64,000 nucleotides of DNA from Hallella colorans (GTDB lineage Bacteria > Bacteroidota > Bacteroidia > Bacteroidales > Bacteroidaceae): contig NZ_QENY01000017.1 of assembly GCF_003096815.1 (NCBI RefSeq), positions 1 through 64,000 on the forward strand. Reading direction: 5' to 3'. Positions 1-64,000 of this stretch are shown one piece after another (positions within the stretch are counted from its first letter, which is position 1; each line of letters opens with the position of its first letter). The notes under the pieces were generated by a model. It searched no databases, was not told the origin of the DNA, and worked only from the letters and a program-made list of their open reading frames with translations. A program made the position numbers and the translations under genes.

Positions 1-24
1 TTAGTAAAAACAAAGATAACCAAA

Positions 25-65
25 AGGGCTGACACCTCGTGAGAAGTGTCAGCCCTAAATTATTT
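25..65. terminator. Bidirectional intrinsic terminator-like hairpin
   Basis: A perfect 11-bp stem (25-35 with 46-56, AGGGCTGACAC and its complement) encloses a 10-nt loop and is followed by the A/T-rich stretch TAAATTATTTTG. It lies between the left edge of the window and the 3' end of the TetR gene and could stop transcription from either side. The gene to its left is outside the window. Confidence 0.75.
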
Positions 66-224
66 TGTTTAATAAAGTTTTACCGGACAGCAATAATTTC
101 CAATCAACAAACCTCTCCTTCGTGCCACAAAGTTAATACTTTTTTTCTTTGTCCGTCAAGTTTTAACAAGCTTTTTACAACATCGCCAAACAGGTTAAAA
201 ATATCATGTAAAATCCACACGTCA

Positions 225-860
225 TCATTGAGAGAGCGCAAGTATCTGATTATCAAGTTCAATTATACCCTTCTTGGTACAAAGTCCACGGAAATAAAGC
301 ATTACAATGTCTCGAAATATTTGCTTCAAATCGTATTGTTTGTACATTTGGTTTTCCATGATATAAATGAGCGATCCTGTGGTTACCCTGTATATCAGCT
401 CGTAATTCACGTCTTGCCTGAAATAACCTTGCCGCACACCCTCCTCAAAAAAACGACACGTTCGCTCTTGAAACTCATTGTGCCTTTCTTCCATCCACGC
501 CAACACCTCTGGATATTTACGCAAATCGGCGTAATAATTGGGGACCGTGTCCTCTAGGCTTTCCATGTGCAGACGATAGGTCTCAAGTATGAAATCTATG
601 ACATGCCGCTCTTTCTCAGCCGCAAACGCTTGCATGTGCCGATCAAAACCATCGTACTCAGCCTTCACGCTCTCCATCAACAAATGCTCCTTGTTCTCAA
701 AAGTCTCATACATTGTGCGTTTGGACACCGAGAGAATGTTCGCGATATCGTCCATCTTCACTGCTTTGATGCCTTTGCTCCTAAACTCGCGCATGGCAAT
801 CCTCAACAAGCGCTGACGAAGCTCTTGCCTATACTCGTTTGGTGTTATGGTTTTGTTCAT
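225..860 (-). CDS. TetR/AcrR-family transcriptional regulator
   Basis: This is a 211-residue TetR-family DNA-binding regulator. The N-terminal helix-turn-helix covers roughly residues 10-55, with the typical stretch KAVKMDDIANILSVSKRTMY followed by FENKEHLL. The rest is the helical ligand-binding and dimerisation domain, which gives no clue to the ligand. The open frame extends to 908, but a promoter -7 box (TATCTTTG, 889-896) lies inside that extension, so the start chosen is the ATG at 860 (MNKTITPN). The next minus-strand gene upstream, a TolC-like outer-membrane factor, is 1.35 kb away across a tRNA. TetR control of an efflux function is common in the family, but no operator is visible here and the link is inference. 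Confidence 0.88.
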   Translation of the reverse strand: MNKTITPNEYRQELRQRLLRIAMREFRSKGIKAVKMDDIANILSVSKRTMYETFENKEHLLMESVKAEYDGFDRHMQAFAAEKERHVIDFILETYRLHMESLEDTVPNYYADLRKYPEVLAWMEERHNEFQERTCRFFEEGVRQGYFRQDVNYELIYRVTTGSLIYIMENQMYKQYDLKQIFRDIVMLYFRGLCTKKGIIELDNQILALSQ

Positions 861-888
861 AAGACTATCACTTACAATTGTCTTCATG

Positions 889-896
889 CAAAGATA
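889..896 (-). promoter_or_regulatory. Promoter -7 box of the TetR gene
   Basis: On the minus strand this reads TATCTTTG, matching the Bacteroidetes -7 consensus TAnnTTTG, and sits about 29 nt upstream of the ATG at 860. No good -33 TTTG is seen. Its position rules out the longest possible start at 908. Confidence 0.6.
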
Positions 897-908
897 ACAA
901 AAAATCAT

Positions 909-1224
909 GAAAACGCTTTTTTCGCTCTAAGTTTTTGTTATTATCCAGCAAATCTTTCCATTACAACATAAAATGCCAAACAATATCTATCAAGAGAGGT
1001 AGACCATTTAGGTTGCACACAAAGAATGACCGTTGCAGACGTATGGTAAAGACTCGAAACTAAGAAATGAAGCATGTTTATACATTATTCGTCACACTTG
1101 GCCATCGCCCCCCTGATTATTGCGAGCGTGTGCGACTTGGCTGTGAAGTGTGATAAGTTAAAGCATGCGACAAGAACACTTATAATATCAACAAAGCCGA
1201 TAATGAGTTTTTATTTAAAAATTT
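909..1224. other. Intergenic stretch without a supported gene
   Basis: Nothing convincing is encoded between the TetR promoter and the diverged repeat copy. Short open frames here (for example 1074-1367 on the plus strand) have no recognisable domain, no promoter and a composition like non-coding DNA. Confidence 0.5.
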
Positions 1225-1570
1225 CACATGCGGCATACCCTACATGGCACGTCCATGAAAAAATATTGTTCATGAAAATAGCTGACAAAACGTTGTATAG
1301 AAATCGATTATTTACAGACAGACATGGCGCCGCTCGCAAATACGCGAAGCATGAGACGTTTAAATAACAATCTGAAACTCACTGCGTTGCAAAGATTTTC
1401 ATCATTTCTCTCATAAAAATTAATGATAACGAATTGCCATTAGTGCTTATTCACCATGAGAATAGGCATTAAACGCAGCTCGATTAACATGCCATCACCC
1501 GACCTTTAAGGCCTTGACGCAACGTCAATAGATACTAATCGCGACGGCTGGAACGCGAAAATGTATTGCA
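1225..1570 (-). repeat. Diverged, inverted copy (C) of the dispersed non-coding repeat
   Basis: Read on the minus strand this stretch matches the core of the repeat copies at 20778-21240 and 30301-30763. Conserved blocks include GAATAAGCACTAATGGCA (complement of 1436-1453), GCGATTAnnnTCTATTG, TAAAGG and TTTTGTCAGCTATTTTC (near 1270-1290). The blocks occur in the same order, but the sequence between them is heavily substituted. Boundaries are approximate. Confidence 0.6.
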
Positions 1571-1837
1571 AAGTGAACATGGCTACAATTTCTTGCTAAT
1601 TTTTTTTGCAGGACAACAAGTTTTGGTTGTCATTTTTTGATGACTTTTTATCAACATATCCAACAATATCACAGACGACACAAACCTGCTTGTCAAGGCA
1701 TGGTTTCTACCCGCGTCATAGGCTTTCTGAATATCTTGACTCTCCGCAAGAAGCGACCACGCCCATCAACGCAACCTTGATCGCATGCGCCTCAACAAAC
1801 AAAATAGACTTGAGACAATAAAAAAATGGTTTAAAAT

Positions 1838-1868
1838 TTTGCCATATCCTGAAAAATGTCTAATTTTG
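1838..1868 (+). promoter_or_regulatory. Consensus promoter of the tRNA-Val gene
   Basis: TTTG (1838-1841), a 19-bp spacer and TAATTTTG (1861-1868) match the Bacteroidetes housekeeping promoter on both elements. The tRNA starts 33 nt after the -7 box. Confidence 0.75.
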
Positions 1869-1901
1869 TGCTACCCTTACAACAGATGGGCATTGAAGGA
1901 T

Positions 1902-1976
1902 AGGGGCATAGCCCAGTTGGTTTAGAGCGCTGCAGTCACATTGCAGAGGTCATCGGTTCGAGCCCGATTGTCCCTA
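1902..1976 (+). tRNA. tRNA-Val(CAC)
   Basis: The 75-nt cloverleaf has an acceptor stem AGGGGCA / TGTCCCT (one G-U), a D-arm TAGCCCAGTTGGTTTAGAGC, an anticodon stem CTGCA / TGCAG with the 7-nt loop GTCACAT, and a T-arm ATCGG-TTCGAGC-CCGAT. The loop centre gives anticodon CAC, which reads the valine codon GUG. The discriminator is A73, as expected for tRNA-Val. The 3' CCA is not encoded (CACC follows) and must be added post-transcriptionally. It is flanked by its own promoter and terminator, so it is a single-gene unit. Confidence 0.9.
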
Positions 1977-1987
1977 CACCTATTAGG

Positions 1988-2030
1988 AAAACCGAGTTGT
2001 TAACATTGTACAACTCGGTTTTCTCATTTT
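1988..2030 (+). terminator. Intrinsic terminator after tRNA-Val
   Basis: A perfect 13-bp stem (1988-2000 with 2010-2022, AAAACCGAGTTGT and its complement) with a 9-nt loop is followed by CTCATTTTT. It starts 12 nt after the tRNA. Confidence 0.85.
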
Positions 2031-2211
2031 TAAACCCTATCAACGCTGTTGTTTCAAATAGGCGACACAAACTAATCGCCACTATAATCATGCCAATTTA
2101 ATCAGTCTGCCTGCCGCTTTGAAAAAAAAGAGGTGCCCTGTTCAACTGACAATAATCTCTCGCCATCCTTATAAGGCACACCAACGCAGGAGGACAGCTC
2201 CGCAAGAAAAT

Positions 2212-3555
2212 CTAAACAATCTTTCCACTTTGGTAAAACTCGAGCATATAAATGTTCAGAATGGCAAGGTATTTGGCTTGCAACTCGGCCTGTTGAGCTT
2301 TGAGAAGGGCGTCTTTGCCGTTCATTAGCTCTATGGTGTTTTTGAGTTTTAACCTGAACTGCTCGCTCAAAAGATCATAGCTTTCCTGTGCGCTCTGCGT
2401 GCGTACGCGCGCACTTTTGAACTGGGCTTGGTTGTTCACGGCCTGAACCCAATAGTTTTCGATGACGGAATAAAGATTGGTCTGCTGATCTTTCAAATCC
2501 AATTGGTAGCTCTGATTGGATAATATTGCCTTGCTGATATCGGTTTTGATGCGTCGGTTATCGAATATAGGGACGTTCACGCTGAAGCCTCCATTGACAC
2601 CAAAATTGGTTTTTATCTGCGTCCCCCAAGCGTTTTTGCTCATGGAAGTGGTGTTGGTGCCCAAACCCGCATTGGCCACAACAGTGGGCAATCGCTGTGC
2701 TTTGGCCATGCGTATCTGCAATGCGCTGTTCTTGATCGCGAGCAGCGCGCTTTGTATTTCGGGACGCGCGAGCAGCGCGCGATCATAGACAGACGGCACG
2801 TCGGGAATGGGACGCAATGCCATCTCGTCGGTAGTCGTGGGAGCCACCACGTCAAAATCTTCTTGGTTAGTGATTTGGAGCAATCGTTTCAATTGCCGTT
2901 TGTACTCGCGCACACCACTCTCAGCTTGCACCAAGGCATATTCGTCGGCAGCTCGCTGCGCCACCAACTGCGCTAAGTCGGCCTTGCTCATGCTACCCAC
3001 CTTGACAAACTCACGTCCACGACTCTCGTTCATCCTTGAAGTTTCCAATGTACTGCGGCTCACCTCCATAGCATCTTTCGAGTAGAGTATCTGCACATAG
3101 AGAGAAGCTATTTGCTCTTGTATGCTGTTGGATGTGGTGGCACTATCAAGCGCTGCTTGGTCCGCGACAAGACGATTGGATTGGATTTGATCTCGATTAC
3201 GCCCTCCATTCCATACCGTCCAATTACCACTCACAATATATGAGCCATTGTAGTAAACCTTGTCAACATTGGATTGCACCTTGGAACCCGCGAGCATGTA
3301 GCTGCCCGTCTCAGGCCAAGGGTTGTAGGTGGCATTCTGCGAGGTGGAGGCCGAGAGCGACGGCAGCAAGGCGGCTTGGCTCAGTTTGACGTCTTCTAAT
3401 GCAGCAAGGTGTTTGAGATTGTTTTTCTGAAGTGTGATATTGTTCTTCAACGCATAGTCTACACAGGCTTGCAATGTCCACACCTTAGCCTCGCAAAGAT
3501 GCGAAAAAGTGATAAAACACGACAAAAAGACTGGAACGAGGAATGACTTTTTCAT
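2212..3555 (-). CDS. TolC-family outer-membrane efflux protein
   Basis: This 447-residue protein has a Sec signal peptide (residues 1-23, MKKSFLVPVFL..., cut after CEA) and begins its mature part with WTLQACVDYALKNN, the usual start of outer-membrane efflux proteins. Long amphipathic helices rich in Ala, Gln and Ser follow, with two OEP-type repeats (about 30-225 and 250-440). Members form a trimeric channel through the outer membrane for an RND, MFS or ABC pump via a periplasmic adaptor. No adaptor or pump gene lies next to it: the neighbours are tRNA-Val and riboflavin synthase. It is therefore an orphan channel component here, and its transport partner is unknown. Confidence 0.9.
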   Translation of the reverse strand: MKKSFLVPVFLSCFITFSHLCEAKVWTLQACVDYALKNNITLQKNNLKHLAALEDVKLSQAALLPSLSASTSQNATYNPWPETGSYMLAGSKVQSNVDKVYYNGSYIVSGNWTVWNGGRNRDQIQSNRLVADQAALDSATTSNSIQEQIASLYVQILYSKDAMEVSRSTLETSRMNESRGREFVKVGSMSKADLAQLVAQRAADEYALVQAESGVREYKRQLKRLLQITNQEDFDVVAPTTTDEMALRPIPDVPSVYDRALLARPEIQSALLAIKNSALQIRMAKAQRLPTVVANAGLGTNTTSMSKNAWGTQIKTNFGVNGGFSVNVPIFDNRRIKTDISKAILSNQSYQLDLKDQQTNLYSVIENYWVQAVNNQAQFKSARVRTQSAQESYDLLSEQFRLKLKNTIELMNGKDALLKAQQAELQAKYLAILNIYMLEFYQSGKIV

Positions 3556-3696
3556 AAGGTACGCATTAATTACTGATTTGGTGTTTAGACGCTAACAGAA
3601 GGGATAAAGTTGGGAACAGACTCGAATTTTAACATTGATTAGTGAAAAAACTTGCGGCAGCAACATTTCGCCAACCCTGTTTTGAAACGCGCGACG

Positions 3697-4299
3697 TCAA
3701 GAAAAGTCGTTTAGCCGAGCTATATATTTGCCCAAGATATCAAACTCCAAGTTGACAATGCTACCCACTTTGATATTACAAAAATTGGTGTTTTGGCGCG
3801 TGTAAGGAATGATGGCCACCTTAAAGCTATTGGCAGTTGGCTGGCACACGGTGAGCGACACACCGTTGACGGTGACCGACCCCTTGTCCACGGTGAAATA
3901 ACCACGGCGCGCCATAGATTGATCAGCCAAATACTCAAACGTGAAATAGGTTGAGCCATCAGCGTCATCCAAAGCCACGCACTTTGCAGTTTGGTCTACA
4001 TGCCCTTGTACAATATGCCCGTCCAATCGGCCATTAATCATCATCGATCGCTCCACGTTCACTTTGTCACCCACCTTGAGGAGTCTCAAATTAGAGCGGT
4101 CGAGCGTCTCTTTCATAGCCGTGGTAGTATAAGTGTCGCCTTCTATACTTACCACCGTGAGACAAACGCCATTGTGAGCGACACTCTGGTCTATTTTTAA
4201 CTCGGACGTGAAAGAACACCTCAAGGTGAAATCAATGTTTCCTTGATACTTGTTGATGGCCACAACGGTAGCCATCTCTTCTACGATGCCACTAAACAT
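3697..4299 (-). CDS. ribE: Riboflavin synthase, alpha subunit
   Basis: The enzyme dismutates two 6,7-dimethyl-8-ribityllumazine molecules to riboflavin and the pyrimidinedione, the last step of riboflavin synthesis in the cytoplasm. The 200-residue product carries two lumazine-binding repeats: MFSGIVEEMATV at the N-terminus with VAHNGVCLTV near residue 50, and the second copy with GSVTVNGVSLTV near 145. The open frame extends to 4365, but family proteins start MFSGIVEE, so the ATG at 4299 is preferred. No other rib gene is adjacent, and the leader between 4300 and 4640 does not fit the FMN riboswitch. Confidence 0.93.
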   Translation of the reverse strand: MFSGIVEEMATVVAINKYQGNIDFTLRCSFTSELKIDQSVAHNGVCLTVVSIEGDTYTTTAMKETLDRSNLRLLKVGDKVNVERSMMINGRLDGHIVQGHVDQTAKCVALDDADGSTYFTFEYLADQSMARRGYFTVDKGSVTVNGVSLTVCQPTANSFKVAIIPYTRQNTNFCNIKVGSIVNLEFDILGKYIARLNDFS

Positions 4300-4401
4300 A
4301 TCTGTTGGTTTACGATGTGTTATACCTTGCGGGCAATTTGCCCACGCAGGATAGTCATTAAACAAAAAAAGAGAACCGAGCCAAAGGAAATCTCCCCAAA
4401 C

Positions 4402-4539
4402 TCAATTCTCCATTATTTTAAAGGGGATCGTAACGATGATGTGATGAAAACTCCTACTATAAAAGTGATGAGAGCTCCCCGTCTTTGTAATCCACTGGCC
4501 TTGCGGCTTAGGCGCGACGCGCTTTATGTGGCCCGCCAT
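4402..4539 (-). CDS. Possible 45-residue leader ORF upstream of riboflavin synthase
   Basis: A small frame starting MAGHIKRVAPKPQGQW and ending FKIMEN lies between the promoter at 4633-4664 and the riboflavin synthase start (gap of about 100 nt). It is basic and aromatic-rich. I do not recognise a family and see no Shine-Dalgarno sequence. Support is only its position within the predicted transcript and an uninterrupted frame. It may simply be untranslated leader. Confidence 0.25.
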   Translation of the reverse strand: MAGHIKRVAPKPQGQWITKTGSSHHFYSRSFHHIIVTIPFKIMEN

Positions 4540-4632
4540 TGACAAGAGAAGTTGTCTCGGTTTTCAATGTAATTTGATGAGTATCCCGATCGAATCGATA
4601 CAACCCCCCGATTTTATCTCCTTGCTATGATG

Positions 4633-4664
4633 CAAATTTACAACAATAGTTTTGTACAACCAAA
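4633..4664 (-). promoter_or_regulatory. Consensus promoter upstream of ribE
   Basis: On the minus strand TTTG (4661-4664), a 20-bp spacer and TAAATTTG (4633-4640) form a full Bacteroidetes promoter. The predicted leader to the ribE ATG is about 330 nt, unusually long. A possible plus-strand -7 box (TAGTTTTG, 4647-4654) overlaps it and may serve the divergent gene at 4727. Confidence 0.65.
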
Positions 4665-4726
4665 CAAATACTCGGCTTTTTGGGGCAATAATTAAAGATA
4701 TAGATTCGTTTTATATCTATAAACAT

Positions 4727-5653
4727 ATGAAGAGATTTATACTGTATTTATTGATTGCGGGAATAGCCATACGAGGATTGGCGCAATGCAAGATTACCGA
4801 AAATAAGCAATTCGCGTTTCCACAATCCATCCCAGCGGGCAATTACAGCGGCATAGCATGGCTGGGAAACAATCACTATGCCGTGGTGAGTGACAAAAGC
4901 AAGGAGGATGGATTTTTTGTTTTTGAAATAGACGTGGACTCTGTGTCGGGCGAGCTTCTGTCGGCTAAAAACTTAGGTTTCAGGTCTTCCGGCTTTGAGA
5001 ATCGCGACAACGAGGGCATCGCGTTTAACGCTCTATCTAACACCATTTTGATATCAGGCGAGCGCGACAACAGAATATTGGAATACAAACTGGATGGAAA
5101 CCGAACGTCGAGAGAAGCGCAACTACCGGAAGTGTACCGACATCTGCCAGCCAATCTCGGTTTGGAAGCGTTGTCGTTCAACGACAGCACGCGGACGCTA
5201 TGGACCTGCAACGAAAGCGACACTATATTCATACAGTCGTTTGACTCTCTCTATCGTCCACGGCATCTATATGTCTACCACCTTGACTCTCCCATTGCCA
5301 ACGCGGACAAGGCGTGGCTATACGCACATGGTGCGGTGGCCATGTGCGCATTAGATGACGGAAACTTATTGGTGCTTGAGCGCGAGTTTTATGTGCCTAA
5401 AAAAAAGATAGGAGCGTTTGTCAACTGCAAGCTCTTCAAGTTTACGGTTGGTAACTTAAAAAAAGATCTACTTTCCACATGGCGAACAAAATTGACATTG
5501 CTATCAAGAACATTGGCCAACTATGAGGGAATGTGTCTTGGGCCTAAACTGGCAGATGGCTCTCGGGTGTTGATTCTTGTGGCTGATTCTCAAAATCAGT
5601 ATGGCTCTGTGTTGAAAGATTGGTTGAAGACGTTGAAGATTGAGATGCATTAG
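4727..5653 (+). CDS. Secreted phytase/esterase-like beta-propeller protein
   Basis: The 308-residue product has a signal peptide (MKRFILYLLIAGIAIRGLAQ, residues 1-20). The mature part resembles the esterase-like activity of phytase family: YSGIAWLGNNHYAVVSD near residue 45, RDNEGIAFN, LGLEALSFN, LLVLEREF near 235 and NYEGMCLGP near 280 are repeated strand motifs of that propeller fold. The frame opens at 4652, but the ATG at 4727 begins the signal peptide. The last 110 bases overlap the 3' end of the convergent ABC permease gene. Natural substrate is unknown; phosphatase or esterase activity is family-based inference. Confidence 0.75.
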   Translation: MKRFILYLLIAGIAIRGLAQCKITENKQFAFPQSIPAGNYSGIAWLGNNHYAVVSDKSKEDGFFVFEIDVDSVSGELLSAKNLGFRSSGFENRDNEGIAFNALSNTILISGERDNRILEYKLDGNRTSREAQLPEVYRHLPANLGLEALSFNDSTRTLWTCNESDTIFIQSFDSLYRPRHLYVYHLDSPIANADKAWLYAHGAVAMCALDDGNLLVLEREFYVPKKKIGAFVNCKLFKFTVGNLKKDLLSTWRTKLTLLSRTLANYEGMCLGPKLADGSRVLILVADSQNQYGSVLKDWLKTLKIEMH

Positions 5654-6440
5654 TGGATGCGGACGTACCTTTTTGGACAGAGCGCAAACGCTCGTATTCG
5701 TCATAATTATAATGCCGTGCCACCAACAGTGTAATACAAAGAGACACGAATGACACCGTGAGGACCATGAAAAACAGCAAGATTTGCAATAACGCCGCTG
5801 TCAAAACGTCTGTTCCCGTCAGCACCAAAGCAAGCATCAAAACAGGCGCATTGGCAAACACCAAAGCGCTCATTTGGCGCGTCATCATATTGAGAGCCGA
5901 CTGAAAAGCACGCTTGACAAAATGACTTGTGGCCTCACGATGGCTGCTGCCGTTGCCCAAAAGGTAATAATACAGTTGGTTGTGATGGGTCAATCCCATA
6001 TAATACATGCGAAGCGCACGGGCGTTTGGACCTATGACACTGCCCGCAAGCAATCCGAACACGGGCACAAAGAAACGTGCATGAAATGTCGTTTTTAATC
6101 CCAAAACCAATAAAAGCGCGTACAAACCCACTATAAACACAGCAATAATGACACCACACAGCACCGGCACCAACAAGCGCCCTGCCTTCAGTTTTGCCTT
6201 ACGGATAGAGAAAACGGCTCCGGCTATCGCCATCACAACGCCTGAGAGAATGGTGAAAAACACATTGTTCCATACCGTTAGCAGATATATGCCCAACGCC
6301 GTGACAGCCACACTGCCTGTCATGGTGAGCGCGGCGACAAGGAAACGGCGAAAGCTCCGCAAGTCAAATCTATATATGACATACAACGGAAACAGCACAA
6401 AAATAAGACTGAATAAAAAGCCAAGCCATGTTATTTTCAT
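5544..6440 (-). CDS. FetB-like (UPF0014) ABC transporter permease
   Basis: This 298-residue inner-membrane protein has about seven hydrophobic segments. The central region (residues about 125-235, with FGLLAGSVIGPNARALRMYY, an Arg-rich loop, and a final pair of membrane helices) resembles FetB/YbbM permeases, some of which are linked to iron or metal export. The last ~40 residues are a Ser/Thr/Gln-rich cytoplasmic tail unlike the family, and this tail is what overlaps the convergent gene at 5544-5653. It follows the ATPase gene after 3 nt, so the two are co-transcribed. Substrate is unknown. Confidence 0.72.
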   Translation of the reverse strand: MKITWLGFLFSLIFVLFPLYVIYRFDLRSFRRFLVAALTMTGSVAVTALGIYLLTVWNNVFFTILSGVVMAIAGAVFSIRKAKLKAGRLLVPVLCGVIIAVFIVGLYALLLVLGLKTTFHARFFVPVFGLLAGSVIGPNARALRMYYMGLTHHNQLYYYLLGNGSSHREATSHFVKRAFQSALNMMTRQMSALVFANAPVLMLALVLTGTDVLTAALLQILLFFMVLTVSFVSLCITLLVARHYNYDEYERLRSVQKGTSASTNASQSSTSSTNLSTQSHTDFENQPQESTPESHLPV

Positions 6441-6443
6441 AGT

Positions 6444-7040
6444 CTACAGTTTTAAAAGTTTGTCGCAATCCATCTGATTCTCTTCACAAGTATAGAGCAA
6501 TTCAGAGCCATTGGCCGTGAGATGACAAAAGAAATCGTGCACGCATTGCATTTGAGGGGCGTTGTCAACAAGAATAATGGGGCGGCGCAAGAGAGGTAAC
6601 ATACTTATCATAACTAACTGCAACTGCCGCGAATCCATCTCGTTGACATCACGTCGCAGCACTGTCCCGGACATGGAAAGCTCTTGAAGGTATGGTATCA
6701 TGGCCTCTACGCGAAGATTCTTACTTTGATTGGCCTGCAAGCGAAACACATACTGGCATAACTCAGACACCTTCATCGTAACGTCAGGCAGTCGCTGGGG
6801 TACATAAGACATGGTTCCTCGCAAATAGCCAGAAGCTCCGGGAGCCACAAGCTCGCCGTCAATGGTGATATGACCAGACTGCACAGGCGCCAGCCCCATG
6901 ACCGCCCTCAACAACCCACTCTTGCCCGAGGCTACCGGACCACTAACGCACACCATCTCGCCTTGATTAATCACAGCAGAAATTGGCGTGGACAATCTGC
7001 CACCGCCCAAAGCTATTCTTGCATCCTTAAATTCAAGCAT
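6444..7040 (-). CDS. FetA-like ABC transporter ATP-binding protein, degenerate
   Basis: At 198 residues this is a short ABC ATPase. The Walker A motif GPVASGKS is intact (residues 34-41), and the Q-loop VPQ is present (80-82). The ABC signature is replaced by EMDSRQ (134-139) instead of LSGGQ. Walker B reads IILVDN (155-160), with Asn where the catalytic Glu is expected, and no H-loop His is evident (YTCEENQ near 183-189). It probably binds ATP but may hydrolyse it poorly. It precedes the FetB-like permease by 3 nt. Adjacent genes give no hint of substrate. Confidence 0.75.
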   Translation of the reverse strand: MLEFKDARIALGGGRLSTPISAVINQGEMVCVSGPVASGKSGLLRAVMGLAPVQSGHITIDGELVAPGASGYLRGTMSYVPQRLPDVTMKVSELCQYVFRLQANQSKNLRVEAMIPYLQELSMSGTVLRRDVNEMDSRQLQLVMISMLPLLRRPIILVDNAPQMQCVHDFFCHLTANGSELLYTCEENQMDCDKLLKL

Positions 7041-7194
7041 ACAATCTATTTTTCCACAAATTTAGGCAAAAAAATTGAACAACACCTCATGTTTAGGTAA
7101 AAGAACAAGCGATCATATAAAATTAACAAGGAAGAAAATTGACTTGGGGAGAAGATTTTTTTTTAAACGAATACAATATGCTAAGTATTTTGAC

Positions 7195-7202
7195 TAAATT
7201 TG
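7195..7202 (+). promoter_or_regulatory. Promoter -7 box of the aguA-aguB unit
   Basis: TAAATTTG fits TAnnTTTG and lies 47 nt before the aguA ATG. The -33 region has no clear TTTG. Confidence 0.55.
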
Positions 7203-7249
7203 CATGATACAGCAAATATTTAGCTTTTCAGACTGAAACATTTTGTTTT

Positions 7250-8335
7250 ATGACAACAAAAAAACACCGCGAGCTAACCTTTCCTGCCGAATGGGAACCA
7301 CAAAGCGCAATCCAACTCACTTGGCCGCATGAAGCCACAGACTGGAAACCGTATCTCAAAGACATAGAAAAGACATTCATTGAGTTGGCCGACAAAATCA
7401 CAAGACACGAAAAACTCTTGGTCGTGACGCCACATGTCGACGCCGTGAAAAAGCTGCTTGCCAACAGACTGGGAGCGGACGGAATGGCCAACGTGATATA
7501 TTCAGAATGTGACAGCAACGACACTTGGGCCAGAGATCACGCCGCGATAACCCTCGCTTGCCCTCTGAGGGACGACAACAAAGAAGGTGACAAAACACTA
7601 CTTGATTTCAAATTTAACGGCTGGGGAGAAAAATTTGGTTGGGACAAGGACAACGCCATCACTCGTAAGCTCTACCAGCAAGGTTTGTTTTCCGCGAAAA
7701 TAGAGGATCACAATGATTTCGTGCTTGAAGGAGGGGCGGTGGAAAGCGACGGGAAAGGTACCATACTGACCACCACCTCGTGCCTATTGGCTCCGCATCG
7801 AAACCAGCCCATGGACATGCAACAAATAGAAAGACGACTAAAAGACACCCTTCGTGTCGAGAGGGTGATATGGATAGACCATGGGCATCTGGCAGGCGAC
7901 GATACAGATGGGCACATTGATACCATCGTGCGCATGGCCCCAAATGACACCCTACTCTATGTGGGGTGCGACAACATAGAGGATGAACACTACGCGGACC
8001 TAAAAGCCATGGAACGACAGTTGAAAACATTGAGAACGCTGAACGACGCACCCTATCGCTTGTTGAGGCTGCCCATGCCACGGCCTATATATGATAACGG
8101 CGAGCGATTGCCCGCCACATACGCCAACTTTGTCATTCTGAACGGAGCCGTCATCGTACCCACCTATCAACAGCCTGATATTGACGCAAAAGCATTAGAG
8201 GTGGTTGGCATGGCCTTTGAAAACCGAGAAATCGTGGGAATAGACGCCACGACCGTGATTCGACAGCATGGCTCGCTACACTGTCTGACCATGCAATATC
8301 CACAAGGCATACTCAGAGACGGAAAACTGGACTAA
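7250..8335 (+). CDS. aguA: Agmatine deiminase
   Basis: The enzyme converts agmatine to N-carbamoylputrescine and ammonia in the cytoplasm. The 361-residue protein is a full-length member of the guanidino-group-modifying fold. It has WARD at residues 93-96, the catalytic DGHID block at 220-224 and the nucleophile Cys345 in GSLHCLTMQ near the C-terminus. The N-terminus FPAEWEPQSAIQLTWPH is typical. It is followed after 96 nt by the gene for the next enzyme, so the pair forms the agmatine route to putrescine. Confidence 0.95.
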   Translation: MTTKKHRELTFPAEWEPQSAIQLTWPHEATDWKPYLKDIEKTFIELADKITRHEKLLVVTPHVDAVKKLLANRLGADGMANVIYSECDSNDTWARDHAAITLACPLRDDNKEGDKTLLDFKFNGWGEKFGWDKDNAITRKLYQQGLFSAKIEDHNDFVLEGGAVESDGKGTILTTTSCLLAPHRNQPMDMQQIERRLKDTLRVERVIWIDHGHLAGDDTDGHIDTIVRMAPNDTLLYVGCDNIEDEHYADLKAMERQLKTLRTLNDAPYRLLRLPMPRPIYDNGERLPATYANFVILNGAVIVPTYQQPDIDAKALEVVGMAFENREIVGIDATTVIRQHGSLHCLTMQYPQGILRDGKLD

Positions 8336-8431
8336 TCGCCGCAAGAGCATCAACTTGACACGAGGCCATATGATGGGCCTGTCAGATAATACACAAATTG
8401 ACAAAAACAAAAGAACAAACAACGCAATGAT

Positions 8432-9319
8432 ATGAAAATAAAAATTGGAATATTGCAACTTCACAATGTAGCGGACATACAAGACAACCTTAACAGACTG
8501 GAGCAGGGAATCAGAGATTTGGCCCAAAAAGGCGCACAGCTCATTGTTTTGCAAGAATTGCACAACTCATTGTACTTCTGCCAAACAGAAGATGTGTCGC
8601 TGTTCGATTTGGCCGAGCCTATACCCGGACCATCCACGGAGCTATTTGGGAGAATAGCCAAGCAATGTGGCGTGGTCCTTGTAATATCGCTGTTTGAAAA
8701 ACGGGCGCCGGGCCTCTATCACAACACGGCGGTGGTGATAGAAAAAGACGGCTCCATCGCTGGCAAATACCGCAAGATGCACATTCCGGACGACCCTGCC
8801 TACTACGAGAAATTTTACTTCACGCCGGGCGACTTGGACTTTATGCCCATCGACACGTCGGCAGGACGGTTGGGCGTTATGGTTTGCTGGGACCAGTGGT
8901 ATCCTGAAGCCGCCCGACTAATGGCACTGCGAGGAGCCGAAATACTGATTTACCCGACAGCCATAGGCTATGAAAGCAGCGACCCAGAGGATGAGCAAGA
9001 GAGGCAACGAGAGGCTTGGACAACGGTGCAAAGAGGACACGCCGTGGCCAATGGATTGCCCGTGGTGGCAGTGAACAGAGTAGGGTTTGAACCTGATTCG
9101 AGCGGGCAGACCAAGGGTATACAGTTTTGGGGATCGAGTTTCGTAGCCGGCCCTCAAGGCGAGCTATATTGTAGGGCAAGCGACAAGGATGAGGAAAGAC
9201 TCATCGTGGAGGTGGATTTGGCGCATGGCGAACAGGTAAGGCGTTGGTGGCCATTTCTTCGGGACCGGCGGATAGACGCCTATGGAGAAATACTAAACCG
9301 CTTTAACGACACCAAATAA
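8432..9319 (+). CDS. aguB: N-carbamoylputrescine amidase
   Basis: This nitrilase-superfamily enzyme hydrolyses N-carbamoylputrescine to putrescine, CO2 and ammonia. The 295-residue protein shows the catalytic triad Glu42 (VLQELHN), Lys115 (KYRKMHIPDD) and Cys152 (VMVCWDQWYPE). Its length and the HIPDDP-YYEKFYF stretch match the AguB subgroup rather than other nitrilases. It completes the pathway begun by the upstream aguA gene and probably shares its promoter. Confidence 0.95.
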   Translation: MKIKIGILQLHNVADIQDNLNRLEQGIRDLAQKGAQLIVLQELHNSLYFCQTEDVSLFDLAEPIPGPSTELFGRIAKQCGVVLVISLFEKRAPGLYHNTAVVIEKDGSIAGKYRKMHIPDDPAYYEKFYFTPGDLDFMPIDTSAGRLGVMVCWDQWYPEAARLMALRGAEILIYPTAIGYESSDPEDEQERQREAWTTVQRGHAVANGLPVVAVNRVGFEPDSSGQTKGIQFWGSSFVAGPQGELYCRASDKDEERLIVEVDLAHGEQVRRWWPFLRDRRIDAYGEILNRFNDTK

Positions 9320-9420
9320 CACCGCGCCGTCACACACATACGGTTCTTTTCGCGTGCCCCATGCCATCGGGTATCACGACCAACCGACTGGCTTAGTAGT
9401 CCAAGAAAATAACAATCACG

Positions 9421-9471
9421 AACAATGCGGTATGTAAGTTATGAAAGACACGACACGCATACCGCATTGTT
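9421..9471. terminator. Long inverted repeat between convergent genes
   Basis: A perfect 14-bp stem (9421-9434 with 9458-9471, AACAATGCGGTATG and its complement) encloses 23 nt. It lies between aguB and the convergent GYF-domain gene and could act as a bidirectional terminator, although no long T-run follows. Confidence 0.55.
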
Positions 9472-9552
9472 GGCGATTGATTAATGGGTTAACAGCATAG
9501 TTGTTGGAAACGCTCTTATATTAATGGCAGCAACCAACAATTGATGGTTGTG

Positions 9553-10470
9553 TCACAAACCTTTGGCATATTCAAAAATTTTGTCAACGATTTTTTCCAC
9601 ATCATCAGATGTTATACTGTCAGTTTTCTGCTTTATTTTATCCTTTAACAGCTTTTGCACTTGTTTCACGATGGCTCTTCCAGATTTACCTTTAATCGTG
9701 GCGGTATCGGCATTTGAGACATCTGGCCAATCCTCATTCCCCTGATTGCCGTCGCTCCGCTTGTCTATCAAATCATCGTCAACAGCCCCACGTCCCACCT
9801 CCTTATTCGAGGCGTTGATGGCCTGAACGATCACCTCCTCGTCCGCGGCAAGCACCTTGCCAAACATGCCATATGATGTGGTGGTATTACCCTTGTCAGT
9901 TTGCACAGAAGTTGCTGAAAAAATGATGTAATTGTGATATTCGAGCGCCTCATTCAGGATTTCATCGACGAGTGGGCCGGCAAACAATTGGCCAAACATA
10001 TTGAAGCCTCGCGCAAACAAGCCATGACTGTCGTCAGCAACAGTCTTGGTCAACGCACGGGTAATGTTTTCTTTTAACACTTGGCGATGGGCCTCTTTGG
10101 ACGGATTGGTTAATACCATTGCCAGAAACAAGCCGAACAAAACCAATAGTACCCACGACAAAACGCCACGTCTTTTTGGAGGCAAAGAAGCGTTTGACAC
10201 CGTATCGTCGCGATGGCAACACTGTTGTCGCGCGGAAAATTCCGCTATTTGGCCGTTGACCTCATGTGGTGGTGGTGGAGGTGTCGCGCCTGTGACACAC
10301 GACTCATTGTTATAGAACAGCGCTTTCAACTCTTCAATCTGCCACGCTGGCTCCCATTGGGACATCCCCTCAGTCCAAACCAATGTTTCTGAGGATATGT
10401 TATGCTGACGAAGCTCATCCAATGTGAACGGCCCTTGTTGGACACCATTTGTGATGATAAAATAATTCAT
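9553..10470 (-). CDS. GYF_2-domain membrane protein with extracytoplasmic domain
   Basis: The 305-residue protein begins with a GYF_2 (DUF4339) domain (residues 3-52): GPFTLDEL, TLVWTEGMSQWEPA. A linker holds a run of five prolines (64-68) that could be a ligand for its own or another GYF domain. One membrane helix follows (103-121) and then a non-cytoplasmic domain (about 122-235) ending in a charged, Lys-rich tail. The part just after the membrane helix (NPSKEAHRQVL ... IIFSATSV ... YGMFGKVLAA) resembles the matching region of the zinc-ribbon protein at 23338-23955. Function is unknown. Confidence 0.72.
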   Translation of the reverse strand: MNYFIITNGVQQGPFTLDELRQHNISSETLVWTEGMSQWEPAWQIEELKALFYNNESCVTGATPPPPPHEVNGQIAEFSARQQCCHRDDTVSNASLPPKRRGVLSWVLLVLFGLFLAMVLTNPSKEAHRQVLKENITRALTKTVADDSHGLFARGFNMFGQLFAGPLVDEILNEALEYHNYIIFSATSVQTDKGNTTTSYGMFGKVLAADEEVIVQAINASNKEVGRGAVDDDLIDKRSDGNQGNEDWPDVSNADTATIKGKSGRAIVKQVQKLLKDKIKQKTDSITSDDVEKIVDKIFEYAKGL

Positions 10471-10514
10471 AGCGGATGTTATATGTTACAGACAGCTGTC
10501 TTCCATCAACGTTT

Positions 10515-12359
10515 TTACTCCACGGTCACACTTTTAGCGAGGTTTCGAGGCATATCCACATCAAGGCCCTTTTCCACCGCGATGTGATAAGCCAACAACT
10601 GCAATGGTATGACAGAAAGCAGAGGAGCCAATGGAGCCAATGTCTGTGGCACATATATGCACTCGTCAGAGATTTTGCGAACTTGCTCATCTCCCTCCGT
10701 GACCACTGCTATAATACGCCCTCCGCGCGCTTTCACCTCCTGCATATTTGAGATGATTTTCTCATATCCCTCATGGTGAGTGGCGATGAAAAGAACAGGC
10801 ATCATATTATCAACCAAAGCTATCGGCCCATGTTTCATCTCCGCCGCAGGATATCCTTCGGCGTGAATGTAGCTAATTTCCTTTAGTTTAAGCGCTCCCT
10901 CCAAAGCCACCGGATAGTTCCAGCCTCTACCTAAATATAAGAAATTTGTGGCATAAGTATAGGTACGTGCCAATTGTTTGATTTCGTCATTGTGATCCAA
11001 AACGGCCTTGATTTTCTCAGGAATTTTAGACAGCTCGGCCGTCAAGGCCTTAAATTCCGCTTCCTCAAGCGTGCCCTTGGCTTTGGCCAATGCCAATGTC
11101 AGCAATGTCAAACACGTCAATTGACCTGTAAACGCCTTGGTCGAGGCCACCCCTATCTCTGGCCCTACATGTATATACACACCCGTTTGAGTGGCTCTCG
11201 CTATGCTCGAGCCAACGGCATTGACAATACCAAAAATAAAAGCTCCACTGGCTTTAGCCAGTTGGATGGCTGCCAAAGTATCGGCGGTTTCGCCACTTTG
11301 GGAAATCGCGATGACAACATCAGTAGGCAAAATGACAGGGTCACGGTATCTAAACTCTGACGCATAGTCCACCTCTACGGGTATTTTGCAAAAATGTTCG
11401 ATAAGCTGTTTGGCTATTAGACCCGCGTGCCAACTTGTTCCGCAAGCGACGATGATAAATCTTGATGCCGACAACAAACGTTCGCGATTATACCGTACAG
11501 CGCTCAAAACAACATCTTGATCAATCAATCGTCCACTCATACAATCTTTCAGGCAGCGTGGCTGATCAAAAATTTCCTTGAGCATAAAATGAGAATACCC
11601 ACCTTTGTCAAGCATGTCAATGTCCACATCTATATGCTTCACATTGACGTCCACATGCTGATTTTTGAGGTCTATTATTTCCAAATCCTTGCCCGGATGG
11701 CACAATGCTATTTGTTCGTCATCCACATACACCACTTTTTTTGTGTATTCAGCGATGGGCGTGGCGTCTGAGGCTATAAAAAACTCGCTTGAATCTTTTC
11801 CAATACCAATAACCAAGGGAGATCCTTTGCGCGCGGCGACAATCGTATCAGGGTGGCGGCGGTCCAAGACAACGATAGCATAAGCGCCTATACACATTCC
11901 CAACGCTTGGCGAACAGCCTCAACCAAAGTGCAATCACTGCTCTGATAGACATACTCGATAAGTTGCACGAGCACCTCCGTGTCTGTATCGCTTTGAAAA
12001 TGGAAGCCTCTTTTCACCAGCTGCTCACGCAACAAGGTAAAGTTTTCTATAATACCATTGTGCACGATTACCAAGTTGCCCGACTCAGACACATGTGGGT
12101 GCGCGTTCCTTACAGATGGCTCCCCATGAGTGGCCCAGCGTGTATGCGCTATGCCAACGGTTCCACTACAGTCCTTTTCTTGAGTCGCGGCCACCAAGTC
12201 GCTCACTTTTCCTTTGGCCTTGTACACTTTCAGCTTCTCGGTGTCATCGACAAGCGCCACGCCTGCCGAATCATATCCGCGATACTCCAATCGGCGAAGG
12301 CCCTTTATCAAAATGTCATACGCTGGCCGTTTGCCGATATATCCCACTATTCCACACAT
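10515..12359 (-). CDS. glmS: Glutamine--fructose-6-phosphate aminotransferase (isomerizing)
   Basis: The enzyme makes glucosamine-6-phosphate from fructose-6-phosphate and glutamine, the first committed step to UDP-GlcNAc. At 614 residues it is full length. The N-terminal class II amidotransferase starts MCGIVGYIG with the catalytic Cys2, and two SIS domains follow (about 290-430 and 460-600), with CGTSWHAG and SQSGETADT motifs in the first. The C-terminus DMPRNLAKSVTVE is the conserved end. Only about 24 nt separate the -7 box (12383-12390) from the ATG, leaving no room for a glmS ribozyme. Confidence 0.97.
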   Translation of the reverse strand: MCGIVGYIGKRPAYDILIKGLRRLEYRGYDSAGVALVDDTEKLKVYKAKGKVSDLVAATQEKDCSGTVGIAHTRWATHGEPSVRNAHPHVSESGNLVIVHNGIIENFTLLREQLVKRGFHFQSDTDTEVLVQLIEYVYQSSDCTLVEAVRQALGMCIGAYAIVVLDRRHPDTIVAARKGSPLVIGIGKDSSEFFIASDATPIAEYTKKVVYVDDEQIALCHPGKDLEIIDLKNQHVDVNVKHIDVDIDMLDKGGYSHFMLKEIFDQPRCLKDCMSGRLIDQDVVLSAVRYNRERLLSASRFIIVACGTSWHAGLIAKQLIEHFCKIPVEVDYASEFRYRDPVILPTDVVIAISQSGETADTLAAIQLAKASGAFIFGIVNAVGSSIARATQTGVYIHVGPEIGVASTKAFTGQLTCLTLLTLALAKAKGTLEEAEFKALTAELSKIPEKIKAVLDHNDEIKQLARTYTYATNFLYLGRGWNYPVALEGALKLKEISYIHAEGYPAAEMKHGPIALVDNMMPVLFIATHHEGYEKIISNMQEVKARGGRIIAVVTEGDEQVRKISDECIYVPQTLAPLAPLLSVIPLQLLAYHIAVEKGLDVDMPRNLAKSVTVE

Positions 12360-12382
12360 GATTTCTTGTATTTTTGTTGGCG

Positions 12383-12390
12383 CAAAGTTA
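12383..12390 (-). promoter_or_regulatory. Promoter -7 box of glmS
   Basis: TAACTTTG on the minus strand fits TAnnTTTG and implies a leader of under 20 nt for glmS. Confidence 0.55.
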
Positions 12391-12530
12391 CGAAAAAGCT
12401 CTTTTAGTTAGCCTTTTTAAATAAAAAAAAATAAATCACAAGATCTTTTTTTTTATTCGTAACATATTAAAATCGTCAAATCGCCATCATTGAGAGCCAT
12501 GTGTTCAGACAAGAAGAGGGATGTGAAACC

Positions 12531-12740
12531 TTATCCATCCCCCTTGTCATAGCCCATGGGCCTAAACTGCCGCTGTGTGTCACTATACACAAAGCCATGC
12601 CGCAAGAGGTAACTCTTGATATCGTCTGGTGTCGTGTTAAAATTGTAACACAAAGCTGCCAAACTGTCAAATTCCTCGTCTCGTAGCAACATATTGACGC
12701 TCGACACAAGGATGGCGGGGTCTTTTGGAAGATAGTCCAT
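12531..12740 (-). CDS. DUF4250-family small protein
   Basis: This 69-residue protein begins MDYLPKDPAILVSSVNMLLRD and continues with a short helical hairpin (LAALCYNFNTTPDDIKSYLL), the pattern of DUF4250 proteins. The C-terminal stretch HGFVYSDTQRQF is also typical. It has no signal peptide or membrane segment. It stands alone between SusD and glmS, all on the minus strand. Function is unknown. Confidence 0.75.
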   Translation of the reverse strand: MDYLPKDPAILVSSVNMLLRDEEFDSLAALCYNFNTTPDDIKSYLLRHGFVYSDTQRQFRPMGYDKGDG

Positions 12741-12907
12741 CGTTTATATTTTAAGTTTATAATTTAACGAGAAACAACAGGGGTAGCCGCCTTACCGCAT
12801 AATCTCGCCCAGAGAAAATCTCATTTACAAATCGCACGAGTTGCTAACGAGCAGCGTACGCACGTCTATAGCATACTCGTGGATTCGTAAAAACCGTGGT
12901 GGTTTGT

Positions 12908-14335
12908 CTATTCGAAAGGCACGACAAAAGGCGTAGACTTGTTCTCGACAATTATTCGGTTCATGTTATACTTAATGGTTACCCGAAAATTTTTCTTGTC
13001 AAGCTCGAAAGCATCCATGCCTTGATCTTTCGGTATGAACGGGGGTATCTCGGCTTGGACGAATGGCGCGGCCGTGGAAGTGTTTTTAGCCTCCACCTCG
13101 CTAATAGGCAACCTAATGCCCAAATCGTTCATGCGACGCCCCTCGGCCATGAAAATTTCCTGCCTGAGCAGGTAGATTAGCTCAAGGAGGTCGTCATGCT
13201 TTTGACAATCGTCTATCATTTGGGGTGTCACCGACGTGCCGGAAACAGTTGGAATACTTATCACTTGCGGTTTCTTACGGCTTAATACCAATCCATCGCG
13301 AAAACGATCACTGGGCGACGCGGCCACTTGGTATATGGCACTATCAGGATATTCTTTGATGCCGCCGGTGGCACGCGTCTTAGCCCAGTCTTTCACTCCA
13401 GACAACACAGGGCGCGATTGCACAAGTTTGAGCAGCTCATGAAGTTTGGCCTTGCATGCGTGTTCATCGCCTTTGGCAAGCAGCGCCTCGGCCATGATAA
13501 GGTAGTTTTCCTCGGCTTTAGCAATACAGATAGCGCTTTCATAGATGGATGTGCGCTGCACGTATTTGGGATTGAGAAAATTCAATCGTGGCAAGGGCTG
13601 GTACATGGCCTTGCAAATATCGTCCTGCATCGTATTTACCACGCCATTTACACCATCAAAAGCAACCTGACAAAGTAAATTTGAGCTAAATCGCAAAGCC
13701 TCCTCGCTCTCTTTCAACGCATCGTCCACGCTACCCAGCCGATAGTACGCCCGCGCCCTAAGCGTATGAACCAACGAGCGTTCGGTGTCATTACCAATGT
13801 ATGGCTCTGTTTCTTCAAGACACTTCAGGGACAGTCGCAAAAGCTCCTTCCACGTTTTAACCTCACCACCCTCGCTCACAGGCAAGGCCATGAAATTCTC
13901 ACCACCGAGCAGATAAGAGTAAGCCTTGATATAGTAGAGTTTGAAGAGATGGTTTTTGGTAACATTTTTATCACGATGGCGCACCACGTCAAGTCCATAA
14001 TCGGCCGCCGAACGCAGCTGGGCCACACCGCGCTCCATGCCATTCACGTCAGGATCGTTATTTAATAGCTGCGGTCTGTCAAAGAGCTTGCTCTCTCTTG
14101 TATAATTGTTGAAATAATTGTCAGATATGATCTCGGTCTGCAAGCAGAAATTGCTCACGGTCATCGCCAACGTCCTGTCAAGGCCATTCACCCATGTATC
14201 CATGGCGTTTCCGCCCTCAAGATAGGCTTTTTCCGTGACATTCGGATTTTCAATATCATTAGGTTCTATCAAATTGCATGAGCCCAAAAGCAATGACGCC
14301 ACCGCAAGAACAATGTATGTATTGTAAAATTTCAT
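12908..14335 (-). CDS. SusD/RagB-family outer-membrane lipoprotein
   Basis: This 475-residue protein has a lipoprotein signal (lipobox LLLGSC, Cys at residue 20) and the helical, TPR-containing body of SusD-like glycan-binding proteins (TLRARAYYRLGSVDDALKES near 195-215; KAEENYLIMAEALLAKGD near 270). The C-terminal part has the usual LIYLLRQEIFMAEGRRMNDLG motif near 385-405. It would sit on the cell surface as the lid of the SusC channel encoded 3 nt upstream. The glycan cannot be predicted from sequence. Confidence 0.88.
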   Translation of the reverse strand: MKFYNTYIVLAVASLLLGSCNLIEPNDIENPNVTEKAYLEGGNAMDTWVNGLDRTLAMTVSNFCLQTEIISDNYFNNYTRESKLFDRPQLLNNDPDVNGMERGVAQLRSAADYGLDVVRHRDKNVTKNHLFKLYYIKAYSYLLGGENFMALPVSEGGEVKTWKELLRLSLKCLEETEPYIGNDTERSLVHTLRARAYYRLGSVDDALKESEEALRFSSNLLCQVAFDGVNGVVNTMQDDICKAMYQPLPRLNFLNPKYVQRTSIYESAICIAKAEENYLIMAEALLAKGDEHACKAKLHELLKLVQSRPVLSGVKDWAKTRATGGIKEYPDSAIYQVAASPSDRFRDGLVLSRKKPQVISIPTVSGTSVTPQMIDDCQKHDDLLELIYLLRQEIFMAEGRRMNDLGIRLPISEVEAKNTSTAAPFVQAEIPPFIPKDQGMDAFELDKKNFRVTIKYNMNRIIVENKSTPFVVPFE

Positions 14336-14338
14336 GGT

Positions 14339-17170
14339 TTACATATTGAATTTAAGTGAGAAAATATATTGTTTGGGCAAAGAGAAAGTGGAATAGTTCA
14401 ATCCACCCGTAGCGACGGCGCCCTGCGAATGCGCTCCCGAAATGACAGCCTCGGGGTCTACCGACGCCGCCGTGAAACTCAACGGATTATTGATGTTTAA
14501 ACTGACTTGTACGCTTTTAAGCACGTGAAGCTTGCCATTGGCCCGATATAGATAGCTTAATCCAATGTTGCGCACCTTGAAAAAATCTGCCTTTTCCACG
14601 AAATAATTGGTAAAATTGAGCCACGCCTTTCTCTGCGACTTGCCCATCAGCGCAGCCTCGGGGATGGCATTGTCTTTCAGCCCTTTGGAGAAGCGAAACT
14701 GTCGGTCGAAAGAATGTACGTAAGAACCCATCTGATAATCACCGCTCATCCACAGCTGCCAATCCTTGTAACGCAGGTCCAATGAAACGTTGCCATAGCA
14801 TGTAGGTATGGTAGATCCCAAATCTTGCATGCGCAGCACCTCCTTGAGCGTGCCATCGGCATTGAGCACCGCCTTATTTCCGCGCAAGAAGCCCACTGGC
14901 TTGCCCTCTTCGACAGCAGTTTGGATGGTCTCCGGCCCAAACCCTCCTATGCTGAAAGGCACCGTACCGCCATCGCTCAGCACTCGATTGCGGTTGGTGT
15001 TGATAGCGGCGCGCACCGTCGCGAGCCAATCCTTGGTACGAATGACATGAAGTCCCAAATTGATCTCTACACCCTGATTGCCTATTTCCCCGATGTTGGC
15101 CAATTGGGTGGCAGCTCGTCCAGCCGATGGCAATGTGGGGATGGTAAAGAGCGCGTCTTTGGTGCGCGAGTTATAATAAGTAAAAGCAAGCGTGGCGAAA
15201 TCATGAAAAAAAGACGATTCGAAGCCCACCTCAAACGAATGTTTCTTCTCCGGACCCAAATTTGGGTTGCCATACTGGCCAAATGTGGCAGCCTGCTTGC
15301 CAAGAAAACCCATCACGCTAATTGTTTTCTGATAAGCGAAAGGTGGAGGATAGCTTCCGGCTACACCATAGTTGCAAAACAAACGCAACGTGGAAATCAT
15401 TCCGTTTTTCACCCATGAGGACAGGAAAGACTCGTCACTCATCACATATGACAACCCCACTTTGGGATAAAACTGCCACTTCACATTCTCGCCAAAAGCC
15501 GTGTTGTAATCTACACGGGCGCCAAAATCCAAATAATATTTATTGCACAACCCAATGTTGTCTTGCACATAAAACCCATAGCTGTGGAGGTAATTAAGCC
15601 ACTCGTCAGCTTGAACGGCCCCTGCCCCGGACATCACCCTGGCGCCGTCGCGCACGTTCGTACCATGATAGATGGCTTGATGGTCGCGCGTGTTGAAGTA
15701 TTGAAAGCCTGCCGTGAGAATATTACTCAACCAGTCTCGACAATAATACTTATATTGCCCGTTTACATCCGCGGTAAGACCGAAATAGTTTCTGTCAAAA
15801 TTGTTAATGCGACCGGCATCGGTAGTACCCACAGGTTTTACATGTGTGTGTATCAAATATTGGTTGGTCACAATCTCCTTGTTGTTATTGGCTCTGTAGT
15901 CTATGCCAAAAGTACTCTTGAGCGTGACATTCCTCCATGGCTTGTAAATCAATATATGCGATGTCTGGAAACGCTTGGTGCTCTCCTTGTAGTCTTGCAT
16001 GGCCTCCGCGCCGTGAACAAAAGAGCGCATCCGCGCATACACGTCGGCGCCAGCCGCATCTATGTCCGCCGGATAGTTTCGCTCTTTACCATTGGCATCC
16101 GTGTATTTAAAATTACAAGCCGCGCTACCCTCGGCAAACCACAAACCGGTATAAAAGCCCTGATTGCCATTGCGACTACGTTTGTAATCTTCAGCGACAA
16201 AGCCAAAAGAGTTTTGGTATTCCAATTGAGACGTAATGCGCGCGTGCGACCCAAAACGCAAGTCGTACCTCTTCTGCGCATTGTTATTGTGTATCACGAT
16301 ACCGGTGTTCTCGCCCATGTTGGCGCCCAAGCTATAACCATACTTGTCGTTTCCACCGCTCAGTGACAACCGGTAACGCTGCTCAAAACCCGTTTGGTTG
16401 AGCAAGTCGGCCGTGCGCTTGAAATGATAAAACTGCGTGGTGGCCTTGTCCCAGCCCATATCTACGCCCACTGAGGCATGAAAACCGTCCGCACTTCCTT
16501 TCTTGGTGAAGATTTGTATCACGCCATTGGCCGCGTCGGAACCATAGAGAGTGGTGGCCGCTCCACCGCTTACATACTCGATGTGGTCAATATTTTCCAT
16601 TGAGATGTCACTCAGCGCACTCGACGACGCCATCTCTCCCATGGGCATGTCGCCAATGGTATAGGGATTGGCGCCATAGCCATGCTTGGAATAATTGAGA
16701 AAGGAACCTGTGTTTAGGTTGTCCACGCGCACACCATCTATATATATAATAGGTGTCGCATTGGAGAAAGCCGACGAAAGACCACGCGCCTTGACGATAG
16801 ACGTGCTGCCCGGTTGAGCGCCCGAAAGTGAAAGTTGCACACCGGGAATGGCATTGCGTAGCATCTCGTCCATACGACCAACAGACTGTCGCAGCAAGTC
16901 TTTGCCCGCTATTTTGGTCACATTAGAAGATAATCTGCGTTTCTCAATCGCGCCACCTTGACCTGTCACGACAACTTCGTTAAGGTCAACAGGCATGTTA
17001 AAACTCATGGTATCAGCACTCTCCACGTGTCCTTTTTTCACTTTGTACGCTTCTGGCAATTTTTTGGACAATGCGCCATTATTGCCGTACAAAAACGTTG
17101 GGACTAATGGTTGAAAAAACACCAAAGTTGTTATCGTCAACAATTTGGCTTCTCTTTTTAAATAAATCAT
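14339..17170 (-). CDS. SusC/RagA-family TonB-dependent outer-membrane transporter
   Basis: This 943-residue TonB-dependent receptor imports glycans or peptides through the outer membrane using TonB energy. The N-terminus carries a TonB box, DLNEVVVTGQG, then a plug domain (about 75-220: GKDLLRQSVGRMDEML, ATPIIYIDGVRV, IEYVSGGAATTLYGSDAANG) and the 22-strand barrel, ending in KQYIFSLKFNM with a terminal aromatic-type strand. It lacks the carboxypeptidase-regulatory-like N-terminal domain that many SusC proteins carry before the TonB box; only about 40 residues of linker precede it. It is paired with SusD (3-nt gap). Confidence 0.92.
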   Translation of the reverse strand: MIYLKREAKLLTITTLVFFQPLVPTFLYGNNGALSKKLPEAYKVKKGHVESADTMSFNMPVDLNEVVVTGQGGAIEKRRLSSNVTKIAGKDLLRQSVGRMDEMLRNAIPGVQLSLSGAQPGSTSIVKARGLSSAFSNATPIIYIDGVRVDNLNTGSFLNYSKHGYGANPYTIGDMPMGEMASSSALSDISMENIDHIEYVSGGAATTLYGSDAANGVIQIFTKKGSADGFHASVGVDMGWDKATTQFYHFKRTADLLNQTGFEQRYRLSLSGGNDKYGYSLGANMGENTGIVIHNNNAQKRYDLRFGSHARITSQLEYQNSFGFVAEDYKRSRNGNQGFYTGLWFAEGSAACNFKYTDANGKERNYPADIDAAGADVYARMRSFVHGAEAMQDYKESTKRFQTSHILIYKPWRNVTLKSTFGIDYRANNNKEIVTNQYLIHTHVKPVGTTDAGRINNFDRNYFGLTADVNGQYKYYCRDWLSNILTAGFQYFNTRDHQAIYHGTNVRDGARVMSGAGAVQADEWLNYLHSYGFYVQDNIGLCNKYYLDFGARVDYNTAFGENVKWQFYPKVGLSYVMSDESFLSSWVKNGMISTLRLFCNYGVAGSYPPPFAYQKTISVMGFLGKQAATFGQYGNPNLGPEKKHSFEVGFESSFFHDFATLAFTYYNSRTKDALFTIPTLPSAGRAATQLANIGEIGNQGVEINLGLHVIRTKDWLATVRAAINTNRNRVLSDGGTVPFSIGGFGPETIQTAVEEGKPVGFLRGNKAVLNADGTLKEVLRMQDLGSTIPTCYGNVSLDLRYKDWQLWMSGDYQMGSYVHSFDRQFRFSKGLKDNAIPEAALMGKSQRKAWLNFTNYFVEKADFFKVRNIGLSYLYRANGKLHVLKSVQVSLNINNPLSFTAASVDPEAVISGAHSQGAVATGGLNYSTFSLPKQYIFSLKFNM

Positions 17171-17719
17171 CCTGCCTTAAACTAATATTATTTTTAAATT
17201 AAGCGCTCGCAAAGTTAGATATATCCAACGAGAATACCAAGAACACCTTGCGATTTTCAACCGACCACGTTCAAAAAAAAGCGCAGCGTCATTATTCGCC
17301 CATGCGCATGATTAGTTATTCCCACCCATAATCAAGATGTATAAAACGCCCATGACGGAAAATAGACGCGTCACCGGCGCGACAAAACATATCGTGTCAT
17401 AAATGATACAAGCCCCGCTCTCCATGTTATCCTTGTAAAGGCATGGCAAGCGTATATATTTGAGCCATCTAACGAGTCTTTTGGGAGGTTCACGATACCA
17501 TCAACACAGTATCATTTATACGTATACATCATGGTGAGACACGCGCGCTACGTATCTCCCATGATGCATTGGTATGACAGCGTTAAACATCCATCCAAAT
17601 ATTTTATTTGTTATAGCCGCGTCTAATCATCAGGTAGACGGCAACGCCAAATGTGTCCATGCCATTAAATCCGGAGCAGGTATTGACGCGCCGTCTGTCT
17701 CAAATAAGGATGTCGCAAA
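17171..17719. other. Intergenic region between the GH3 gene and SusC
   Basis: The region holds the SusC promoter -7 box (TAACTTTG on the minus strand, 17210-17217) and a hairpin at 17527-17566 (CATCATGG paired with CCATGATG, extended by GAGA/TCTC across a bulge). Because it sits downstream of the GH3 stop it may separate the two transcripts. A plus-strand frame at 17574-17807 runs antisense into the GH3 gene and is not supported. Confidence 0.5.
17210..17217 (-). promoter_or_regulatory. Promoter -7 box of the SusC-SusD unit
   Basis: TAACTTTG on the minus strand, about 40 nt upstream of the SusC ATG. The -33 position has only a weak match. Confidence 0.55.
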
Positions 17720-20560
17720 TTATTTCTCGACTTTTATCTCGGCCACGTTCAACTTACCTTTGCGGCAAATGAGCCGGATGTCACTGATGCCCGAGCGGTT
17801 AATTTGAAACCTTTGCCAATCGCCCGAGCGTTGTCCTGTGTATATATCGAGAAATTGTCCTCCACCTGAAGACAATTGGATGGTATAAGTGGCGTCTGCC
17901 GAGCTGCCGGGCGCCCAATGAAATGTCAGGGCCCCTATCTTTTCGGAGGCTGGCGTCGAGATGGTCAACATGGCGTTTTCCATCGCACGCCAAAAAGTGG
18001 CCGTGTCTCCGTCAACGGCCTTTTGAGCGTCAACGCTGGCAGGCTCCGCCACCACGTCGAGCTTGAAGGCGCGCCTACCGCCAGTGGACGAGGCACGCCG
18101 GTCCACGACAGTAAACGTATCTTCCAAACGGATATCCTCCGACGACGCGCCTACCATCACTTTGAAATCACCCGGCTCGACCACACGCTCGTTTCGCTCG
18201 TTGATGAGTTGCAGGTGCTCGGGCCTCAGAACAAAAGATACCGCACGTGTCTGTCCAGGCTCAAGGTGCACGCGTTCAAATCCGCGAAGATTTTTCTCGT
18301 AGGTGGTAACCGAGCTGACAACGTCGCGCGTATAGAGTTGCACCACCTCGTCGCCGGCGCGCTTCCCCACGTTGGACACGTCGCAACTAACAACAATAGT
18401 ATCTGTGGCGCCAATATTCTTGGCCGATAGTCGCAAATTGGAATAAGCGAAGGTGGTGTAGCTCAAGCCATGACCAAAATAGTAGAGTGCGCCGTTGGCA
18501 CGCGAGGCATTGCCCAACGGTCCCAGAGTGTTGCCACCGTCAACCAGCGCGGCAGGCTTGGAGGGAAAATTGAAAGGTATCTGCCCCACGGTTTTGGGAA
18601 ATGTCACCGTAAGTTTGCCACTGGGATTGTAGTCACCAAAAAGCACGTCGGCCACAGCGGCTCCTCCCTGCGACCCGGGATACCACGCCTCCAATATGGC
18701 GGGGACAAACCTGTCAGCCCAATTGACGGACAATGGCCGGCCGTTGATGAGGACAAGCACCACGGGCTTGCCTACTGCCTGCACGGCTTGCAAGAGCTGG
18801 AGCTGCCTGCCAGGCAAGTCTAATGACGAGCGAGACTTGTTTTCCCCACACGTGCGAGCGTCGCCACCGAGTACCACCACCGCCACATCGCTCTGACGGG
18901 CTAAAGCTACGGCCCGGTCTATCTCGCTACGCTCTTGCGCTGTCATCGGGTAATCGACCAACTCTGATTCTGGCCAATGCTCATCCACGAGCTCGCACCC
19001 CTTGGCGTAAGTCACCTCCACGTCGCGGTCCACCTTGTCGCGTATGCCCTTGAGTACTGTCGTCACGTCTACAGCCAACGGACCGTAATGGGTCAGCGCA
19101 TACGCCGCATCGTCGGCATTGGGGCCGCACACGGCTATGCGCTTCACTTTGCTTTTATCCAAAGGCAGCAAGTTGTCTTGGTTTTTCAACAGCACAATAC
19201 ATTCACGCGAAGCCTGCAAAGCCACCTGCTGGTTTTCTTTGCTGTTCACCTCCCTGTCGGCCGCTCGCAGGTCCATCTGGTAGGGGTGGTCAAAGATGCC
19301 AACAATGAACTTGACGCGGAGAATATCTCTCAAGCGCTCGTCAATGACGTCCATCGGTATGCGCCCCTCCTTGACCAACTCGCGCAGGGGCAGCACAAAC
19401 GAGTCGGGCGAGCGAAAAGTGCAACGCACATTAAGCCCGGCCATAACGGCTTGGTACACGGCCTCTTTCATGTCTGCGGCAGTGTGATGCTTGGAATAGA
19501 GATATTCCAATGCATCACTATCCGACACCACATAGCCCCTGAACCCAAAACGATGGCGCAACACATCGGTCAACCAATACCGGCTGCCCTGTATGGGCAC
19601 GCCATCGTAATCGTTATAAGAGCTCATGGCGCCCAACAATCCGGCCTCTCTCACCACCCTGCCCCATGGGTAAAGGTGTATGTTCTCAACCTCTCGGGGC
19701 GGCATCTGCGGGTCCACGCGCGCCATACCCTCTCGCGCGCCCTTATTGTTGCTATAGGCAGCGAAATGCTTGGCCGTGGACGCCACTTGCCAATCGGTCT
19801 GCATGCCACAGGCCATTTGCACGCCAAGCTCAGCCACAAGGAAAGGGCTCTCGCCATAAACCTCCTCGTAGCGCCCCCAGCGCTGGTCACGCCCCACGTC
19901 TAATATGGGGGCGTACACATTGGTATAGCCTAACAGCCGAGCCTCTCTACCAGTGATATAGCCCACCTTGCGAACGAGTTTTCTATTCCACGTGGTTCCC
20001 AAGCCCAATTGTGTGGGAAAATTGGTGGCCTTGTAACTCTCCACGCCTCGTATACCCTCGTTGGTGAAATCGACAGGTATGCCGAGACGGGTTCGCTCCA
20101 CGAAAAAGCGTTGCACCTCGTTGATGGCCCACGCATGTTTGGAAGCGGGCCACACCCACGGATTGTCAGAGGGTGGCAATCCCCATTGACGAAAACCGTT
20201 GAGGTGTTCGTCGATTGCCCCGATACCGTCTTTCCACAATTTCTGATTCCAACTTTCATTGGGCAAATCGTCTTCCAACACGCGCTGGTAGCCATAGAGC
20301 GTCACCATCTGGCAAGTTTTCTCCTCGAGCGTCATTTGGCTGATGAGGTTGTCGATGCGGTCGTCTATATTGGCTTTGGGGTCTTCATAGACATCTTTTT
20401 TGCCGTTCTTGTTATAGTCTATCCACCCTTGACGGTAAATCTTGTTTTTAGGAAGGTTGTAGGTTTTCAACTTAGGACTATAACGATTGGGCGTTTGCGC
20501 CCAAACATTATGCCCGCACGGAGCTGTGAGCAACAGCAGAGTGATGAGCGAATGTTTCAT
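17720..20560 (-). CDS. Family GH3 glycoside hydrolase with C-terminal discoidin-like domain
   Basis: This 946-residue secreted enzyme (signal peptide 1-22) removes beta-linked sugars from oligosaccharide ends. After an EF-hand-like DYNKNGKKDVYED stretch (48-60) comes the GH3 TIM barrel with KHFAAYS (264-270) and the nucleophile Asp347 in VVSDSDALEYL. Next are the GH3 C-terminal domain (about 450-680), a fibronectin-III-like domain (about 715-790) and a C-terminal discoidin-type carbohydrate-binding module (about 825-946). The long CBM extension is uncommon. Glucosidase versus xylosidase cannot be settled. The adjacent SusC/D genes suggest a small polysaccharide utilization locus. Confidence 0.9.
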   Translation of the reverse strand: MKHSLITLLLLTAPCGHNVWAQTPNRYSPKLKTYNLPKNKIYRQGWIDYNKNGKKDVYEDPKANIDDRIDNLISQMTLEEKTCQMVTLYGYQRVLEDDLPNESWNQKLWKDGIGAIDEHLNGFRQWGLPPSDNPWVWPASKHAWAINEVQRFFVERTRLGIPVDFTNEGIRGVESYKATNFPTQLGLGTTWNRKLVRKVGYITGREARLLGYTNVYAPILDVGRDQRWGRYEEVYGESPFLVAELGVQMACGMQTDWQVASTAKHFAAYSNNKGAREGMARVDPQMPPREVENIHLYPWGRVVREAGLLGAMSSYNDYDGVPIQGSRYWLTDVLRHRFGFRGYVVSDSDALEYLYSKHHTAADMKEAVYQAVMAGLNVRCTFRSPDSFVLPLRELVKEGRIPMDVIDERLRDILRVKFIVGIFDHPYQMDLRAADREVNSKENQQVALQASRECIVLLKNQDNLLPLDKSKVKRIAVCGPNADDAAYALTHYGPLAVDVTTVLKGIRDKVDRDVEVTYAKGCELVDEHWPESELVDYPMTAQERSEIDRAVALARQSDVAVVVLGGDARTCGENKSRSSLDLPGRQLQLLQAVQAVGKPVVLVLINGRPLSVNWADRFVPAILEAWYPGSQGGAAVADVLFGDYNPSGKLTVTFPKTVGQIPFNFPSKPAALVDGGNTLGPLGNASRANGALYYFGHGLSYTTFAYSNLRLSAKNIGATDTIVVSCDVSNVGKRAGDEVVQLYTRDVVSSVTTYEKNLRGFERVHLEPGQTRAVSFVLRPEHLQLINERNERVVEPGDFKVMVGASSEDIRLEDTFTVVDRRASSTGGRRAFKLDVVAEPASVDAQKAVDGDTATFWRAMENAMLTISTPASEKIGALTFHWAPGSSADATYTIQLSSGGGQFLDIYTGQRSGDWQRFQINRSGISDIRLICRKGKLNVAEIKVEK

Positions 20561-20594
20561 TTTCGTTTTATAATTATTTTGTAGATAGTTTGTG

Positions 20595-20602
20595 CAAATA
20601 TA
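20595..20602 (-). promoter_or_regulatory. Promoter -7 box of the GH3 gene
   Basis: TATATTTG on the minus strand, 34 nt before the GH3 ATG. It suggests the GH3 gene has its own transcript, separate from SusC-SusD. Confidence 0.5.
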
Positions 20603-20777
20603 TGAAGAAATGTCGGGAAACAGACTTGTTCAAGCAAAAAAAATAAAAGAAAGAACAAACAGAGGCATTGCTGACGATACTATAAAATAAAGACTATCGC
20701 GCGTGGCTCAACGAGCGGATAGGAAATTATGGTGCTCAAGGCAGAATAAAAACGAAGAGAGCCGCATAAATGAACAT

Positions 20778-21240
20778 GCAAGAAAAAGCGAGCCTCGTTT
20801 TATTGTGTCATGAAAAAATCACAAAAACAAGTGGGTCGACACATGTCCTATTAGAAGCGGAATGATGAGACGACGCGCCATTTTTTGCGTCTGCGCCAAT
20901 CATCACAGCATGCGCGCTTTGCGATTACAGTCTATTGGCACCGCGTTTGAGCCGTAAAGGGACGTCGTTTCGGACTTGATCGTCCAACGGATAGGCACTA
21001 AACGCATGGCGAATAAGCACTAATGGCACTATTAATTCTTTCTTTTATTCACCCTTTTATATTGAAAAGCTCATATCTATCTATAAAACAACGATTTACT
21101 AAACATTGACGAAACTCGCATATTTGGGAGCTTCCACCAAACCAGTTGTAAATACGCGAAAATTAAAGGCATGTTTGTCAGCTATTTTCAACAGTTTATT
21201 TTCGCGTCATGAAAACATGCTTCACGATGTGGTGCACATC
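20778..21240 (+). repeat. Dispersed non-coding repeat, copy A
   Basis: These 463 bases align without gaps to 30301-30763 (constant offset 9523) with about 35 mismatches by eye. No conserved reading frame spans the copies. The 3' part contains an 8-bp inverted pair GCATGTTT (21169-21176) and AAACATGC (21213-21220), also present in copy B. It lies in a gene-free stretch between the GH3 gene and the zinc-ribbon cluster. Confidence 0.9.
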
Positions 21241-21885
21241 ACCTGACTTTATCATTTTACTGTGCTGTCATATAGCACACATTGAAAATCAGTTAGTTAT
21301 ATCATTTTGTAGGGTGACTTAGGGTGACGCAAATAGAAAAGGCGTACCTTTTGTACAATGCGCTAATTCCAATAAGAAGTGTGCTGCTACTCAAAAAGTT
21401 TACACGGAAACGCCAAAGAAAAAAGCGTTCGGGTATTCTATTGGGAAATTAAAATCCTATATTTGCCTACACCTTCTTTTTAGCCTAAACGCGTGAAATA
21501 ATGTTGGATGCTTACATTTTTCTTGCGTATTTGCTGGTTTAAGGATTCTGTGTTACGATATAGTCTTGCTATCTCAGTACACTGCTGACTGAGATAATAC
21601 ACATAATCCGTATCTCTTCCATCATGTCTTGCAACACTTTCGACAAGTCCGCAACTTACTCTTTGACAAGTATAAAGGTGCGAAAATATATCTAATATGC
21701 AAGAATATATACCGCTTTTTTTAAAAGGTTATTGAGGGATGTTTTGCGGGAAATAAAAGATAGAGGTAAAGTGGTTTTTACTATCGCTGAATAGTTACAA
21801 ATGAGAAATATTCTGTTAATTGATATCAAATATTTGACCCTAATTGGCATTATATCGAGATATGTCTTTTTGGCTCATCCGTCCC
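21241..21885. other. Gene-free stretch downstream of the zinc-ribbon cluster
   Basis: No supported frame is present. An 8-bp stem (TATCTCAG 21570-21577 with CTGAGATA 21589-21596) and a short doubled AGGGTGAC near 21313-21331 are the only structures seen. Confidence 0.45.
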
Positions 21886-23313
21886 TTACTCAGCCATGTC
21901 CGGGTCATCAATTAGGTATTGACGTAAACTGGCTTTAAGCGATGGCATTCCCTCTGTTCCGATGTCGTCCATTTTCCAGTCAGAATTTTCCTGTCTCATG
22001 GTGACATGAGCTATTCGAACAGGATGAGATTTAAATGGCGGATCAATAATTTTTACTCGAACATGTGCGACGTTATCACCATTAGAGTCTTGACTTAGAT
22101 CTACGTTTTCCACTTCCGCTCGTATATCGTAGGAATAGTCTTGAGCTTGCATGAAAAGATCAGAATCGATGAAGCCAGACTCGTGTTGATGGTAGATCTT
22201 ATCGTACTCCATTACTTTGTTCCAAAGCTCCTTCAGAATATCGGTACTATAAGCGTTGATGGTTACATCTTGGTCAAGAGAATTGAAAGCAGTCTTATAC
22301 ATTTCCAATACTGCTCGCTTAACATCATCTTTCATATCAGATGCACCCATGTCATATGTGTCATCAGAAACGGCAACGGAATCTACTAATGCAAGGGAAT
22401 CTGATGCTTCTGTATTATTTGGGGCTGTAGTCATGTTATCCAATGGCGTTGTTCCGTTGCTGGAAATCATAACTCCTATTCTTAAAGCACTAGAGAAAAT
22501 TAATATTGCCATGACTATCCAAAAAATGAGATCTGTATCGGATCGTACCACGAAATTTCGGTCTTCTTCATTCGTTATTTCTTCTTTCTTACAATATAGG
22601 ACGAGAAGCCATATCGCTCCAATCACCGGAATGACACTTATCAAGATCCACCACCCACTCTTGTTGATAGAGTGCAATCTGCGAACCTGCAAAGCGATTG
22701 ACGGGATAGCAAGTACTAATGAAACCATACTTGTGATGACGAAGAACCAATCACCTAAGATTATATCTACTGCAACAGCCCCTATCAATACGAGCATGTA
22801 GTATAAGTACGCTAACCAGAAACGCTCACGACCTATGGTAGAGCTGAAATCAAGATACTTCCCTATGAACTGCTTAACAAAGTAGTTGTTGAAATATCCT
22901 TCCTTGATGTCATCATTAAGATCTGTATCATCATCGGTATTGTTCGTATCATCAGGTGAAAGAAGAGTGCCGGTGACAGGTGTCGGCTGTGAAGTGGATG
23001 TCGTGACATTTCTCTCTGTACCCTCATGTTCGTCCATGACAATTGGGGTAGACTTGGTGACAGGCGATGGTTGTCCTTGCTGTTCTTCCCTCTCGTGAGG
23101 GATGCTCGTGCCATTCTGCAAGGGTTCGTTGCAATGTGGACAGACCGTTGTATTCTCCGGAATAAGTTCAGAACAAGCCGGACAGGGTATCATCTTTACC
23201 GGTTCTTCCTTTTCCGCTTTCTCCGTAAGCCATTCTCCGCAATATCTACATTTCTTGGCGACGGCTTTTATTTCTTCACCACAATAGGGACATGTCTTAG
23301 TCTTATCATTCAT
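21886..23313 (-). CDS. Double zinc-ribbon DUF805 membrane protein
   Basis: This 475-residue protein starts with two C4 zinc ribbons (Cys8/11/22/25 in CPYCGEEI...CRYCGEW and Cys44/47/58/61), followed by a Ser/Thr/Asp-rich linker to about residue 155. A DUF805-like membrane region (about 158-245, [20 protein letters not shown] ... [12 protein letters not shown]) comes next, then a further membrane helix (262-283). A C-terminal non-cytoplasmic domain (about 325-470, [30 protein letters not shown]) resembles the DUF3828 type. It is the last gene of the zinc-ribbon run, 24 nt after its neighbour. Function is unknown. Confidence 0.7.
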
Positions 23314-23337
23314 TTTGAAAGTATTTATTTAGAATTG

Positions 23338-23955
23338 TTAATTATTTAATAGTTTGTCATAGAACTCCTTTCCTCCATCCTTTGTGAGCATGAAGTCATC
23401 CCAATCTACACTTGCGAAAGTCATTCCTAATACGCCAAAACCGACATCAATACCATCGGGATGTTGATTATTCACTATAGAGACCGTATTCCAGAACCAA
23501 TGCTTCTCTATGTTAATGGTATTATATTGATTGAAGGTTTTATCTATACCTTCATTAATCGTTTCTGTATCTAATGCCATGGCGCCTAATGTTCCTAACC
23601 CTGGAATGAGTAAATCGCCCCAGGAGGCAACCTCGTCTTGTACAGCTTCATGAACTCCGTCTAAAACTTTGTTATAGAGTCTAACCTCATTAGGTATTGT
23701 AAAATGTGCAATGATTAAAAAAACAACTATCCAGAATGCTTTTGCAAAGAAACTGGTAATCATATTCTTCACCTCAGGATCCATTTCATCAGAATCTGCA
23801 TCTTCATACACCGGCTCAGGTGTTACTGGTTCTGTGTTAGGGTTTGGCTGAGATATGACAACATCCTTAATCAGCCATTCTCCACAATGCTTGCATTTTT
23901 TAGCTGTCGCAAGAATTTCCTCTCCGCAATAGGGACATCTTTTGGTACTGTTCAT
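23338..23955 (-). CDS. Zinc-ribbon membrane protein
   Basis: The 205-residue protein has one C4 zinc ribbon (Cys7/10/21/24), an acidic linker, one membrane helix (about 70-88) and a ~110-residue non-cytoplasmic domain. That domain (NEVRLYNKVLDG ... FWNTVSIV ... VGFGVLGMTFAS) resembles the C-terminal region of the GYF-domain protein at 9553-10470 in length, order and hydrophobic pattern. The ATG overlaps the upstream gene's stop by 4 nt, indicating translational coupling. Function is unknown. Confidence 0.7.
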   Translation of the reverse strand: MNSTKRCPYCGEEILATAKKCKHCGEWLIKDVVISQPNPNTEPVTPEPVYEDADSDEMDPEVKNMITSFFAKAFWIVVFLIIAHFTIPNEVRLYNKVLDGVHEAVQDEVASWGDLLIPGLGTLGAMALDTETINEGIDKTFNQYNTINIEKHWFWNTVSIVNNQHPDGIDVGFGVLGMTFASVDWDDFMLTKDGGKEFYDKLLNN

Positions 23956-24515
23956 AATTCGTCAAATTTACTGTGGAACGCCGGTAAATGGAATAACAAG
24001 GCAACGACGCCGGCAACAAGTCCACCTGTCATGTCATAAACTGCATAGCCAATACAAAACCATGTGGCGATAGCGCCCAGACAATAAACGATTCTAAGTA
24101 TCTGAAAACTCATCAGCATCGTAAATATAAAGTAAGCTATCAGAGCTTGCCACCATTTCCAATCATAGACGTACCATAACAAACCGCCTAACAGCAAGGA
24201 TTCGGCCGACAACAAACAGCCCGTTATGGAAGAATAGCCTTCAACAACTTCTTCTAAAGTCTCATTGCCTTCGTCATCATTATCTGCAGGAACAGAAGCA
24301 GGCTGAGGGGCGAGGGCGCCAGTCTTTATGTCGTAGGCTTTCCTGTCTTTGTAACTAAACCAAGTTCCGCAATGCTTGCATTTTTTCGCATCAATGTTAA
24401 CCCATTCGTCGCAGGCAGGGCACTTCTTCTCAAGCCAGTTTCCACAATGCTTGCATTTTTTAGCTGTTGCCAGAATTTCAGAGCCACAGTATGGACAAAT
24501 TTTTGTTTCTTCCAT
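23952..24515 (-). CDS. Double zinc-ribbon multi-pass membrane protein
   Basis: Two zinc ribbons stand at the N-terminus of this 187-residue protein (Cys7/10/21/24 and Cys32/35/46/49). The second reads CPACDEWVNIDAKKCKHCG. After a linker come three or four hydrophobic helices (about 95-182). There is no extracytoplasmic domain. The gene overlaps the next by 4 nt. The ribbons are close relatives of those in the other members of the cluster, suggesting duplication. Function is unknown. Confidence 0.68.
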   Translation of the reverse strand: MEETKICPYCGSEILATAKKCKHCGNWLEKKCPACDEWVNIDAKKCKHCGTWFSYKDRKAYDIKTGALAPQPASVPADNDDEGNETLEEVVEGYSSITGCLLSAESLLLGGLLWYVYDWKWWQALIAYFIFTMLMSFQILRIVYCLGAIATWFCIGYAVYDMTGGLVAGVVALLFHLPAFHSKFDEL

Positions 24516-24611
24516 ATTCTATATAATTCGTATAAGCCTCAGACTCCCGCCCTACATCGTTTTATTGTAGGCAGGAAGTACTGAAGCGTGATTATGGATT
24601 TTGAAGACAGC

Positions 24612-25091
24612 TTACTCGTCTCCCAAGACATTCAGTTCGTAGGTAGGATAGATACCTTCACCATCTATCGTCACATTTTTGCCTTCCACCTTAATATTAC
24701 ATTCTCTTGGCTCCGAATAACCTTGCATAGCAGCATTGACAATTTCCTCATACTTTGCGTCTTGATTGGTTACAGAGGCGCCGTCGGTATCGAAAGTAAA
24801 GATTATCTTACCATCTGATATTTTCCACTTAAATGGAATATCAATCTCTTGATCCCCATTACTATAGACGGCAGACTCCATACCGGTTCCATCTTCATCC
24901 AGCACACAGTGCCAGCCTTCAAAATCCCCTGTGGAAGTATAGATACCAGCTATCCCAGCCGACTGTGCTTCCGTTTCGGCAGAGGATTGGACAGTGTCAA
25001 CCCCTTTGGCAGAATTAGTCTTCTTAGAATTACATGAGACAATTGTTAGCGATGCAATAATTGCAATTGACAGAATACTTAGTTTTTTCAT
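24612..25091 (-). CDS. Lipoprotein of the zinc-ribbon cluster
   Basis: The 159-residue product has a lipoprotein signal (MKKLSILSIAIIASLTIVSC, Cys20) and a small beta-rich domain with GIYTSTGDFEGWHCVLDEDG and WKISDGKIIFTF, a lipocalin-like strand pattern. The frame opens at 25127, but the ATG at 25091 begins the signal peptide. It follows the neighbouring zinc-ribbon gene by 22 nt. Probably anchored to a membrane facing the periplasm or surface; ligand unknown. Confidence 0.7.
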   Translation of the reverse strand: MKKLSILSIAIIASLTIVSCNSKKTNSAKGVDTVQSSAETEAQSAGIAGIYTSTGDFEGWHCVLDEDGTGMESAVYSNGDQEIDIPFKWKISDGKIIFTFDTDGASVTNQDAKYEEIVNAAMQGYSEPRECNIKVEGKNVTIDGEGIYPTYELNVLGDE

Positions 25092-25113
25092 AATTAAATT
25101 ATTTTGATTAGGA

Positions 25114-25878
25114 TTAATATGTTTCATATTTAATAGCGTCCCGCATATATTTATATTGCAACCAGCTAAAACCGAATGAAATTAATGCGAAAAAGAACTT
25201 ATATACTTCCTCGTCTTCAACCATAAAAGCAACTATAACTAAAGATGTCACACCGAACACAATGGATGCCAGCAACACTATGCCAATTTTCTTGATACTG
25301 CCTTCATACTTAGTAATCAGCACGATACTAAAGGCTACTTCTATCAGGCTAAAGATTAGTATCAAGACATCCACAACTTCAACATCTTCGATAATTCCAA
25401 ACAAGGATAGCGCTATGGACAGAATAACAAAAACAGTCTGTGGGCGACCGATTATCTCAAGACGCTTCATGACCCCGTACCAAAGTCCTACGGCGCCAAC
25501 CGCTTCTATAATTGACGCTATCGTCGCATTGATACCGATTGATTGGATTAAGGAAAGCACAAAGAAAACGAATCTAAACTTCCCCCCTCCATGTAAATCT
25601 CTTGAGATGTAAGGACAAACCGCTAAAGAATAGAGCAATGCGCCAGTTATGGCTATGAAGAATGATATTTGCGCGATTCCCTTAATATCTTCACTTAAAA
25701 CCCTTGGCTCAGTGTCCTCAGTGTCATTAGGTTTAGGCGTTGGCCCAGGCCTCTGCGCCGATACTGTTGGGCTAACGCCTGGCTTAGGTATAAGCCATTG
25801 CTTGCAATGCTTGCACTTTTTCGCCGATTCTATGATATATTCACCGCAAAAAGGGCATTGTTTTAAATTTTCGACCAT
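25114..25878 (-). CDS. Zinc-ribbon multi-pass membrane protein
   Basis: This 254-residue protein opens with a C4 zinc ribbon (Cys8/11/22/25 in CPFCGEYIIESAKKCKHC), then a Pro-rich linker (30-50) and about six or seven hydrophobic helices to the C-terminus. The frame extends to 25950; the ATG at 25878 places the ribbon at the N-terminus as in the other members. It belongs to the same run but has a different membrane architecture. No family assignment can be made for the membrane part. Confidence 0.65.
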   Translation of the reverse strand: MVENLKQCPFCGEYIIESAKKCKHCKQWLIPKPGVSPTVSAQRPGPTPKPNDTEDTEPRVLSEDIKGIAQISFFIAITGALLYSLAVCPYISRDLHGGGKFRFVFFVLSLIQSIGINATIASIIEAVGAVGLWYGVMKRLEIIGRPQTVFVILSIALSLFGIIEDVEVVDVLILIFSLIEVAFSIVLITKYEGSIKKIGIVLLASIVFGVTSLVIVAFMVEDEEVYKFFFALISFGFSWLQYKYMRDAIKYETY

Positions 25879-26010
25879 ACGTTTCCAGTATATATTTTTA
25901 AGACTCACTTGAACTATTATGAGAGCCCCATCAAGAAAGTAACATTGCATAGTTCTATCAAGACAGAACTCTTTAGAATAAGAATTAAATAATAGAGCCT
26001 TTAATTGCTA

Positions 26011-26622
26011 TTAGTTTTGTTTATAATAATGGTATTCTTCCTGTTCACTGTCTTTAAAAGACATACTATTACCATTTATCTCCAGATCAGAATATTGATA
26101 GGATTCATCTTTCTTGCAGTGATAATAATTGAACATGTCAGAGTAACAGCTTTTCTGAATTAGCTTTTCCAACTCATTTTTTTCTGCCACCAAATCTAAA
26201 AGATCACTACTGAGCACTTCATAAGGAGAGTAATGAACTTTTAGGCTCTTTTCCTCGACTGCGACCCGAAGCGTGGAGACATCATAGCTGACATATAGGT
26301 CGCCTGCTATAATTTCCCATTTCCCCTCAACATAAGAATCTAAAACATAATCGTAGGTGTCGTCTCCATATTCGTAATTTTTAGATATATATCTTTTAGT
26401 TTCAACCAAGGTTCCGGATGTGTCATCATTATTTCCCTTTTTGAATACCAAAGTCTCATTTACACTATCAACACTCTGGTCATTGGAGGTTAAATTATAT
26501 TGTGTGTTCCAAGTTCCTTGAATGGCCTCTGACAGTCTATCGTCGTCACATGAAGAGAATAGAGCGGACAACAAGACAAGAATGAAAAAACCACAGTGAT
26601 TTGGGATAGATACTCTATTCAT
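26011..26622 (-). CDS. Lipoprotein of unknown function
   Basis: A 203-residue lipoprotein with lipobox LFSSC near residue 25, followed by CDDDRLSEAIQGTWNTQYNL, a pattern seen in lipocalin-like stress lipoproteins of Bacteroidetes. The rest is rich in Tyr, Ser and Asp with alternating beta-strand pattern. It lies 11 nt downstream of the possible PH-like gene and 132 nt before the next zinc-ribbon gene. Confidence 0.65.
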   Translation of the reverse strand: MNRVSIPNHCGFFILVLLSALFSSCDDDRLSEAIQGTWNTQYNLTSNDQSVDSVNETLVFKKGNNDDTSGTLVETKRYISKNYEYGDDTYDYVLDSYVEGKWEIIAGDLYVSYDVSTLRVAVEEKSLKVHYSPYEVLSSDLLDLVAEKNELEKLIQKSCYSDMFNYYHCKKDESYQYSDLEINGNSMSFKDSEQEEYHYYKQN

Positions 26623-26633
26623 AGGTAAAATGA

Positions 26634-27125
26634 TTATTGTCCTTCAAGTGCAGATTGAAATATTGCCCCCAACTCTTCGATAGCTGTTTCATCAAAAAAT
26701 ATAGAGCCACCCATACGCAGCAAACCCACCACTCGGTCATTGACAATGAGCTGATGCCCCAAATAGGCCGATCCGAAGGCATGATCATGATGGCCAATGG
26801 CCAGTGAGGACACTTCTGATAATGGGAGAGAACCTTTATCGGATAAGGCAACCAAGCCACTCAAGAAGGAATCCTTCACACATTTATAGTACAAAGTCTT
26901 ATCCGTAATCATTAATCCAGACCAGCCATACCCTTTAAATGACCCAGGAATCTTATCATTTACGATAAGGAGAGGTTGCTCGTTTTTACAACCATCAGCA
27001 TAACGGTTGCAATGTTTTTCAATTAATTCTGACGTTATGGCGTCACCAACATAAACGTTCTTGCTAATTTTTTTACCAGACGATAAATACTTCTGAATGG
27101 CATTTTTCAAACTCAGTTCATTCAT
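26634..27125 (-). CDS. Uncharacterised soluble protein, possibly PH-like
   Basis: The 163-residue product has no signal peptide or membrane helix. The middle and C-terminal parts (SGLMITDKTLYYKCV near 70-85, SLPLSEVSSLAIG near 100, and a final helix EELGAIFQSALEG) follow the strand-strand-helix order of bacterial PH-like domains, where a TDKRLY motif and a final helix are usual. This match is from pattern only. It is the first gene of the zinc-ribbon run. Confidence 0.55.
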   Translation of the reverse strand: MNELSLKNAIQKYLSSGKKISKNVYVGDAITSELIEKHCNRYADGCKNEQPLLIVNDKIPGSFKGYGWSGLMITDKTLYYKCVKDSFLSGLVALSDKGSLPLSEVSSLAIGHHDHAFGSAYLGHQLIVNDRVVGLLRMGGSIFFDETAIEELGAIFQSALEGQ

Positions 27126-27182
27126 AGCTTTAATTTGATGATAATTATTAATAAAGAGTTAAATAGTATGCTATCATGATTT

Positions 27183-27416
27183 TCAGCTATGCCCGAATAA
27201 TAAATGAGGTGTGGACCCTAATCCACACTTTCTCAAAGTAAGGCTCTGGTAAAACCCAATAACAAAGAAAACATGAAAGAGGAATCCACACCCTATGCAG
27301 GTGTGAACTCGCCCAGACATATCTTTGTTCAATGTTATTAGTTTGAATTTACCAGATTCTACTTTTTGAACATCGATATCCGAACGGGAACACAAGCACT
27401 TCTTGTGACTATTCAT
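27183..27416 (-). CDS. Possible small zinc-ribbon protein
   Basis: A 77-codon frame starts MNSHKKCLCSRSDIDVQKVE and contains CLC and CIGCG pairs with a FKLITLNKDMSG stretch, recalling small rubredoxin-like ribbon proteins, and then a hydrophobic segment. A TATATTTG box (27420-27427) sits only 3 nt upstream, too close to drive this ATG. It may be a remnant. Two hairpins (GTGTGGA/TCCACAC and CACACC/GGTGTG) lie within its 3' half. Confidence 0.3.
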   Translation of the reverse strand: MNSHKKCLCSRSDIDVQKVESGKFKLITLNKDMSGRVHTCIGCGFLFHVFFVIGFYQSLTLRKCGLGSTPHLLFGHS

Positions 27417-27602
27417 TTGCAAATATATATAATATTTGTATAACAAACAATAATTTTCAAAGAAAAGAGTGTGGATATTCCTCATTTCGTTTATTCAAAA
27501 CATCTTTGCAAAGATATGATAGAAAATCTTCCACAAACAATAATTTATGGTTCAAGTTGGTTCAAATAATAAGTTTAAGAATGGTAAACTATTTATTTTA
27601 TG

Positions 27603-27610
27603 TATTTTTG
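27603..27610 (+). promoter_or_regulatory. Promoter -7 box of the divergent regulator
   Basis: TATTTTTG lies 8 nt before the ATG at 27619, so the transcript would be leaderless or nearly so. No clear -33 TTTG is present. Confidence 0.4.
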
Positions 27611-27618
27611 TAAAGAAT

Positions 27619-28188
27619 ATGGATAAACAACAATTAATATCAACTCTGCTCGCTGAAGTTGAGCGTAAAATAGGTAGGACACTTAGGACACCAACAGATT
27701 TCCAATACCTTTCATTACAAATAAGTAAAGAGGGTAAGGGCTATGAATCTTTAAGTATATCAACAATAAAGAGATTGTACAAATATATCAACTCAAGCCA
27801 TGAACCAAGCCAGCAGACTTTAACTATCTTAGCGCACTTTATTGGTTACAAAGACTGGGATACATTTAGAAAATTCCAATCAACACTTGCAAAACAAACA
27901 TCAGGCTTTCTATCAAATATAGATGATGTCTTGACCAAAACAAAGATAGGTGACACATTGTATATACAGTGGAATCCCAATCGCAAAATCAAAGTACAGA
28001 ATCAAGGATCGCGTAGAGTAATTGTTATTGCCTCAGAGAATAGCCAACTTATAGTAGGCGATAGTTTTAAGTTATCAGAAATAAAAAACGACAAACCACT
28101 ATTAGCAACTGACTTTATCAGAGATGGCATGTCAATGCCAGATTACATCATGGGCCGCAATGATGGTGTAAACGTTTACTTAGAATAA
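27619..28188 (+). CDS. Putative DNA-binding regulator divergent from the zinc-ribbon cluster
   Basis: The 189-residue protein has an N-terminal helical region (1-80) with SISTIKRLYKYI and TLTILAHFIGYKDWDTF. This layout is found at the start of many Bacteroidetes proteins with a helix-turn-helix-like element. The C-terminal part (100-189) is beta-rich and soluble, with YIQWNPNRKI and SQLIVGDSFKL. The frame opens at 27547, but the ATG at 27619 matches the near-adjacent promoter. It points away from the zinc-ribbon genes, so regulation of that cluster is an inference. Confidence 0.5.
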   Translation: MDKQQLISTLLAEVERKIGRTLRTPTDFQYLSLQISKEGKGYESLSISTIKRLYKYINSSHEPSQQTLTILAHFIGYKDWDTFRKFQSTLAKQTSGFLSNIDDVLTKTKIGDTLYIQWNPNRKIKVQNQGSRRVIVIASENSQLIVGDSFKLSEIKNDKPLLATDFIRDGMSMPDYIMGRNDGVNVYLE

Positions 28189-28368
28189 GTTACTCAGAAT
28201 ATTTCTGGTTTAATTTGATTCAAAATTCTACCAGACTCCTTAGTAATGTTACCCATTAGAATCCAATATTGGCGAACCCTCAATCAACAACATGATGCGC
28301 CGCTCACACCCGTGGAAGCATCCTTGAGGCTGACTTGGTTAGGCACATTCCATGACCATTGCCGTGCG

Positions 28369-30114
28369 CTATTTCACGAAGACCGTACCTTGCCATTGCA
28401 TGTCGACAAAGTCTTCGCCATAGGATAGGTACAGGTAAGTGATGACAAGCTGTGTCTGTTTGCCGGTGGCAGTCATGCAGAACTTACCTTTGCCATTTAC
28501 CTTTCGTTCAATCTCCGTCAAACTCATTTGGTAATGGTCTGTCAGTGTTTTCCCATTCAGTTGATATTTCATGGTCACAAGTAGTTTGTCGCCCTCAACT
28601 TTAACGTCTTTCCCCGGAGGATATTGATCGATGTTCTGAAAATAACGGTAACCCGGCGGAATGGGCAACAGGATTTTTTCTTCGTGTTCGTCGCTGATGA
28701 GCCTGTTTTCGGGTATGGATGTCGAAGAGCTACCTGCCATTGGCTGCCCGTACATCTTTTCTACTTGATAGTCGGTGAGGAGATACTCGGGGTTGATGAT
28801 GTCCTCAATGGCTTGTCTGCCGTATCTGCTGTTCAGGTAGTTCAGCTTACCCGCAAGGCTTTTCGCTTGTTGGTATCCTACCTGTTTCAATAATGTTGTA
28901 TACGTTTTACAGCTTATCGGAAACTTGGACATGTTGTGCTTGGCCAACAATTCGCGTACCTGTTTTTGCAAACGGTTGTGGGTATAACTTGATACGTTTA
29001 CCGGAAACACAGACACCAGCAACAGGATGGCGACAAAACTCCATGCCACCCACATCACCTTGCGCGACCGGCAGGCAATGAGACCTATGCAGACAGCGTA
29101 GCACCAAAGGTTGAACAACAGCAGGTACAGACGCTGTATCGTCACGCCATAGTCGGAGAAACGGCGGCCAATGCCTACCGACATCAGCACCAGTAACGGC
29201 AGTACGATGATGGGAAGATAGCGAACCGCCATACGGTCTACCGGCTTTACTTGGTCTTGCTGGTGAATAGGATAGAGCAAGAACAGAATGATGACGGTGA
29301 GTAACATGAGCACCGAAACCAATGTAGAAACCCATCCGTTGGGCAATTCCCAGATAACGAGTATCTTTCCGGCATAGAGATAAAGCGTAATGACGTAAGC
29401 TAAGTGTAGCGGAATGAGCAGGTGGTGGATGATGCCGTTGCCAAATTTGTGTTGCAGCCAGTTGTATTGATTGTATTTCTGTTCGCCTTTCGGCAACTGG
29501 AACATGAATAACAACGGAGCCACCAGCGTGAAACACACGATAGCCGTGTCGACATGGAGGGTTTCCTCTATGTCCATGTTAAACAGATACTTAAACGACT
29601 GTATCAGTAACAAGATACCCAAGAAGAGAACAAGGGACGTGAGAGCGGCGATGATGCCGCTTCCCATGAGCTTGATGAGGAAATTAATGGCTGGACGGTC
29701 GCTCGCTTGTTGCGCGAAAGGCAGTGTGAACCAGCCCACGAGCATCGCGCCTACGCATGTGCCGGCGGCGATGCTTTGCCCGATGGACAGTTCGTATTCA
29801 GTGGCCCAATAGATACACAGAGCCAGCCAAATGGCATGTATGGCACCTTGCCATCCCCATTTTTTGAGCCGCTGACACATGTTCTCCGTCCATAGGTGGA
29901 GTGTCAAAGACAAAACGGTGGCCGTGAGTGGATAGAACATGAGGAAGAATTCGAAGCCTTTCATCTCTCCGCCATTGCTCAAATCGTGATTGAGGTACAT
30001 CAGCGATAGGCATGAGGCAATGGTGAAAAACAGGGTTAGCGGAAATCTCCGCACAATGCTTTGCAAACCTTCTTTCCAGTGTTGGAATACGTCTTTAGAA
30101 ATGAAATGTGCCAT
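28369..30114 (-). CDS. DUF4153-family multi-pass membrane protein
   Basis: This 581-residue inner-membrane protein has about eleven hydrophobic helices in the first 390 residues and a C-terminal soluble domain (about 395-581). The segments FPLTLFFTIASCLSLMYL, KYNQYNWLQHKFGNGIIHHL and LLIPLHLAYVITLYLYAGKI are typical of DUF4153 proteins. The soluble part is rich in Tyr and ends VDMQWQGTVFVK. It has its own consensus promoter (30143-30174). Function is unknown. Confidence 0.8.
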   Translation of the reverse strand: MAHFISKDVFQHWKEGLQSIVRRFPLTLFFTIASCLSLMYLNHDLSNGGEMKGFEFFLMFYPLTATVLSLTLHLWTENMCQRLKKWGWQGAIHAIWLALCIYWATEYELSIGQSIAAGTCVGAMLVGWFTLPFAQQASDRPAINFLIKLMGSGIIAALTSLVLFLGILLLIQSFKYLFNMDIEETLHVDTAIVCFTLVAPLLFMFQLPKGEQKYNQYNWLQHKFGNGIIHHLLIPLHLAYVITLYLYAGKILVIWELPNGWVSTLVSVLMLLTVIILFLLYPIHQQDQVKPVDRMAVRYLPIIVLPLLVLMSVGIGRRFSDYGVTIQRLYLLLFNLWCYAVCIGLIACRSRKVMWVAWSFVAILLLVSVFPVNVSSYTHNRLQKQVRELLAKHNMSKFPISCKTYTTLLKQVGYQQAKSLAGKLNYLNSRYGRQAIEDIINPEYLLTDYQVEKMYGQPMAGSSSTSIPENRLISDEHEEKILLPIPPGYRYFQNIDQYPPGKDVKVEGDKLLVTMKYQLNGKTLTDHYQMSLTEIERKVNGKGKFCMTATGKQTQLVITYLYLSYGEDFVDMQWQGTVFVK

Positions 30115-30142
30115 TGCTCGTCTTGGGGTTTGATTAATATCG

Positions 30143-30174
30143 CAAATCTACTATAAAATATAGGTTACGCCAAA
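30143..30174 (-). promoter_or_regulatory. Consensus promoter of the DUF4153 gene
   Basis: TTTG (30171-30174), a 20-bp spacer and TAGATTTG (30143-30150) on the minus strand match the Bacteroidetes promoter at both elements. Confidence 0.7.
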
Positions 30175-30300
30175 TGTCTTTTGATAAAAATGATTAATTT
30201 TGTCATCCCAACGTTTTTCCCTTTTCCTCTCCGTCGCAGTCCCTGTGATGTTGATGGGCTGGAAAGGCACAACCAAAAGCTTATACAATTCAGAACTATT

Positions 30301-30763
30301 GCAAGAAGAAGTGAGCCTCGTTTTCTTGTGTCATGAAAAAATCACAAAAACAAGAGGGTCGACACATGCCCTGTTAGAAGCGGAATGATGAGACGACGGG
30401 CCATTTTTTGCGACCGCACCAATCATCACAGCATGCGCGCTTTGCGATTAAAGTCTATTGGCGCCGCGTTTGGACCGTAAAGGGGCGTCGTTTCGGACTT
30501 GATCGTCCAACGGGTAGGCACTAAACGCATGGCGAATAAGCACTAATGGCACTATTAATTCTTTCTTTTATCCACCCTTTTACATCGAAAAACTCATATT
30601 TATCTATAAAACAGCAATTTACTAAACATTGACAAAAATCGCATATTTGGGAGCTTTCACCCAACGAGTTGTAAATACGCAAAAATTAAAGGCATGTTTG
30701 TCAGCTATTTTCAACAGTTTATTTTCGCATCACAAAAACATGCATCACGATGTGGCGCACATC
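30301..30763 (+). repeat. Dispersed non-coding repeat, copy B
   Basis: This is a direct, gap-free match to 20778-21240 at about 92% identity (estimated by eye). The hairpin arms GCATGTTT (30692-30699) and AAACATGC (30736-30743) are conserved. A plus-strand frame at 30629-30898 begins inside the repeat but is absent from copy A, so it is not a gene. Confidence 0.9.
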
Positions 30764-31436
30764 AAAATGACAGGAAGATTGCCTCAAGATAGAGTTTACG
30801 AAGTCACGAGGGAGGTAATGCAAATAAAAAAAGCAAAAAAAAATAAAACGTTATACTTCAAAACATCCAAACAGATATTTTATGAACCTATTTCTTAAAT
30901 TTGCACTTGATGGTTGTTTAATGGTTGACAAAGACTATGCTCGCGGGAAGCAAGAACCAAGTTTTGGCAGCCTAAGAACTATTTTTTTGGAAAGCGCGAG
31001 CTAAAATTCGTCCATCCAAGAGCTAAAATTTGCCCTTATTCCTCTCTATTTCGCAAATTTTCAAAACACAAATTTCCTGTGATATTTCTTTACTCTTCAC
31101 TGCTGGCAAAAGGTAAGGTTTATGACCTGAAAGCTTTTTGCTAATATACCGAACGAGCAAATTTTCAAAACCCCCTCTTCCCTCTCGCCGCACTCAAAAG
31201 TAAATAATTTTTGGATTTTATTCAAAAAAAAGGAGAAAAGTATTGCTTATTTAGAGAAAAAAAATTACCTTTACATGAATAAAACTATAAACTATGAATC
31301 AAGGTAATGGCGACATAGACAAACAGCGTGTAAGCGTCTGTATTTTAAAGTAATCGCCACTTACATGCCTTTTTCGTCATCTGTGTGACCAAAATTTATA
31401 TTTTTCTATATGCTTAAATTATTAAATTACTAAATT
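30764..31436. other. Gene-free region before the outer-membrane trio
   Basis: It contains a good -7 box (TAAATTTG, 30896-30903) with no gene in the next 500 bases, a doubled GAGCTAAAATT motif (30998-31008 and 31020-31030, spacing 22), two GCAAATTTTCAAAAC copies (31053 and 31157) and poly-A rich sequence. A 19-codon frame at 31293 is too short to support. Confidence 0.4.
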
Positions 31437-31970
31437 ATGAAGAAGTTTTTATTATTCTCTCTGTTAATTCTTTCGACATACATGCCGGCAAATGCCCAGC
31501 TGAAAGTCGACTTCGGAACATTCTCTATTGGTGCCACGGCTAACCTCGGAGTTAGCAGCGACTACACAAATGCAGGCGTGGGACTGAGTATACAGAAATT
31601 TTTTGGCGATCAATTCAGGGCAAATGTCAACGGCAACTATTTCCTGCGTAACAACAGCCTGAGCATTATCGAGTTCGGAACCGACTTCCATTATGTCTTC
31701 CCTCTCACCAAGAAGCTGGGCGTTTATCCCATTGCCGGCATGGGGTATTCCATTTTGAATGTGAAAGGAAAATATCCCGACCTGTTGAAAATACCAGGAG
31801 CTGACCCAAGCGATGCCGATGAAACGGAAGGCAAAATATACTTAAATGCAGGTGCAGGCTGCGAATACTACATCAACGAGTCGTTGAAAGTCTTCGGCGA
31901 AGCGAAGTATCACTACGTTAGCGACTTCGGTCGCGCCCTCATCACTGCAGGCGTTGCCTATGTGTGGTGA
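31437..31970 (+). CDS. Outer-membrane beta-barrel protein
   Basis: A 177-residue barrel protein with signal peptide (MKKFLLFSLLILSTYMPANA, 1-20). The mature part alternates aromatic and small residues in about eight strands (FSIGATANLGV, FRANVNGNYFL, FGTDFHYVF, YPIAGMGYSI) and ends in a terminal aromatic strand, LITAGVAYVW, as needed for Bam-dependent insertion. Similar in size and order to OmpX/OmpW-like porins of Bacteroidetes. A 66-bp repeat follows its stop directly. Confidence 0.8.
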   Translation: MKKFLLFSLLILSTYMPANAQLKVDFGTFSIGATANLGVSSDYTNAGVGLSIQKFFGDQFRANVNGNYFLRNNSLSIIEFGTDFHYVFPLTKKLGVYPIAGMGYSILNVKGKYPDLLKIPGADPSDADETEGKIYLNAGAGCEYYINESLKVFGEAKYHYVSDFGRALITAGVAYVW

Positions 31971-31976
31971 TTTGGG

Positions 31977-32042
31977 TTAAACGAAAATAGGCTAAAAGGA
32001 TCCTACAAACATAGAAAATCCTAACGACTGATTTGGGATAAA
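31977..32042 (+). repeat. 66-bp repeat, unit 1
   Basis: This segment, from TTAAACGAAAATAGGCT to GATTTGGGATAAA, matches 33531-33596 with about nine differences and no gap. It lies between the first barrel gene and the lipoprotein gene. Confidence 0.8.
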
Positions 32043-32079
32043 ATGAAAGAATAAAAACAATATATAAACATTTGAAATT

Positions 32080-32721
32080 ATGAAAAAATCAACATTATTA
32101 TTGTTTGCCTTGGTTACCGTTTTCATGTTCTCCGGCTGCGAAATCTACAGTATTGTGAAGGACATCACCGACAAAGAGGAAGGACGCATTACCACCACCG
32201 ACGGCAAAGTACTCACTGGCAGGGTGGAGATGCCTAATGCCAACACTAAGAAACTCACCATCGTGACCGCCGACAAACAGAAGACGGTGCTTAATTGTGA
32301 GAACATCAAGGAGCTGGTAGTTTGGAAAAAGACCCACACAGACATAAAGCACGTTCTCCAGTATCTGCCATCCCACAAGTTAACAAATCCTAAAAAAGTG
32401 CGCAAACCACTATGGATGGCATTGCTTACGAGCGGTCCCTATCTCAAAATTTATGGCTGCAGCTTCAATTATTCCATTCCTTCGAACGGCGTACTGAAGA
32501 TAACAAGCGTAAAGGGAGGCGACATCATGTACTTTGCACTGAAGAAAGGCGAAACTGTTCCTTACGGAATTTTTAATACCGGCCATAGCAAACGTGATGC
32601 GAAAGAGCGTTTCCAAGAATACCTGAGCGACGACCCGGTGCTCTGCAAGAAGCTGAAAGACGCGGAGATAAATCCGCTCGAATACGAAACAATAGCCCAA
32701 GAGTATAATCCTAATCGGTAG
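32080..32721 (+). CDS. Lipoprotein between two outer-membrane barrel genes
   Basis: The 213-residue product has a lipoprotein signal with lipobox FSGC (Cys20). The N-terminal half (GRITTTDGKVLTGRVEMPN, KLTIVTADKQKTVLNCENIK) has an SH3-like strand pattern and the rest is unassigned. It is flanked at 31437 and 32749 by barrel proteins, all on the plus strand; 27 nt separate it from the next gene, so the last two are probably co-transcribed. Function is unknown. Confidence 0.68.
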   Translation: MKKSTLLLFALVTVFMFSGCEIYSIVKDITDKEEGRITTTDGKVLTGRVEMPNANTKKLTIVTADKQKTVLNCENIKELVVWKKTHTDIKHVLQYLPSHKLTNPKKVRKPLWMALLTSGPYLKIYGCSFNYSIPSNGVLKITSVKGGDIMYFALKKGETVPYGIFNTGHSKRDAKERFQEYLSDDPVLCKKLKDAEINPLEYETIAQEYNPNR

Positions 32722-32748
32722 GCACATGCCGCAGACCGAATTGATGTT

Positions 32749-33330
32749 ATGACTACTCACATATCATTAAGAAAGATAAGACTGTCGCTGCTGTTTGCGG
32801 CGGCAGTGTTTTTCAGCAGCGAACTGAAGGCTCAGATCATTCATATCGACCTGACCGGCGGAATGCAATATTTCCCATCGATGACGAAAAAGATAGGTTG
32901 GGACTACAATTTGGGCGGTCGTCTGATCCTCAATGATAAGTGGTTTCTCGGCACAATCATTCACGGCGGTTTCAGCAGAGGTCTCTACGACGGCTTCTAT
33001 GCCAGTGAACCGGCAAAGATACAGCACGATCGCTATGCAATTTTGTTTGGCATCGGTCCTGGATATGCGCACACTCTCTCCGACGGACTGCGTGCCACTG
33101 CTCAGCTGCTTGGCGGCTGGGGTTCCATAGAAACCATTGGCAACCCCAAACAGAAGGTGGTGGATGAAATAGAAGGGGACACTTTTAAGGGATTCTCTGC
33201 CGCCGCCGTGGTAGGCATTGAGAAGGAATTAAACGGTCCGACAGTAGGAGTTAATGTCACCACGCATTATATCGACGGCAAGATAATGCCCTCGCTGAAC
33301 TTGAAGATAGGCTTTGACTTCGTGCTCTGA
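32749..33330 (+). CDS. Outer-membrane beta-barrel protein
   Basis: This 193-residue protein has a signal peptide (cleavage near residue 29, SELKA) and a strand-rich barrel (IIHIDLTGGMQYF, WDYNLGGRLIL, YAILFGIGPGYAHTL, VGVNVTTHYIDG) ending in NLKIGFDFVL. Its membrane topology resembles the first barrel of the trio, but the sequences are clearly diverged. Probably co-transcribed with the lipoprotein gene upstream. Confidence 0.75.
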   Translation: MTTHISLRKIRLSLLFAAAVFFSSELKAQIIHIDLTGGMQYFPSMTKKIGWDYNLGGRLILNDKWFLGTIIHGGFSRGLYDGFYASEPAKIQHDRYAILFGIGPGYAHTLSDGLRATAQLLGGWGSIETIGNPKQKVVDEIEGDTFKGFSAAAVVGIEKELNGPTVGVNVTTHYIDGKIMPSLNLKIGFDFVL

Positions 33331-33530
33331 CGTGCTGAACGTAGGCTGTTAAAGGCAGACCGAAACGGAGGAACTATAAAGTCGGGACAGACAATAAACC
33401 CAAATCTGTCATTAGGACGCGAGATGTCCCTCTTTCTTTATTTGCACTATGCTATTCTTCATCTTTGCATCTTCTTTTGCCTCTTTTCCTCCAACTTCTT
33501 GGTTGTTTAGCCCGCTAAACGCCCTCGAAG

Positions 33531-33596
33531 TTAAATGAAAATAGACTAAAAGAATATTGCAAATATCGAAAATCCTAACGACTGATTTGGGATAAA
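33531..33596 (+). repeat. 66-bp repeat, unit 2
   Basis: Direct repeat of 31977-32042, at about 86% identity by eye. It lies downstream of the trio and just before a terminator. Confidence 0.8.
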
Positions 33597-33602
33597 TCGA
33601 GC

Positions 33603-33646
33603 AAGCCCATAGGAAACATGCTGCTCCTATGGGCTTTTCATTTTCT
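33603..33646 (+). terminator. Intrinsic terminator after the barrel/lipoprotein genes
   Basis: A perfect 12-bp stem (33603-33614 with 33625-33636, AAGCCCATAGGA and its complement) with a 10-nt loop is followed by TTCATTTTCT. Confidence 0.8.
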
Positions 33647-33658
33647 CTTAAAACAATA

Positions 33659-34242
33659 CTGTCCTAAAAAAAGTGTGTAAGATCCCATTAAAGTCTTATC
33701 TTTGTAATTATTAAAAAAAATAAAAGACAAAGGACCTTACACATTTACAAATTTTGGAAATATTTCCAAAGAGACTTAAAGAGAGTCTGGGTATTGCTCT
33801 CTGATGAGCAAAATTATTAATTCTCTGACATACCGGAATAGAGAACACCGTGTGCTCGACCTTTCCTTTTGCTCGACACCAGTTCTGTGTGGATCATTTC
33901 AAGCGGAATGCGCTCGTTGCAGTGAGTCATAAATACAAGCTACAGATGAGCCGAGAACTCAATGAACTCTTCGAAATGGAAGATTCTTCTTGCATATGTG
34001 CGCATGGTTACGATAAATTGACTATCTTTACCAAACGTTGGGGCAGTCGCTATCCGAGTATCAAACGCTTAAAGCATGAGCGCAACGCAGTCTACTTCAC
34101 TTATCTATTCTTAGTATAGGCGAATGATCTACACCACGAATTGGATAGAGCACTTGAACCGATGTTACAAGCGAGTGCTGGAGATAAGGAACTCTATGCC
34201 ATAAATGGTCTATTGACTTTTGAGGAAAATTGTTTTGGACAG
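33659..34242 (+). pseudogene. Deleted IS256-family insertion sequence with broken transposase
   Basis: The element is about 584 bp, far shorter than a full IS256-type element (about 1.3 kb). Imperfect ends share CTGTCC followed by A-rich sequence (33659 and, inverted, 34242). The interior encodes transposase fragments in broken frames: HQFCVDHFKRNALV and ELFEMEDS in the frame at 33850-34119, and a C-terminal IYTTNWIE-LNRCYKRVLEIRNSMP segment after an in-frame stop near 34118. These match the mutator-type transposase layout. The N-terminal catalytic part is missing. The element is immobile. Confidence 0.75.
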
Positions 34243-34261
34243 AAGTGATTTGATAAATAAA

Positions 34262-35395
34262 ATGAATAAAAGAATTTCTATCATCATTGTTTGCCTGTTT
34301 TTATCTGCGCATTTATTCGCGCAGAGGCTTTTTGTGCTGTGGGATAAAATAAATGACATTCCTGTAAGCAGGGCCAGTGTCTACACAATTTGCCAAGGGA
34401 AAGTGAAAAGCACATTCAGTGACCAACAGGGACGCGTGAGCTTGGATTTCACTTTTGACAGCCTTATAATATCACATATTAACTATCAGAAAGTATGCGT
34501 GAGGACACTACCTGACACGTTGTTTCTGCAGCAGATGACACGAACGCTCTCAGAGATCGTGGTGAATTTTGCAGGGGAGCCTGCTTGGATCAGGCCGATG
34601 CTGAAGAATTTTGTCAAGCAGAAAGCAGCAAAATATAGGAACGATGGAGTGCAAAAGTATTACTACGAGACACAGAATATCGGTAATGCGATGTTGTACC
34701 ATTTTGCGAGTAAAGGGCTGGTAAGAAAGAACGAATTATTTGAAATCCATCCCATGGAGAGCATCATAACTTTTAAGGATCAAACCGCAGGGTGTGATTA
34801 CAGCAATCTGAAAAATACGCTTTATCATGATTTTGTTTCTGATATGGACGAGAAATTCGTAAAAGAACATATATTTTATATAGATGAGCTGACAGAAGGA
34901 TTAGGGGATAATGTAGCGAAAATTCTATTCAAGTCAAAAAAAGAATGGAAAGATTCGGGCTTTTTATGTATAGACACGATAATGAATGTAATACTTAGAG
35001 CTAAAAGATCCATGGGATTGGAGTACAACATGAAGAACCGAACAAATGCCTTTGTACGATCAACAGTTAATGTTTTTTACGGACATAAGTACAAAGATTG
35101 GCAAATAGACATAGAGGTGGAGTATCAGCAGTTAGGAAATTCTTACTATCTAAGCAGTTGCCAATATGCCAATTACATATGGGAACAGTTTGACAGCAAA
35201 AAGAGGAAAGGAGAGAATGTTTACAGCGTGACATCCATTTATAAAGCAAAGCCGTATCAAGAAAAATCCATAGGCGAAAAGACGGCGTATCTTATACTAC
35301 CTAAGCCTTTTGCGATGAAGATCATTATGAGTAAAAAAGAAACAAAACAAGAGGAAAGTCTACAAAATATAAAGAAAGATTATCGTATCTATTGA
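34262..35395 (+). CDS. Secreted protein with carboxypeptidase-regulatory-like domain
   Basis: The 377-residue product has a signal peptide (MNKRISIIIVCLFLSAHLFA, 1-20). The first part (about 21-100) is a beta-sandwich like the CarboxypepD_reg domain found before TonB-dependent receptors (VLWDKINDIPVSRASVYTIC; TLSEIVVNF), followed by an unassigned domain of about 270 residues. A receptor barrel is absent, so this is a stand-alone form found in several Bacteroidetes. The frame extends to 34220, where it runs into the IS remnant; the ATG at 34262 starts the signal peptide. Confidence 0.65.
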   Translation: MNKRISIIIVCLFLSAHLFAQRLFVLWDKINDIPVSRASVYTICQGKVKSTFSDQQGRVSLDFTFDSLIISHINYQKVCVRTLPDTLFLQQMTRTLSEIVVNFAGEPAWIRPMLKNFVKQKAAKYRNDGVQKYYYETQNIGNAMLYHFASKGLVRKNELFEIHPMESIITFKDQTAGCDYSNLKNTLYHDFVSDMDEKFVKEHIFYIDELTEGLGDNVAKILFKSKKEWKDSGFLCIDTIMNVILRAKRSMGLEYNMKNRTNAFVRSTVNVFYGHKYKDWQIDIEVEYQQLGNSYYLSSCQYANYIWEQFDSKKRKGENVYSVTSIYKAKPYQEKSIGEKTAYLILPKPFAMKIIMSKKETKQEESLQNIKKDYRIY

Positions 35396-35436
35396 AATGC
35401 CGTAACCAAGCGATAACCTTTTACTAATGACTAAAA

Positions 35437-35468
35437 AAAATCTCCAACTCTTATGAGTTGGAGATTTT
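35437..35468. terminator. Terminator of the ribosomal superoperon
   Basis: A perfect 14-bp stem (35437-35450 with 35455-35468) with loop TTAT is followed on the minus strand by a run of T (complement of 35433-35440). It lies 82 nt past the rplQ stop and also faces the convergent gene at 34262. Confidence 0.88.
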
Positions 35469-35550
35469 ATATATGAGAGATTTTATAACTAATCTATCGT
35501 TATCTTATTTGTAAACAATGCCTATACCGGAAGCATCCTTATCCTGCGGA

Positions 35551-36150
35551 TTATTTCTCCTTGCTATCGGCAGTTTTTGCCGTTGGCTCTTCGGCATCCG
35601 AAGTAGTAGTTTGAGGCTTTTCCTCAGGTTTCGGAGTCTTGGTCTTAACAGGCTCTGTTTTATTTTCGATAGCAGCCGTGTCTACAACATTCTCGCTATC
35701 AGCAGACTTCTTGCTACGACGACTACGACGTGTCTTCTTCTCGGCCTTTGGTGTCTTGGCCATATTCTCGTCAAAATCGACAAGCTCGATGAAAGCCATC
35801 TCAGCGGCGTCACCCAAACGAGTGCCTAATTTGATAACACGAGTATAGCCTCCAGGACGATCCGCAACTTTTTCGGATACAGCTCCGAAGAGTTCCTTAA
35901 CAGCATACTTGTCTTGCAAATAGCGGAACACTACACGACGACTTGTTGTTGTATCGTTTTTGGAACGCGTAATCAATGGCTCTACATATTTTTTAAGAGC
36001 TTTAGCCTTAGCGAGGGTCGTAGTGATTCTTTTGTGCATGATCAAGCTGCATGCCATGTTAGAAAGCATGCTGGCTCGATGAGATGCAGTACGGCCCAGA
36101 TGATTAAATTTTTTGTTATGTCTCATTTTTTTGTTACTTGTTGAGGACAA
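35551..36150 (-). CDS. rplQ: Ribosomal protein bL17
   Basis: The first 115 residues form the L17 core: [20 protein letters not shown] starts at residue 9. Here the frame also offers [11 protein letters not shown]; the ATG at 36126 (MRHNKK) is the likelier start, the upstream codons being an extension. The tail from about residue 135 is Lys/Glu/Thr-rich and longer than in Proteobacteria, a Bacteroidetes trait. Last gene of the alpha operon, 51 nt after rpoA. Confidence 0.92.
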
Positions 36151-36201
36151 TCATATCCGTATTCACAATGAAAGGTCACGCCTCATAAATGAAATACGAT
36201 T

Positions 36202-37194
36202 TTATTCTTTGTCCAATTTGTATTTTGAAATATCAGTTCCAAATGATAGATTCAGACTCTCAAGCAAATCATCAAGCTCTGAGAGCGATTTCTTACCAAA
36301 ATTGCGGAACTTCAAGAGATCGGTCTTATTATACTGTACAAGGTCGCCAAGTGTTTCCACATCGGCAGCTTTCAGACAATTAAGCGCACGAACACTAAGA
36401 TTTAAATCAATCAACTTAGTCTTAAGTAATTGACGCATATGAAGCACTTCTTCATCAAACTCTTGGTTGCCATCTTGATCTGGATTTTCTAATGTAATCT
36501 TTTCGTCAGAGAACAACATGAAGTGATGAATAAGTATCTTTGCTGCTTCTTTGAGAGCATCTTTAGGATGTATGGAACCATCCGTAGTGACTTCTAAACA
36601 AAGCTTATCGTAATCGGTTTTTTGCTCAACACGAGTGGGCTCTATTTTATATTTCACATTACGGATAGGGGTGTAGATAGAATCAATGGGAAGTACATTT
36701 ACATCTGTGCAGAACTGACGGTTCTCATCTGCGAGAACATATCCACGACCTTTGTTGATAGTGAGATCAATCTGCATAGATGCCTTGGAGTCTAAATGAC
36801 AAATCACCAAATCAGGATTTAACACTTCAAATCCAGTCAGATACTTACCAATATCACCTGCTTTGAATTCTGTGGAATTCTCTACGGTGATACTAACTTT
36901 CTCGTTCTCGAATTCTTCTACTACTTGTTTGAATCGAACTTGTTTGAGATTCAAAATGATGTTGGTTACATCTTCCTTTACACCCGGCACAGAAGAAAAT
37001 TCATGCTCAACGCCTGCAATGCGCACAGTATTGATAGCAAAACCTTCTAAGGATGAAAGGAGGATGCGGCGCAAGGCGTTACCAATGGTAACACCAAAAC
37101 CTGGCTCAAGAGGTGAGAACTCAAACTTTCCCAAACACTCTGTTGCCTCCAGCATCACAACTTTATCAGGTTTTTGAAATGCTAATATCGCCAT
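36202..37194 (-). CDS. rpoA: RNA polymerase alpha subunit
   Basis: Alpha dimerises to nucleate RNA polymerase and contacts activators. The 330-residue protein has the N-terminal domains I and II ([15 protein letters not shown] near 41-55; [15 protein letters not shown]) and a C-terminal helix-hairpin-helix domain (about 265-320, [20 protein letters not shown]). Length and order are normal. It follows rpsD after 12 nt. Confidence 0.97.
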
Positions 37195-37206
37195 TAATTT
37201 AATGAT

Positions 37207-37815
37207 TTATTGTTTAGAGTACAACTCTACGATTAATTGTTCCTTTATATTCTCGGGGATATCCTCACGCTCGGGTATATGCAAAAATTTGCCACTCTTG
37301 GTATGCTCATCCCACTCAACCCAAGGATACTTGCTATGATTGAAACCCGCAAGAGCCTCACTCACGACTTCGAGAGATTTTGACTTCTCACGAACACCAA
37401 TAACCTGACCTGGCTTAACGGAATATGAAGGAATTCGAACAACTTGCCCGTCTACGATGATGTGTTTGTGATTAACTAACTGACGCGCAGCAGCACGAGT
37501 TGGGGCAATGCCCAAGCGGTAAACAACATTATCCAAACGACTCTCAAGAAGTTGGAGAAGCACTTCACCTGTAATGCCGCCACTTTTAGCCGCCTTAACA
37601 AACAGGTTGCGGAATTGACGCTCTAATACACCATAAGTGTATTTTGCTTTTTGTTTCTCCGCAAGCTGGAGACCATACTCAGACTGTTTGCGGCGACGAT
37701 CATTTCCATGTTGCCCTGGAGGAAAATTACGCTTAGCGAGTACCTTATCCGGACCGAAAATGGGTTCGCCGAAACGGCGTGAAATTCGAGATTTAGGACC
37801 TATATATCTTGCCAT
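37207..37815 (-). CDS. rpsD: Ribosomal protein uS4
   Basis: The 202-residue protein begins [20 protein letters not shown]. It has the S4 RNA-binding domain near 95-155 ([36 protein letters not shown]). It lacks the N-terminal Cys residues of zinc-binding S4 and so is a C-minus form. S4 is a primary 16S binder and often represses its own operon. Confidence 0.96.
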
Positions 37816-37858
37816 AATATTTTATTATTTTAATCTATTGTATTTTGAATACACACTA

Positions 37859-38248
37859 CTATACACGACGGCGTTTCGGAGGACGACATCCGTTGTGTGG
37901 AAGTGGAGTAACATCAATAATCTCCGTCACCTCTATTCCTGCCCCATGTACGGCACGAATAGCACTTTCACGACCGTTACCTGGCCCTTTGACATAAGCT
38001 TTCACTTTACGCAAGCCTAAACCATAAGCTACCTTGGCACAGTCCTCTGCCGCTACCTGAGCTGCATAGGGAGTATTCTTTTTGGAACCACGAAATCCCA
38101 TCTTACCAGCTGATGACCAAGAAATAACCTGACCCTCACTATTGGCAAGTGATACAATGATATTATTGAATGAACTATGAACATGAAGCTGTCCCATTGC
38201 GTCCACTCTTACGTTTCTCTTTTTAGATGTTGCTTTTGTTTTTGCCAT
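37859..38248 (-). CDS. rpsK: Ribosomal protein uS11
   Basis: This 129-residue protein carries the S11 motifs [12 protein letters not shown] near 22-33, [18 protein letters not shown] near 90-107 and the conserved C-terminal [18 protein letters not shown]. It binds 16S RNA in the platform near the mRNA exit. Gap of 20 nt from rpsM. Confidence 0.96.
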
Positions 38249-38268
38249 AATTAATTTCCTCCTATAAA

Positions 38269-38649
38269 TTACTTAGTAGCCTTTTTCTTGTTAGCAACAG
38301 TCTTCTTTCTACCCTTACGGGTACGAGCATTATTCTTTGTGCTCTGTCCGCGAACGGGAAGACCATTACGATGACGAACGCCACGATAGCAGCCTATGTC
38401 CATCAAACGCTTGATACTCATTTGTATCTCCGAACGGAGATCACCTTCTACTTTGTAGCCTGCGCTGATAATTTCACGGATTTTAGCTGCTTGGTCATCT
38501 GACCATTCACTGACTTTAAGGTCACGGCTCACGCCGGCTTGATCCAATATCTTTGCTGAACTACTTCGACCTATACCATAAATATAGGTCAATGCGATTT
38601 CGCCACACTTGTTTTGGGGCAAATCTACTCCAACAATTCTTATTGCCAT
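38269..38649 (-). CDS. rpsM: Ribosomal protein uS13
   Basis: The 126-residue protein has the S13 start [20 protein letters not shown], the [15 protein letters not shown] motif near 93-107 and a basic tail ([18 protein letters not shown]) that contacts the P-site tRNA. A promoter-like -7 box lies 49 nt upstream. Confidence 0.96.
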
Positions 38650-38697
38650 TTGTTGATTGAATAAAAAAATTAAATGTTTAATTTGTCAAAAATCACA

Positions 38698-38705
38698 CAA
38701 AGTTA
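38698..38705 (-). promoter_or_regulatory. Possible internal promoter -7 box before rpsM
   Basis: TAACTTTG on the minus strand lies in the unusually long 100-nt gap between rpmJ and rpsM. An adjacent 7-bp stem (ACTAATT/AATTAGT) precedes it. The alpha operon may therefore also be expressed from here. Confidence 0.4.
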
Positions 38706-38749
38706 CTAATTAATTGTCGCAATTAGTTCCTTTTTGTTAAATTTTAACA

Positions 38750-38866
38750 TTAACCCTGGCGTAATTTGAACTTAGGGTTTTTCTTGTTAATGACGAACAG
38801 ACGACCTTTTCGACGAACAATCTTACAGTCAGGTGTACGCTTCTTTACTGATGCTCTTGTCTTCAT
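38750..38866 (-). CDS. rpmJ: Ribosomal protein bL36
   Basis: A 38-residue frame, [15 protein letters not shown] to PKFKLRQG, is bL36. Only one Cys remains (Cys14) where zinc-binding L36 has three Cys and one His, so this is the zinc-independent form. It is 25 nt downstream of infA. Confidence 0.93.
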
Positions 38867-38891
38867 ATCCTTAAGCTATCTATTAATTATT

Positions 38892-39110
38892 TTATTTGTA
38901 TCTGAACTCTATTCTCCCCTTAGTCAAATCATAGGGGCTCATAGCCACCTTCACCTTGTCTCCGGGAAGAATTTTTATGTAATGTAAACGCATCTTGCCA
39001 GAAATATTCGCGATTATTTGAACTCCATTTTCAAGCTCAACACGGAACATAGCATTGGAAAGATTTTCTATTACTGTACCATCTTGTTCTATTGCAGACT
39101 GTTTTGACAT
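38892..39110 (-). CDS. infA: Translation initiation factor IF-1
   Basis: The 72-residue protein is an S1/OB-fold factor: [40 protein letters not shown] and [18 protein letters not shown] are the family's conserved stretches. It occupies the A-site during initiation. It starts 5 nt after the end of the map remnant. Confidence 0.96.
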
Positions 39111-39115
39111 AAATA

Positions 39116-39592
39116 TTAATTTCCTTCTTGTTTTTCTTTTTCCTCAAACGTTGATAAAATCTCAGCACGACCTTTTCTGACTGCTTTTGTGTGCTCAAAA
39201 AGAGCAGATAGTTTTGCTATATTGTGTTACAATGTCCCACTTATTAGAAAGCATCAAAACTTTGCGAGTACTACCCCATCATCACCAATGTCACTTTAGC
39301 TATACACATTCCTGCTTTAAGCATTATGCCACTGCATCAAGTTCCATAATTAGTAACCTTGTTAACAGATATGTAAATGGAGTCATGAAAAGAACCTCCG
39401 TATGGATTGGAAAATTCTTACATGTTGGCTCGGCTTCATGATCACGAGTATACTGCTCAGCAATTCTGTTAAGTTGAAGTGTCGTAACACCTGGCCTTAT
39501 ATATCGTCCTACCTCCGCTATTGTAGCACCTACTAACTGGTTTGCCTTTACATAAGGTTAATTTCATCTTCTGTCTTCAGAGAGGTCTTCAT
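39116..39592 (-). pseudogene. map: Decayed methionine aminopeptidase gene
   Basis: The remnant sits at map's usual place between secY and infA. Reading the three minus frames in turn recovers family segments in order: MKTSLKTEDEINLM at 39592 (then a stop), QLVGATIAEVGRYIRPGVTTLQL, FSNPYGGSFHDSIYISVNKV joined directly to TNYGT, LKAGMCIA, and LSALFEHTKAVRKGRAEILS near the end. The middle (about 90 codons, with most metal-binding residues) is deleted, and several stops and frameshifts separate the pieces. Normal length is about 265 codons against 159 here. A functional copy must be elsewhere in the genome. Confidence 0.88.
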
Positions 39593-39604
39593 CCAAAAGA
39601 GAAA

Positions 39605-40945
39605 TTAATAGGCACTAACAGTGCCCCCTTGCCGAGTACGACCAGAATTTAACAGTCCGTCATAGTGACGCATAAGGAGGTAGCTCTCAATTTGCTGAAG
39701 AGTGTCGATGACAACACCTACAGTGATCAGCAATGATGTACCACCAAAGAACTGTGAAAATGCACTTTGAACATCCAAAAGTCCCGCAAGAGCTGGCATA
39801 ACTGCTATAAACGCTATGAACAATGAACCAGGCAAAGTTATACGCGACATAACAATATCAATGTAATCTGCTGTATCCTTTCCAGGTTTAACACCCGGAA
39901 TGAATCCATTATTACGCTTCATATCTTCAGCCATCTGAGTTGGATTTAGGGTGATGGCTGTATAAAAATATGTAAAAGCCACAATTAGGATAACATACAC
40001 GACATTATACAACAAACTTCTATTGTTCATCATGTCTCTAACCCACCAAGATGCTCCTTCCGCTTGATATTGAACTATTGCCAAAGGAATAAACATCAAA
40101 GCCTGAGCAAAGATAATGGGCATCACATTTGCAGCGAAAAGTTTTAGAGGGATATACTGGCGAGCACCACCATACTGCTTATTGCCTACCAATCGCTTTG
40201 CATATTGCACTGGGATCTTTCTTGTTCCTTGAACTAAAAGGATAGCGGCACACACAACAGCGTAGAGGATGAGTATCTCAACGATAAACATCACAAGTCC
40301 ACCACCAGAAATAGCCGTAAATCGTGATGTCATCTCTTGCACGAACGCCTGTGGCAATCGAGCAATAATACCAAGCATAATGATAAGAGATATGCCATTT
40401 CCAACTCCTTTGTCTGTAATACGCTCACCCAACCATAGAATGAACATACTTCCTGCTGCAAGGATAATTGTTGCCGGGATCATAAATACGCTCCAAGAAA
40501 TACCACTGGCTAAAGCACCACTGGCTTGCATCTTCAAGTTAATAAGATAACTCGGAGCCTGAAACAGTAGAATAGCTACTGTAAGAATACGAGTATACCA
40601 CTGTATTTTTTTCCGGCCACTTTCTCCTTCACGCTGCATTTTTTGAAAATAAGGTACAGCGACAGCAAGAAGTTGCATAACAATAGAAGCTGAGATATAA
40701 GGCATAATTCCAAGCGCAAATATAGATGCGTTAGAAAATGCTCCACCAGAGAACATGTCAAGCAGTGACATCAAGCCACCCGCCGTTTGCGACTGTAATT
40801 GGTCAAGTTTAGCTGGATCGATGCCTGGTAATACAACAAAAGATCCAAAACGGTATATAGCCGTAAACAAAAGAGTGACGAGAAGTCGCTGACGCAAATC
40901 CTCCACTCTCCAACAGTTCTTTAGTGTCTCTATTAACTTTTTCAT
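39605..40945 (-). CDS. secY: Preprotein translocase subunit SecY
   Basis: SecY forms the protein-conducting channel of the Sec translocon. The 446-residue product has ten membrane helices; recognisable are the first helix RLLVTLLFTAIYRFGSFVVL, the plug region GLMSLLDMFSGGAFSNASIF near 56-75, the TM5 region and the cytoplasmic loops with RTRKIPVQYAKR-type sequence near 240. It starts 2 nt after the rplO stop. Confidence 0.96.
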   Translation of the reverse strand: MKKLIETLKNCWRVEDLRQRLLVTLLFTAIYRFGSFVVLPGIDPAKLDQLQSQTAGGLMSLLDMFSGGAFSNASIFALGIMPYISASIVMQLLAVAVPYFQKMQREGESGRKKIQWYTRILTVAILLFQAPSYLINLKMQASGALASGISWSVFMIPATIILAAGSMFILWLGERITDKGVGNGISLIIMLGIIARLPQAFVQEMTSRFTAISGGGLVMFIVEILILYAVVCAAILLVQGTRKIPVQYAKRLVGNKQYGGARQYIPLKLFAANVMPIIFAQALMFIPLAIVQYQAEGASWWVRDMMNNRSLLYNVVYVILIVAFTYFYTAITLNPTQMAEDMKRNNGFIPGVKPGKDTADYIDIVMSRITLPGSLFIAFIAVMPALAGLLDVQSAFSQFFGGTSLLITVGVVIDTLQQIESYLLMRHYDGLLNSGRTRQGGTVSAY

Positions 40946-40947
40946 TG

Positions 40948-41394
40948 TTAAATTATAGTTGTTTTTCCACCAACAGCTTTAATAGCCTCTTCCGCAGATT
41001 TTGAGAAAGCGTTAGCTTCTACTTCAAGTTTTGCTTTCAACTCACCATCTCCAAGTATTTTGACAAGTTCCCTACCATTGGTTATGCGTGCATCAACAAG
41101 CTCCGCGATGCCAATCTTAGCAAGGGATTTCTCTTCTGCCAATTTCTGAAGAACGGAAAGATTAATAGCCAAATATTCCTTATGGTTAATGTTCTTAAAA
41201 CCAGATTTTGGAACACGACGTTGCAAAGGCATCTGTCCTCCTTCAAATCCGATCTTTCTTTTATAACCAGAACGAGACTTGGCCCCCTTGTGTCCACGGG
41301 TAGAGGTGCCACCCAGGCCTGAGCCGGTGCCACGACCTATACGACGACGTGAATGAGTAGAACCCTCTGTTGGTTTCAAATTATTTAGTTTCAT
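40948..41394 (-). CDS. rplO: Ribosomal protein uL15
   Basis: The 148-residue protein starts [20 protein letters not shown] and has the basic Gly-rich N-terminal tail ([20 protein letters not shown]) that penetrates the 50S core, and the C-terminal domain with [19 protein letters not shown]. Confidence 0.96.
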
Positions 41395-41426
41395 GATTTC
41401 GTCTGAATTATCTGAATTAAAACTTA

Positions 41427-41603
41427 TTACTTGACTACTTCCACCAAATGGTGAACTTTGCGAACCATCCCTAAATTACTGGGAGTATCGTCTATTTCAA
41501 CTACCTGAGAAATCTTACGTAGTCCTAAAGAACGAAGTGTCTTTTTCTGATCAACAGGATAACCAATGGCGCTCCTTATCTGCTTTACTTTAATAGTTGA
41601 CAT
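41427..41603 (-). CDS. rpmD: Ribosomal protein uL30
   Basis: The frame encodes 58 residues, [16 protein letters not shown] to VHHLVEVVK, with the [12 protein letters not shown] stretch characteristic of L30. It lies between rpsE (17 nt) and rplO. Confidence 0.93.
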
Positions 41604-41620
41604 TGTGTATTTCTCCTTGA

Positions 41621-42133
41621 TTAACCGTTAAACACTTTATCCATTGTAACTCCACGCTCACCAGCTATTTGATAGGCATCACGCATTTCCGCTAATGCTT
41701 TTATAGTGGCCTTAACAAGGTTATGAGCATTTGTAGAACCTTTAGATTTAGCTATCACATCAGTAATACCAGCGCTCACCAATACAGCACGCATAGCACC
41801 ACCGGCCTTCAGTCCAGTACCTTCTGCTGCAGGTTTAAGAAGCACTTGAGCTCCACCATATTTTACCTCAACTTCATGAGGTACTGTACCCTTAAGGACA
41901 GGAACCTGAACTAAATTTTTCTTAGCGGCCTCAGTGCCTTTAGCTATTGCAGCAGTAACCTCACCAGCTTTTCCCAAACCATAGCCAATAACACCTTTGC
42001 CATCACCTACTACGACAATGGCAGCGAAAGTGAAGGTACGACCACCCTTTGTAACTTTTGTTACACGGTTAATAGCAACTAAACGGTCTTTTAATTCTGT
42101 GTCACTATTTATATTTACTTTATTCATTGCCAT
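41621..42133 (-). CDS. rpsE: Ribosomal protein uS5
   Basis: The 170-residue protein has the double-stranded RNA-binding-like domain ([20 protein letters not shown] near 14-33; [20 protein letters not shown]) and the C-terminal domain with [20 protein letters not shown] near 104-125. It is involved in decoding accuracy. Confidence 0.96.
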
Positions 42134-42139
42134 ATTCGT

Positions 42140-42484
42140 TTAAAAATTAAGACCAGCTTTACGTGCCGCATCAGCAAGTGCCTGCACACGACCATGATAA
42201 AGATATCCATTTCTGTCAAAAACAACGGATTCTACTCCTGCGGCTTTAGCTTTCTGAGCAATCATTTCTCCAACCTTTTCGGCTTGCTCACTTTTGGGGA
42301 GTTTCTCCATTCCAAGAGATGACGCACAAGCCAAAGTATTACCCTCTAAATCATTAATGATCTGAGCATATATTTGCTTGTTTGAGCGGAAAACGCTAAG
42401 ACGTGGTCGCTCTGCTGTTCCATTAACATTCTTACGAATACGGAACTTTATCTTAATTCGTCTTTGTTCTTTCTTTGTTGTCAT
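42140..42484 (-). CDS. rplR: Ribosomal protein uL18
   Basis: The 114-residue protein binds 5S rRNA. The start [20 protein letters not shown] at 42484 is preferred to MI two codons earlier. [20 protein letters not shown] and the C-terminal [19 protein letters not shown] are diagnostic. Confidence 0.95.
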
Positions 42485-42506
42485 AATCATAAACTCTTAA
42501 TAAAAT

Positions 42507-43079
42507 TTACTTAGCAGCTGCTGTCTTACCAGACTTTCTGCGAATAACTTCGCCCTTAAACAAGATACCCTTACCCTTATAAGGTTCAGGCTTACGGAAA
42601 GAACGAATTTTTGCACAAATCAACCCTAACAACTGCTTGTCTGCACTTTGAAGAGTGATGACCGGACTTTGATTTCTCTCAGACTTTGTTTCAACCTTGA
42701 CTTCTTTCGGCAACTCCAAATAGATTGGGTGAGTATAGCCAAGTGAGAACTCTATAAGATTTCCTTGATTTGAAACACGGTAACCAACACCGACAAGTAC
42801 AAGCTCTTTTGTGTAGCCCTCGCTAACACCAACAACCATATTATTGATCAAAGAGCGGTACAAACCATGAAAAGCCTGTTTTTGTTTATAATCTATAGGG
42901 CTGCTCTCGTCAATTTCAAGAACAATTTGACCGTCGTTATTATTCAATTTAATAGAAGAGCTAATCTCTTGGGCAAGCTCTCCCTTGGGCCCTTTTACAG
43001 TAACGATATTACTTTTCTCATCGAAGCTAACCGTAACTCCTGATGGTATGCTAATTGGTAATTTTCCTATTCTAGACAT
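42507..43079 (-). CDS. rplF: Ribosomal protein uL6
   Basis: The 190-residue protein begins MSRIGKLPISIPSGVTVSFD at 43079 (five upstream codons in the frame are unlikely to be used). Two repeats carry L6 signatures, including GLYRSLINNMVVGVSEGYTK and the end PEPYKGKGILFKGEVIRRKS. Confidence 0.95.
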   Translation of the reverse strand: MSRIGKLPISIPSGVTVSFDEKSNIVTVKGPKGELAQEISSSIKLNNNDGQIVLEIDESSPIDYKQKQAFHGLYRSLINNMVVGVSEGYTKELVLVGVGYRVSNQGNLIEFSLGYTHPIYLELPKEVKVETKSERNQSPVITLQSADKQLLGLICAKIRSFRKPEPYKGKGILFKGEVIRRKSGKTAAAK

Positions 43080-43094
43080 ATTCAAATCCTCCAA

Positions 43095-43490
43095 TTAATA
43101 GATGTAGCAAAGAATCTCACCACCAATCTTCAAGTCGCGCGCTTCTTTGTCTGTCATTACACCTTGCGACGTGGATAAAATAGCAATACCCAGTCCATTA
43201 ATTACTCTCGGCATATCTTTGTATCCAGTATACATTCGTAAACCTGGCGAAGACACGCGCTTCAAACTCTTGATAGCATTTTGTTTTGATACAGGGTTAT
43301 ACTTCAATGCTACTTTAATAGTTCCCTGTGGTCCATCTTCGATAAACTTGTAGTTTAAGATGTAACCCTTTTCGAAGAGAATCTTAGTAATCGATTTCTT
43401 CATGTTAGATGCAGGAATCTCCACGACACGATGATGTGCCATAATCGCATTCCTCAATCTTGTCAGATAATCTGCTATTGGATCTGTCAT
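43095..43490 (-). CDS. rpsH: Ribosomal protein uS8
   Basis: The 131-residue protein starts MTDPIADYLTRLRNA and ends with the conserved ILSTSQGVMTDKEARDLKIGGE-type region. S8 binds 16S helix 21 and in many bacteria represses the spc operon by binding its mRNA; no such site is shown here. Confidence 0.96.
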   Translation of the reverse strand: MTDPIADYLTRLRNAIMAHHRVVEIPASNMKKSITKILFEKGYILNYKFIEDGPQGTIKVALKYNPVSKQNAIKSLKRVSSPGLRMYTGYKDMPRVINGLGIAILSTSQGVMTDKEARDLKIGGEILCYIY

Positions 43491-43608
43491 AAATATAAAG
43501 TTTAATTAATCGGGACTACCCCGACAATATTAAAAATATCTTCCTATACAAATCAAGGTTGTTAGCGGTCCCACATGACTAACAAGCCTTAACTATTCCA
43601 TAAAGATT

Positions 43609-43911
43609 CTACCAGCTTGCCTTTTTAATTCCTGGTATAAGTCCCTGTGATGCCATCTCGCGAAACTGGATACGAGAGATTCCAAATTGGCGAATGTATC
43701 CCTTTGGACGTCCCGTGATTTTACAACGGTTATGAAGACGAATGGGATTTGCATTCTTTGGAATTGCCTGAAGCTTACGAGCAGCCTCATACGCCTCTGC
43801 AGGGTTTTCAGTAGTCGCGATAATCTTTTTTAAAGCCGCACGTTTCTCTGCATATCGAGCAACAAGTTTCTCACGCTTTACCTCGCGAGCTTTCATTGAT
43901 TCTTTTGCCAT
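43609..43911 (-). CDS. rpsN: Ribosomal protein uS14, zinc-independent type
   Basis: The 100-residue protein has [20 protein letters not shown] near the C-terminus but only one Cys, lacking the CxxC pairs of the zinc form. Its length fits the long C-minus class. It follows rplE by 6 nt, and a 118-nt gap separates it from rpsH. Confidence 0.95.
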
Positions 43912-43917
43912 ATTACA

Positions 43918-44472
43918 TTAATCGTTTTTAGCATTTTTAAAAGGAAGTCCGAAACCTTTCAGAAGTGCATAGCCCTCTTCGTCAGTTTTCGCAGAAGTAA
44001 CAAACGTTATATTCATACCCTGAATACGATCTATTTGATCAATATTGATTTCCGGGAAAATTATCTGCTCTGTCACGCCAAGCGTGTAGTTGCCACGACC
44101 ATCAAACTTAGTATTAACACCCTTAAAGTCACGGATGCGGGGCAAAGCCACACGAACAAGTTTCTCAAGAAACTCATACATGCGCTCACGACGTAATGTA
44201 ACCATAACTCCAATAGGCATTTTTTTACGAAGCTTAAAGTTTGCAATATCCTTCTTAGAATATGTAGTTACTGCTTTTTGACCGGCGATGGTACTAATCT
44301 CGTTGATAGCCACATCGATAATCTTCTTATCTTGTGTAGCGTCACCCAGTCCCTGATTAATAACTATCTTTTCTAATACAGGTACTTGCATACTTGAGGA
44401 ATAATTGAATTGCTTCTTCAGAGCAGGAGCAATCTCATCCTTATATTGCTTTTTTAATTGTGCTGTATTCAT
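43918..44472 (-). CDS. rplE: Ribosomal protein uL5
   Basis: The 184-residue 5S rRNA-binding protein shows [20 protein letters not shown] near 30-49 and [18 protein letters not shown] near 125-142. Its start ATG overlaps the rplX stop by one base. Confidence 0.96.
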
Positions 44473-44789
44473 TACTTAATTACCTCCCCTGATTTTTTTG
44501 CGATACGAATGACATTCTTACCTTCATGTTTTATAGAAACACGAGTAGCCTTGCCACTCTTTGGGTCGACATGATTCAAATTAGATACATGTATTGGCGC
44601 CTCTTGCTTAATAATTCCTCCTTGAGGATACTTCGCTGAGGGCTTAGTGCTTTTTGACACCATGTTGACACCTTCTACAATGGCGCGGTTATCATCAACC
44701 ATAACCTTGAGCACCTTGCCAGTCTTACCCTTGTCCGCACCAGCAATGACAATCACGGTATCACCTTTTCTTATATGTAACTTACTCAT
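44472..44789 (-). CDS. rplX: Ribosomal protein uL24
   Basis: This 105-residue protein has a KOW motif ([20 protein letters not shown], 9-28) and the [18 protein letters not shown] stretch near 58-75. It initiates 50S assembly. Confidence 0.95.
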
Positions 44790-44808
44790 TACTTTAATTT
44801 TTTATATA

Positions 44809-45174
44809 TTAAAGAACCTCAGGTGCTAAGGAAACCACTTTCATATTGATAGCACGCAACTCTCTGGCAACAGGACCAAAAATACGACTTCCACGAAGCT
44901 CACCTGCATTGTTTAACAACACGCAAGCATTGTCGTCGAAACGTATATATGATCCATCTTGACGACGGATTTCTTTTTTTGTGCGAACAACCAAAGCTTT
45001 AGATACCGCACCCTTCTTCAAATCGCTGTTTGGTATAACGTTCTTGACAGAAACGACAATCACGTCACCAACGCTCGCATAACGGCGGCCCGTGCCTCCA
45101 AGTACACGAATGCACATGGCTTCACGCGCACCACTGTTATCACATACTGTAAGTTTAGTTAATGCCTGTATCAT
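44809..45174 (-). CDS. rplN: Ribosomal protein uL14
   Basis: The 121-residue protein starts [20 protein letters not shown] and has the conserved [20 protein letters not shown] near 58-77 and the end [20 protein letters not shown]. Confidence 0.96.
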
Positions 45175-45176
45175 AA

Positions 45177-45434
45177 TTACTTAGCTTTTTCTACGATTTG
45201 TATTAATCTCCATCTCTTAGTACGAGAAAGAGGGCGCGTTTCCATAATTTGTACGGTATCGCCTACATGAGCTTCATTTTTCTCGTCGTGAGCGTGGTAT
45301 TTCTTTGTCTTTTGGACAAACTTACCATAAATTGGGTGCTTCTCTTTAAACTTAGCAGCGATCACGATAGTCTTGTCCATCTTGTCGCTCACCACTACAC
45401 CTTGTCTTACTTTTCTTAAATTTCTTGTTTCCAT
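45177..45434 (-). CDS. rpsQ: Ribosomal protein uS17
   Basis: The 85-residue OB-fold protein starts [20 protein letters not shown]; the start at 45434 removes the 11-nt overlap with rpmC that the longer frame would give. [20 protein letters not shown] near 49-68 and [14 protein letters not shown] are conserved. Confidence 0.94.
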
Positions 45435-45441
45435 CTGTTTT

Positions 45442-45636
45442 TTACTTAACAAGTTCTCTTTGACGAAGTACAGTTTTCATGCGTGCGACATCACGACGAA
45501 CAGCTTTAATCTGCATCGGATTCTCAAGCGGAGTAACTTGATGGTTAAGCTTCATATTGTTCAAAGCTGCCTCTGTTTGCTCCAGCTTCTCGCGCAAGTC
45601 CTTGTCGGCGAGTTGTTTTATTTCTTCAATCTTCAT
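45442..45636 (-). CDS. rpmC: Ribosomal protein uL29
   Basis: A 64-residue helical hairpin protein, [20 protein letters not shown], with the [20 protein letters not shown]-like second helix. It borders the nascent-chain exit. Confidence 0.94.
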
Positions 45637-45638
45637 AA

Positions 45639-46067
45639 TTAAGCGTTTTTATCGTAATCACGTCTTACCACAAACTTGGTTTTAACAGGAAGTTTTTGAG
45701 CGGCAAGTCGAAGTGCCTCCTTGGCAACATCAAAACTTACGCCCTCTACTTCGAAAAGGATGCGTCCAGGAGTAACAGGTGCAACCCATCCAGCTGGGTC
45801 ACCTTTACCTTTACCCATACGCACATCAGCAGGTTTGCGTGTGATTGGTTTATCCGGGAAGATACGTATCCACACTTGCCCCTCACGATTCATGTAACGG
45901 TTGACAGCTACACGTGCTGCCTCTATCTGGCGACTATCAATCCATTTTGGCTCAAGCGTTTTGATACCAAACGAACCGAAGACCAGTTGTGTGCCACGGT
46001 GTGCGTTGCCTTTGTTGCCACGCCCATCTTGCGGCCTTCTATATTTTACTCTTTTCGGCTGTAACAT
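45639..46067 (-). CDS. rplP: Ribosomal protein uL16
   Basis: The 142-residue protein begins [20 protein letters not shown] and has [20 protein letters not shown] near 71-90 and [20 protein letters not shown] near 92-111, including the Arg usually hydroxylated in other bacteria. Confidence 0.96.
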
Positions 46068-46081
46068 AGTAACTTCTTCTT

Positions 46082-46807
46082 TTAACGGTTATTACTTCTT
46101 CTACGACCACCACGACTTTGTCTTCCTAAGCCACGATTGCCACTCTGGCGTTCCTGAGAGAAGTTAGGAGCCAAGTCACGTTTTCCGTAAACCTCACCAC
46201 GGCATATCCAAACCTTTATTCCAAGAAGACCTACTTTGGTCAACGCCTCTGTCTGGCAATAATCTATGTCAGCGCGGAAAGTATGCAGGGGGGTACGTCC
46301 TTCCTTGTACATTTCCTTTCTTGCCATTTCAGCACCATTCAAACGTCCACTGATTTGGACCTTGATACCTTCTGCTCCGGCGCGCATAGTGTTTTGGATA
46401 GCCATTTTAATAGCACGACGGTAAGCCATCATATGCTCTATTTGGCTTGCTATGTTATTAGCGACAATAGTAGCGTCAAGCTCAGGTTTCTTAACCTCGA
46501 AAATATTGATTTGAATGTCCTTGTTATAAAGTTTTTTCAACTCTTCTTTCAGCTTGTCAACATCTTGACCACCTTTACCAATAACGATACCCGGACGGGC
46601 AGTACAAATAGTAATGGTAACCAATTTCAAAGTGCGCTCAATGACAATTCGCGAAACGCTGGCTTTTTCCAAGCGTTTGTTCAAATACTTGCGGATTTTT
46701 TTATCTTCTACGATATTTTCTCCGAAGCTCTTGCCACCAAACCAATTTGAATCCCAACCACGGATAATGCCGAGGCGATTGCTTATTGGATTAACTTTCT
46801 GTCCCAT
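46082..46807 (-). CDS. rpsC: Ribosomal protein uS3
   Basis: The 241-residue protein starts [20 protein letters not shown]. It has a KH domain with the [12 protein letters not shown] loop near 75-86 and the C-terminal [20 protein letters not shown] near 182-201. A Gly/Arg/Ser-rich tail (about 218-241) follows. Confidence 0.96.
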
Positions 46808-46812
46808 TCTAT

Positions 46813-47220
46813 TTATTCTTTTACGTCGTTAGTTTTGGCATCAACAAAGAGTGTTACGTGGTTAGAACGTTTGCGTATTCTATAACCACGACCTTGTGGT
46901 GCTGGTCTCATACGTTTCATTGTGACACCTTCGTCAACGAAGACCTTACTTATATAGAGTTCACCATCTTCTGCCTTGCGCTCATTCTTCGTCTCCCAGT
47001 TTGCGATGGCAGAGCGCAGCAGTTTCTCCACATCAGCAGCAGCGTGCTTCTTGGAGAATCTCAATACTCCAAGGGCTCTGTTCACTTCCATTCCACGGAT
47101 CATATCTACAACGTAGCGCATCTTGCGTGGAGAGGAGGGAACACCCTTTAGCTTAGCGAAGTATTGATTTTTGCGGGCTTCTTTTAATTTTTCAGCCGCG
47201 ATATGTTTTCTTGCTCCCAT
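46813..47220 (-). CDS. rplV: Ribosomal protein uL22
   Basis: The 135-residue protein has [20 protein letters not shown] near 24-43 and the exit-tunnel loop region [20 protein letters not shown] near 103-122. Confidence 0.95.
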
Positions 47221-47255
47221 TATTAATTTACTTGTTTAAAAAATCTTAGTCCCCT

Positions 47256-47525
47256 TTACTTTTTATTATTACCAGAGTGACCACCAAAACGGCGGGTAGG
47301 AGAAAACTCTCCGAGCTTATGACCTACCATGTTCTCAGTAATGTAAACAGGGATAAATTTATTTCCGTTATGAACTGCAACAGTGTGACCCACGAAATCC
47401 GGGGAAATCATTGAAGCTCTAGCCCATGTCTTTACAACATTTTTCTTTCCACTCTCGTTCATCGCAAGAATTTTTTTCTCAAGAGAAACATTGATATATG
47501 GACCTTTTTTAAGTGAACGACTCAT
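47256..47525 (-). CDS. rpsS: Ribosomal protein uS19
   Basis: The 89-residue protein starts [20 protein letters not shown] and carries the [20 protein letters not shown] motif, ending [14 protein letters not shown]. Confidence 0.96.
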
Positions 47526-47547
47526 AATTTTACTCTGATTATCTTAA

Positions 47548-48375
47548 TTACTTCTTATTAGCTCTTTCAATAATATACTTGTTTGAAAGCTTCTTTGGTG
47601 CGCGAGTCTTGAGCCCTTTTGCGTACAATCCCTTACGAGAACGAGGATGCCCACCAGATTGGCGACCTTCGCCACCACCCATTGGGTGATCCACAGGGTT
47701 CATAACAACACCACGGTTGTGTGGACGACGTCCCAACCAACGAGAACGTCCTGCCTTACCAGAGCGTTCCAATCCATGGTCAGAGTTACCAACACTACCC
47801 ACAGTAGCCTTACAAGTAGAGAGAATTAAACGTGTCTCTCCTGAAGGAAGTTTAATAACGCAATAAGCGCCATCACGAGAAGTTAACTGAGCAAAATTAC
47901 CAGCCGAACGAACAAGCAATGCACCCTGTCCTGGACGCAACTCAATATTATGAATCACGGTACCTACAGGAATGTTAGCTAATGGTAATGCATTTCCAAC
48001 CTCAGGGGCTGCCTCAGCTCCCGACATCAAAGTTGCACCCACCTTCAGTCCGTTAGGAGCAATAATGTAACGTTTTTCACCATCTGCGTAGTACAACAGA
48101 GCAATTCGAGAAGATCTGTTAGGATCATACTCGATTGTCTTAACTACAGCAGGAACACCATCTTTCTCTCGCTTGAAGTCGATAAAACGATACTTCTGTC
48201 TATGACCGCCACCTATGTAGCGCACAGTCATCTTACCGGTGTTGTTTCGACCACCGGTCTTACGTTTTCCGTAAACGAGAGACTTTTCTGGCACGGATGC
48301 AGTAATTTCCTCGAACGTGCCAATAATCTTGTGTCTTTGTCCCGGTGTAACCGGTTTTAATTTACGTACTGCCAT
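47548..48375 (-). CDS. rplB: Ribosomal protein uL2
   Basis: The 275-residue protein is near the peptidyl-transferase centre. It has the RNA-binding region [20 protein letters not shown] near 37-56 and the C-terminal [20 protein letters not shown] near 223-242 with the His needed for activity. Confidence 0.96.
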
Positions 48376-48382
48376 TTCTTAT

Positions 48383-48676
48383 TTATAAATTGCTGTAAAA
48401 ATCAATCATATCGCCATCTTTCAAAGTGACGATAGCTTTCTTGAACGCGTTTTTTTGGCCTTTCACAAGACCTGCTTTTGTATAGCGACTCGAACGCTTG
48501 CCCGAGTAGCGCGCCGTATTCACATCTAACACCGTAACATTGTACAGGCTCTCTACCTCTTTTTTTATCTCGAGTTTATTAGCTTCGGGGCGAACCAGAA
48601 AACCGTAACGGCTGGGCTGTTTGTCTGTAATCTTGGTCATCTTCTCAGTGACCAGCGGTTTGATTATAAATGCCAT
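48383..48676 (-). CDS. rplW: Ribosomal protein uL23
   Basis: The 97-residue protein begins MAFIIKPLVTEKMTKITDKQ and has the YNVTVLDVNTARYSGK stretch. It forms part of the SRP and trigger-factor docking site at the exit. Confidence 0.94.
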   Translation of the reverse strand: MAFIIKPLVTEKMTKITDKQPSRYGFLVRPEANKLEIKKEVESLYNVTVLDVNTARYSGKRSSRYTKAGLVKGQKNAFKKAIVTLKDGDMIDFYSNL

Positions 48677-48693
48677 AATTATAGTTCTCCTCT

Positions 48694-49323
48694 TTACTTG
48701 TTTAAGATATTGTCGATTGTCTTCAACGAACTTTCAGCCATGACAAGAACATCTGCATTCAAAATTTTATACGTATTGATTGCATTTGCTGTCATAACTT
48801 CTGCCTTTTGAATGTTACGAGCGGACAAATATACGTTTTTATTAACTTCTGGCAAAACCACAAGCGTCTTTTTACCTTCAACTTTAAGATTTTTAGCTAT
48901 ATTTATAAAATCTTTAGTCTTCGGAGAGGCCAAGTCAAAATCATCTACTACAATGATCGCATTTTCTTGAGCCTTATAAGACAACGCAGATTTGCGAGCA
49001 AGAACTTTTACTTTTTTGTTAAGTTTTATACTGTAATCGCGTGGCTGTGGTCCAAACACACGACCGCCACCCACCAATACAGGAGAGTTGATGTCACCGC
49101 GACGTGCTCCACCACCACCTTTTTGACGACCGAGCTTACGGGTGGAACCCGAGCGTTCACTTCTTTCCTTAGTTTTAGCAGTTCCCTGACGCTGGCCAGC
49201 AAGATACCTCTTTACATCCAAGTAAATGACGTGATCGTTAGGCTCAATCCCAAAGATAGCCTCATTCAAGGTTACCTTTCTTCCAGTCTCTTGACCGTTG
49301 ATATTTAAAACACTAACTTCCAT
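48694..49323 (-). CDS. rplD: Ribosomal protein uL4
   Basis: The 209-residue protein has the long RNA-binding loop with [20 protein letters not shown] near 63-82 and the C-terminal domain [20 protein letters not shown]. Its start overlaps the rplC stop by one base. Confidence 0.95.
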
Positions 49324-49937
49324 TACTTTTCAATTAAAACAGTTGAACCATTGCAACCGGCAAAAGAACCTTTCACAATAAGGAGGTTCTGCTCCGGAAT
49401 TACTTTTAACACCTTGAGGTTCTGTGTGGTAACACGATCACCTCCCATTTGGCCACCCATGCGCATGCCCTTAAAGACCTTCGCTGGATAAGAACAGGCA
49501 CCAATAGAACCCGGTTTGCGAGCGCGGTCATCTTGGCCGTGTGTGCTTTGGCCTACACCACCAAATCCGTGACGTTTAACAACTCCTTGGAAACCTTTTC
49601 CCTTAGAGGTGCCAACCACGTCAACAAAATCAGCGTCAGCAAATAGCTCCACTGTGATAGTATCGCCGAGGTTATACTCCTCGTCAAACTTGAACTCGGC
49701 CAAGTGCTTCTTTGGTGTTGTGCCCGCCTTTTTAAAAATTCCGGCCATAGGCTTGGTGGTTCTTTTTTCTTTAGCCTCACCAAAACCAAGCTGAACAGCT
49801 TTGTAGCCATCTTTCTCTACAGTCTTAACCTGGGTTACAACACAAGGACCAGCTTCGATAACAGTGCACGGCACATTTTTACCGTCGGCACTGAACACGG
49901 ATGTCATTCCGATTTTTCTTCCAATTAATCCTGGCAT
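49323..49937 (-). CDS. rplC: Ribosomal protein uL3
   Basis: The 204-residue protein starts [20 protein letters not shown] and contains [20 protein letters not shown] near 109-128 and the core-reaching loop [20 protein letters not shown]. Confidence 0.96.
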
Positions 49938-50019
49938 TTCAATAAATGTTTATTAAAGATATAAAATTTCTTTTTTGTGTATCCTAAACTTCATAGCTGC
50001 TATTATGCGCTACGCAAAA

Positions 50020-50325
50020 CTATACCTTGATTTCTACTTCTACACCTGAGGGCAACTCAAGTTTCATCAAAGAATCCACAGTTTTGCTTGTGGCGCTGTA
50101 GATGTCTATAAGACGCTTGTAAGAAGACAACTGAAACTGTTCACGCGCTTTTTTGTTAACAAACGTAGAACGGTTCACGGTGTAGATGCGCTTGTGTGTT
50201 GGCAATGGAATAGGGCCACTTACAATGGCTCCCGTACTCTTGACAGCCTTTACAATTTGCTCAGCCGATTTATCAACCAACTGATGGTCATAGCTTTTCA
50301 GCTTGATACGAATTTTTTGACTCAT
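50020..50325 (-). CDS. rpsJ: Ribosomal protein uS10
   Basis: The 101-residue protein ([40 protein letters not shown]) opens the S10 block. It also acts as NusE in antitermination complexes in other bacteria. It follows fusA by 79 nt with no tuf gene between, a common Bacteroidetes arrangement. Confidence 0.96.
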
Positions 50326-50404
50326 GTGTCTTGTTATTGTTATTTATATATCAAAGAGGGCTCTGCTTAAGAGTCGTTCGCTAAGCAGCGCTCTCCTGTC
50401 TTTA

Positions 50405-52510
50405 TTATTTCTTTAGTTCTTCCAGCACTTGCTCTGCAAGAGACTGGGACAAAGGTGCGTGATGATCATACTCCATAGAGCTCGTGGCACGACCAGACGT
50501 AATGGTACGCAAAGCTGTCACATAGCCAAACATCTCTGACAATGGTACCATGGCTTTCACGATACGAGCGCCACTACGAGCCTCGTCCATGCCTTGAACC
50601 ATGCCACGACGCTTGTTCAAGTCGCCAATCACATCACCCATATTCTCTTCAGGTGTCACTACCTCTACCTTCATGATAGGCTCCATCAAGACAGGGCCTG
50701 CTTTTTGGCAAACGTTTCTGAAAGCTGCGTGAGCAGCGAGCTCAAACGAGAGTTGGTCAGAGTCCACTGGGTGGAAGCTACCATCAACAAGCGTAACCTT
50801 CATGTCAGTCATTGGGAAACCGCCGAGGATACCATTTTTCATAGAATCCTTGAAACCTTTTTCTACAGAGGGGATAAACTCCTTAGGAACGTTACCACCT
50901 TTGACTTCGTTTACAAACTGCAAGTCACCTTCTGTATAATCGGGATCTTTTGGACCCACATTAACAATAATATCGGCAAATTTACCACGACCACCACTTT
51001 GCTTCTTGTAAACCTCGCGCCATGCGTCAACGTTCTTGGTAATAGCTTCTTTGTAGTTAACCTGTGGCTTACCTTGGTTGCACTCAACCTTGAACTCACG
51101 TTTCAAACGGTCGATGATAATATCGAGGTGAAGCTCGCCCATACCAGAGATAATAGTCTGTCCACTTTGCTCATCTGTATGAACCGTGAACGTAGGATCC
51201 TCCTCTGACAACTTGGCCAGGCCATTATCAAGCTTGGCAACATCCGCCTGACTTTTCGGCTCCACTGCGATAGAAATCACCGTGTCTGGGAATGTCATAG
51301 ACTCCAAAACGATAGGTTTGTTCTCGTCGCAAAGGGTATCACCCGTACGAATGTCCTTAAAACCTACACCTGCTCCGATATCACCAGCATCAATGCTTTC
51401 CATAGGAATTTCTTGGTGTGAGTTCATTTGGAACAACCTACTGATGCGCTCACGTTTTCCTGTACGTGGATTGTAAACGTACGAACCAGCCACTACTTTA
51501 CCAGAGTATACACGGAAATATACCAAACGCCCCATAAATGGGTCTGTGGCTATCTTGAAAGCCAAAGCAGCCGTAGGTTCTTGCTCACTGGGTTTGCGAT
51601 CTTCTTCTTGGTCGTTTTCTGGGTTGGTACCAACAATATTCTCAGTGTCAAGAGGCGAAGGCAAGAACGCACAAATATAATCAAGCAATGGCTGCACGCC
51701 TTTGTTTTTATACGATGAACCCAACAGCATAGGTGTGCACTCCATAGAGATACATCCTTTGCGGAGAGCCCTGATTAACTCTTCCTCTGTAATTGTGGAA
51801 GCGTCTTCAAGATATTTCTCCATCAAGTCATCGTCATAGTTGGCAGCACCCTCAAGCAGTTTATCACGCCACTCGGCAGCTTCGTCAACAAGATCGGCTG
51901 GTATATCCTCTATATCATATTCCGCTCCCATCGTTTCGTCGTGCCAAAGTATGGCTTTCATCTTGATAAGGTCTACCACACCTTTGAAGTTCTCCTCTGC
52001 ACCAATTGGTATTTGAATGGCGATAGGATTTGCCCCCAAAATATCTTTCATCTGTCGCACAGTCTCAAAAAAGTCTGCACCCGAACGGTCCATTTTGTTA
52101 ACATATCCTATACGAGGAACGTTGTATTTGTCTGCCTGACGCCACACCGTTTCGCTCTGGGGCTGAACGCCATCAGCTGCCGAATATGTAGCGACTGCGC
52201 CATCGAGCACGCGCAAAGAGCGTTCCACCTCAGCGGTAAAGTCAACGTGACCCGGAGTGTCAATCAAGTTTATCTTGAAAGATTTGCCATTCCAGTTCCA
52301 ATTACAAGTAGTAGCAGCGGATGTTATCGTAATACCACGCTCCTGCTCCTGTGCCATCCAGTCCATCGTAGCCGCGCCATCATGCACCTCACCTATTTTG
52401 TGAGTCTTGCCTGTATAGAACAGTATACGCTCAGACGTTGTTGTCTTACCGGCATCGATGTGGGCCATAATACCGATATTGCGAGTCAAATGTAAATCGC
52501 GATTTGCCAT
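50405..52510 (-). CDS. fusA: Elongation factor G
   Basis: EF-G drives GTP-dependent translocation. The 701-residue protein has five domains with the G1 motif HIDAGKTT (17-24), DTPGHVDF and NKMDRSG in the G domain. Domain IV carries the expected [13 protein letters not shown] stretch. The length is normal and no truncation is seen. Confidence 0.97.
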
Positions 52511-52539
52511 TGTCTTATTATCCTTTATAAATACCTTGA

Positions 52540-53016
52540 TTAGAACCGGAAGTGAGCGAACGCACGGTTGGCCTCGGCCATACGGTGCATATCCTCCTTA
52601 CGCTTGTAAGCGCCACCCTGATTATTATATGCGTCCATTATCTCCGCGGCCAATTTTTCAGCCATACTCTTGCCACCACGTTTACGCGCGAAAGAAATCA
52701 TATTCTTCATAGACACGCTCTCTTTACGATCCGCACGTATCTCTGTAGGAACTTGGAATGTGGCTCCACCTATACGGCGGCTCTTAACCTCCACCATAGG
52801 GGTGATATTGTCGAGCGCTTGCTTCCATATCTCAAGCGGAGACTTCTCTTCTTTTTCTGACTTTGTCTTTACAATGTCAAGAGCCTTGTAGAAAATGTCA
52901 TACGAGGTGTTCTTCTTGCCATCATACATCAAGTGGTTCACAAACTTGGAGACCTTTTGGTCGCCAAACACTGGATCCGGAAGGATCACACGTTTCTTTG
53001 GTTTTGCTTTTCTCAT
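52540..53016 (-). CDS. rpsG: Ribosomal protein uS7
   Basis: The 158-residue protein starts [20 protein letters not shown] and has [20 protein letters not shown] near 27-46 and the [16 protein letters not shown] motif near 83-98. It nucleates assembly of the 30S head. Confidence 0.96.
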
Positions 53017-53199
53017 TTCTTAATAAACTATATTCTGTCTGGGGCTGTCATCGTTTGTTCTTCAACGCCCTCTCCCGGGCATTTACTCAACCATCTTTAA
53101 CTTCTCCAGCAAAACTAAATAAAATAAACTTCTTAAAAAGCCTCGAGTCCTTGGCCGTTAAAATTTAACGATTGCCCCCGACTCTCAGCATTGATTTCT

Positions 53200-53580
53200 T
53201 TACTTCTTAGCTTTTGGACGCTTGGCTCCATACTTGGAACGACGCTGCGTGCGGTTTGCCACGCCTGCGGTGTCCAGAGAGCCTCGCACGATGTGATAAC
53301 GCACACCGGGAAGATCTTTTACACGACCACCACGTACCAAAACGATCGAGTGCTCTTGAAGGTTGTGACCTTCTCCCGGTATATAGGAGTTCACTTCCTT
53401 CTGGTTTGTTAAACGAACACGGGCAACCTTGCGCATTGCCGAATTAGGCTTCTTAGGCGTTGTTGTGTAGACGCGGACACAAACCCCGCGGCGCTGTGGA
53501 CATCCGTCCAGGGCCGGAGACTTGCTCTGCTCCTTCAAAACGCTTCTGCCTTTACGTACCAATTGTTGAATTGTAGGCAT
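53200..53580 (-). CDS. rpsL: Ribosomal protein uS12
   Basis: The 126-residue decoding-centre protein has [19 protein letters not shown] from residue 40 with Lys43 and Lys44, and [14 protein letters not shown] near 84-97. At these positions, where streptomycin-resistance changes occur, the sequence has the wild-type residues. First gene of the superoperon; the promoter box is 110 nt upstream. Confidence 0.96.
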
Positions 53581-53689
53581 AATTTAATTATTTAATTTAT
53601 ATATTTATTATTTGAAATCAATGCATTACGGGCGAGCGAACACTACATGCCCACTTGACATATATATACAATACACCCGTTTCGGGGTG

Positions 53690-53697
53690 CAAAGGTA
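53690..53697 (-). promoter_or_regulatory. Promoter -7 box of the ribosomal superoperon
   Basis: TACCTTTG on the minus strand lies 110 nt before the rpsL ATG. A -33 TTTG is not obvious. Confidence 0.5.
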
Positions 53698-54845
53698 CAA
53701 AGAATACATGGAAAATATCACCCTATTAGAAACAAAATAAAATATATCGTCCCAATTTATGATTATTTAACATAATGATGGCGCCATCCCTTCAATCTCT
53801 CAAAACAACAAAAAAAGTGTAAGATGGCATGTACTTGCTTTTAAAAAGTGCAGGTAAAAAACACGACAAAACACCTTATGAGAATGGCTTATTTTGAAAA
53901 AAGAAGTATGACTGACGCAAATAGGCAAGAAATGAGAGCGTTTCACAGATAGCAGTGTGTCAACACCTTACACAGATATCTATAAAATTTGCAAGATATT
54001 GACACAAGCTGACTTTACGATTAGTGGCTAATGCCGCCGTGAATGGACTCTAAAGGCACGCTGAAAAAGGCTTAATGGCCGAGCCTTTCGGTTCGAATCG
54101 CATGGCCAATAAACACCAATGGCAAAAATTGCCACGCGAAACAACTGAGAAACTGCGCGGGCAAAGCAAAAAATACGTTCAAAACTTTGCTAAAAGGCTA
54201 CTATTAATACCACTTGTTTTTTTGATATAAAATTGACAAAACAGGTGCAAGTTCTTCTTTGGTGGGCGGTGGCTTGGTAGCAGGTTCTCATTTGTGATTA
54301 TTGTCATTGCTATACGTCGACAACGAAAGCCAGCTTATGCGGAGCACATTGTGGCAATAGTTACAGTGGGCGGATTACGGACGGCGGCGCGGAAGCGAGA
54401 CCTCCAACAATGGCTACCACTACGTCGACATTTCTAAATGATGCTTATTCCGCCATTTCGTCCCATGACATAGTCAGGCATAGAAGTTCCGTCACGAACA
54501 AATCCGACCACCAACAAAGGCTCGCCTTCTTTTATTTCGGACAGCATGAAGCTATCGTCTGTCTGAAGTTGGCTGTTCTACAACGCAACGGGACAAAACG
54601 TAGTTGGAGGCGGGCACTTCTAACATGGAATGAAAACATGGGCGATGGTAATAACCCGATTTTGCACACATCTCATGAATTAAGAATTTACAGAGGCCAG
54701 TTTGACAAAAAGTAGTCGCTTTATTGACAGGTAAGCTTTAAATCATTCACCCAAGAAGAGTTGAACAAATTCTATTAGTATTTACGGGAGTAGCACTGTC
54801 ACTAAAAAGGATCAATATTAACTTAGTGCGATAGCCCCTTTCTTA
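53698..54845. other. Long gene-free region between rpsL and the kinase gene
   Basis: The region holds the diverged repeat copy D (54010-54160) and a hairpin TGGCAA/TTGCCA at 54119-54133. A frame at 54410-54715 has no recognisable domain or promoter and is not called as a gene. Confidence 0.5.
54010..54160 (+). repeat. Diverged copy (D) of the dispersed repeat
   Basis: Blocks CGATTAGTGGCTAATGCCGCC, TCTAAAGGCACG and CGCATGGCCAATAAACACCAATGG appear in the same order as in copies A and B, with roughly one third of bases changed. Limits are approximate. Confidence 0.55.
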
Positions 54846-56255
54846 CTACTTGCCACCCAAAGCGTTTTGCCACTGTGATAAGCAATCGGGATCTTGGAAA
54901 AAAGCTATTCGTCCTTTTTCCGAGTAGGTATCGGCAATGTCGAGAATGCTGTTAAAATTTGGAGCGCTGGCATCAAGGATTTTCAACAAAGCCTTGCGAT
55001 TGCTCTCTCGCATGAGTTTGCGTTCACGTTTCACTACTGTTACACCAAAATTCAATCGCTCTTTGTCTGTCTTTAGTTGATGATAGACGGTTCTGTCCCA
55101 CTCAAGGCTTTGCTTCATGATTTCAAATGCACGCTGCTTGGAATCCTCCATAAATTGCTTATATTGCTCATTGGAGAGTTGTTGCCTGCTATTGGGTGTT
55201 TGCAACGATTCCGCGCGCGACATGCGTGACCGCTCACGATTGCTTGTAAGGTCGTCTCGAAAAACAGCTCTACCTTTACCATTTGCCTTCGGCATATTCG
55301 TGTGAGTTGTCGAGACATTGTCTGTAGCCACCATCACCGGACGTTTGACGCTGCCCGCCTGTTCGACTTGTATAGCGGTTGGCGTTATAGCTGACGGCGT
55401 ATTTGCAACGTGTTGTAGATAGATGAGCAAAACGCCAAAGATGACCGCAGCCAATCCCGCTCCCACCAATCCATATACCACGAATTGTCTCGAGCTTGTT
55501 TTTTCAGTCCAATGGATTTCCGAAAGACGGTCGTAACGTTTTGTACGGTCATACTGTATGCAGTTGTTGATGATAGGCAGGTATTTCTTTTGATATCCGA
55601 AACACGTGGTTAATTCGTCCAACAACTTTCCAAAAGAATAGACATCCGCTCGACCATCCAATCCTTCGATACCGTTGGCCTGTTCTGGAGCAATGTAGTT
55701 GACTGTTCCTGCCGGACTCTTAAGGATGGTATAATCGTCAGCGTCCGCAAGCCCAAAGTCTATCAACTTTGCGTTCCTGCCATTGGTAGTTACCATGATG
55801 TTCTCAGGCTTCAGGTCTCTGTGCACAATTTGATTGTCGTGCAGGTAGTCCAAAGCCTCGCCTATCTGTCTCATCATTCTTACCAATGATTTCTCATCCC
55901 ATCTCTCCGATGCCATAACTTGCCTAAGGTTCTTTCCCTTAACGTATTCTTGGACTATGCAAAGGCCGATGCCATCCACCTCCTCTATCCCTATAGTTTG
56001 TGCTATATGTGGGTGCGAAAGTTGGTAGGCTATTTCAAACTCTTTACGAAGCATAGACACGATATGAGCGTCTTTTTGATATGCAGACTTCAGGCCTTTG
56101 AGAAGAAACCATTTTCCAAGGCGTTCCGCCCTATATAAAACAAACAACTTGCTGCTGTTATCGGCCAAAGGCTTTATATTTGTAAATGACGATGACAAAA
56201 ACTCTCTATTATCGTATATGAAACCGGAATTAGGGTAAACATCATTCATCTTCAA
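54846..56255 (-). CDS. Transmembrane serine/threonine protein kinase
   Basis: The 469-residue protein has a cytoplasmic kinase domain (about 30-250): ATP-anchoring Lys53 in WFLLKGLK, HRDLKPEN (145-152), DFG (166-168) and APE (189-191), so the catalytic residues are present. The usual glycine-rich loop is not evident: the matching stretch is ADNSSKLFVLYRAERLGK. A single membrane helix (258-282) precedes a basic, Ser/Arg-rich external part (about 290-469). It follows kup by 44 nt on the same strand, so a shared transcript is likely; a role in potassium control is inference. Confidence 0.85.
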   Translation of the reverse strand: MKMNDVYPNSGFIYDNREFLSSSFTNIKPLADNSSKLFVLYRAERLGKWFLLKGLKSAYQKDAHIVSMLRKEFEIAYQLSHPHIAQTIGIEEVDGIGLCIVQEYVKGKNLRQVMASERWDEKSLVRMMRQIGEALDYLHDNQIVHRDLKPENIMVTTNGRNAKLIDFGLADADDYTILKSPAGTVNYIAPEQANGIEGLDGRADVYSFGKLLDELTTCFGYQKKYLPIINNCIQYDRTKRYDRLSEIHWTEKTSSRQFVVYGLVGAGLAAVIFGVLLIYLQHVANTPSAITPTAIQVEQAGSVKRPVMVATDNVSTTHTNMPKANGKGRAVFRDDLTSNRERSRMSRAESLQTPNSRQQLSNEQYKQFMEDSKQRAFEIMKQSLEWDRTVYHQLKTDKERLNFGVTVVKRERKLMRESNRKALLKILDASAPNFNSILDIADTYSEKGRIAFFQDPDCLSQWQNALGGK

Positions 56256-56299
56256 ATTGTTCAGTGGTTAAACAATACTGCTACGGAGTTGCACAAACC

Positions 56300-58288
56300 T
56301 TACGGCATGGACGGCTCGTTGTCTTTATTGCTGTCAATTCGCTTAATAACACGCTGTCTGTGCGGCTTCACCACCAATGGCACATTTTCGATAAACACGT
56401 TGCTTGTGTCAAGCCCTAACGCTCGCGACATGCTCTGTTTCAAATGGGATATTATAGAGTATAGCCCCATAACGAGACGTTCTTTCGCAGAGAAGTGGTT
56501 GAGAGCCATATAAATTCTATTGATGATGACAAAGATAAAGTTGCCAGGAATATCGTGTTTCCTTAGTGACGGGTGGCAGCTGTCAAGCTCAAATTCCTTG
56601 TTGGCCACCAATTGTTCTATTACCTGTCGAAAGTAAAGGTTCACCAAGGGTTGTATACGAAATCCCAACTTCAGGTTGATACGGTAGAGCGTACCGGGTA
56701 TCAACGTGGCAAACTCATACTCCAACGTAGATGGCTCATCTTGATATTCTATGTGAAGCAGAATATAGTGGTCAGCTCGCATAGGGTGTTTATGGATAAT
56801 GGAATAAAGTACTTTTTGTTCAACATCAAAGATACCAGAAAATTTACTAAGATATACAATATTGGTAGCAAACTTGGCAATCGTCGTATCGTGTTTGATG
56901 TCAGAAATTACATTGTACGAATCCCTAATATCACACTTTTTCACCTGTTGGTTACGTATCATGTTGGCATTGTACCAAACATACATTATTACAAACATAC
57001 CACCAGCCATAAGCATTGTCACCCAACCTCCATGAACAAACTTGAACATATTCGCTATTAGAAAGATACTTTCAAGGCCAATGAAGAAAAGCCCAAAAGG
57101 CAAGGTTACAAACAGCGACACCCGGTGCTGTCGTAGGTAGGCAAGCAGCAATAGGGTGGTCATGAGCATCGTGACAGTGATGGCCAAGCCATAGGCCGCC
57201 TCCATATTCTCTGAGTTTTTAAAGAAAAGGATGACGAGAATACAGAGCAAATAAATCGCAGTGTTCACAAACGGAATATAGAGTTGTCCCCTCACGTCGG
57301 TGGTATATTTTATCTTCTGTCGTGGCCAAAACTTTAAATTCATAGCCTCACCGAAAATAGTAAACGAGCCACTGATAAGCGCTTGGCTGGCAATGATAGC
57401 AGCAATGGTAGCCATGACAATACCAAAGAAAAGAAAACCGTTCGGCATGATGGCATAAAAAGGATTGATTTCCCTCGTAAGACTGTTGGCATGCTTAACA
57501 ACCCATGCTCCTTGTCCCAAATAGTTGAGTATAAGCATCGATTTGACAAAAGCCCAACTCACCCGAATATTTTTTTCACCACAGTGGCCAAGGTCAGAGT
57601 AGAGAGCCTCCGCTCCAGTGGTACAAAGAAACACGGCCCCAAGGATAAGAAACCATTCGGGGTCATGCGTCACCAACCTAATGGCGTAAAAAGGATTGAA
57701 CGCCTTCAAAATAGGCATGAAGTCGGCTATATGCATCAGTCCCAGTACACCCATCATCGCAAACCACACAAACATCAAAGGTCCGAAAAACTTGCCAATG
57801 GTATTAGTACCAAACTGTTGAATAAAAAAAAGTACCGTAATAATACAAAGGCAAATCGGAACGATGGGCGTTTTTGGCTCATAAGCTTTCAGTCCCTCAA
57901 TGGCCGAGAGCACTGTGATAGAAGGAGTAATCACTCCATCAGCCACCAACATACTCGCACCAATGATAGCCAATAGATAGAACCAGCGCGGACTATGTCG
58001 CCTTATGAGAGCATAAAGAGCCAAAATGCCACCTTCGCCCTTATTGTCGGCTCGGAGCGCAATGAGAACATATTTTAGAGTGGTTTGTAGCGTCAGAGTC
58101 CAAATAATACACGACACGGCACCAGTGATGTAATCAGCATTTATTGTGGTTCCGGCTTTCACTATGGCTTTCATCACATAAAGTGGAGAAGTGCCAATAT
58201 CGCCAAATACAATGCCCAATGTCACGATGACGCCTACAAAGGTCAGGCGATGGTGCACAACCTGTTTGGTTTTAGAGTTCAATACCAT
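56300..58288 (-). CDS. kup: Kup-family potassium uptake protein
   Basis: Kup imports K+ in symport with protons. The 662-residue protein has 12 membrane helices in the first ~440 residues. GDIGTSPLYVMKAIVKAG near residues 29-46 and LVADGVITPSITVLSAIEG near 113-131 are family signatures. The cytoplasmic C-terminal region (about 450-662) is complete. It has its own promoter box. Confidence 0.95.
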   Translation of the reverse strand: MVLNSKTKQVVHHRLTFVGVIVTLGIVFGDIGTSPLYVMKAIVKAGTTINADYITGAVSCIIWTLTLQTTLKYVLIALRADNKGEGGILALYALIRRHSPRWFYLLAIIGASMLVADGVITPSITVLSAIEGLKAYEPKTPIVPICLCIITVLFFIQQFGTNTIGKFFGPLMFVWFAMMGVLGLMHIADFMPILKAFNPFYAIRLVTHDPEWFLILGAVFLCTTGAEALYSDLGHCGEKNIRVSWAFVKSMLILNYLGQGAWVVKHANSLTREINPFYAIMPNGFLFFGIVMATIAAIIASQALISGSFTIFGEAMNLKFWPRQKIKYTTDVRGQLYIPFVNTAIYLLCILVILFFKNSENMEAAYGLAITVTMLMTTLLLLAYLRQHRVSLFVTLPFGLFFIGLESIFLIANMFKFVHGGWVTMLMAGGMFVIMYVWYNANMIRNQQVKKCDIRDSYNVISDIKHDTTIAKFATNIVYLSKFSGIFDVEQKVLYSIIHKHPMRADHYILLHIEYQDEPSTLEYEFATLIPGTLYRINLKLGFRIQPLVNLYFRQVIEQLVANKEFELDSCHPSLRKHDIPGNFIFVIINRIYMALNHFSAKERLVMGLYSIISHLKQSMSRALGLDTSNVFIENVPLVVKPHRQRVIKRIDSNKDNEPSMP

Positions 58289-58324
58289 AATATTGTACTA
58301 TTTCTTTGTCTAAAAAAATTGCCG

Positions 58325-58332
58325 CAAAAATA
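58325..58332 (-). promoter_or_regulatory. Promoter -7 box of kup
   Basis: TATTTTTG on the minus strand, 36 nt upstream of the kup ATG; no clear -33 element. Confidence 0.4.
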
Positions 58333-58868
58333 ACAAAAGAAAATAGGAGACACAACTTTTATCTATCATTTTTCACTTTATTCAAATATATTTCATTGAG
58401 CTGCATAGATATCGAAACATGCGAGAATTTTTTTATTTTTTTCTTTTCAAATTTTCACAACACATCAAACAGCCATCTCCTCGCATTCACTCAAATAGAC
58501 GAGGCTATCTTTCCACTCTTTTGTTTAATGGCACACTAATGGTACTGCGACTCGCACATATTCTTTTGCCTCTCTCTGTCAATTAGGTACAAATCCTAAT
58601 AAAAATAATTTCCGCTGCAAAGCAATTCCTTATTCCTTAAACCATAACTATCTTTCGTTTCATACTTCAATCACATAGAATATGCGTTCATCAGCCCGAG
58701 CTTTCAAATTTAATTTGTACCTTTGCCATATAGGTTGTTGCATTTGTCACTGACCACAACACCACACATGATGTCTTGTTGCCTTATGCACGTTCATTCA
58801 ATTTAAAATCTACCCCTCATCATGTGTAATATAATTCTAATAGATAATCATATCACCAAACATATCAT
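58333..58868. other. Divergent intergenic region, kup to carboxylesterase
   Basis: Besides the two promoter boxes there is AT-rich sequence without a supported gene; the frame at 58306-58539 is antisense to the kup leader and unsupported. Confidence 0.5.
58718..58725 (+). promoter_or_regulatory. Promoter -7 box of the carboxylesterase gene
   Basis: TACCTTTG lies 143 nt before the ATG at 58869, giving a long leader. Confidence 0.45.
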
Positions 58869-60470
58869 ATGAAGAAAAAGTTATTATTGTTCGTCATTTT
58901 ATTCGTTTCCACCATCAGCAAAGCTCAAGACGGGCCAAGAGCAATGGTGGCCGAGGGCATTTTAGAGGGCACATTCGAGTCTGGGGTAAAGGTTTTCAAA
59001 GGCGTTCCTTTTGCCGCTCCTCCCATTGGCGACCTTCGCTGGAGAGCACCCCAACCCGCCAAACATTGGAACGGAGTTCGAAAGGCTCAAAAGTTTGGTC
59101 CAGACCCCATGCAAGAGAACATTTATGGCGACATGATTTTCTGTGCGGACAGCAGAAGTGAAGACTGTTTATACCTGAACATTTGGACACCAAGCAAAAC
59201 CATGGACGAAGGCTTGCCCGTACTTATCTACTTCAACGGTGGCGCTCTCATTGCCGGCAGCGGTAGTGAGCCTCGCTACGCAGGGTTGTCGTTAGCTCGA
59301 GAGGGTGTCATATCAATCACAGCCAACTATCGCGAAGGCATATTCGGCTTCTTTTGTTGCACAGAGCTATCCAAAGAGAGCACTTACAAAGGCTCGGGCA
59401 ACTATGGATTTATGGACCAAGTGGCAGCTATCAAATGGGTTAAAAACAACATCAAAGCATTCGGTGGCAATCCTTCTCGTATCACCGTTGTAGGCGAGTC
59501 GGCTGGTTCCATGTCGGTCAGTGCACTGATGGCTTCACCTCTCTGTAAAGGGCTTTTCTCCCAAGCCATTGGCTCAAGCGGCTCGGTAATGGGTCTTCAT
59601 CGTCTTGCCACACTACACGAAGCTGAAAAGAATGGCGACGCTAAAATTAGTTCTATGGGATGCAAAAACCTGAGAGAAATGCGTGCGCTACCCGCAGACG
59701 AGCTATTAAAGAAGGCTGCTGTCAAAGGGCTTGCCCAATATAATATAGATGGTTATTTCTTCACCGAGCAGCCTGTAGAGACTTATAGGAAAGGCCATCA
59801 ACTACAAATACCACTTATGGTAGGTGGTACCTCTACCGAAATAGGCAGCTTTAACTTTAATGGCATGTCGCCCTCGATAGATAATGTCAAAGCCTTTGTG
59901 GCGAAAAGGCATGGGGATAAGGCCGAGCGCATTGTCGACTTATATGGCATACACACAGATGCAGACCTTCAAAGCAATAAAATCTTGGATTTAGCGTCAG
60001 ACCTTTTCATCGGGTTCTCCACATGGCACTGGTGGAAGTTACATCAGCAAACCACCTCTAAGCCAGTGTATCGTTATAACTATTGCTGGCCAAGACCGGC
60101 AATGATCTTAAATGACAAGATAAATTGCTTGGCCGGTGGGGGCATTGACAATAAGCACAGCAACCCTTTGGCAAGCAGGGCAAAAGGTGCGGTACACTCC
60201 GCTGATATTGAATATGCCATGGGAACACTGTCCACCAATCGTGTCTATGATTGGCAGGCAGAAGATTATATCGTGTCTAAACAGTTCATGAAATACTATG
60301 TCAACTTTATCAAGACAGGCAATCCGAATGGTTTGGGGTTAGTGGATTGGTCTGCCACCAACGGTAAAAGCGTAGCGCCCGTCATGCAAATTGACTTGCA
60401 CTGCATAGAGAAAGCAGATGCCGACCTTGAAAAGAGATATGAGTCATTAAGCAAATTATTCAACTATTAA
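58869..60470 (+). CDS. Secreted type-B carboxylesterase
   Basis: This 533-residue alpha/beta hydrolase has a signal peptide (1-19) and cleaves ester bonds of unknown substrates. The nucleophile is Ser211 in GESAGSMS, EDCLYLNIWTP near 98-108 is a family signature, a Glu lies in GGTSTEIGSFNF near 331, and the likely His is in GAVHSADIEYAMG near 455. The oxyanion-hole stretch reads YFNGGALIAGSG (121-132) with Asn where most members have His (HGGA/G). It is a single-gene unit. Confidence 0.88.
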   Translation: MKKKLLLFVILFVSTISKAQDGPRAMVAEGILEGTFESGVKVFKGVPFAAPPIGDLRWRAPQPAKHWNGVRKAQKFGPDPMQENIYGDMIFCADSRSEDCLYLNIWTPSKTMDEGLPVLIYFNGGALIAGSGSEPRYAGLSLAREGVISITANYREGIFGFFCCTELSKESTYKGSGNYGFMDQVAAIKWVKNNIKAFGGNPSRITVVGESAGSMSVSALMASPLCKGLFSQAIGSSGSVMGLHRLATLHEAEKNGDAKISSMGCKNLREMRALPADELLKKAAVKGLAQYNIDGYFFTEQPVETYRKGHQLQIPLMVGGTSTEIGSFNFNGMSPSIDNVKAFVAKRHGDKAERIVDLYGIHTDADLQSNKILDLASDLFIGFSTWHWWKLHQQTTSKPVYRYNYCWPRPAMILNDKINCLAGGGIDNKHSNPLASRAKGAVHSADIEYAMGTLSTNRVYDWQAEDYIVSKQFMKYYVNFIKTGNPNGLGLVDWSATNGKSVAPVMQIDLHCIEKADADLEKRYESLSKLFNY

Positions 60471-60712
60471 ATAGCTTGGGTGCATCAGGGCGTAATAAAA
60501 AAATTATTTGCTTTTTAGCTCGATCCATTTTGCAATGTTATAGCTCATTAAGACCAACAAAGTGCCATTTAAAGAACATTTTGACTTTAGAAAACCATCC
60601 ACGAAATAAATGCGTGCATTGTTTGGAGGGCCAAAATCTTTTACATACCTTTGCAAGGCAACGGAAAGCGTATTGTTTAAATCATTAGAACACAAATAAA
60701 ACTTACAAAATT
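60471..60712. other. Intergenic region with DUF3467 promoter
   Basis: It contains the promoter at 60622-60653 and no other supported feature; the antisense frame at 60504-60695 is not supported. Confidence 0.45.
60622..60653 (+). promoter_or_regulatory. Consensus promoter of the DUF3467 gene
   Basis: TTTG (60622-60625), a 20-bp spacer and TACCTTTG (60646-60653) match the Bacteroidetes promoter at both elements; the leader is about 52 nt. Confidence 0.72.
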
Positions 60713-61027
60713 ATGGAAGATAATAGTAACGAACAGGTAAAAATAGAATTGAAATCTGAGGCAGCCTCAGGCGAATATTCTAACTTGGTAATGATCAACC
60801 ACTCCTCCAGCGAGTTTATCATAGACTTTGCCCACATGCTACCCATCGCTCCTCCACAAATCTTTAGTCGGGTCATCATGGCACCCGAGCACACCAAACG
60901 ATTGTTATTCGCCCTACAAGAGAATGTTGCCCGTTATGAAAAGGAGTTTGGCGAAATTAAGATTCCACAGGCTCCCATGCCCACTAATGGTGACACCATC
61001 GCTCCTTTTGGAACAGGAAAGGCATAA
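60713..61027 (+). CDS. DUF3467-family protein
   Basis: The 104-residue soluble protein has the family stretch YSNLVMINHSSSEFIIDFAH near residues 22-41 and IFSRVIMAPEHTKRLLFALQ near 50-70. DUF3467 genes are common in Bacteroidetes and often sit near rpoC; here it stands alone between an esterase and a sulfatase. Function unknown. A terminator follows. Confidence 0.82.
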   Translation: MEDNSNEQVKIELKSEAASGEYSNLVMINHSSSEFIIDFAHMLPIAPPQIFSRVIMAPEHTKRLLFALQENVARYEKEFGEIKIPQAPMPTNGDTIAPFGTGKA

Positions 61028-61204
61028 CATTCTGTTAAGATAAAACCTGTCACAGCAAGTTTGTCAGGCTATCTTATTTGTCCTATAGTCCTGTTTATAC
61101 ATGCCAAACAGACTTTAACGACATATCTTAAGTTGATAGAAATCTCAATAGGAATTTGAAACCAACAAAATAAAATTTAGGTTTTAATGCCGTTATAAAC
61201 ATTT

Positions 61205-61238
61205 ATCCTGCATGCCAATGGCACCGCAGGATGATTTT
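61205..61238 (+). terminator. Intrinsic terminator after the DUF3467 gene
   Basis: A 7-bp stem ATCCTGC/GCAGGAT (61205-61211 with 61226-61232), extended inside by TGCC/GGCA, is followed by GATTTTTATA. Confidence 0.7.
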
Positions 61239-61564
61239 TATATGAGATATGACACGCCCAAGCAATGCCACAGCCATGCCACTTTCACAAGTTATCAATT
61301 AGAGCAGTGGCTTGTTTTTGTAAATAACAATGCTTTCTGACATAAAAACTTCTACAATCTGTTGTCATTATAAAATAAAACATATATCTTTGCTAAGCCT
61401 AACTCTCTAAAAGATTTAGCGTTATCAACAAACATACGCTACAATTGTGGAAAGCATTTTCAGGCCCTCTTCCCATACAGAAGCATTCGTATCGTTCAAT
61501 AATTTAATCATTGCAATTGAAAAGAACTATCTTACATTCAAATCTATAAAATAACCAAAAAAAC
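61239..61564. other. Intergenic region before the sulfatase
   Basis: Only the sulfatase promoter is recognised here. The leader of about 170 nt shows no riboswitch-like structure that I could identify. Confidence 0.4.
61361..61392 (+). promoter_or_regulatory. Promoter of the sulfatase gene
   Basis: GTTG (61361-61364), a 20-bp spacer and TATCTTTG (61385-61392) give a near-consensus promoter with one mismatch in the -33 element. Confidence 0.55.
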
Positions 61565-63133
61565 ATGAATACAAAATTGATAGGAACCGCGGCGGTCATT
61601 CCCGCAATCGTAAACGCCAACGCCGCCGACCAAACCAAAATCAACAAGGCAAACCATACGGACCGACCGAACGTGGTTGTTATATTGGCAGACGATCTGG
61701 GATATGGCGATTTGCAGTGTTATGGGGCACGCAGGGTAAGCACACCCAACGTGGACCGGTTGGCGCAAAGCGGCATACGCTTCACGGACGCACATGCCAT
61801 CGCAGCCACCAGTACACCCTCTCGCTACTCGCTTCTTACCGGCGAATATGCTTGGCGACGAGAAGACACCGATATTGCGGCGGGCAACGCAGGCATGATT
61901 ATACGTCCCGGACAATTCACCCTGGCAGACATGTTCAAGAGCAAGGGCTATACCACTTGCGCCATAGGCAAGTGGCATTTAGGACTTGGAGACCAAACAG
62001 GCGGACAAGACTGGAACGCTCCATTGGCACAGTCGCTTGGCGACTTGGGCTTCGATTACCATTACATCATGGCTGCGACGGCCGACCGTGTGCCTTGCGT
62101 ATTCATCGAGAATGGACAGGTAGCCAACTACGACCCAAACGAGCCCATCGTGGTGGACTATGAAAAACCCATCCCCGGCGAGCCTACGGCCGAAAACAAT
62201 CCGGAACTGCTGTACAACCTCAAATCAAGCCACGGTCACAACATGGCCATAGTGAATGGCATTGGCCGAATAGGCTACATGAAAGGTGGCGGAAAAGCCC
62301 TGTGGAAAGACGAGAATATCGCCGACTCCATCACCGACCGCGCCGTGCGTTTCATACGTGAAAACCGAGACAAACCGTTCTTCATGTATTTCGCGACCAA
62401 TGATGTGCACGTGCCTCGTTTCCCCCATGAGAGGTTCAGGGGTAAAAATCCTATGGGGCTGCGTGGCGATGCCATTGCGCAATTCGATTGGTCGGTGGGA
62501 AAGATCATGGAGGCTCTGCATGAAATGGGCTTGTCAGACAATACACTTGTCATTCTGACCAGTGACAACGGTCCGGTGATAGACGATGGCTATCAAGACT
62601 TGGCTGACGAGAAATTAGGGAGTCACAAACCTGCGGGACCATTCCGCGGAACAAAATACAGTGCTTTCGAAGGTGGAACGGCCGTTCCTTTCATTGTGAG
62701 TTGGCCAAACAAGATTGCAGCGGGACAACAGTCTAACGCGCTCGTGAGCCAAATAGACTTGCTGGGATCGATGGCAGGCATGCTCAACGCGAGATTGCCC
62801 AAAGGCAGCGCTCCCGACAGCGAAAACGCCATTAATGTGATAATGGGTATCGACAAAGTGGGCCGACAGTATGTCATTGAGCAATCGTTAACCCACGTGC
62901 TATCGGTGCGAACGCCACAATGGAAATACATAGAACCTAACGACGGCGAACCGTCAATAGAATGGGCACCCAAAGTCGAAACCGGAAACTACCCTACCCC
63001 ACAGCTCTACAACATGAGAGACGAGCTGTACGAACGCAAAAACGTGGCTGAAAAATATCCCGAGCAGACCGCACGATTAGCCAATATCCTACAAATTGAG
63101 CGTAACAAGTTTGATAACCAATCCACACATTGA
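61565..63133 (+). CDS. Ser-type arylsulfatase-family sulfatase
   Basis: This 522-residue enzyme hydrolyses sulfate esters in the periplasm. The catalytic motif is Ser83 in S-T-P-S-R (TSTPSRYSLLTG), the serine form that the radical-SAM maturase anSME converts to formylglycine. Metal ligands Asp43/Asp44 lie in LADDLGYGD and the second region in SDNGPVIDDG. The N-terminus (1-21) is a plausible signal peptide though short of hydrophobic residues. Likely substrates are sulfated host or algal glycans, but this cannot be read from sequence. No maturase gene is in the window. Confidence 0.88.
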   Translation: MNTKLIGTAAVIPAIVNANAADQTKINKANHTDRPNVVVILADDLGYGDLQCYGARRVSTPNVDRLAQSGIRFTDAHAIAATSTPSRYSLLTGEYAWRREDTDIAAGNAGMIIRPGQFTLADMFKSKGYTTCAIGKWHLGLGDQTGGQDWNAPLAQSLGDLGFDYHYIMAATADRVPCVFIENGQVANYDPNEPIVVDYEKPIPGEPTAENNPELLYNLKSSHGHNMAIVNGIGRIGYMKGGGKALWKDENIADSITDRAVRFIRENRDKPFFMYFATNDVHVPRFPHERFRGKNPMGLRGDAIAQFDWSVGKIMEALHEMGLSDNTLVILTSDNGPVIDDGYQDLADEKLGSHKPAGPFRGTKYSAFEGGTAVPFIVSWPNKIAAGQQSNALVSQIDLLGSMAGMLNARLPKGSAPDSENAINVIMGIDKVGRQYVIEQSLTHVLSVRTPQWKYIEPNDGEPSIEWAPKVETGNYPTPQLYNMRDELYERKNVAEKYPEQTARLANILQIERNKFDNQSTH

Positions 63134-63261
63134 CCATTCAATGCTCACTACACCCATTGGCTAATACAACAGCCTCATCCTAAGTTGGCATGGCGTTGGT
63201 GGCTATCTCTATAAAAGAAACGAGACAAACAGTTCCGCTTGGATCGTCTGCACAGGCACGC

Positions 63262-64000
63262 TCATTGTTGAGTGACAAACAGCCTGACGCTATCTGCACG
63301 CACCCGCGCCTTGAGCCACTTCTGCAATCGAGCTATTTCGGTAAAACTAAGATTTTTTTTACAGCCGGCGATAGCCACCACATAGGGATGTGCGCTCGCA
63401 GAGTCCATACTGTTTTCTACCGCCAACGACAAACTGAGCGTACGAATGGAGGGCCACAAAGTGTTGATTTCGCCTTTCAATTCAACAGGCATATTTTCAT
63501 AGAAAGTGTAACGATCCGCCATCTTTTGCAACTCATCCATCTCCGCCGACTGCTCCATTAACTTTTTGTTAGAAGCGTCGCTGCCGACAGTCGCGCTGTG
63601 GAGCAGTTTGCTCATCAGTGTGCTATCCGAGAGCGAGCCTTGTATGACGTTGAGTTTATAATGTGACAAATGATATTGCTCCATACGTTTGGAAGCCACG
63701 TCTATGGTCTTTGGGCTAATGTTTCGTCCCACAGCCACAATGTCAAGCATTTGCCGTTCCTCATCCAAATCGTGCGAGATAATCTGCGTGCCTTTGCTGG
63801 CCAACTCCGCCCTGACAAACCTTGCCACGTTGCTCTCTGCTATACTGTGCCTCACGATGCCTATTGTCATATAAGCGGCGGGCACCATAGTGAGCAACAC
63901 AATGACGACAATATACATTCTGACGTTTCTCAAGCGTTTGGAATCTACAAATTCTTTGTGTCTGAATCTCAACATGCGAATACCAAGAAAGGTTGCGGAG
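63262..64000 (-). CDS. DUF389-family membrane protein, 5' part outside the window
   Basis: The frame is open through the right edge (ATFLGIRMLRFRHKEFVDSK follows codons before 63975), so the ATG at 63975 is internal and the annotated part is C-terminal. It includes one membrane helix (RMYIVVIVLLTMVPAAYMTI) and a ~200-residue soluble domain. The MLRFRHKEFVDSKR motif before the last helix is typical of TIGR00341/DUF389 proteins of Bacteroidetes, whose N-terminal part has several more helices. Function unknown; the sulfatase gene is convergent. Confidence 0.72.
   Translation of the reverse strand, partial: SATFLGIRMLRFRHKEFVDSKRLRNVRMYIVVIVLLTMVPAAYMTIGIVRHSIAESNVARFVRAELASKGTQIISHDLDEERQMLDIVAVGRNISPKTIDVASKRMEQYHLSHYKLNVIQGSLSDSTLMSKLLHSATVGSDASNKKLMEQSAEMDELQKMADRYTFYENMPVELKGEINTLWPSIRTLSLSLAVENSMDSASAHPYVVAIAGCKKNLSFTEIARLQKWLKARVRADSVRLFVTQQ

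Follow-up and report, generated by a model that had tools for sequence, protein, structure and literature searches.

Zinc ribbons that precede membrane segments, and pairs of a membrane kinase and a regulator, are features of several described systems. In Bacillus subtilis, YdjG combines a pair of zinc ribbons with a membrane segment and an NTF2-like domain, and belongs to a membrane-stress operon (ydj, of the PspA system), as far as the available text of PMC11237479 covers it. A seven-gene cluster in the 64,000-nt stretch of Hallella colorans DNA analyzed here (the window) includes a protein, g1, with a similar layout of two N-terminal ribbons, membrane segment and extracytoplasmic domain. 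Unlike the YdjG system, the cluster lacks PspA, SPFH, and TPM-phosphatase domains (none was found with Pfam among the seven proteins) and has in their place a set of four ribbon paralogues together with lipoproteins, its own regulator and a kinase family. In Firmicutes, membrane proteins of the TcaA type likewise have a C4 ribbon at the N-terminus, ahead of a membrane helix, and the TcaA model matches the ribbon end of the cluster proteins at 11–21 bits (cut-off 550), but the rest of each protein is unmatched in sequence, with the g2 match extending to residue 87. PRK14559 and the 4-Cys prefix kinases join a double zinc ribbon to a Ser/Thr phosphatase or kinase. A similar fusion of ribbons to a kinase occurs at one related locus (L236), whereas ribbons and kinase are separate proteins in the window, where the double ribbon of g3 gives a PRK14559 match (1.3e-7) that is far short of the model's cut-off. 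Two-component systems also combine one membrane sensor kinase with one likely DNA-binding regulator, but the kinase here is Hanks-type, and no histidine kinase or receiver domain was matched in these proteins. Finally, the cis-regulatory leaders in Rfam are, like the one described below, structured RNAs placed between promoter and first gene, but the window leader reaches the gathering score of no family (0 matches in 21000–29000). Our literature search found no report linking a zinc ribbon with DUF805 in Bacteroidetes, none joining any pair among DUF4359, GYF 2, DUF805, DUF3828, and DUF4153, and none on TcaA with zinc ribbon, NTF2, and membrane together; the available part of PMC3581485 contains nothing concerning this module.

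Table 1. Features of the cluster, its regulator and kinase, and the intergenic region, in window coordinates
Feature	Position	Strand	Description	Basis
g1	21886..23313	-	Two zinc ribbons, DUF805 helix bundle, extracytoplasmic DUF3828-like end	Pfam, G046 copy
g2	23338..23955	-	One zinc ribbon, one membrane helix, extracytoplasmic domain	12 relatives aligned
g3	23952..24515	-	Two zinc ribbons, two to three membrane helices	Pfam, relatives
g4	24612..25091	-	Lipoprotein	Start 25091 yields signal peptide; first ATG 25127
g5	25114..25878	-	One zinc ribbon, about five membrane helices	
g6	26011..26622	-	Lipoprotein	
g7	26634..27125	-	Soluble protein without recognized fold	
Structured leader RNA	27236..27362	-	127-nt core in the untranslated stretch before g7	
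Proximal promoter box pair	27420..27447	-	TTTG-N16-TAnnTTTG, Bacteroides-type	Pattern match
Distal promoter box pair	27509..27537	-	TTTG-N17-TAnnTTTG, Bacteroides-type	Pattern match
Direct repeat	27550..27565	-	TTGAAC-N4-TTGAAC, candidate operator	Exact match
REG	27619..28188	+	Divergent regulator; predicted XRE-like helix-turn-helix (HTH) and small beta domain	
STK	54846..56249	-	Membrane-anchored Ser/Thr kinase of the REG partner family, 27 kb away from REG	

The original prediction placed seven minus-strand genes between 27125 and 21886 with a regulator diverging at 27619, and all of these ORFs are present at those coordinates (Table 1), encoding four zinc-ribbon membrane proteins, two lipoproteins and one protein without an assigned fold (g7). 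The REG start is backed by the alignment of its relatives. The predicted spacing also holds, with 11 nt separating g7 from g6 and 132 nt separating g6 from g5; the second value takes g5 to start at 25878, a position set by the G160 relative and used by the relative in L065. Overlaps of 4 nt, claimed for some genes, are found for g3/g2 and for no other pair; an overlap of 14 nt between g5 and g4 depends on placing the g4 start at 25127 instead of 25091. A profile search of each ORF, as had been proposed, recovered the ribbons, DUF805 and DUF3828. The four predicted ribbon proteins are real: g1 and g3 exceed the curated cut-offs of the Pfam zinc-ribbon models, g2 falls just under (25.8 vs. 27), and g5 matches weakly (14.7 vs. 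27), its four cysteines nonetheless being present.

The individual proteins range from clear family members to proteins with few relatives. In g1, Pfam identifies DUF805 (E 1.7e-19; 70.8 bits against a cut-off of 25.7), DZR (8.4e-8) and DUF3828 (2.2e-7); a lone copy that is 85% identical occurs in genome G046, and searching the window's own genome with g1 returned five matches, every one inside the cluster. The extracytoplasmic domain of g2 is possibly DUF4359-like: window g2 has no Pfam DUF4359 match at E ≤ 1 and the family is absent among the matches listed for thirteen g2 relatives (25 of 28 families), but hhalign against the window's GYF/DUF4359 protein gives a probability of 79, so a distant link is conceivable. 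A joining of ribbon and DUF4359 in L076/L077 was ruled out, as the proteins there are ribbon plus GYF_2. The g2 model (pLDDT 76) returned nothing significant in a fold search (best E 0.31), and the overlap of its ribbon with NZF fingers (TM to target 0.71–0.76, E 1.6–2.1) carries little meaning because 25 residues is too short a match. For g4 the best family match is a lipoprotein family, below threshold (28.2 bits vs. 50), with relatives in L162 (G160), L161 (G238), and L215; the lipoprotein signal peptides of g4 and g6 were judged by eye. Relatives of g6 adjoin either DUF805-ribbon genes or the kinase, and its profile found nothing below E 0.05 among sequences of solved structures. The PH-like fold once suggested for g7 was not confirmed, with no match in Pfam, PADLOC or PHROG and none close to cut-off in NCBIfam; g7 has relatives in G160 and L215 and a remnant in G238, and it was matched in 0/118 other relatives at E ≤ 0.001.

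Part of the cluster is conserved in order. Among eight loci with a strong g3 tail (E below 1e-30; the window and L161–L167), g2 follows g3 in 8/8 and g1 comes next in 7/8, and the cluster is therefore real. This is the synteny that the original prediction had proposed to look for, and it spans Prevotella, Paraprevotella, and Phocaeicola at roughly 30–45% protein identity. Loci with weak g3 tails (L168, L191, L195, L197, L222, and L223) lack the order; only L195 among them has g2, placed before g3. All seven genes occur together solely in the window and G160/L162 among the loci read. The widely conserved core does not extend to g4–g7. The cluster sits at other sites in relatives, and two relatives have the flanking gene without it; these empty sites and changed positions support its accessory nature. 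Low GC, cited earlier as a sign of the same, says little on its own because the ribosomal region (36–54 kb) has 0.39–0.46 GC against 0.35–0.41 in the cluster and 0.47–0.57 in the 12 kb before it, and we dropped whole-cluster composition as proof of acquisition.

The divergent gene REG is predicted to encode an HTH-type regulator, likely DNA-binding. Its structural model (pLDDT 83) aligns over the N-terminus with HTH regulators and repressors at Z 4.4–6.0, under the tool's clear level; Pfam gave no HTH match, and the REG profile found nothing below E 0.05 among sequences of solved structures. REG relatives are closely tied to a kinase family represented in the window by STK, a Hanks-type kinase (Pfam Pkinase, E 2.3e-34) in which K51, D145, N150, and D164 are invariant across six aligned kinases. 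Across 249 genomes, 94/106 best-scoring REG places have a membrane Ser/Thr kinase within 10 kb, and among the matches listed 121/150 REG places have a listed STK place at ≤10 kb, against a chance expectation of roughly 0.009 per REG. In 64 REG–STK pairs the genes share a strand in 49 and many nearly touch (in L068 they overlap by 17 nt, by the starts that the gene caller chose), and 62/64 kinases have a hydrophobic helix. Pairing is a trait of the family. Each such kinase thereby gains a likely partner, and the pathway can be tested. The window's own REG and STK may work together as well. The earlier reading of a cluster with a divergent regulator holds, but it was incomplete, having missed both this kinase partner and the leader RNA.

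At several loci, ribbon genes lie in the neighborhood of REG and STK. The g3-g2-g1 run lies between REG and STK in Paraprevotella (L163) and in Phocaeicola (L167, plus g6), L166 reads g3 g2 g1 STK REG, L165 reads g1 ribbon g3 g2 STK REG, L195 has g2 g3 ribbon between REG and STK, and L183, L206, and L233 have ribbon genes with REG and STK beside them. On the kinase tree, one 15-row group (support 92/97) holds 10/12 rows labelled ribbon-linked, and the label changes 6 times compared with 11.4 in shuffled data (0 of 500). Kinases of this group are present in 7/8 genomes with the g3 tail and 4/241 others, a comparison to which caveats attach. The association has exceptions: in G238, g1–g5 are present, the REG match is weak (3.8e-11) and there is no kinase at E ≤ 1e-30, in G160 the ribbon cluster does not adjoin REG, and in the window STK itself lies 27 kb from REG. 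Moreover, of 19 stretches with at least two ribbon proteins, some ending at contig ends, REG is found in 6 and STK in 4. Most REG/STK pairs stand without ribbon genes. Ribbon-pattern proteins occur at 8/69 REG/STK loci vs. 0/18 background loci (P = 0.20). As four of those eight loci had entered the set through their ribbons, we dropped general enrichment and claim none outside the kinase group. At one of the eight, L107, the protein resembles a tRNA synthetase by eye.

The cluster is headed by a structured leader RNA. The fold of 27126–27420 has a z of −5.4, 27/31 pairs change on both sides, and the covariance model R1 scores the window leader, one of its training sequences, at 142.6 bits. The leader is matched in 60/249 genomes of the genus, mostly ahead of other operons, with a promoter box ≤120 nt upstream in 33/43 copies, and, with its strong covariation, it is probably a regulatory element in its own right. 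Its best sub-threshold Rfam cis-regulatory match is purD (16 bits vs. 41), the sole Rfam match at 20 other leader loci is a tRNA, and a phage collection searched in distant mode gave no match. Thousands of candidate RNAs have been reported in human microbiomes (PMC8040213), and this leader may be an unnamed entry among them. A 100-aa ORF at 27183–27485 overlies the leader and was not retained as a coding sequence. This leader occurs on two contigs of G160, ahead of the ribbon cluster on the first and next to REG, 5 kb from STK, on the second. Promoter box pairs of the type in Table 1 number 12 in the 64 kb, against 3.2 expected, and both G160 copies retain the TTGAAC repeat, one of them with a single-base change.

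Because runs in several relatives adjoin the regulator and kinase and a structured leader outside Rfam heads the run here, we think that the cluster probably belongs to an accessory Bacteroidales module for envelope signalling, as its output or its sensor arm, with a probability of about one half. STK, whose catalytic domain is putatively cytoplasmic and joined by a single membrane helix to a putative periplasmic tail, would read the state of the envelope and might phosphorylate REG or the ribbon proteins. REG, as its partner, would bind DNA and control the promoters that lie in the gap separating it from the cluster. The zinc ribbons, if cytoplasmic, would serve all these proteins as one tag for docking, the simplest candidate being the kinase or some other partner that they share; sensing or stabilizing would fall to the differing membrane and periplasmic parts and the lipoproteins. 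The leader RNA in the transcript would add a second layer of control. The ribbon cluster would then be a concrete, measurable output of a kinase–regulator pathway.

An accessory anti-phage or anti-toxin cassette, in which ribbon proteins guard the inner membrane when a phage or competitor toxin triggers them and kinase and regulator merely set the threshold, would suit a cluster that is accessory and changes sites. Among genes after leaders, 6/51 match a PADLOC restriction model (PvuRts1I-like), compared with 0/51 random background genes matching any PADLOC model at E ≤ 1e-20; RteC follows in 3/51, and LeoA/LeoBC-like dynamin GTPases lie behind the leader at one locus. However, the six restriction enzymes are all one family, the background genes were unmatched for first-in-operon position, and fimbrillin and secreted proteins likewise have the leader ahead of them. 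Within the cluster no nuclease, toxin or pore-former was recognized, and PADLOC on the ten proteins of 21886–30114 stayed at noise level (best E 0.003, KwaA, 15 bits), in keeping with the earlier statement that the module matches no named system. We regard a defense cassette as unlikely.

Envelope maintenance in the manner of Bacillus Ydj or phage shock, with ribbon proteins bringing a cytoplasmic partner to damaged membrane and the kinase dispensable, draws on the YdjG-like layout of g1 and on SPFH-like and TerB-like neighbors (by eye) at some REG/STK loci, e.g., L081. The three Ydj-associated domains are nevertheless missing from the seven proteins, and REG/STK pairing is no part of the Ydj system as described in the available text of PMC11237479, which leaves this account improbable. 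A loose pile-up of ribbon genes by duplication beside unrelated accessory genes, with the kinase link as hitch-hiking, is very unlikely: gene composition does differ between loci, Bacteroidales and Gastranaerophilales commonly have ribbon clusters whose tails are of other kinds, and REG is absent from 13/19 ribbon stretches within the part read, but the g3-g2-g1 order persists across genera at roughly 30–45% protein identity and the kinase group tracks the cluster.

The envelope-signalling reading can be extended, though we hold the extension tentatively and rather doubt it. Bacteroidales might hold a class of one-to-one systems of Hanks-type membrane kinase and HTH-beta regulator, a counterpart of two-component systems, with ribbon proteins docking in one branch and a new class of leader RNA common to the cluster and to restriction, dynamin-like defense, and mobile-element genes. 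If so, envelope signalling and genome defense would obey a common RNA switch. The signal sensed by the leader, once found, would explain the control of many accessory operons.

The ribbons themselves had been described as so alike that duplication was likely. A specially close g2/g3 pair does exist in the window, where g2 resembles its own g3 above other g2 (0.82 vs. 0.62–0.78); the pattern is absent at the four other loci tested, and we dropped general concerted evolution of the ribbons. Ribbon nucleotide identity is higher within loci than between them (0.735 vs. 0.682; 0 of 500 shuffles), which could arise because codon usage is shared and the sequences are related.

The cluster consists of seven minus-strand ORFs (g1–g7) and a divergent plus-strand ORF for a putative regulator (REG), at the positions given in the original prediction. 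Four of the seven proteins share a C4 zinc ribbon (g1, g2, g3 and g5), here distinguished from the rest of each protein, its tail.

Genes and elements of the ribbon cluster and its partners in the window
Feature	Position	Strand	Pfam result
g1	21886-23313	-	zinc ribbons + DUF805 + DUF3828
g2	23338-23955	-	ribbon just below cut-off
g3	23952-24515	-	ribbons above cut-off
g4	24612-25091	-	
g5	25114-25878	-	ribbon weakly matched
g6	26011-26622	-	
g7	26634-27125	-	
leader RNA	27236-27362	-	
REG	27619-28188	+	
Ser/Thr kinase	54846-56249	-	

No cluster protein receives a name from NCBIfam, PADLOC or PHROGs: NCBIfam matches are all far under their cut-offs, the best PADLOC match is KwaA (0.003), and PHROG matches are mostly to ribbon-region families without known function; in addition, g1 matches a "membrane protein" family (4e-14) and g3 weakly matches HNH (0.006). 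For g7 there is no match in Pfam, PADLOC or PHROGs. A search of its own genome with g1 gave five matches, every one inside this cluster. In layout, the closest described relative is YdjG of Bacillus subtilis (PMC11237479), whose partners are absent from this cluster. Elsewhere in the window, a GYF_2 + DUF4359 membrane protein (9553-10470, minus strand) has a DUF4359 part that the g2 tail weakly resembles. A zinc ribbon and GYF_2 also occur in one membrane protein at two other loci (L076:8180-8845 and L077:8053-8718), so these two small tags are found both together and apart.

A g5 search of 119 genomes found ribbon clusters in other genus members; related gene runs include lipoproteins-g3-g2-g1-g1 (L017) and g1-ribbon-g3-g2 (L020). 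Across 249 genus genomes, a g3 profile has some match in 144, often to the ribbon part alone, with full-length relatives in six (G000, G004, G160, G238, G052 and G274); in G224 and G216 the tail is matched. A scan of named genomes kept 79 loci, and gene order was read with tail HMMs built without the ribbons. By these HMMs, g3 is followed by g2 in the window and in all seven loci with a strong g3 tail (L161–L167), and g1 comes next in each except L165, where it stands first. Five of these seven loci come from the genomes also listed as G238, G160, G004, G052 and G274. L162 (Prevotella sp. S7-1-8) is the G160 run, and its seven genes are 89–98% identical; L163 belongs to Candidatus Paraprevotella stercoravium and L167 to Candidatus Phocaeicola gallistercoris. 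Where the g3 tail is weak, at six loci (L168, L191, L195, L197, L222 and L223), the g3-g2-g1 order is not kept, g2 preceding g3 in L195. Relatives of g6 adjoin DUF805-ribbon genes at five loci (L171, L187, L194, L203 and L209) and are also found in L162 and L167; those of g7 occur in G160 and L215, with a remnant in G238.

The DUF4153 gene flanking the cluster is 90–91% identical to those of G238 and G046, and the DNA match to these genomes spans window 30299 to 28270, ending just beyond the REG end (28188). The cluster is missing from the DUF4153 site of both genomes. Their g1 copies are at another site, in a neighbourhood common to both (by eye), and in G046 g1 alone is left, adjoining a transposase-like gene. 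G160, in which no DUF4153 gene was found, carries the cluster in a further, different neighbourhood. The DUF4153 sites without the cluster and these changed neighbourhoods favour the accessory nature originally proposed; the AT-rich composition then invoked does not serve as proof. The lone g1 of G046 (L024:6039-8532) is 85% identical; the adjoining transposase-like gene looks like IS30 type by eye, and the genes around the site are like those around the G238 cluster.

The ribbon run of L020 closes with a Ser/Thr kinase that shares 39% identity with the membrane-anchored kinase of the window; a REG relative comes after it. REG and kinase profiles were searched in the same 249 genomes, with the best 150 matches listed for each. 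Among the matches listed, 94 of the 106 top-scoring REG places and 121 of all 150 have a kinase place within 10 kb, and 98 of the 150 have one within 1.5 kb; the expected count, estimated roughly from how many kinases a genome has, is about 0.009 per REG. REG and kinase are on one strand in 49 of 64 pairs read in detail, many nearly touching (at L068 they overlap by 17 nt, given the ORF starts chosen), and 62 of the 64 kinases have a hydrophobic helix in a crude hydropathy scan. From this proximity across genomes, the window REG is a member of a kinase-paired regulator family. Within the window itself the two genes are 27 kb apart (27.6 and 54.8 kb), with a ribosomal operon between them, and we infer that they act together. 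A REG model built from an alignment of nine relatives (pLDDT 83) is helical up to residue 107, and a small beta domain follows. Foldseek returned no match to it at E ≤ 0.001; in VIA-align the N-terminus matches HTH regulators and repressors (Z 4.4–6.0), while C-terminal matches are chiefly Sm-like barrels alongside some other fold types (Z about 4 to 4.7). Because these scores are middling, the model makes DNA binding by REG likely only.

Most REG/kinase pairs are without ribbon genes. All three occur together at nine loci (L163, L165, L166, L167, L183, L195, L206, L233 and L071), of which L165, L166 and L195 share their genomes with L020, L068 and L070. L241 has a kinase beside a g6 relative and, where the contig starts, an incomplete ribbon protein; it has no REG. 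These ten independent loci, the window, whose kinase is 27 kb away, and G160 (L066), which has its cluster on a different contig, supply the 12 kinases labelled ribbon-linked in a tree of 77. Ten of the 12 fall inside one 15-row group with support of 92/97, just short of the tree tool's mark; the L071 and L233 kinases lie outside. The proportion is 8/10 when only loci with ribbons beside the kinase are counted, and 12/14 for all genomes known to hold a cluster (adding L080 = G004 and L240 = G224). The ribbon label changes six times on the tree, versus a shuffled mean of 11.4 (0/500 shuffles as low). Kinases of this group occur in 7/8 genomes with the g3 tail versus 4/241 others, in a tree that took in not every kinase of the 249 genomes. 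Counting from the ribbon side, 19 stretches with at least two ribbon proteins include REG in six and the kinase in four. A planctomycete kinase (L236:6003-7382) is joined to zinc ribbons and two hydrophobic helices in one chain.

Between g7 and REG, two Bacteroides-type promoter pairs directed towards g7 lie ahead of a structured leader RNA, whose stretch folds at -86.3 kcal/mol versus -60.9 ± 4.7 for shuffles (z -5.4). The region is 93% identical to the stretch before g7 of G160 and 73% identical, with an almost identical core, to a G160 stretch that separates REG from a second operon and lies 5 kb from the kinase. DNA search gave ten copies at E below 1e-15, which alone show slight covariation (3/32 pairs). 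A covariance model made from them matches 60/249 genus genomes and 48/151 family genomes in 17/30 genera (E ≤ 0.001), the weakest of which may be chance; Rfam gave no match at gathering score. Among 44 distinct sequences, all at E ≤ 1e-5, both sides change in 27/31 pairs, paired cells reach 93.3% (74.2% when shuffled), and covariation scores 0.512 versus 0.190 shuffled and at most 0.096 for slid structures, in an alignment fitted to the model, which favours covariation. Base swaps can be read directly from the sequences: AATCTGG/CCAGA, AACCTAGG/CCTAGG and AATACCGCC/GGCGG. On the other strand (27237-27365, plus) the model still reaches 28.5 bits, so the element is partly palindromic.

Five of the ten close copies (window, G160:C51, G238:C57, G238:C62 and G004:C11) have a ribbon cluster 110 to about 480 nt downstream, which for G238:C62 is a g6 relative and two ribbon genes; one is beside REG (G160) and four precede other operons. 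A promoter box is found within 120 nt upstream in 33/43 leader copies (downstream in one, on the other strand in six), and in 33/42 an ORF on the leader's strand begins no more than 250 nt downstream (the other way, five).

The linkage and anatomy of the module are directly observed. In the simplest account, for which we infer every biochemical step, the membrane kinase would read the envelope and its paired regulator REG would act on the divergent promoter; the ribbon-tagged membrane proteins could be sensors, stabilisers or docking partners, and the leader RNA may form a further control layer.

Leaders also precede other kinds of gene. The 51 genes (first or second ORF) after 34 leaders, leaving out the window, G160:C51 and G238:C57, include six that match PvuRts1I-like restriction enzymes, three that match FtsK-like proteins and three that match RteC; among random background genes, 0/51 match PADLOC at 1e-20. 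LeoA/LeoBC-like GTPases occur at one of the ten close leader loci (L260), and fimbrillin is found downstream of another leader. For the 20 distant copies read, the 3 kb downstream contain no REG on the same strand. At L260:8838-17000, the genes after the leader encode a weakly bPH-like protein, a PD-(D/E)XK nuclease and the LeoBC/LeoA-like dynamin GTPases, of which one matches TerB weakly. Related leaders at L303:4026-4138, L313:3210-3320 and L318:3448-3560 precede a short gene (RibD_C-like at L303) and, at 674–722 nt, a second gene that is probably RteC. An identical leader score of 38.3 bits in many genomes suggests that leaders of this type are on a mobile element.
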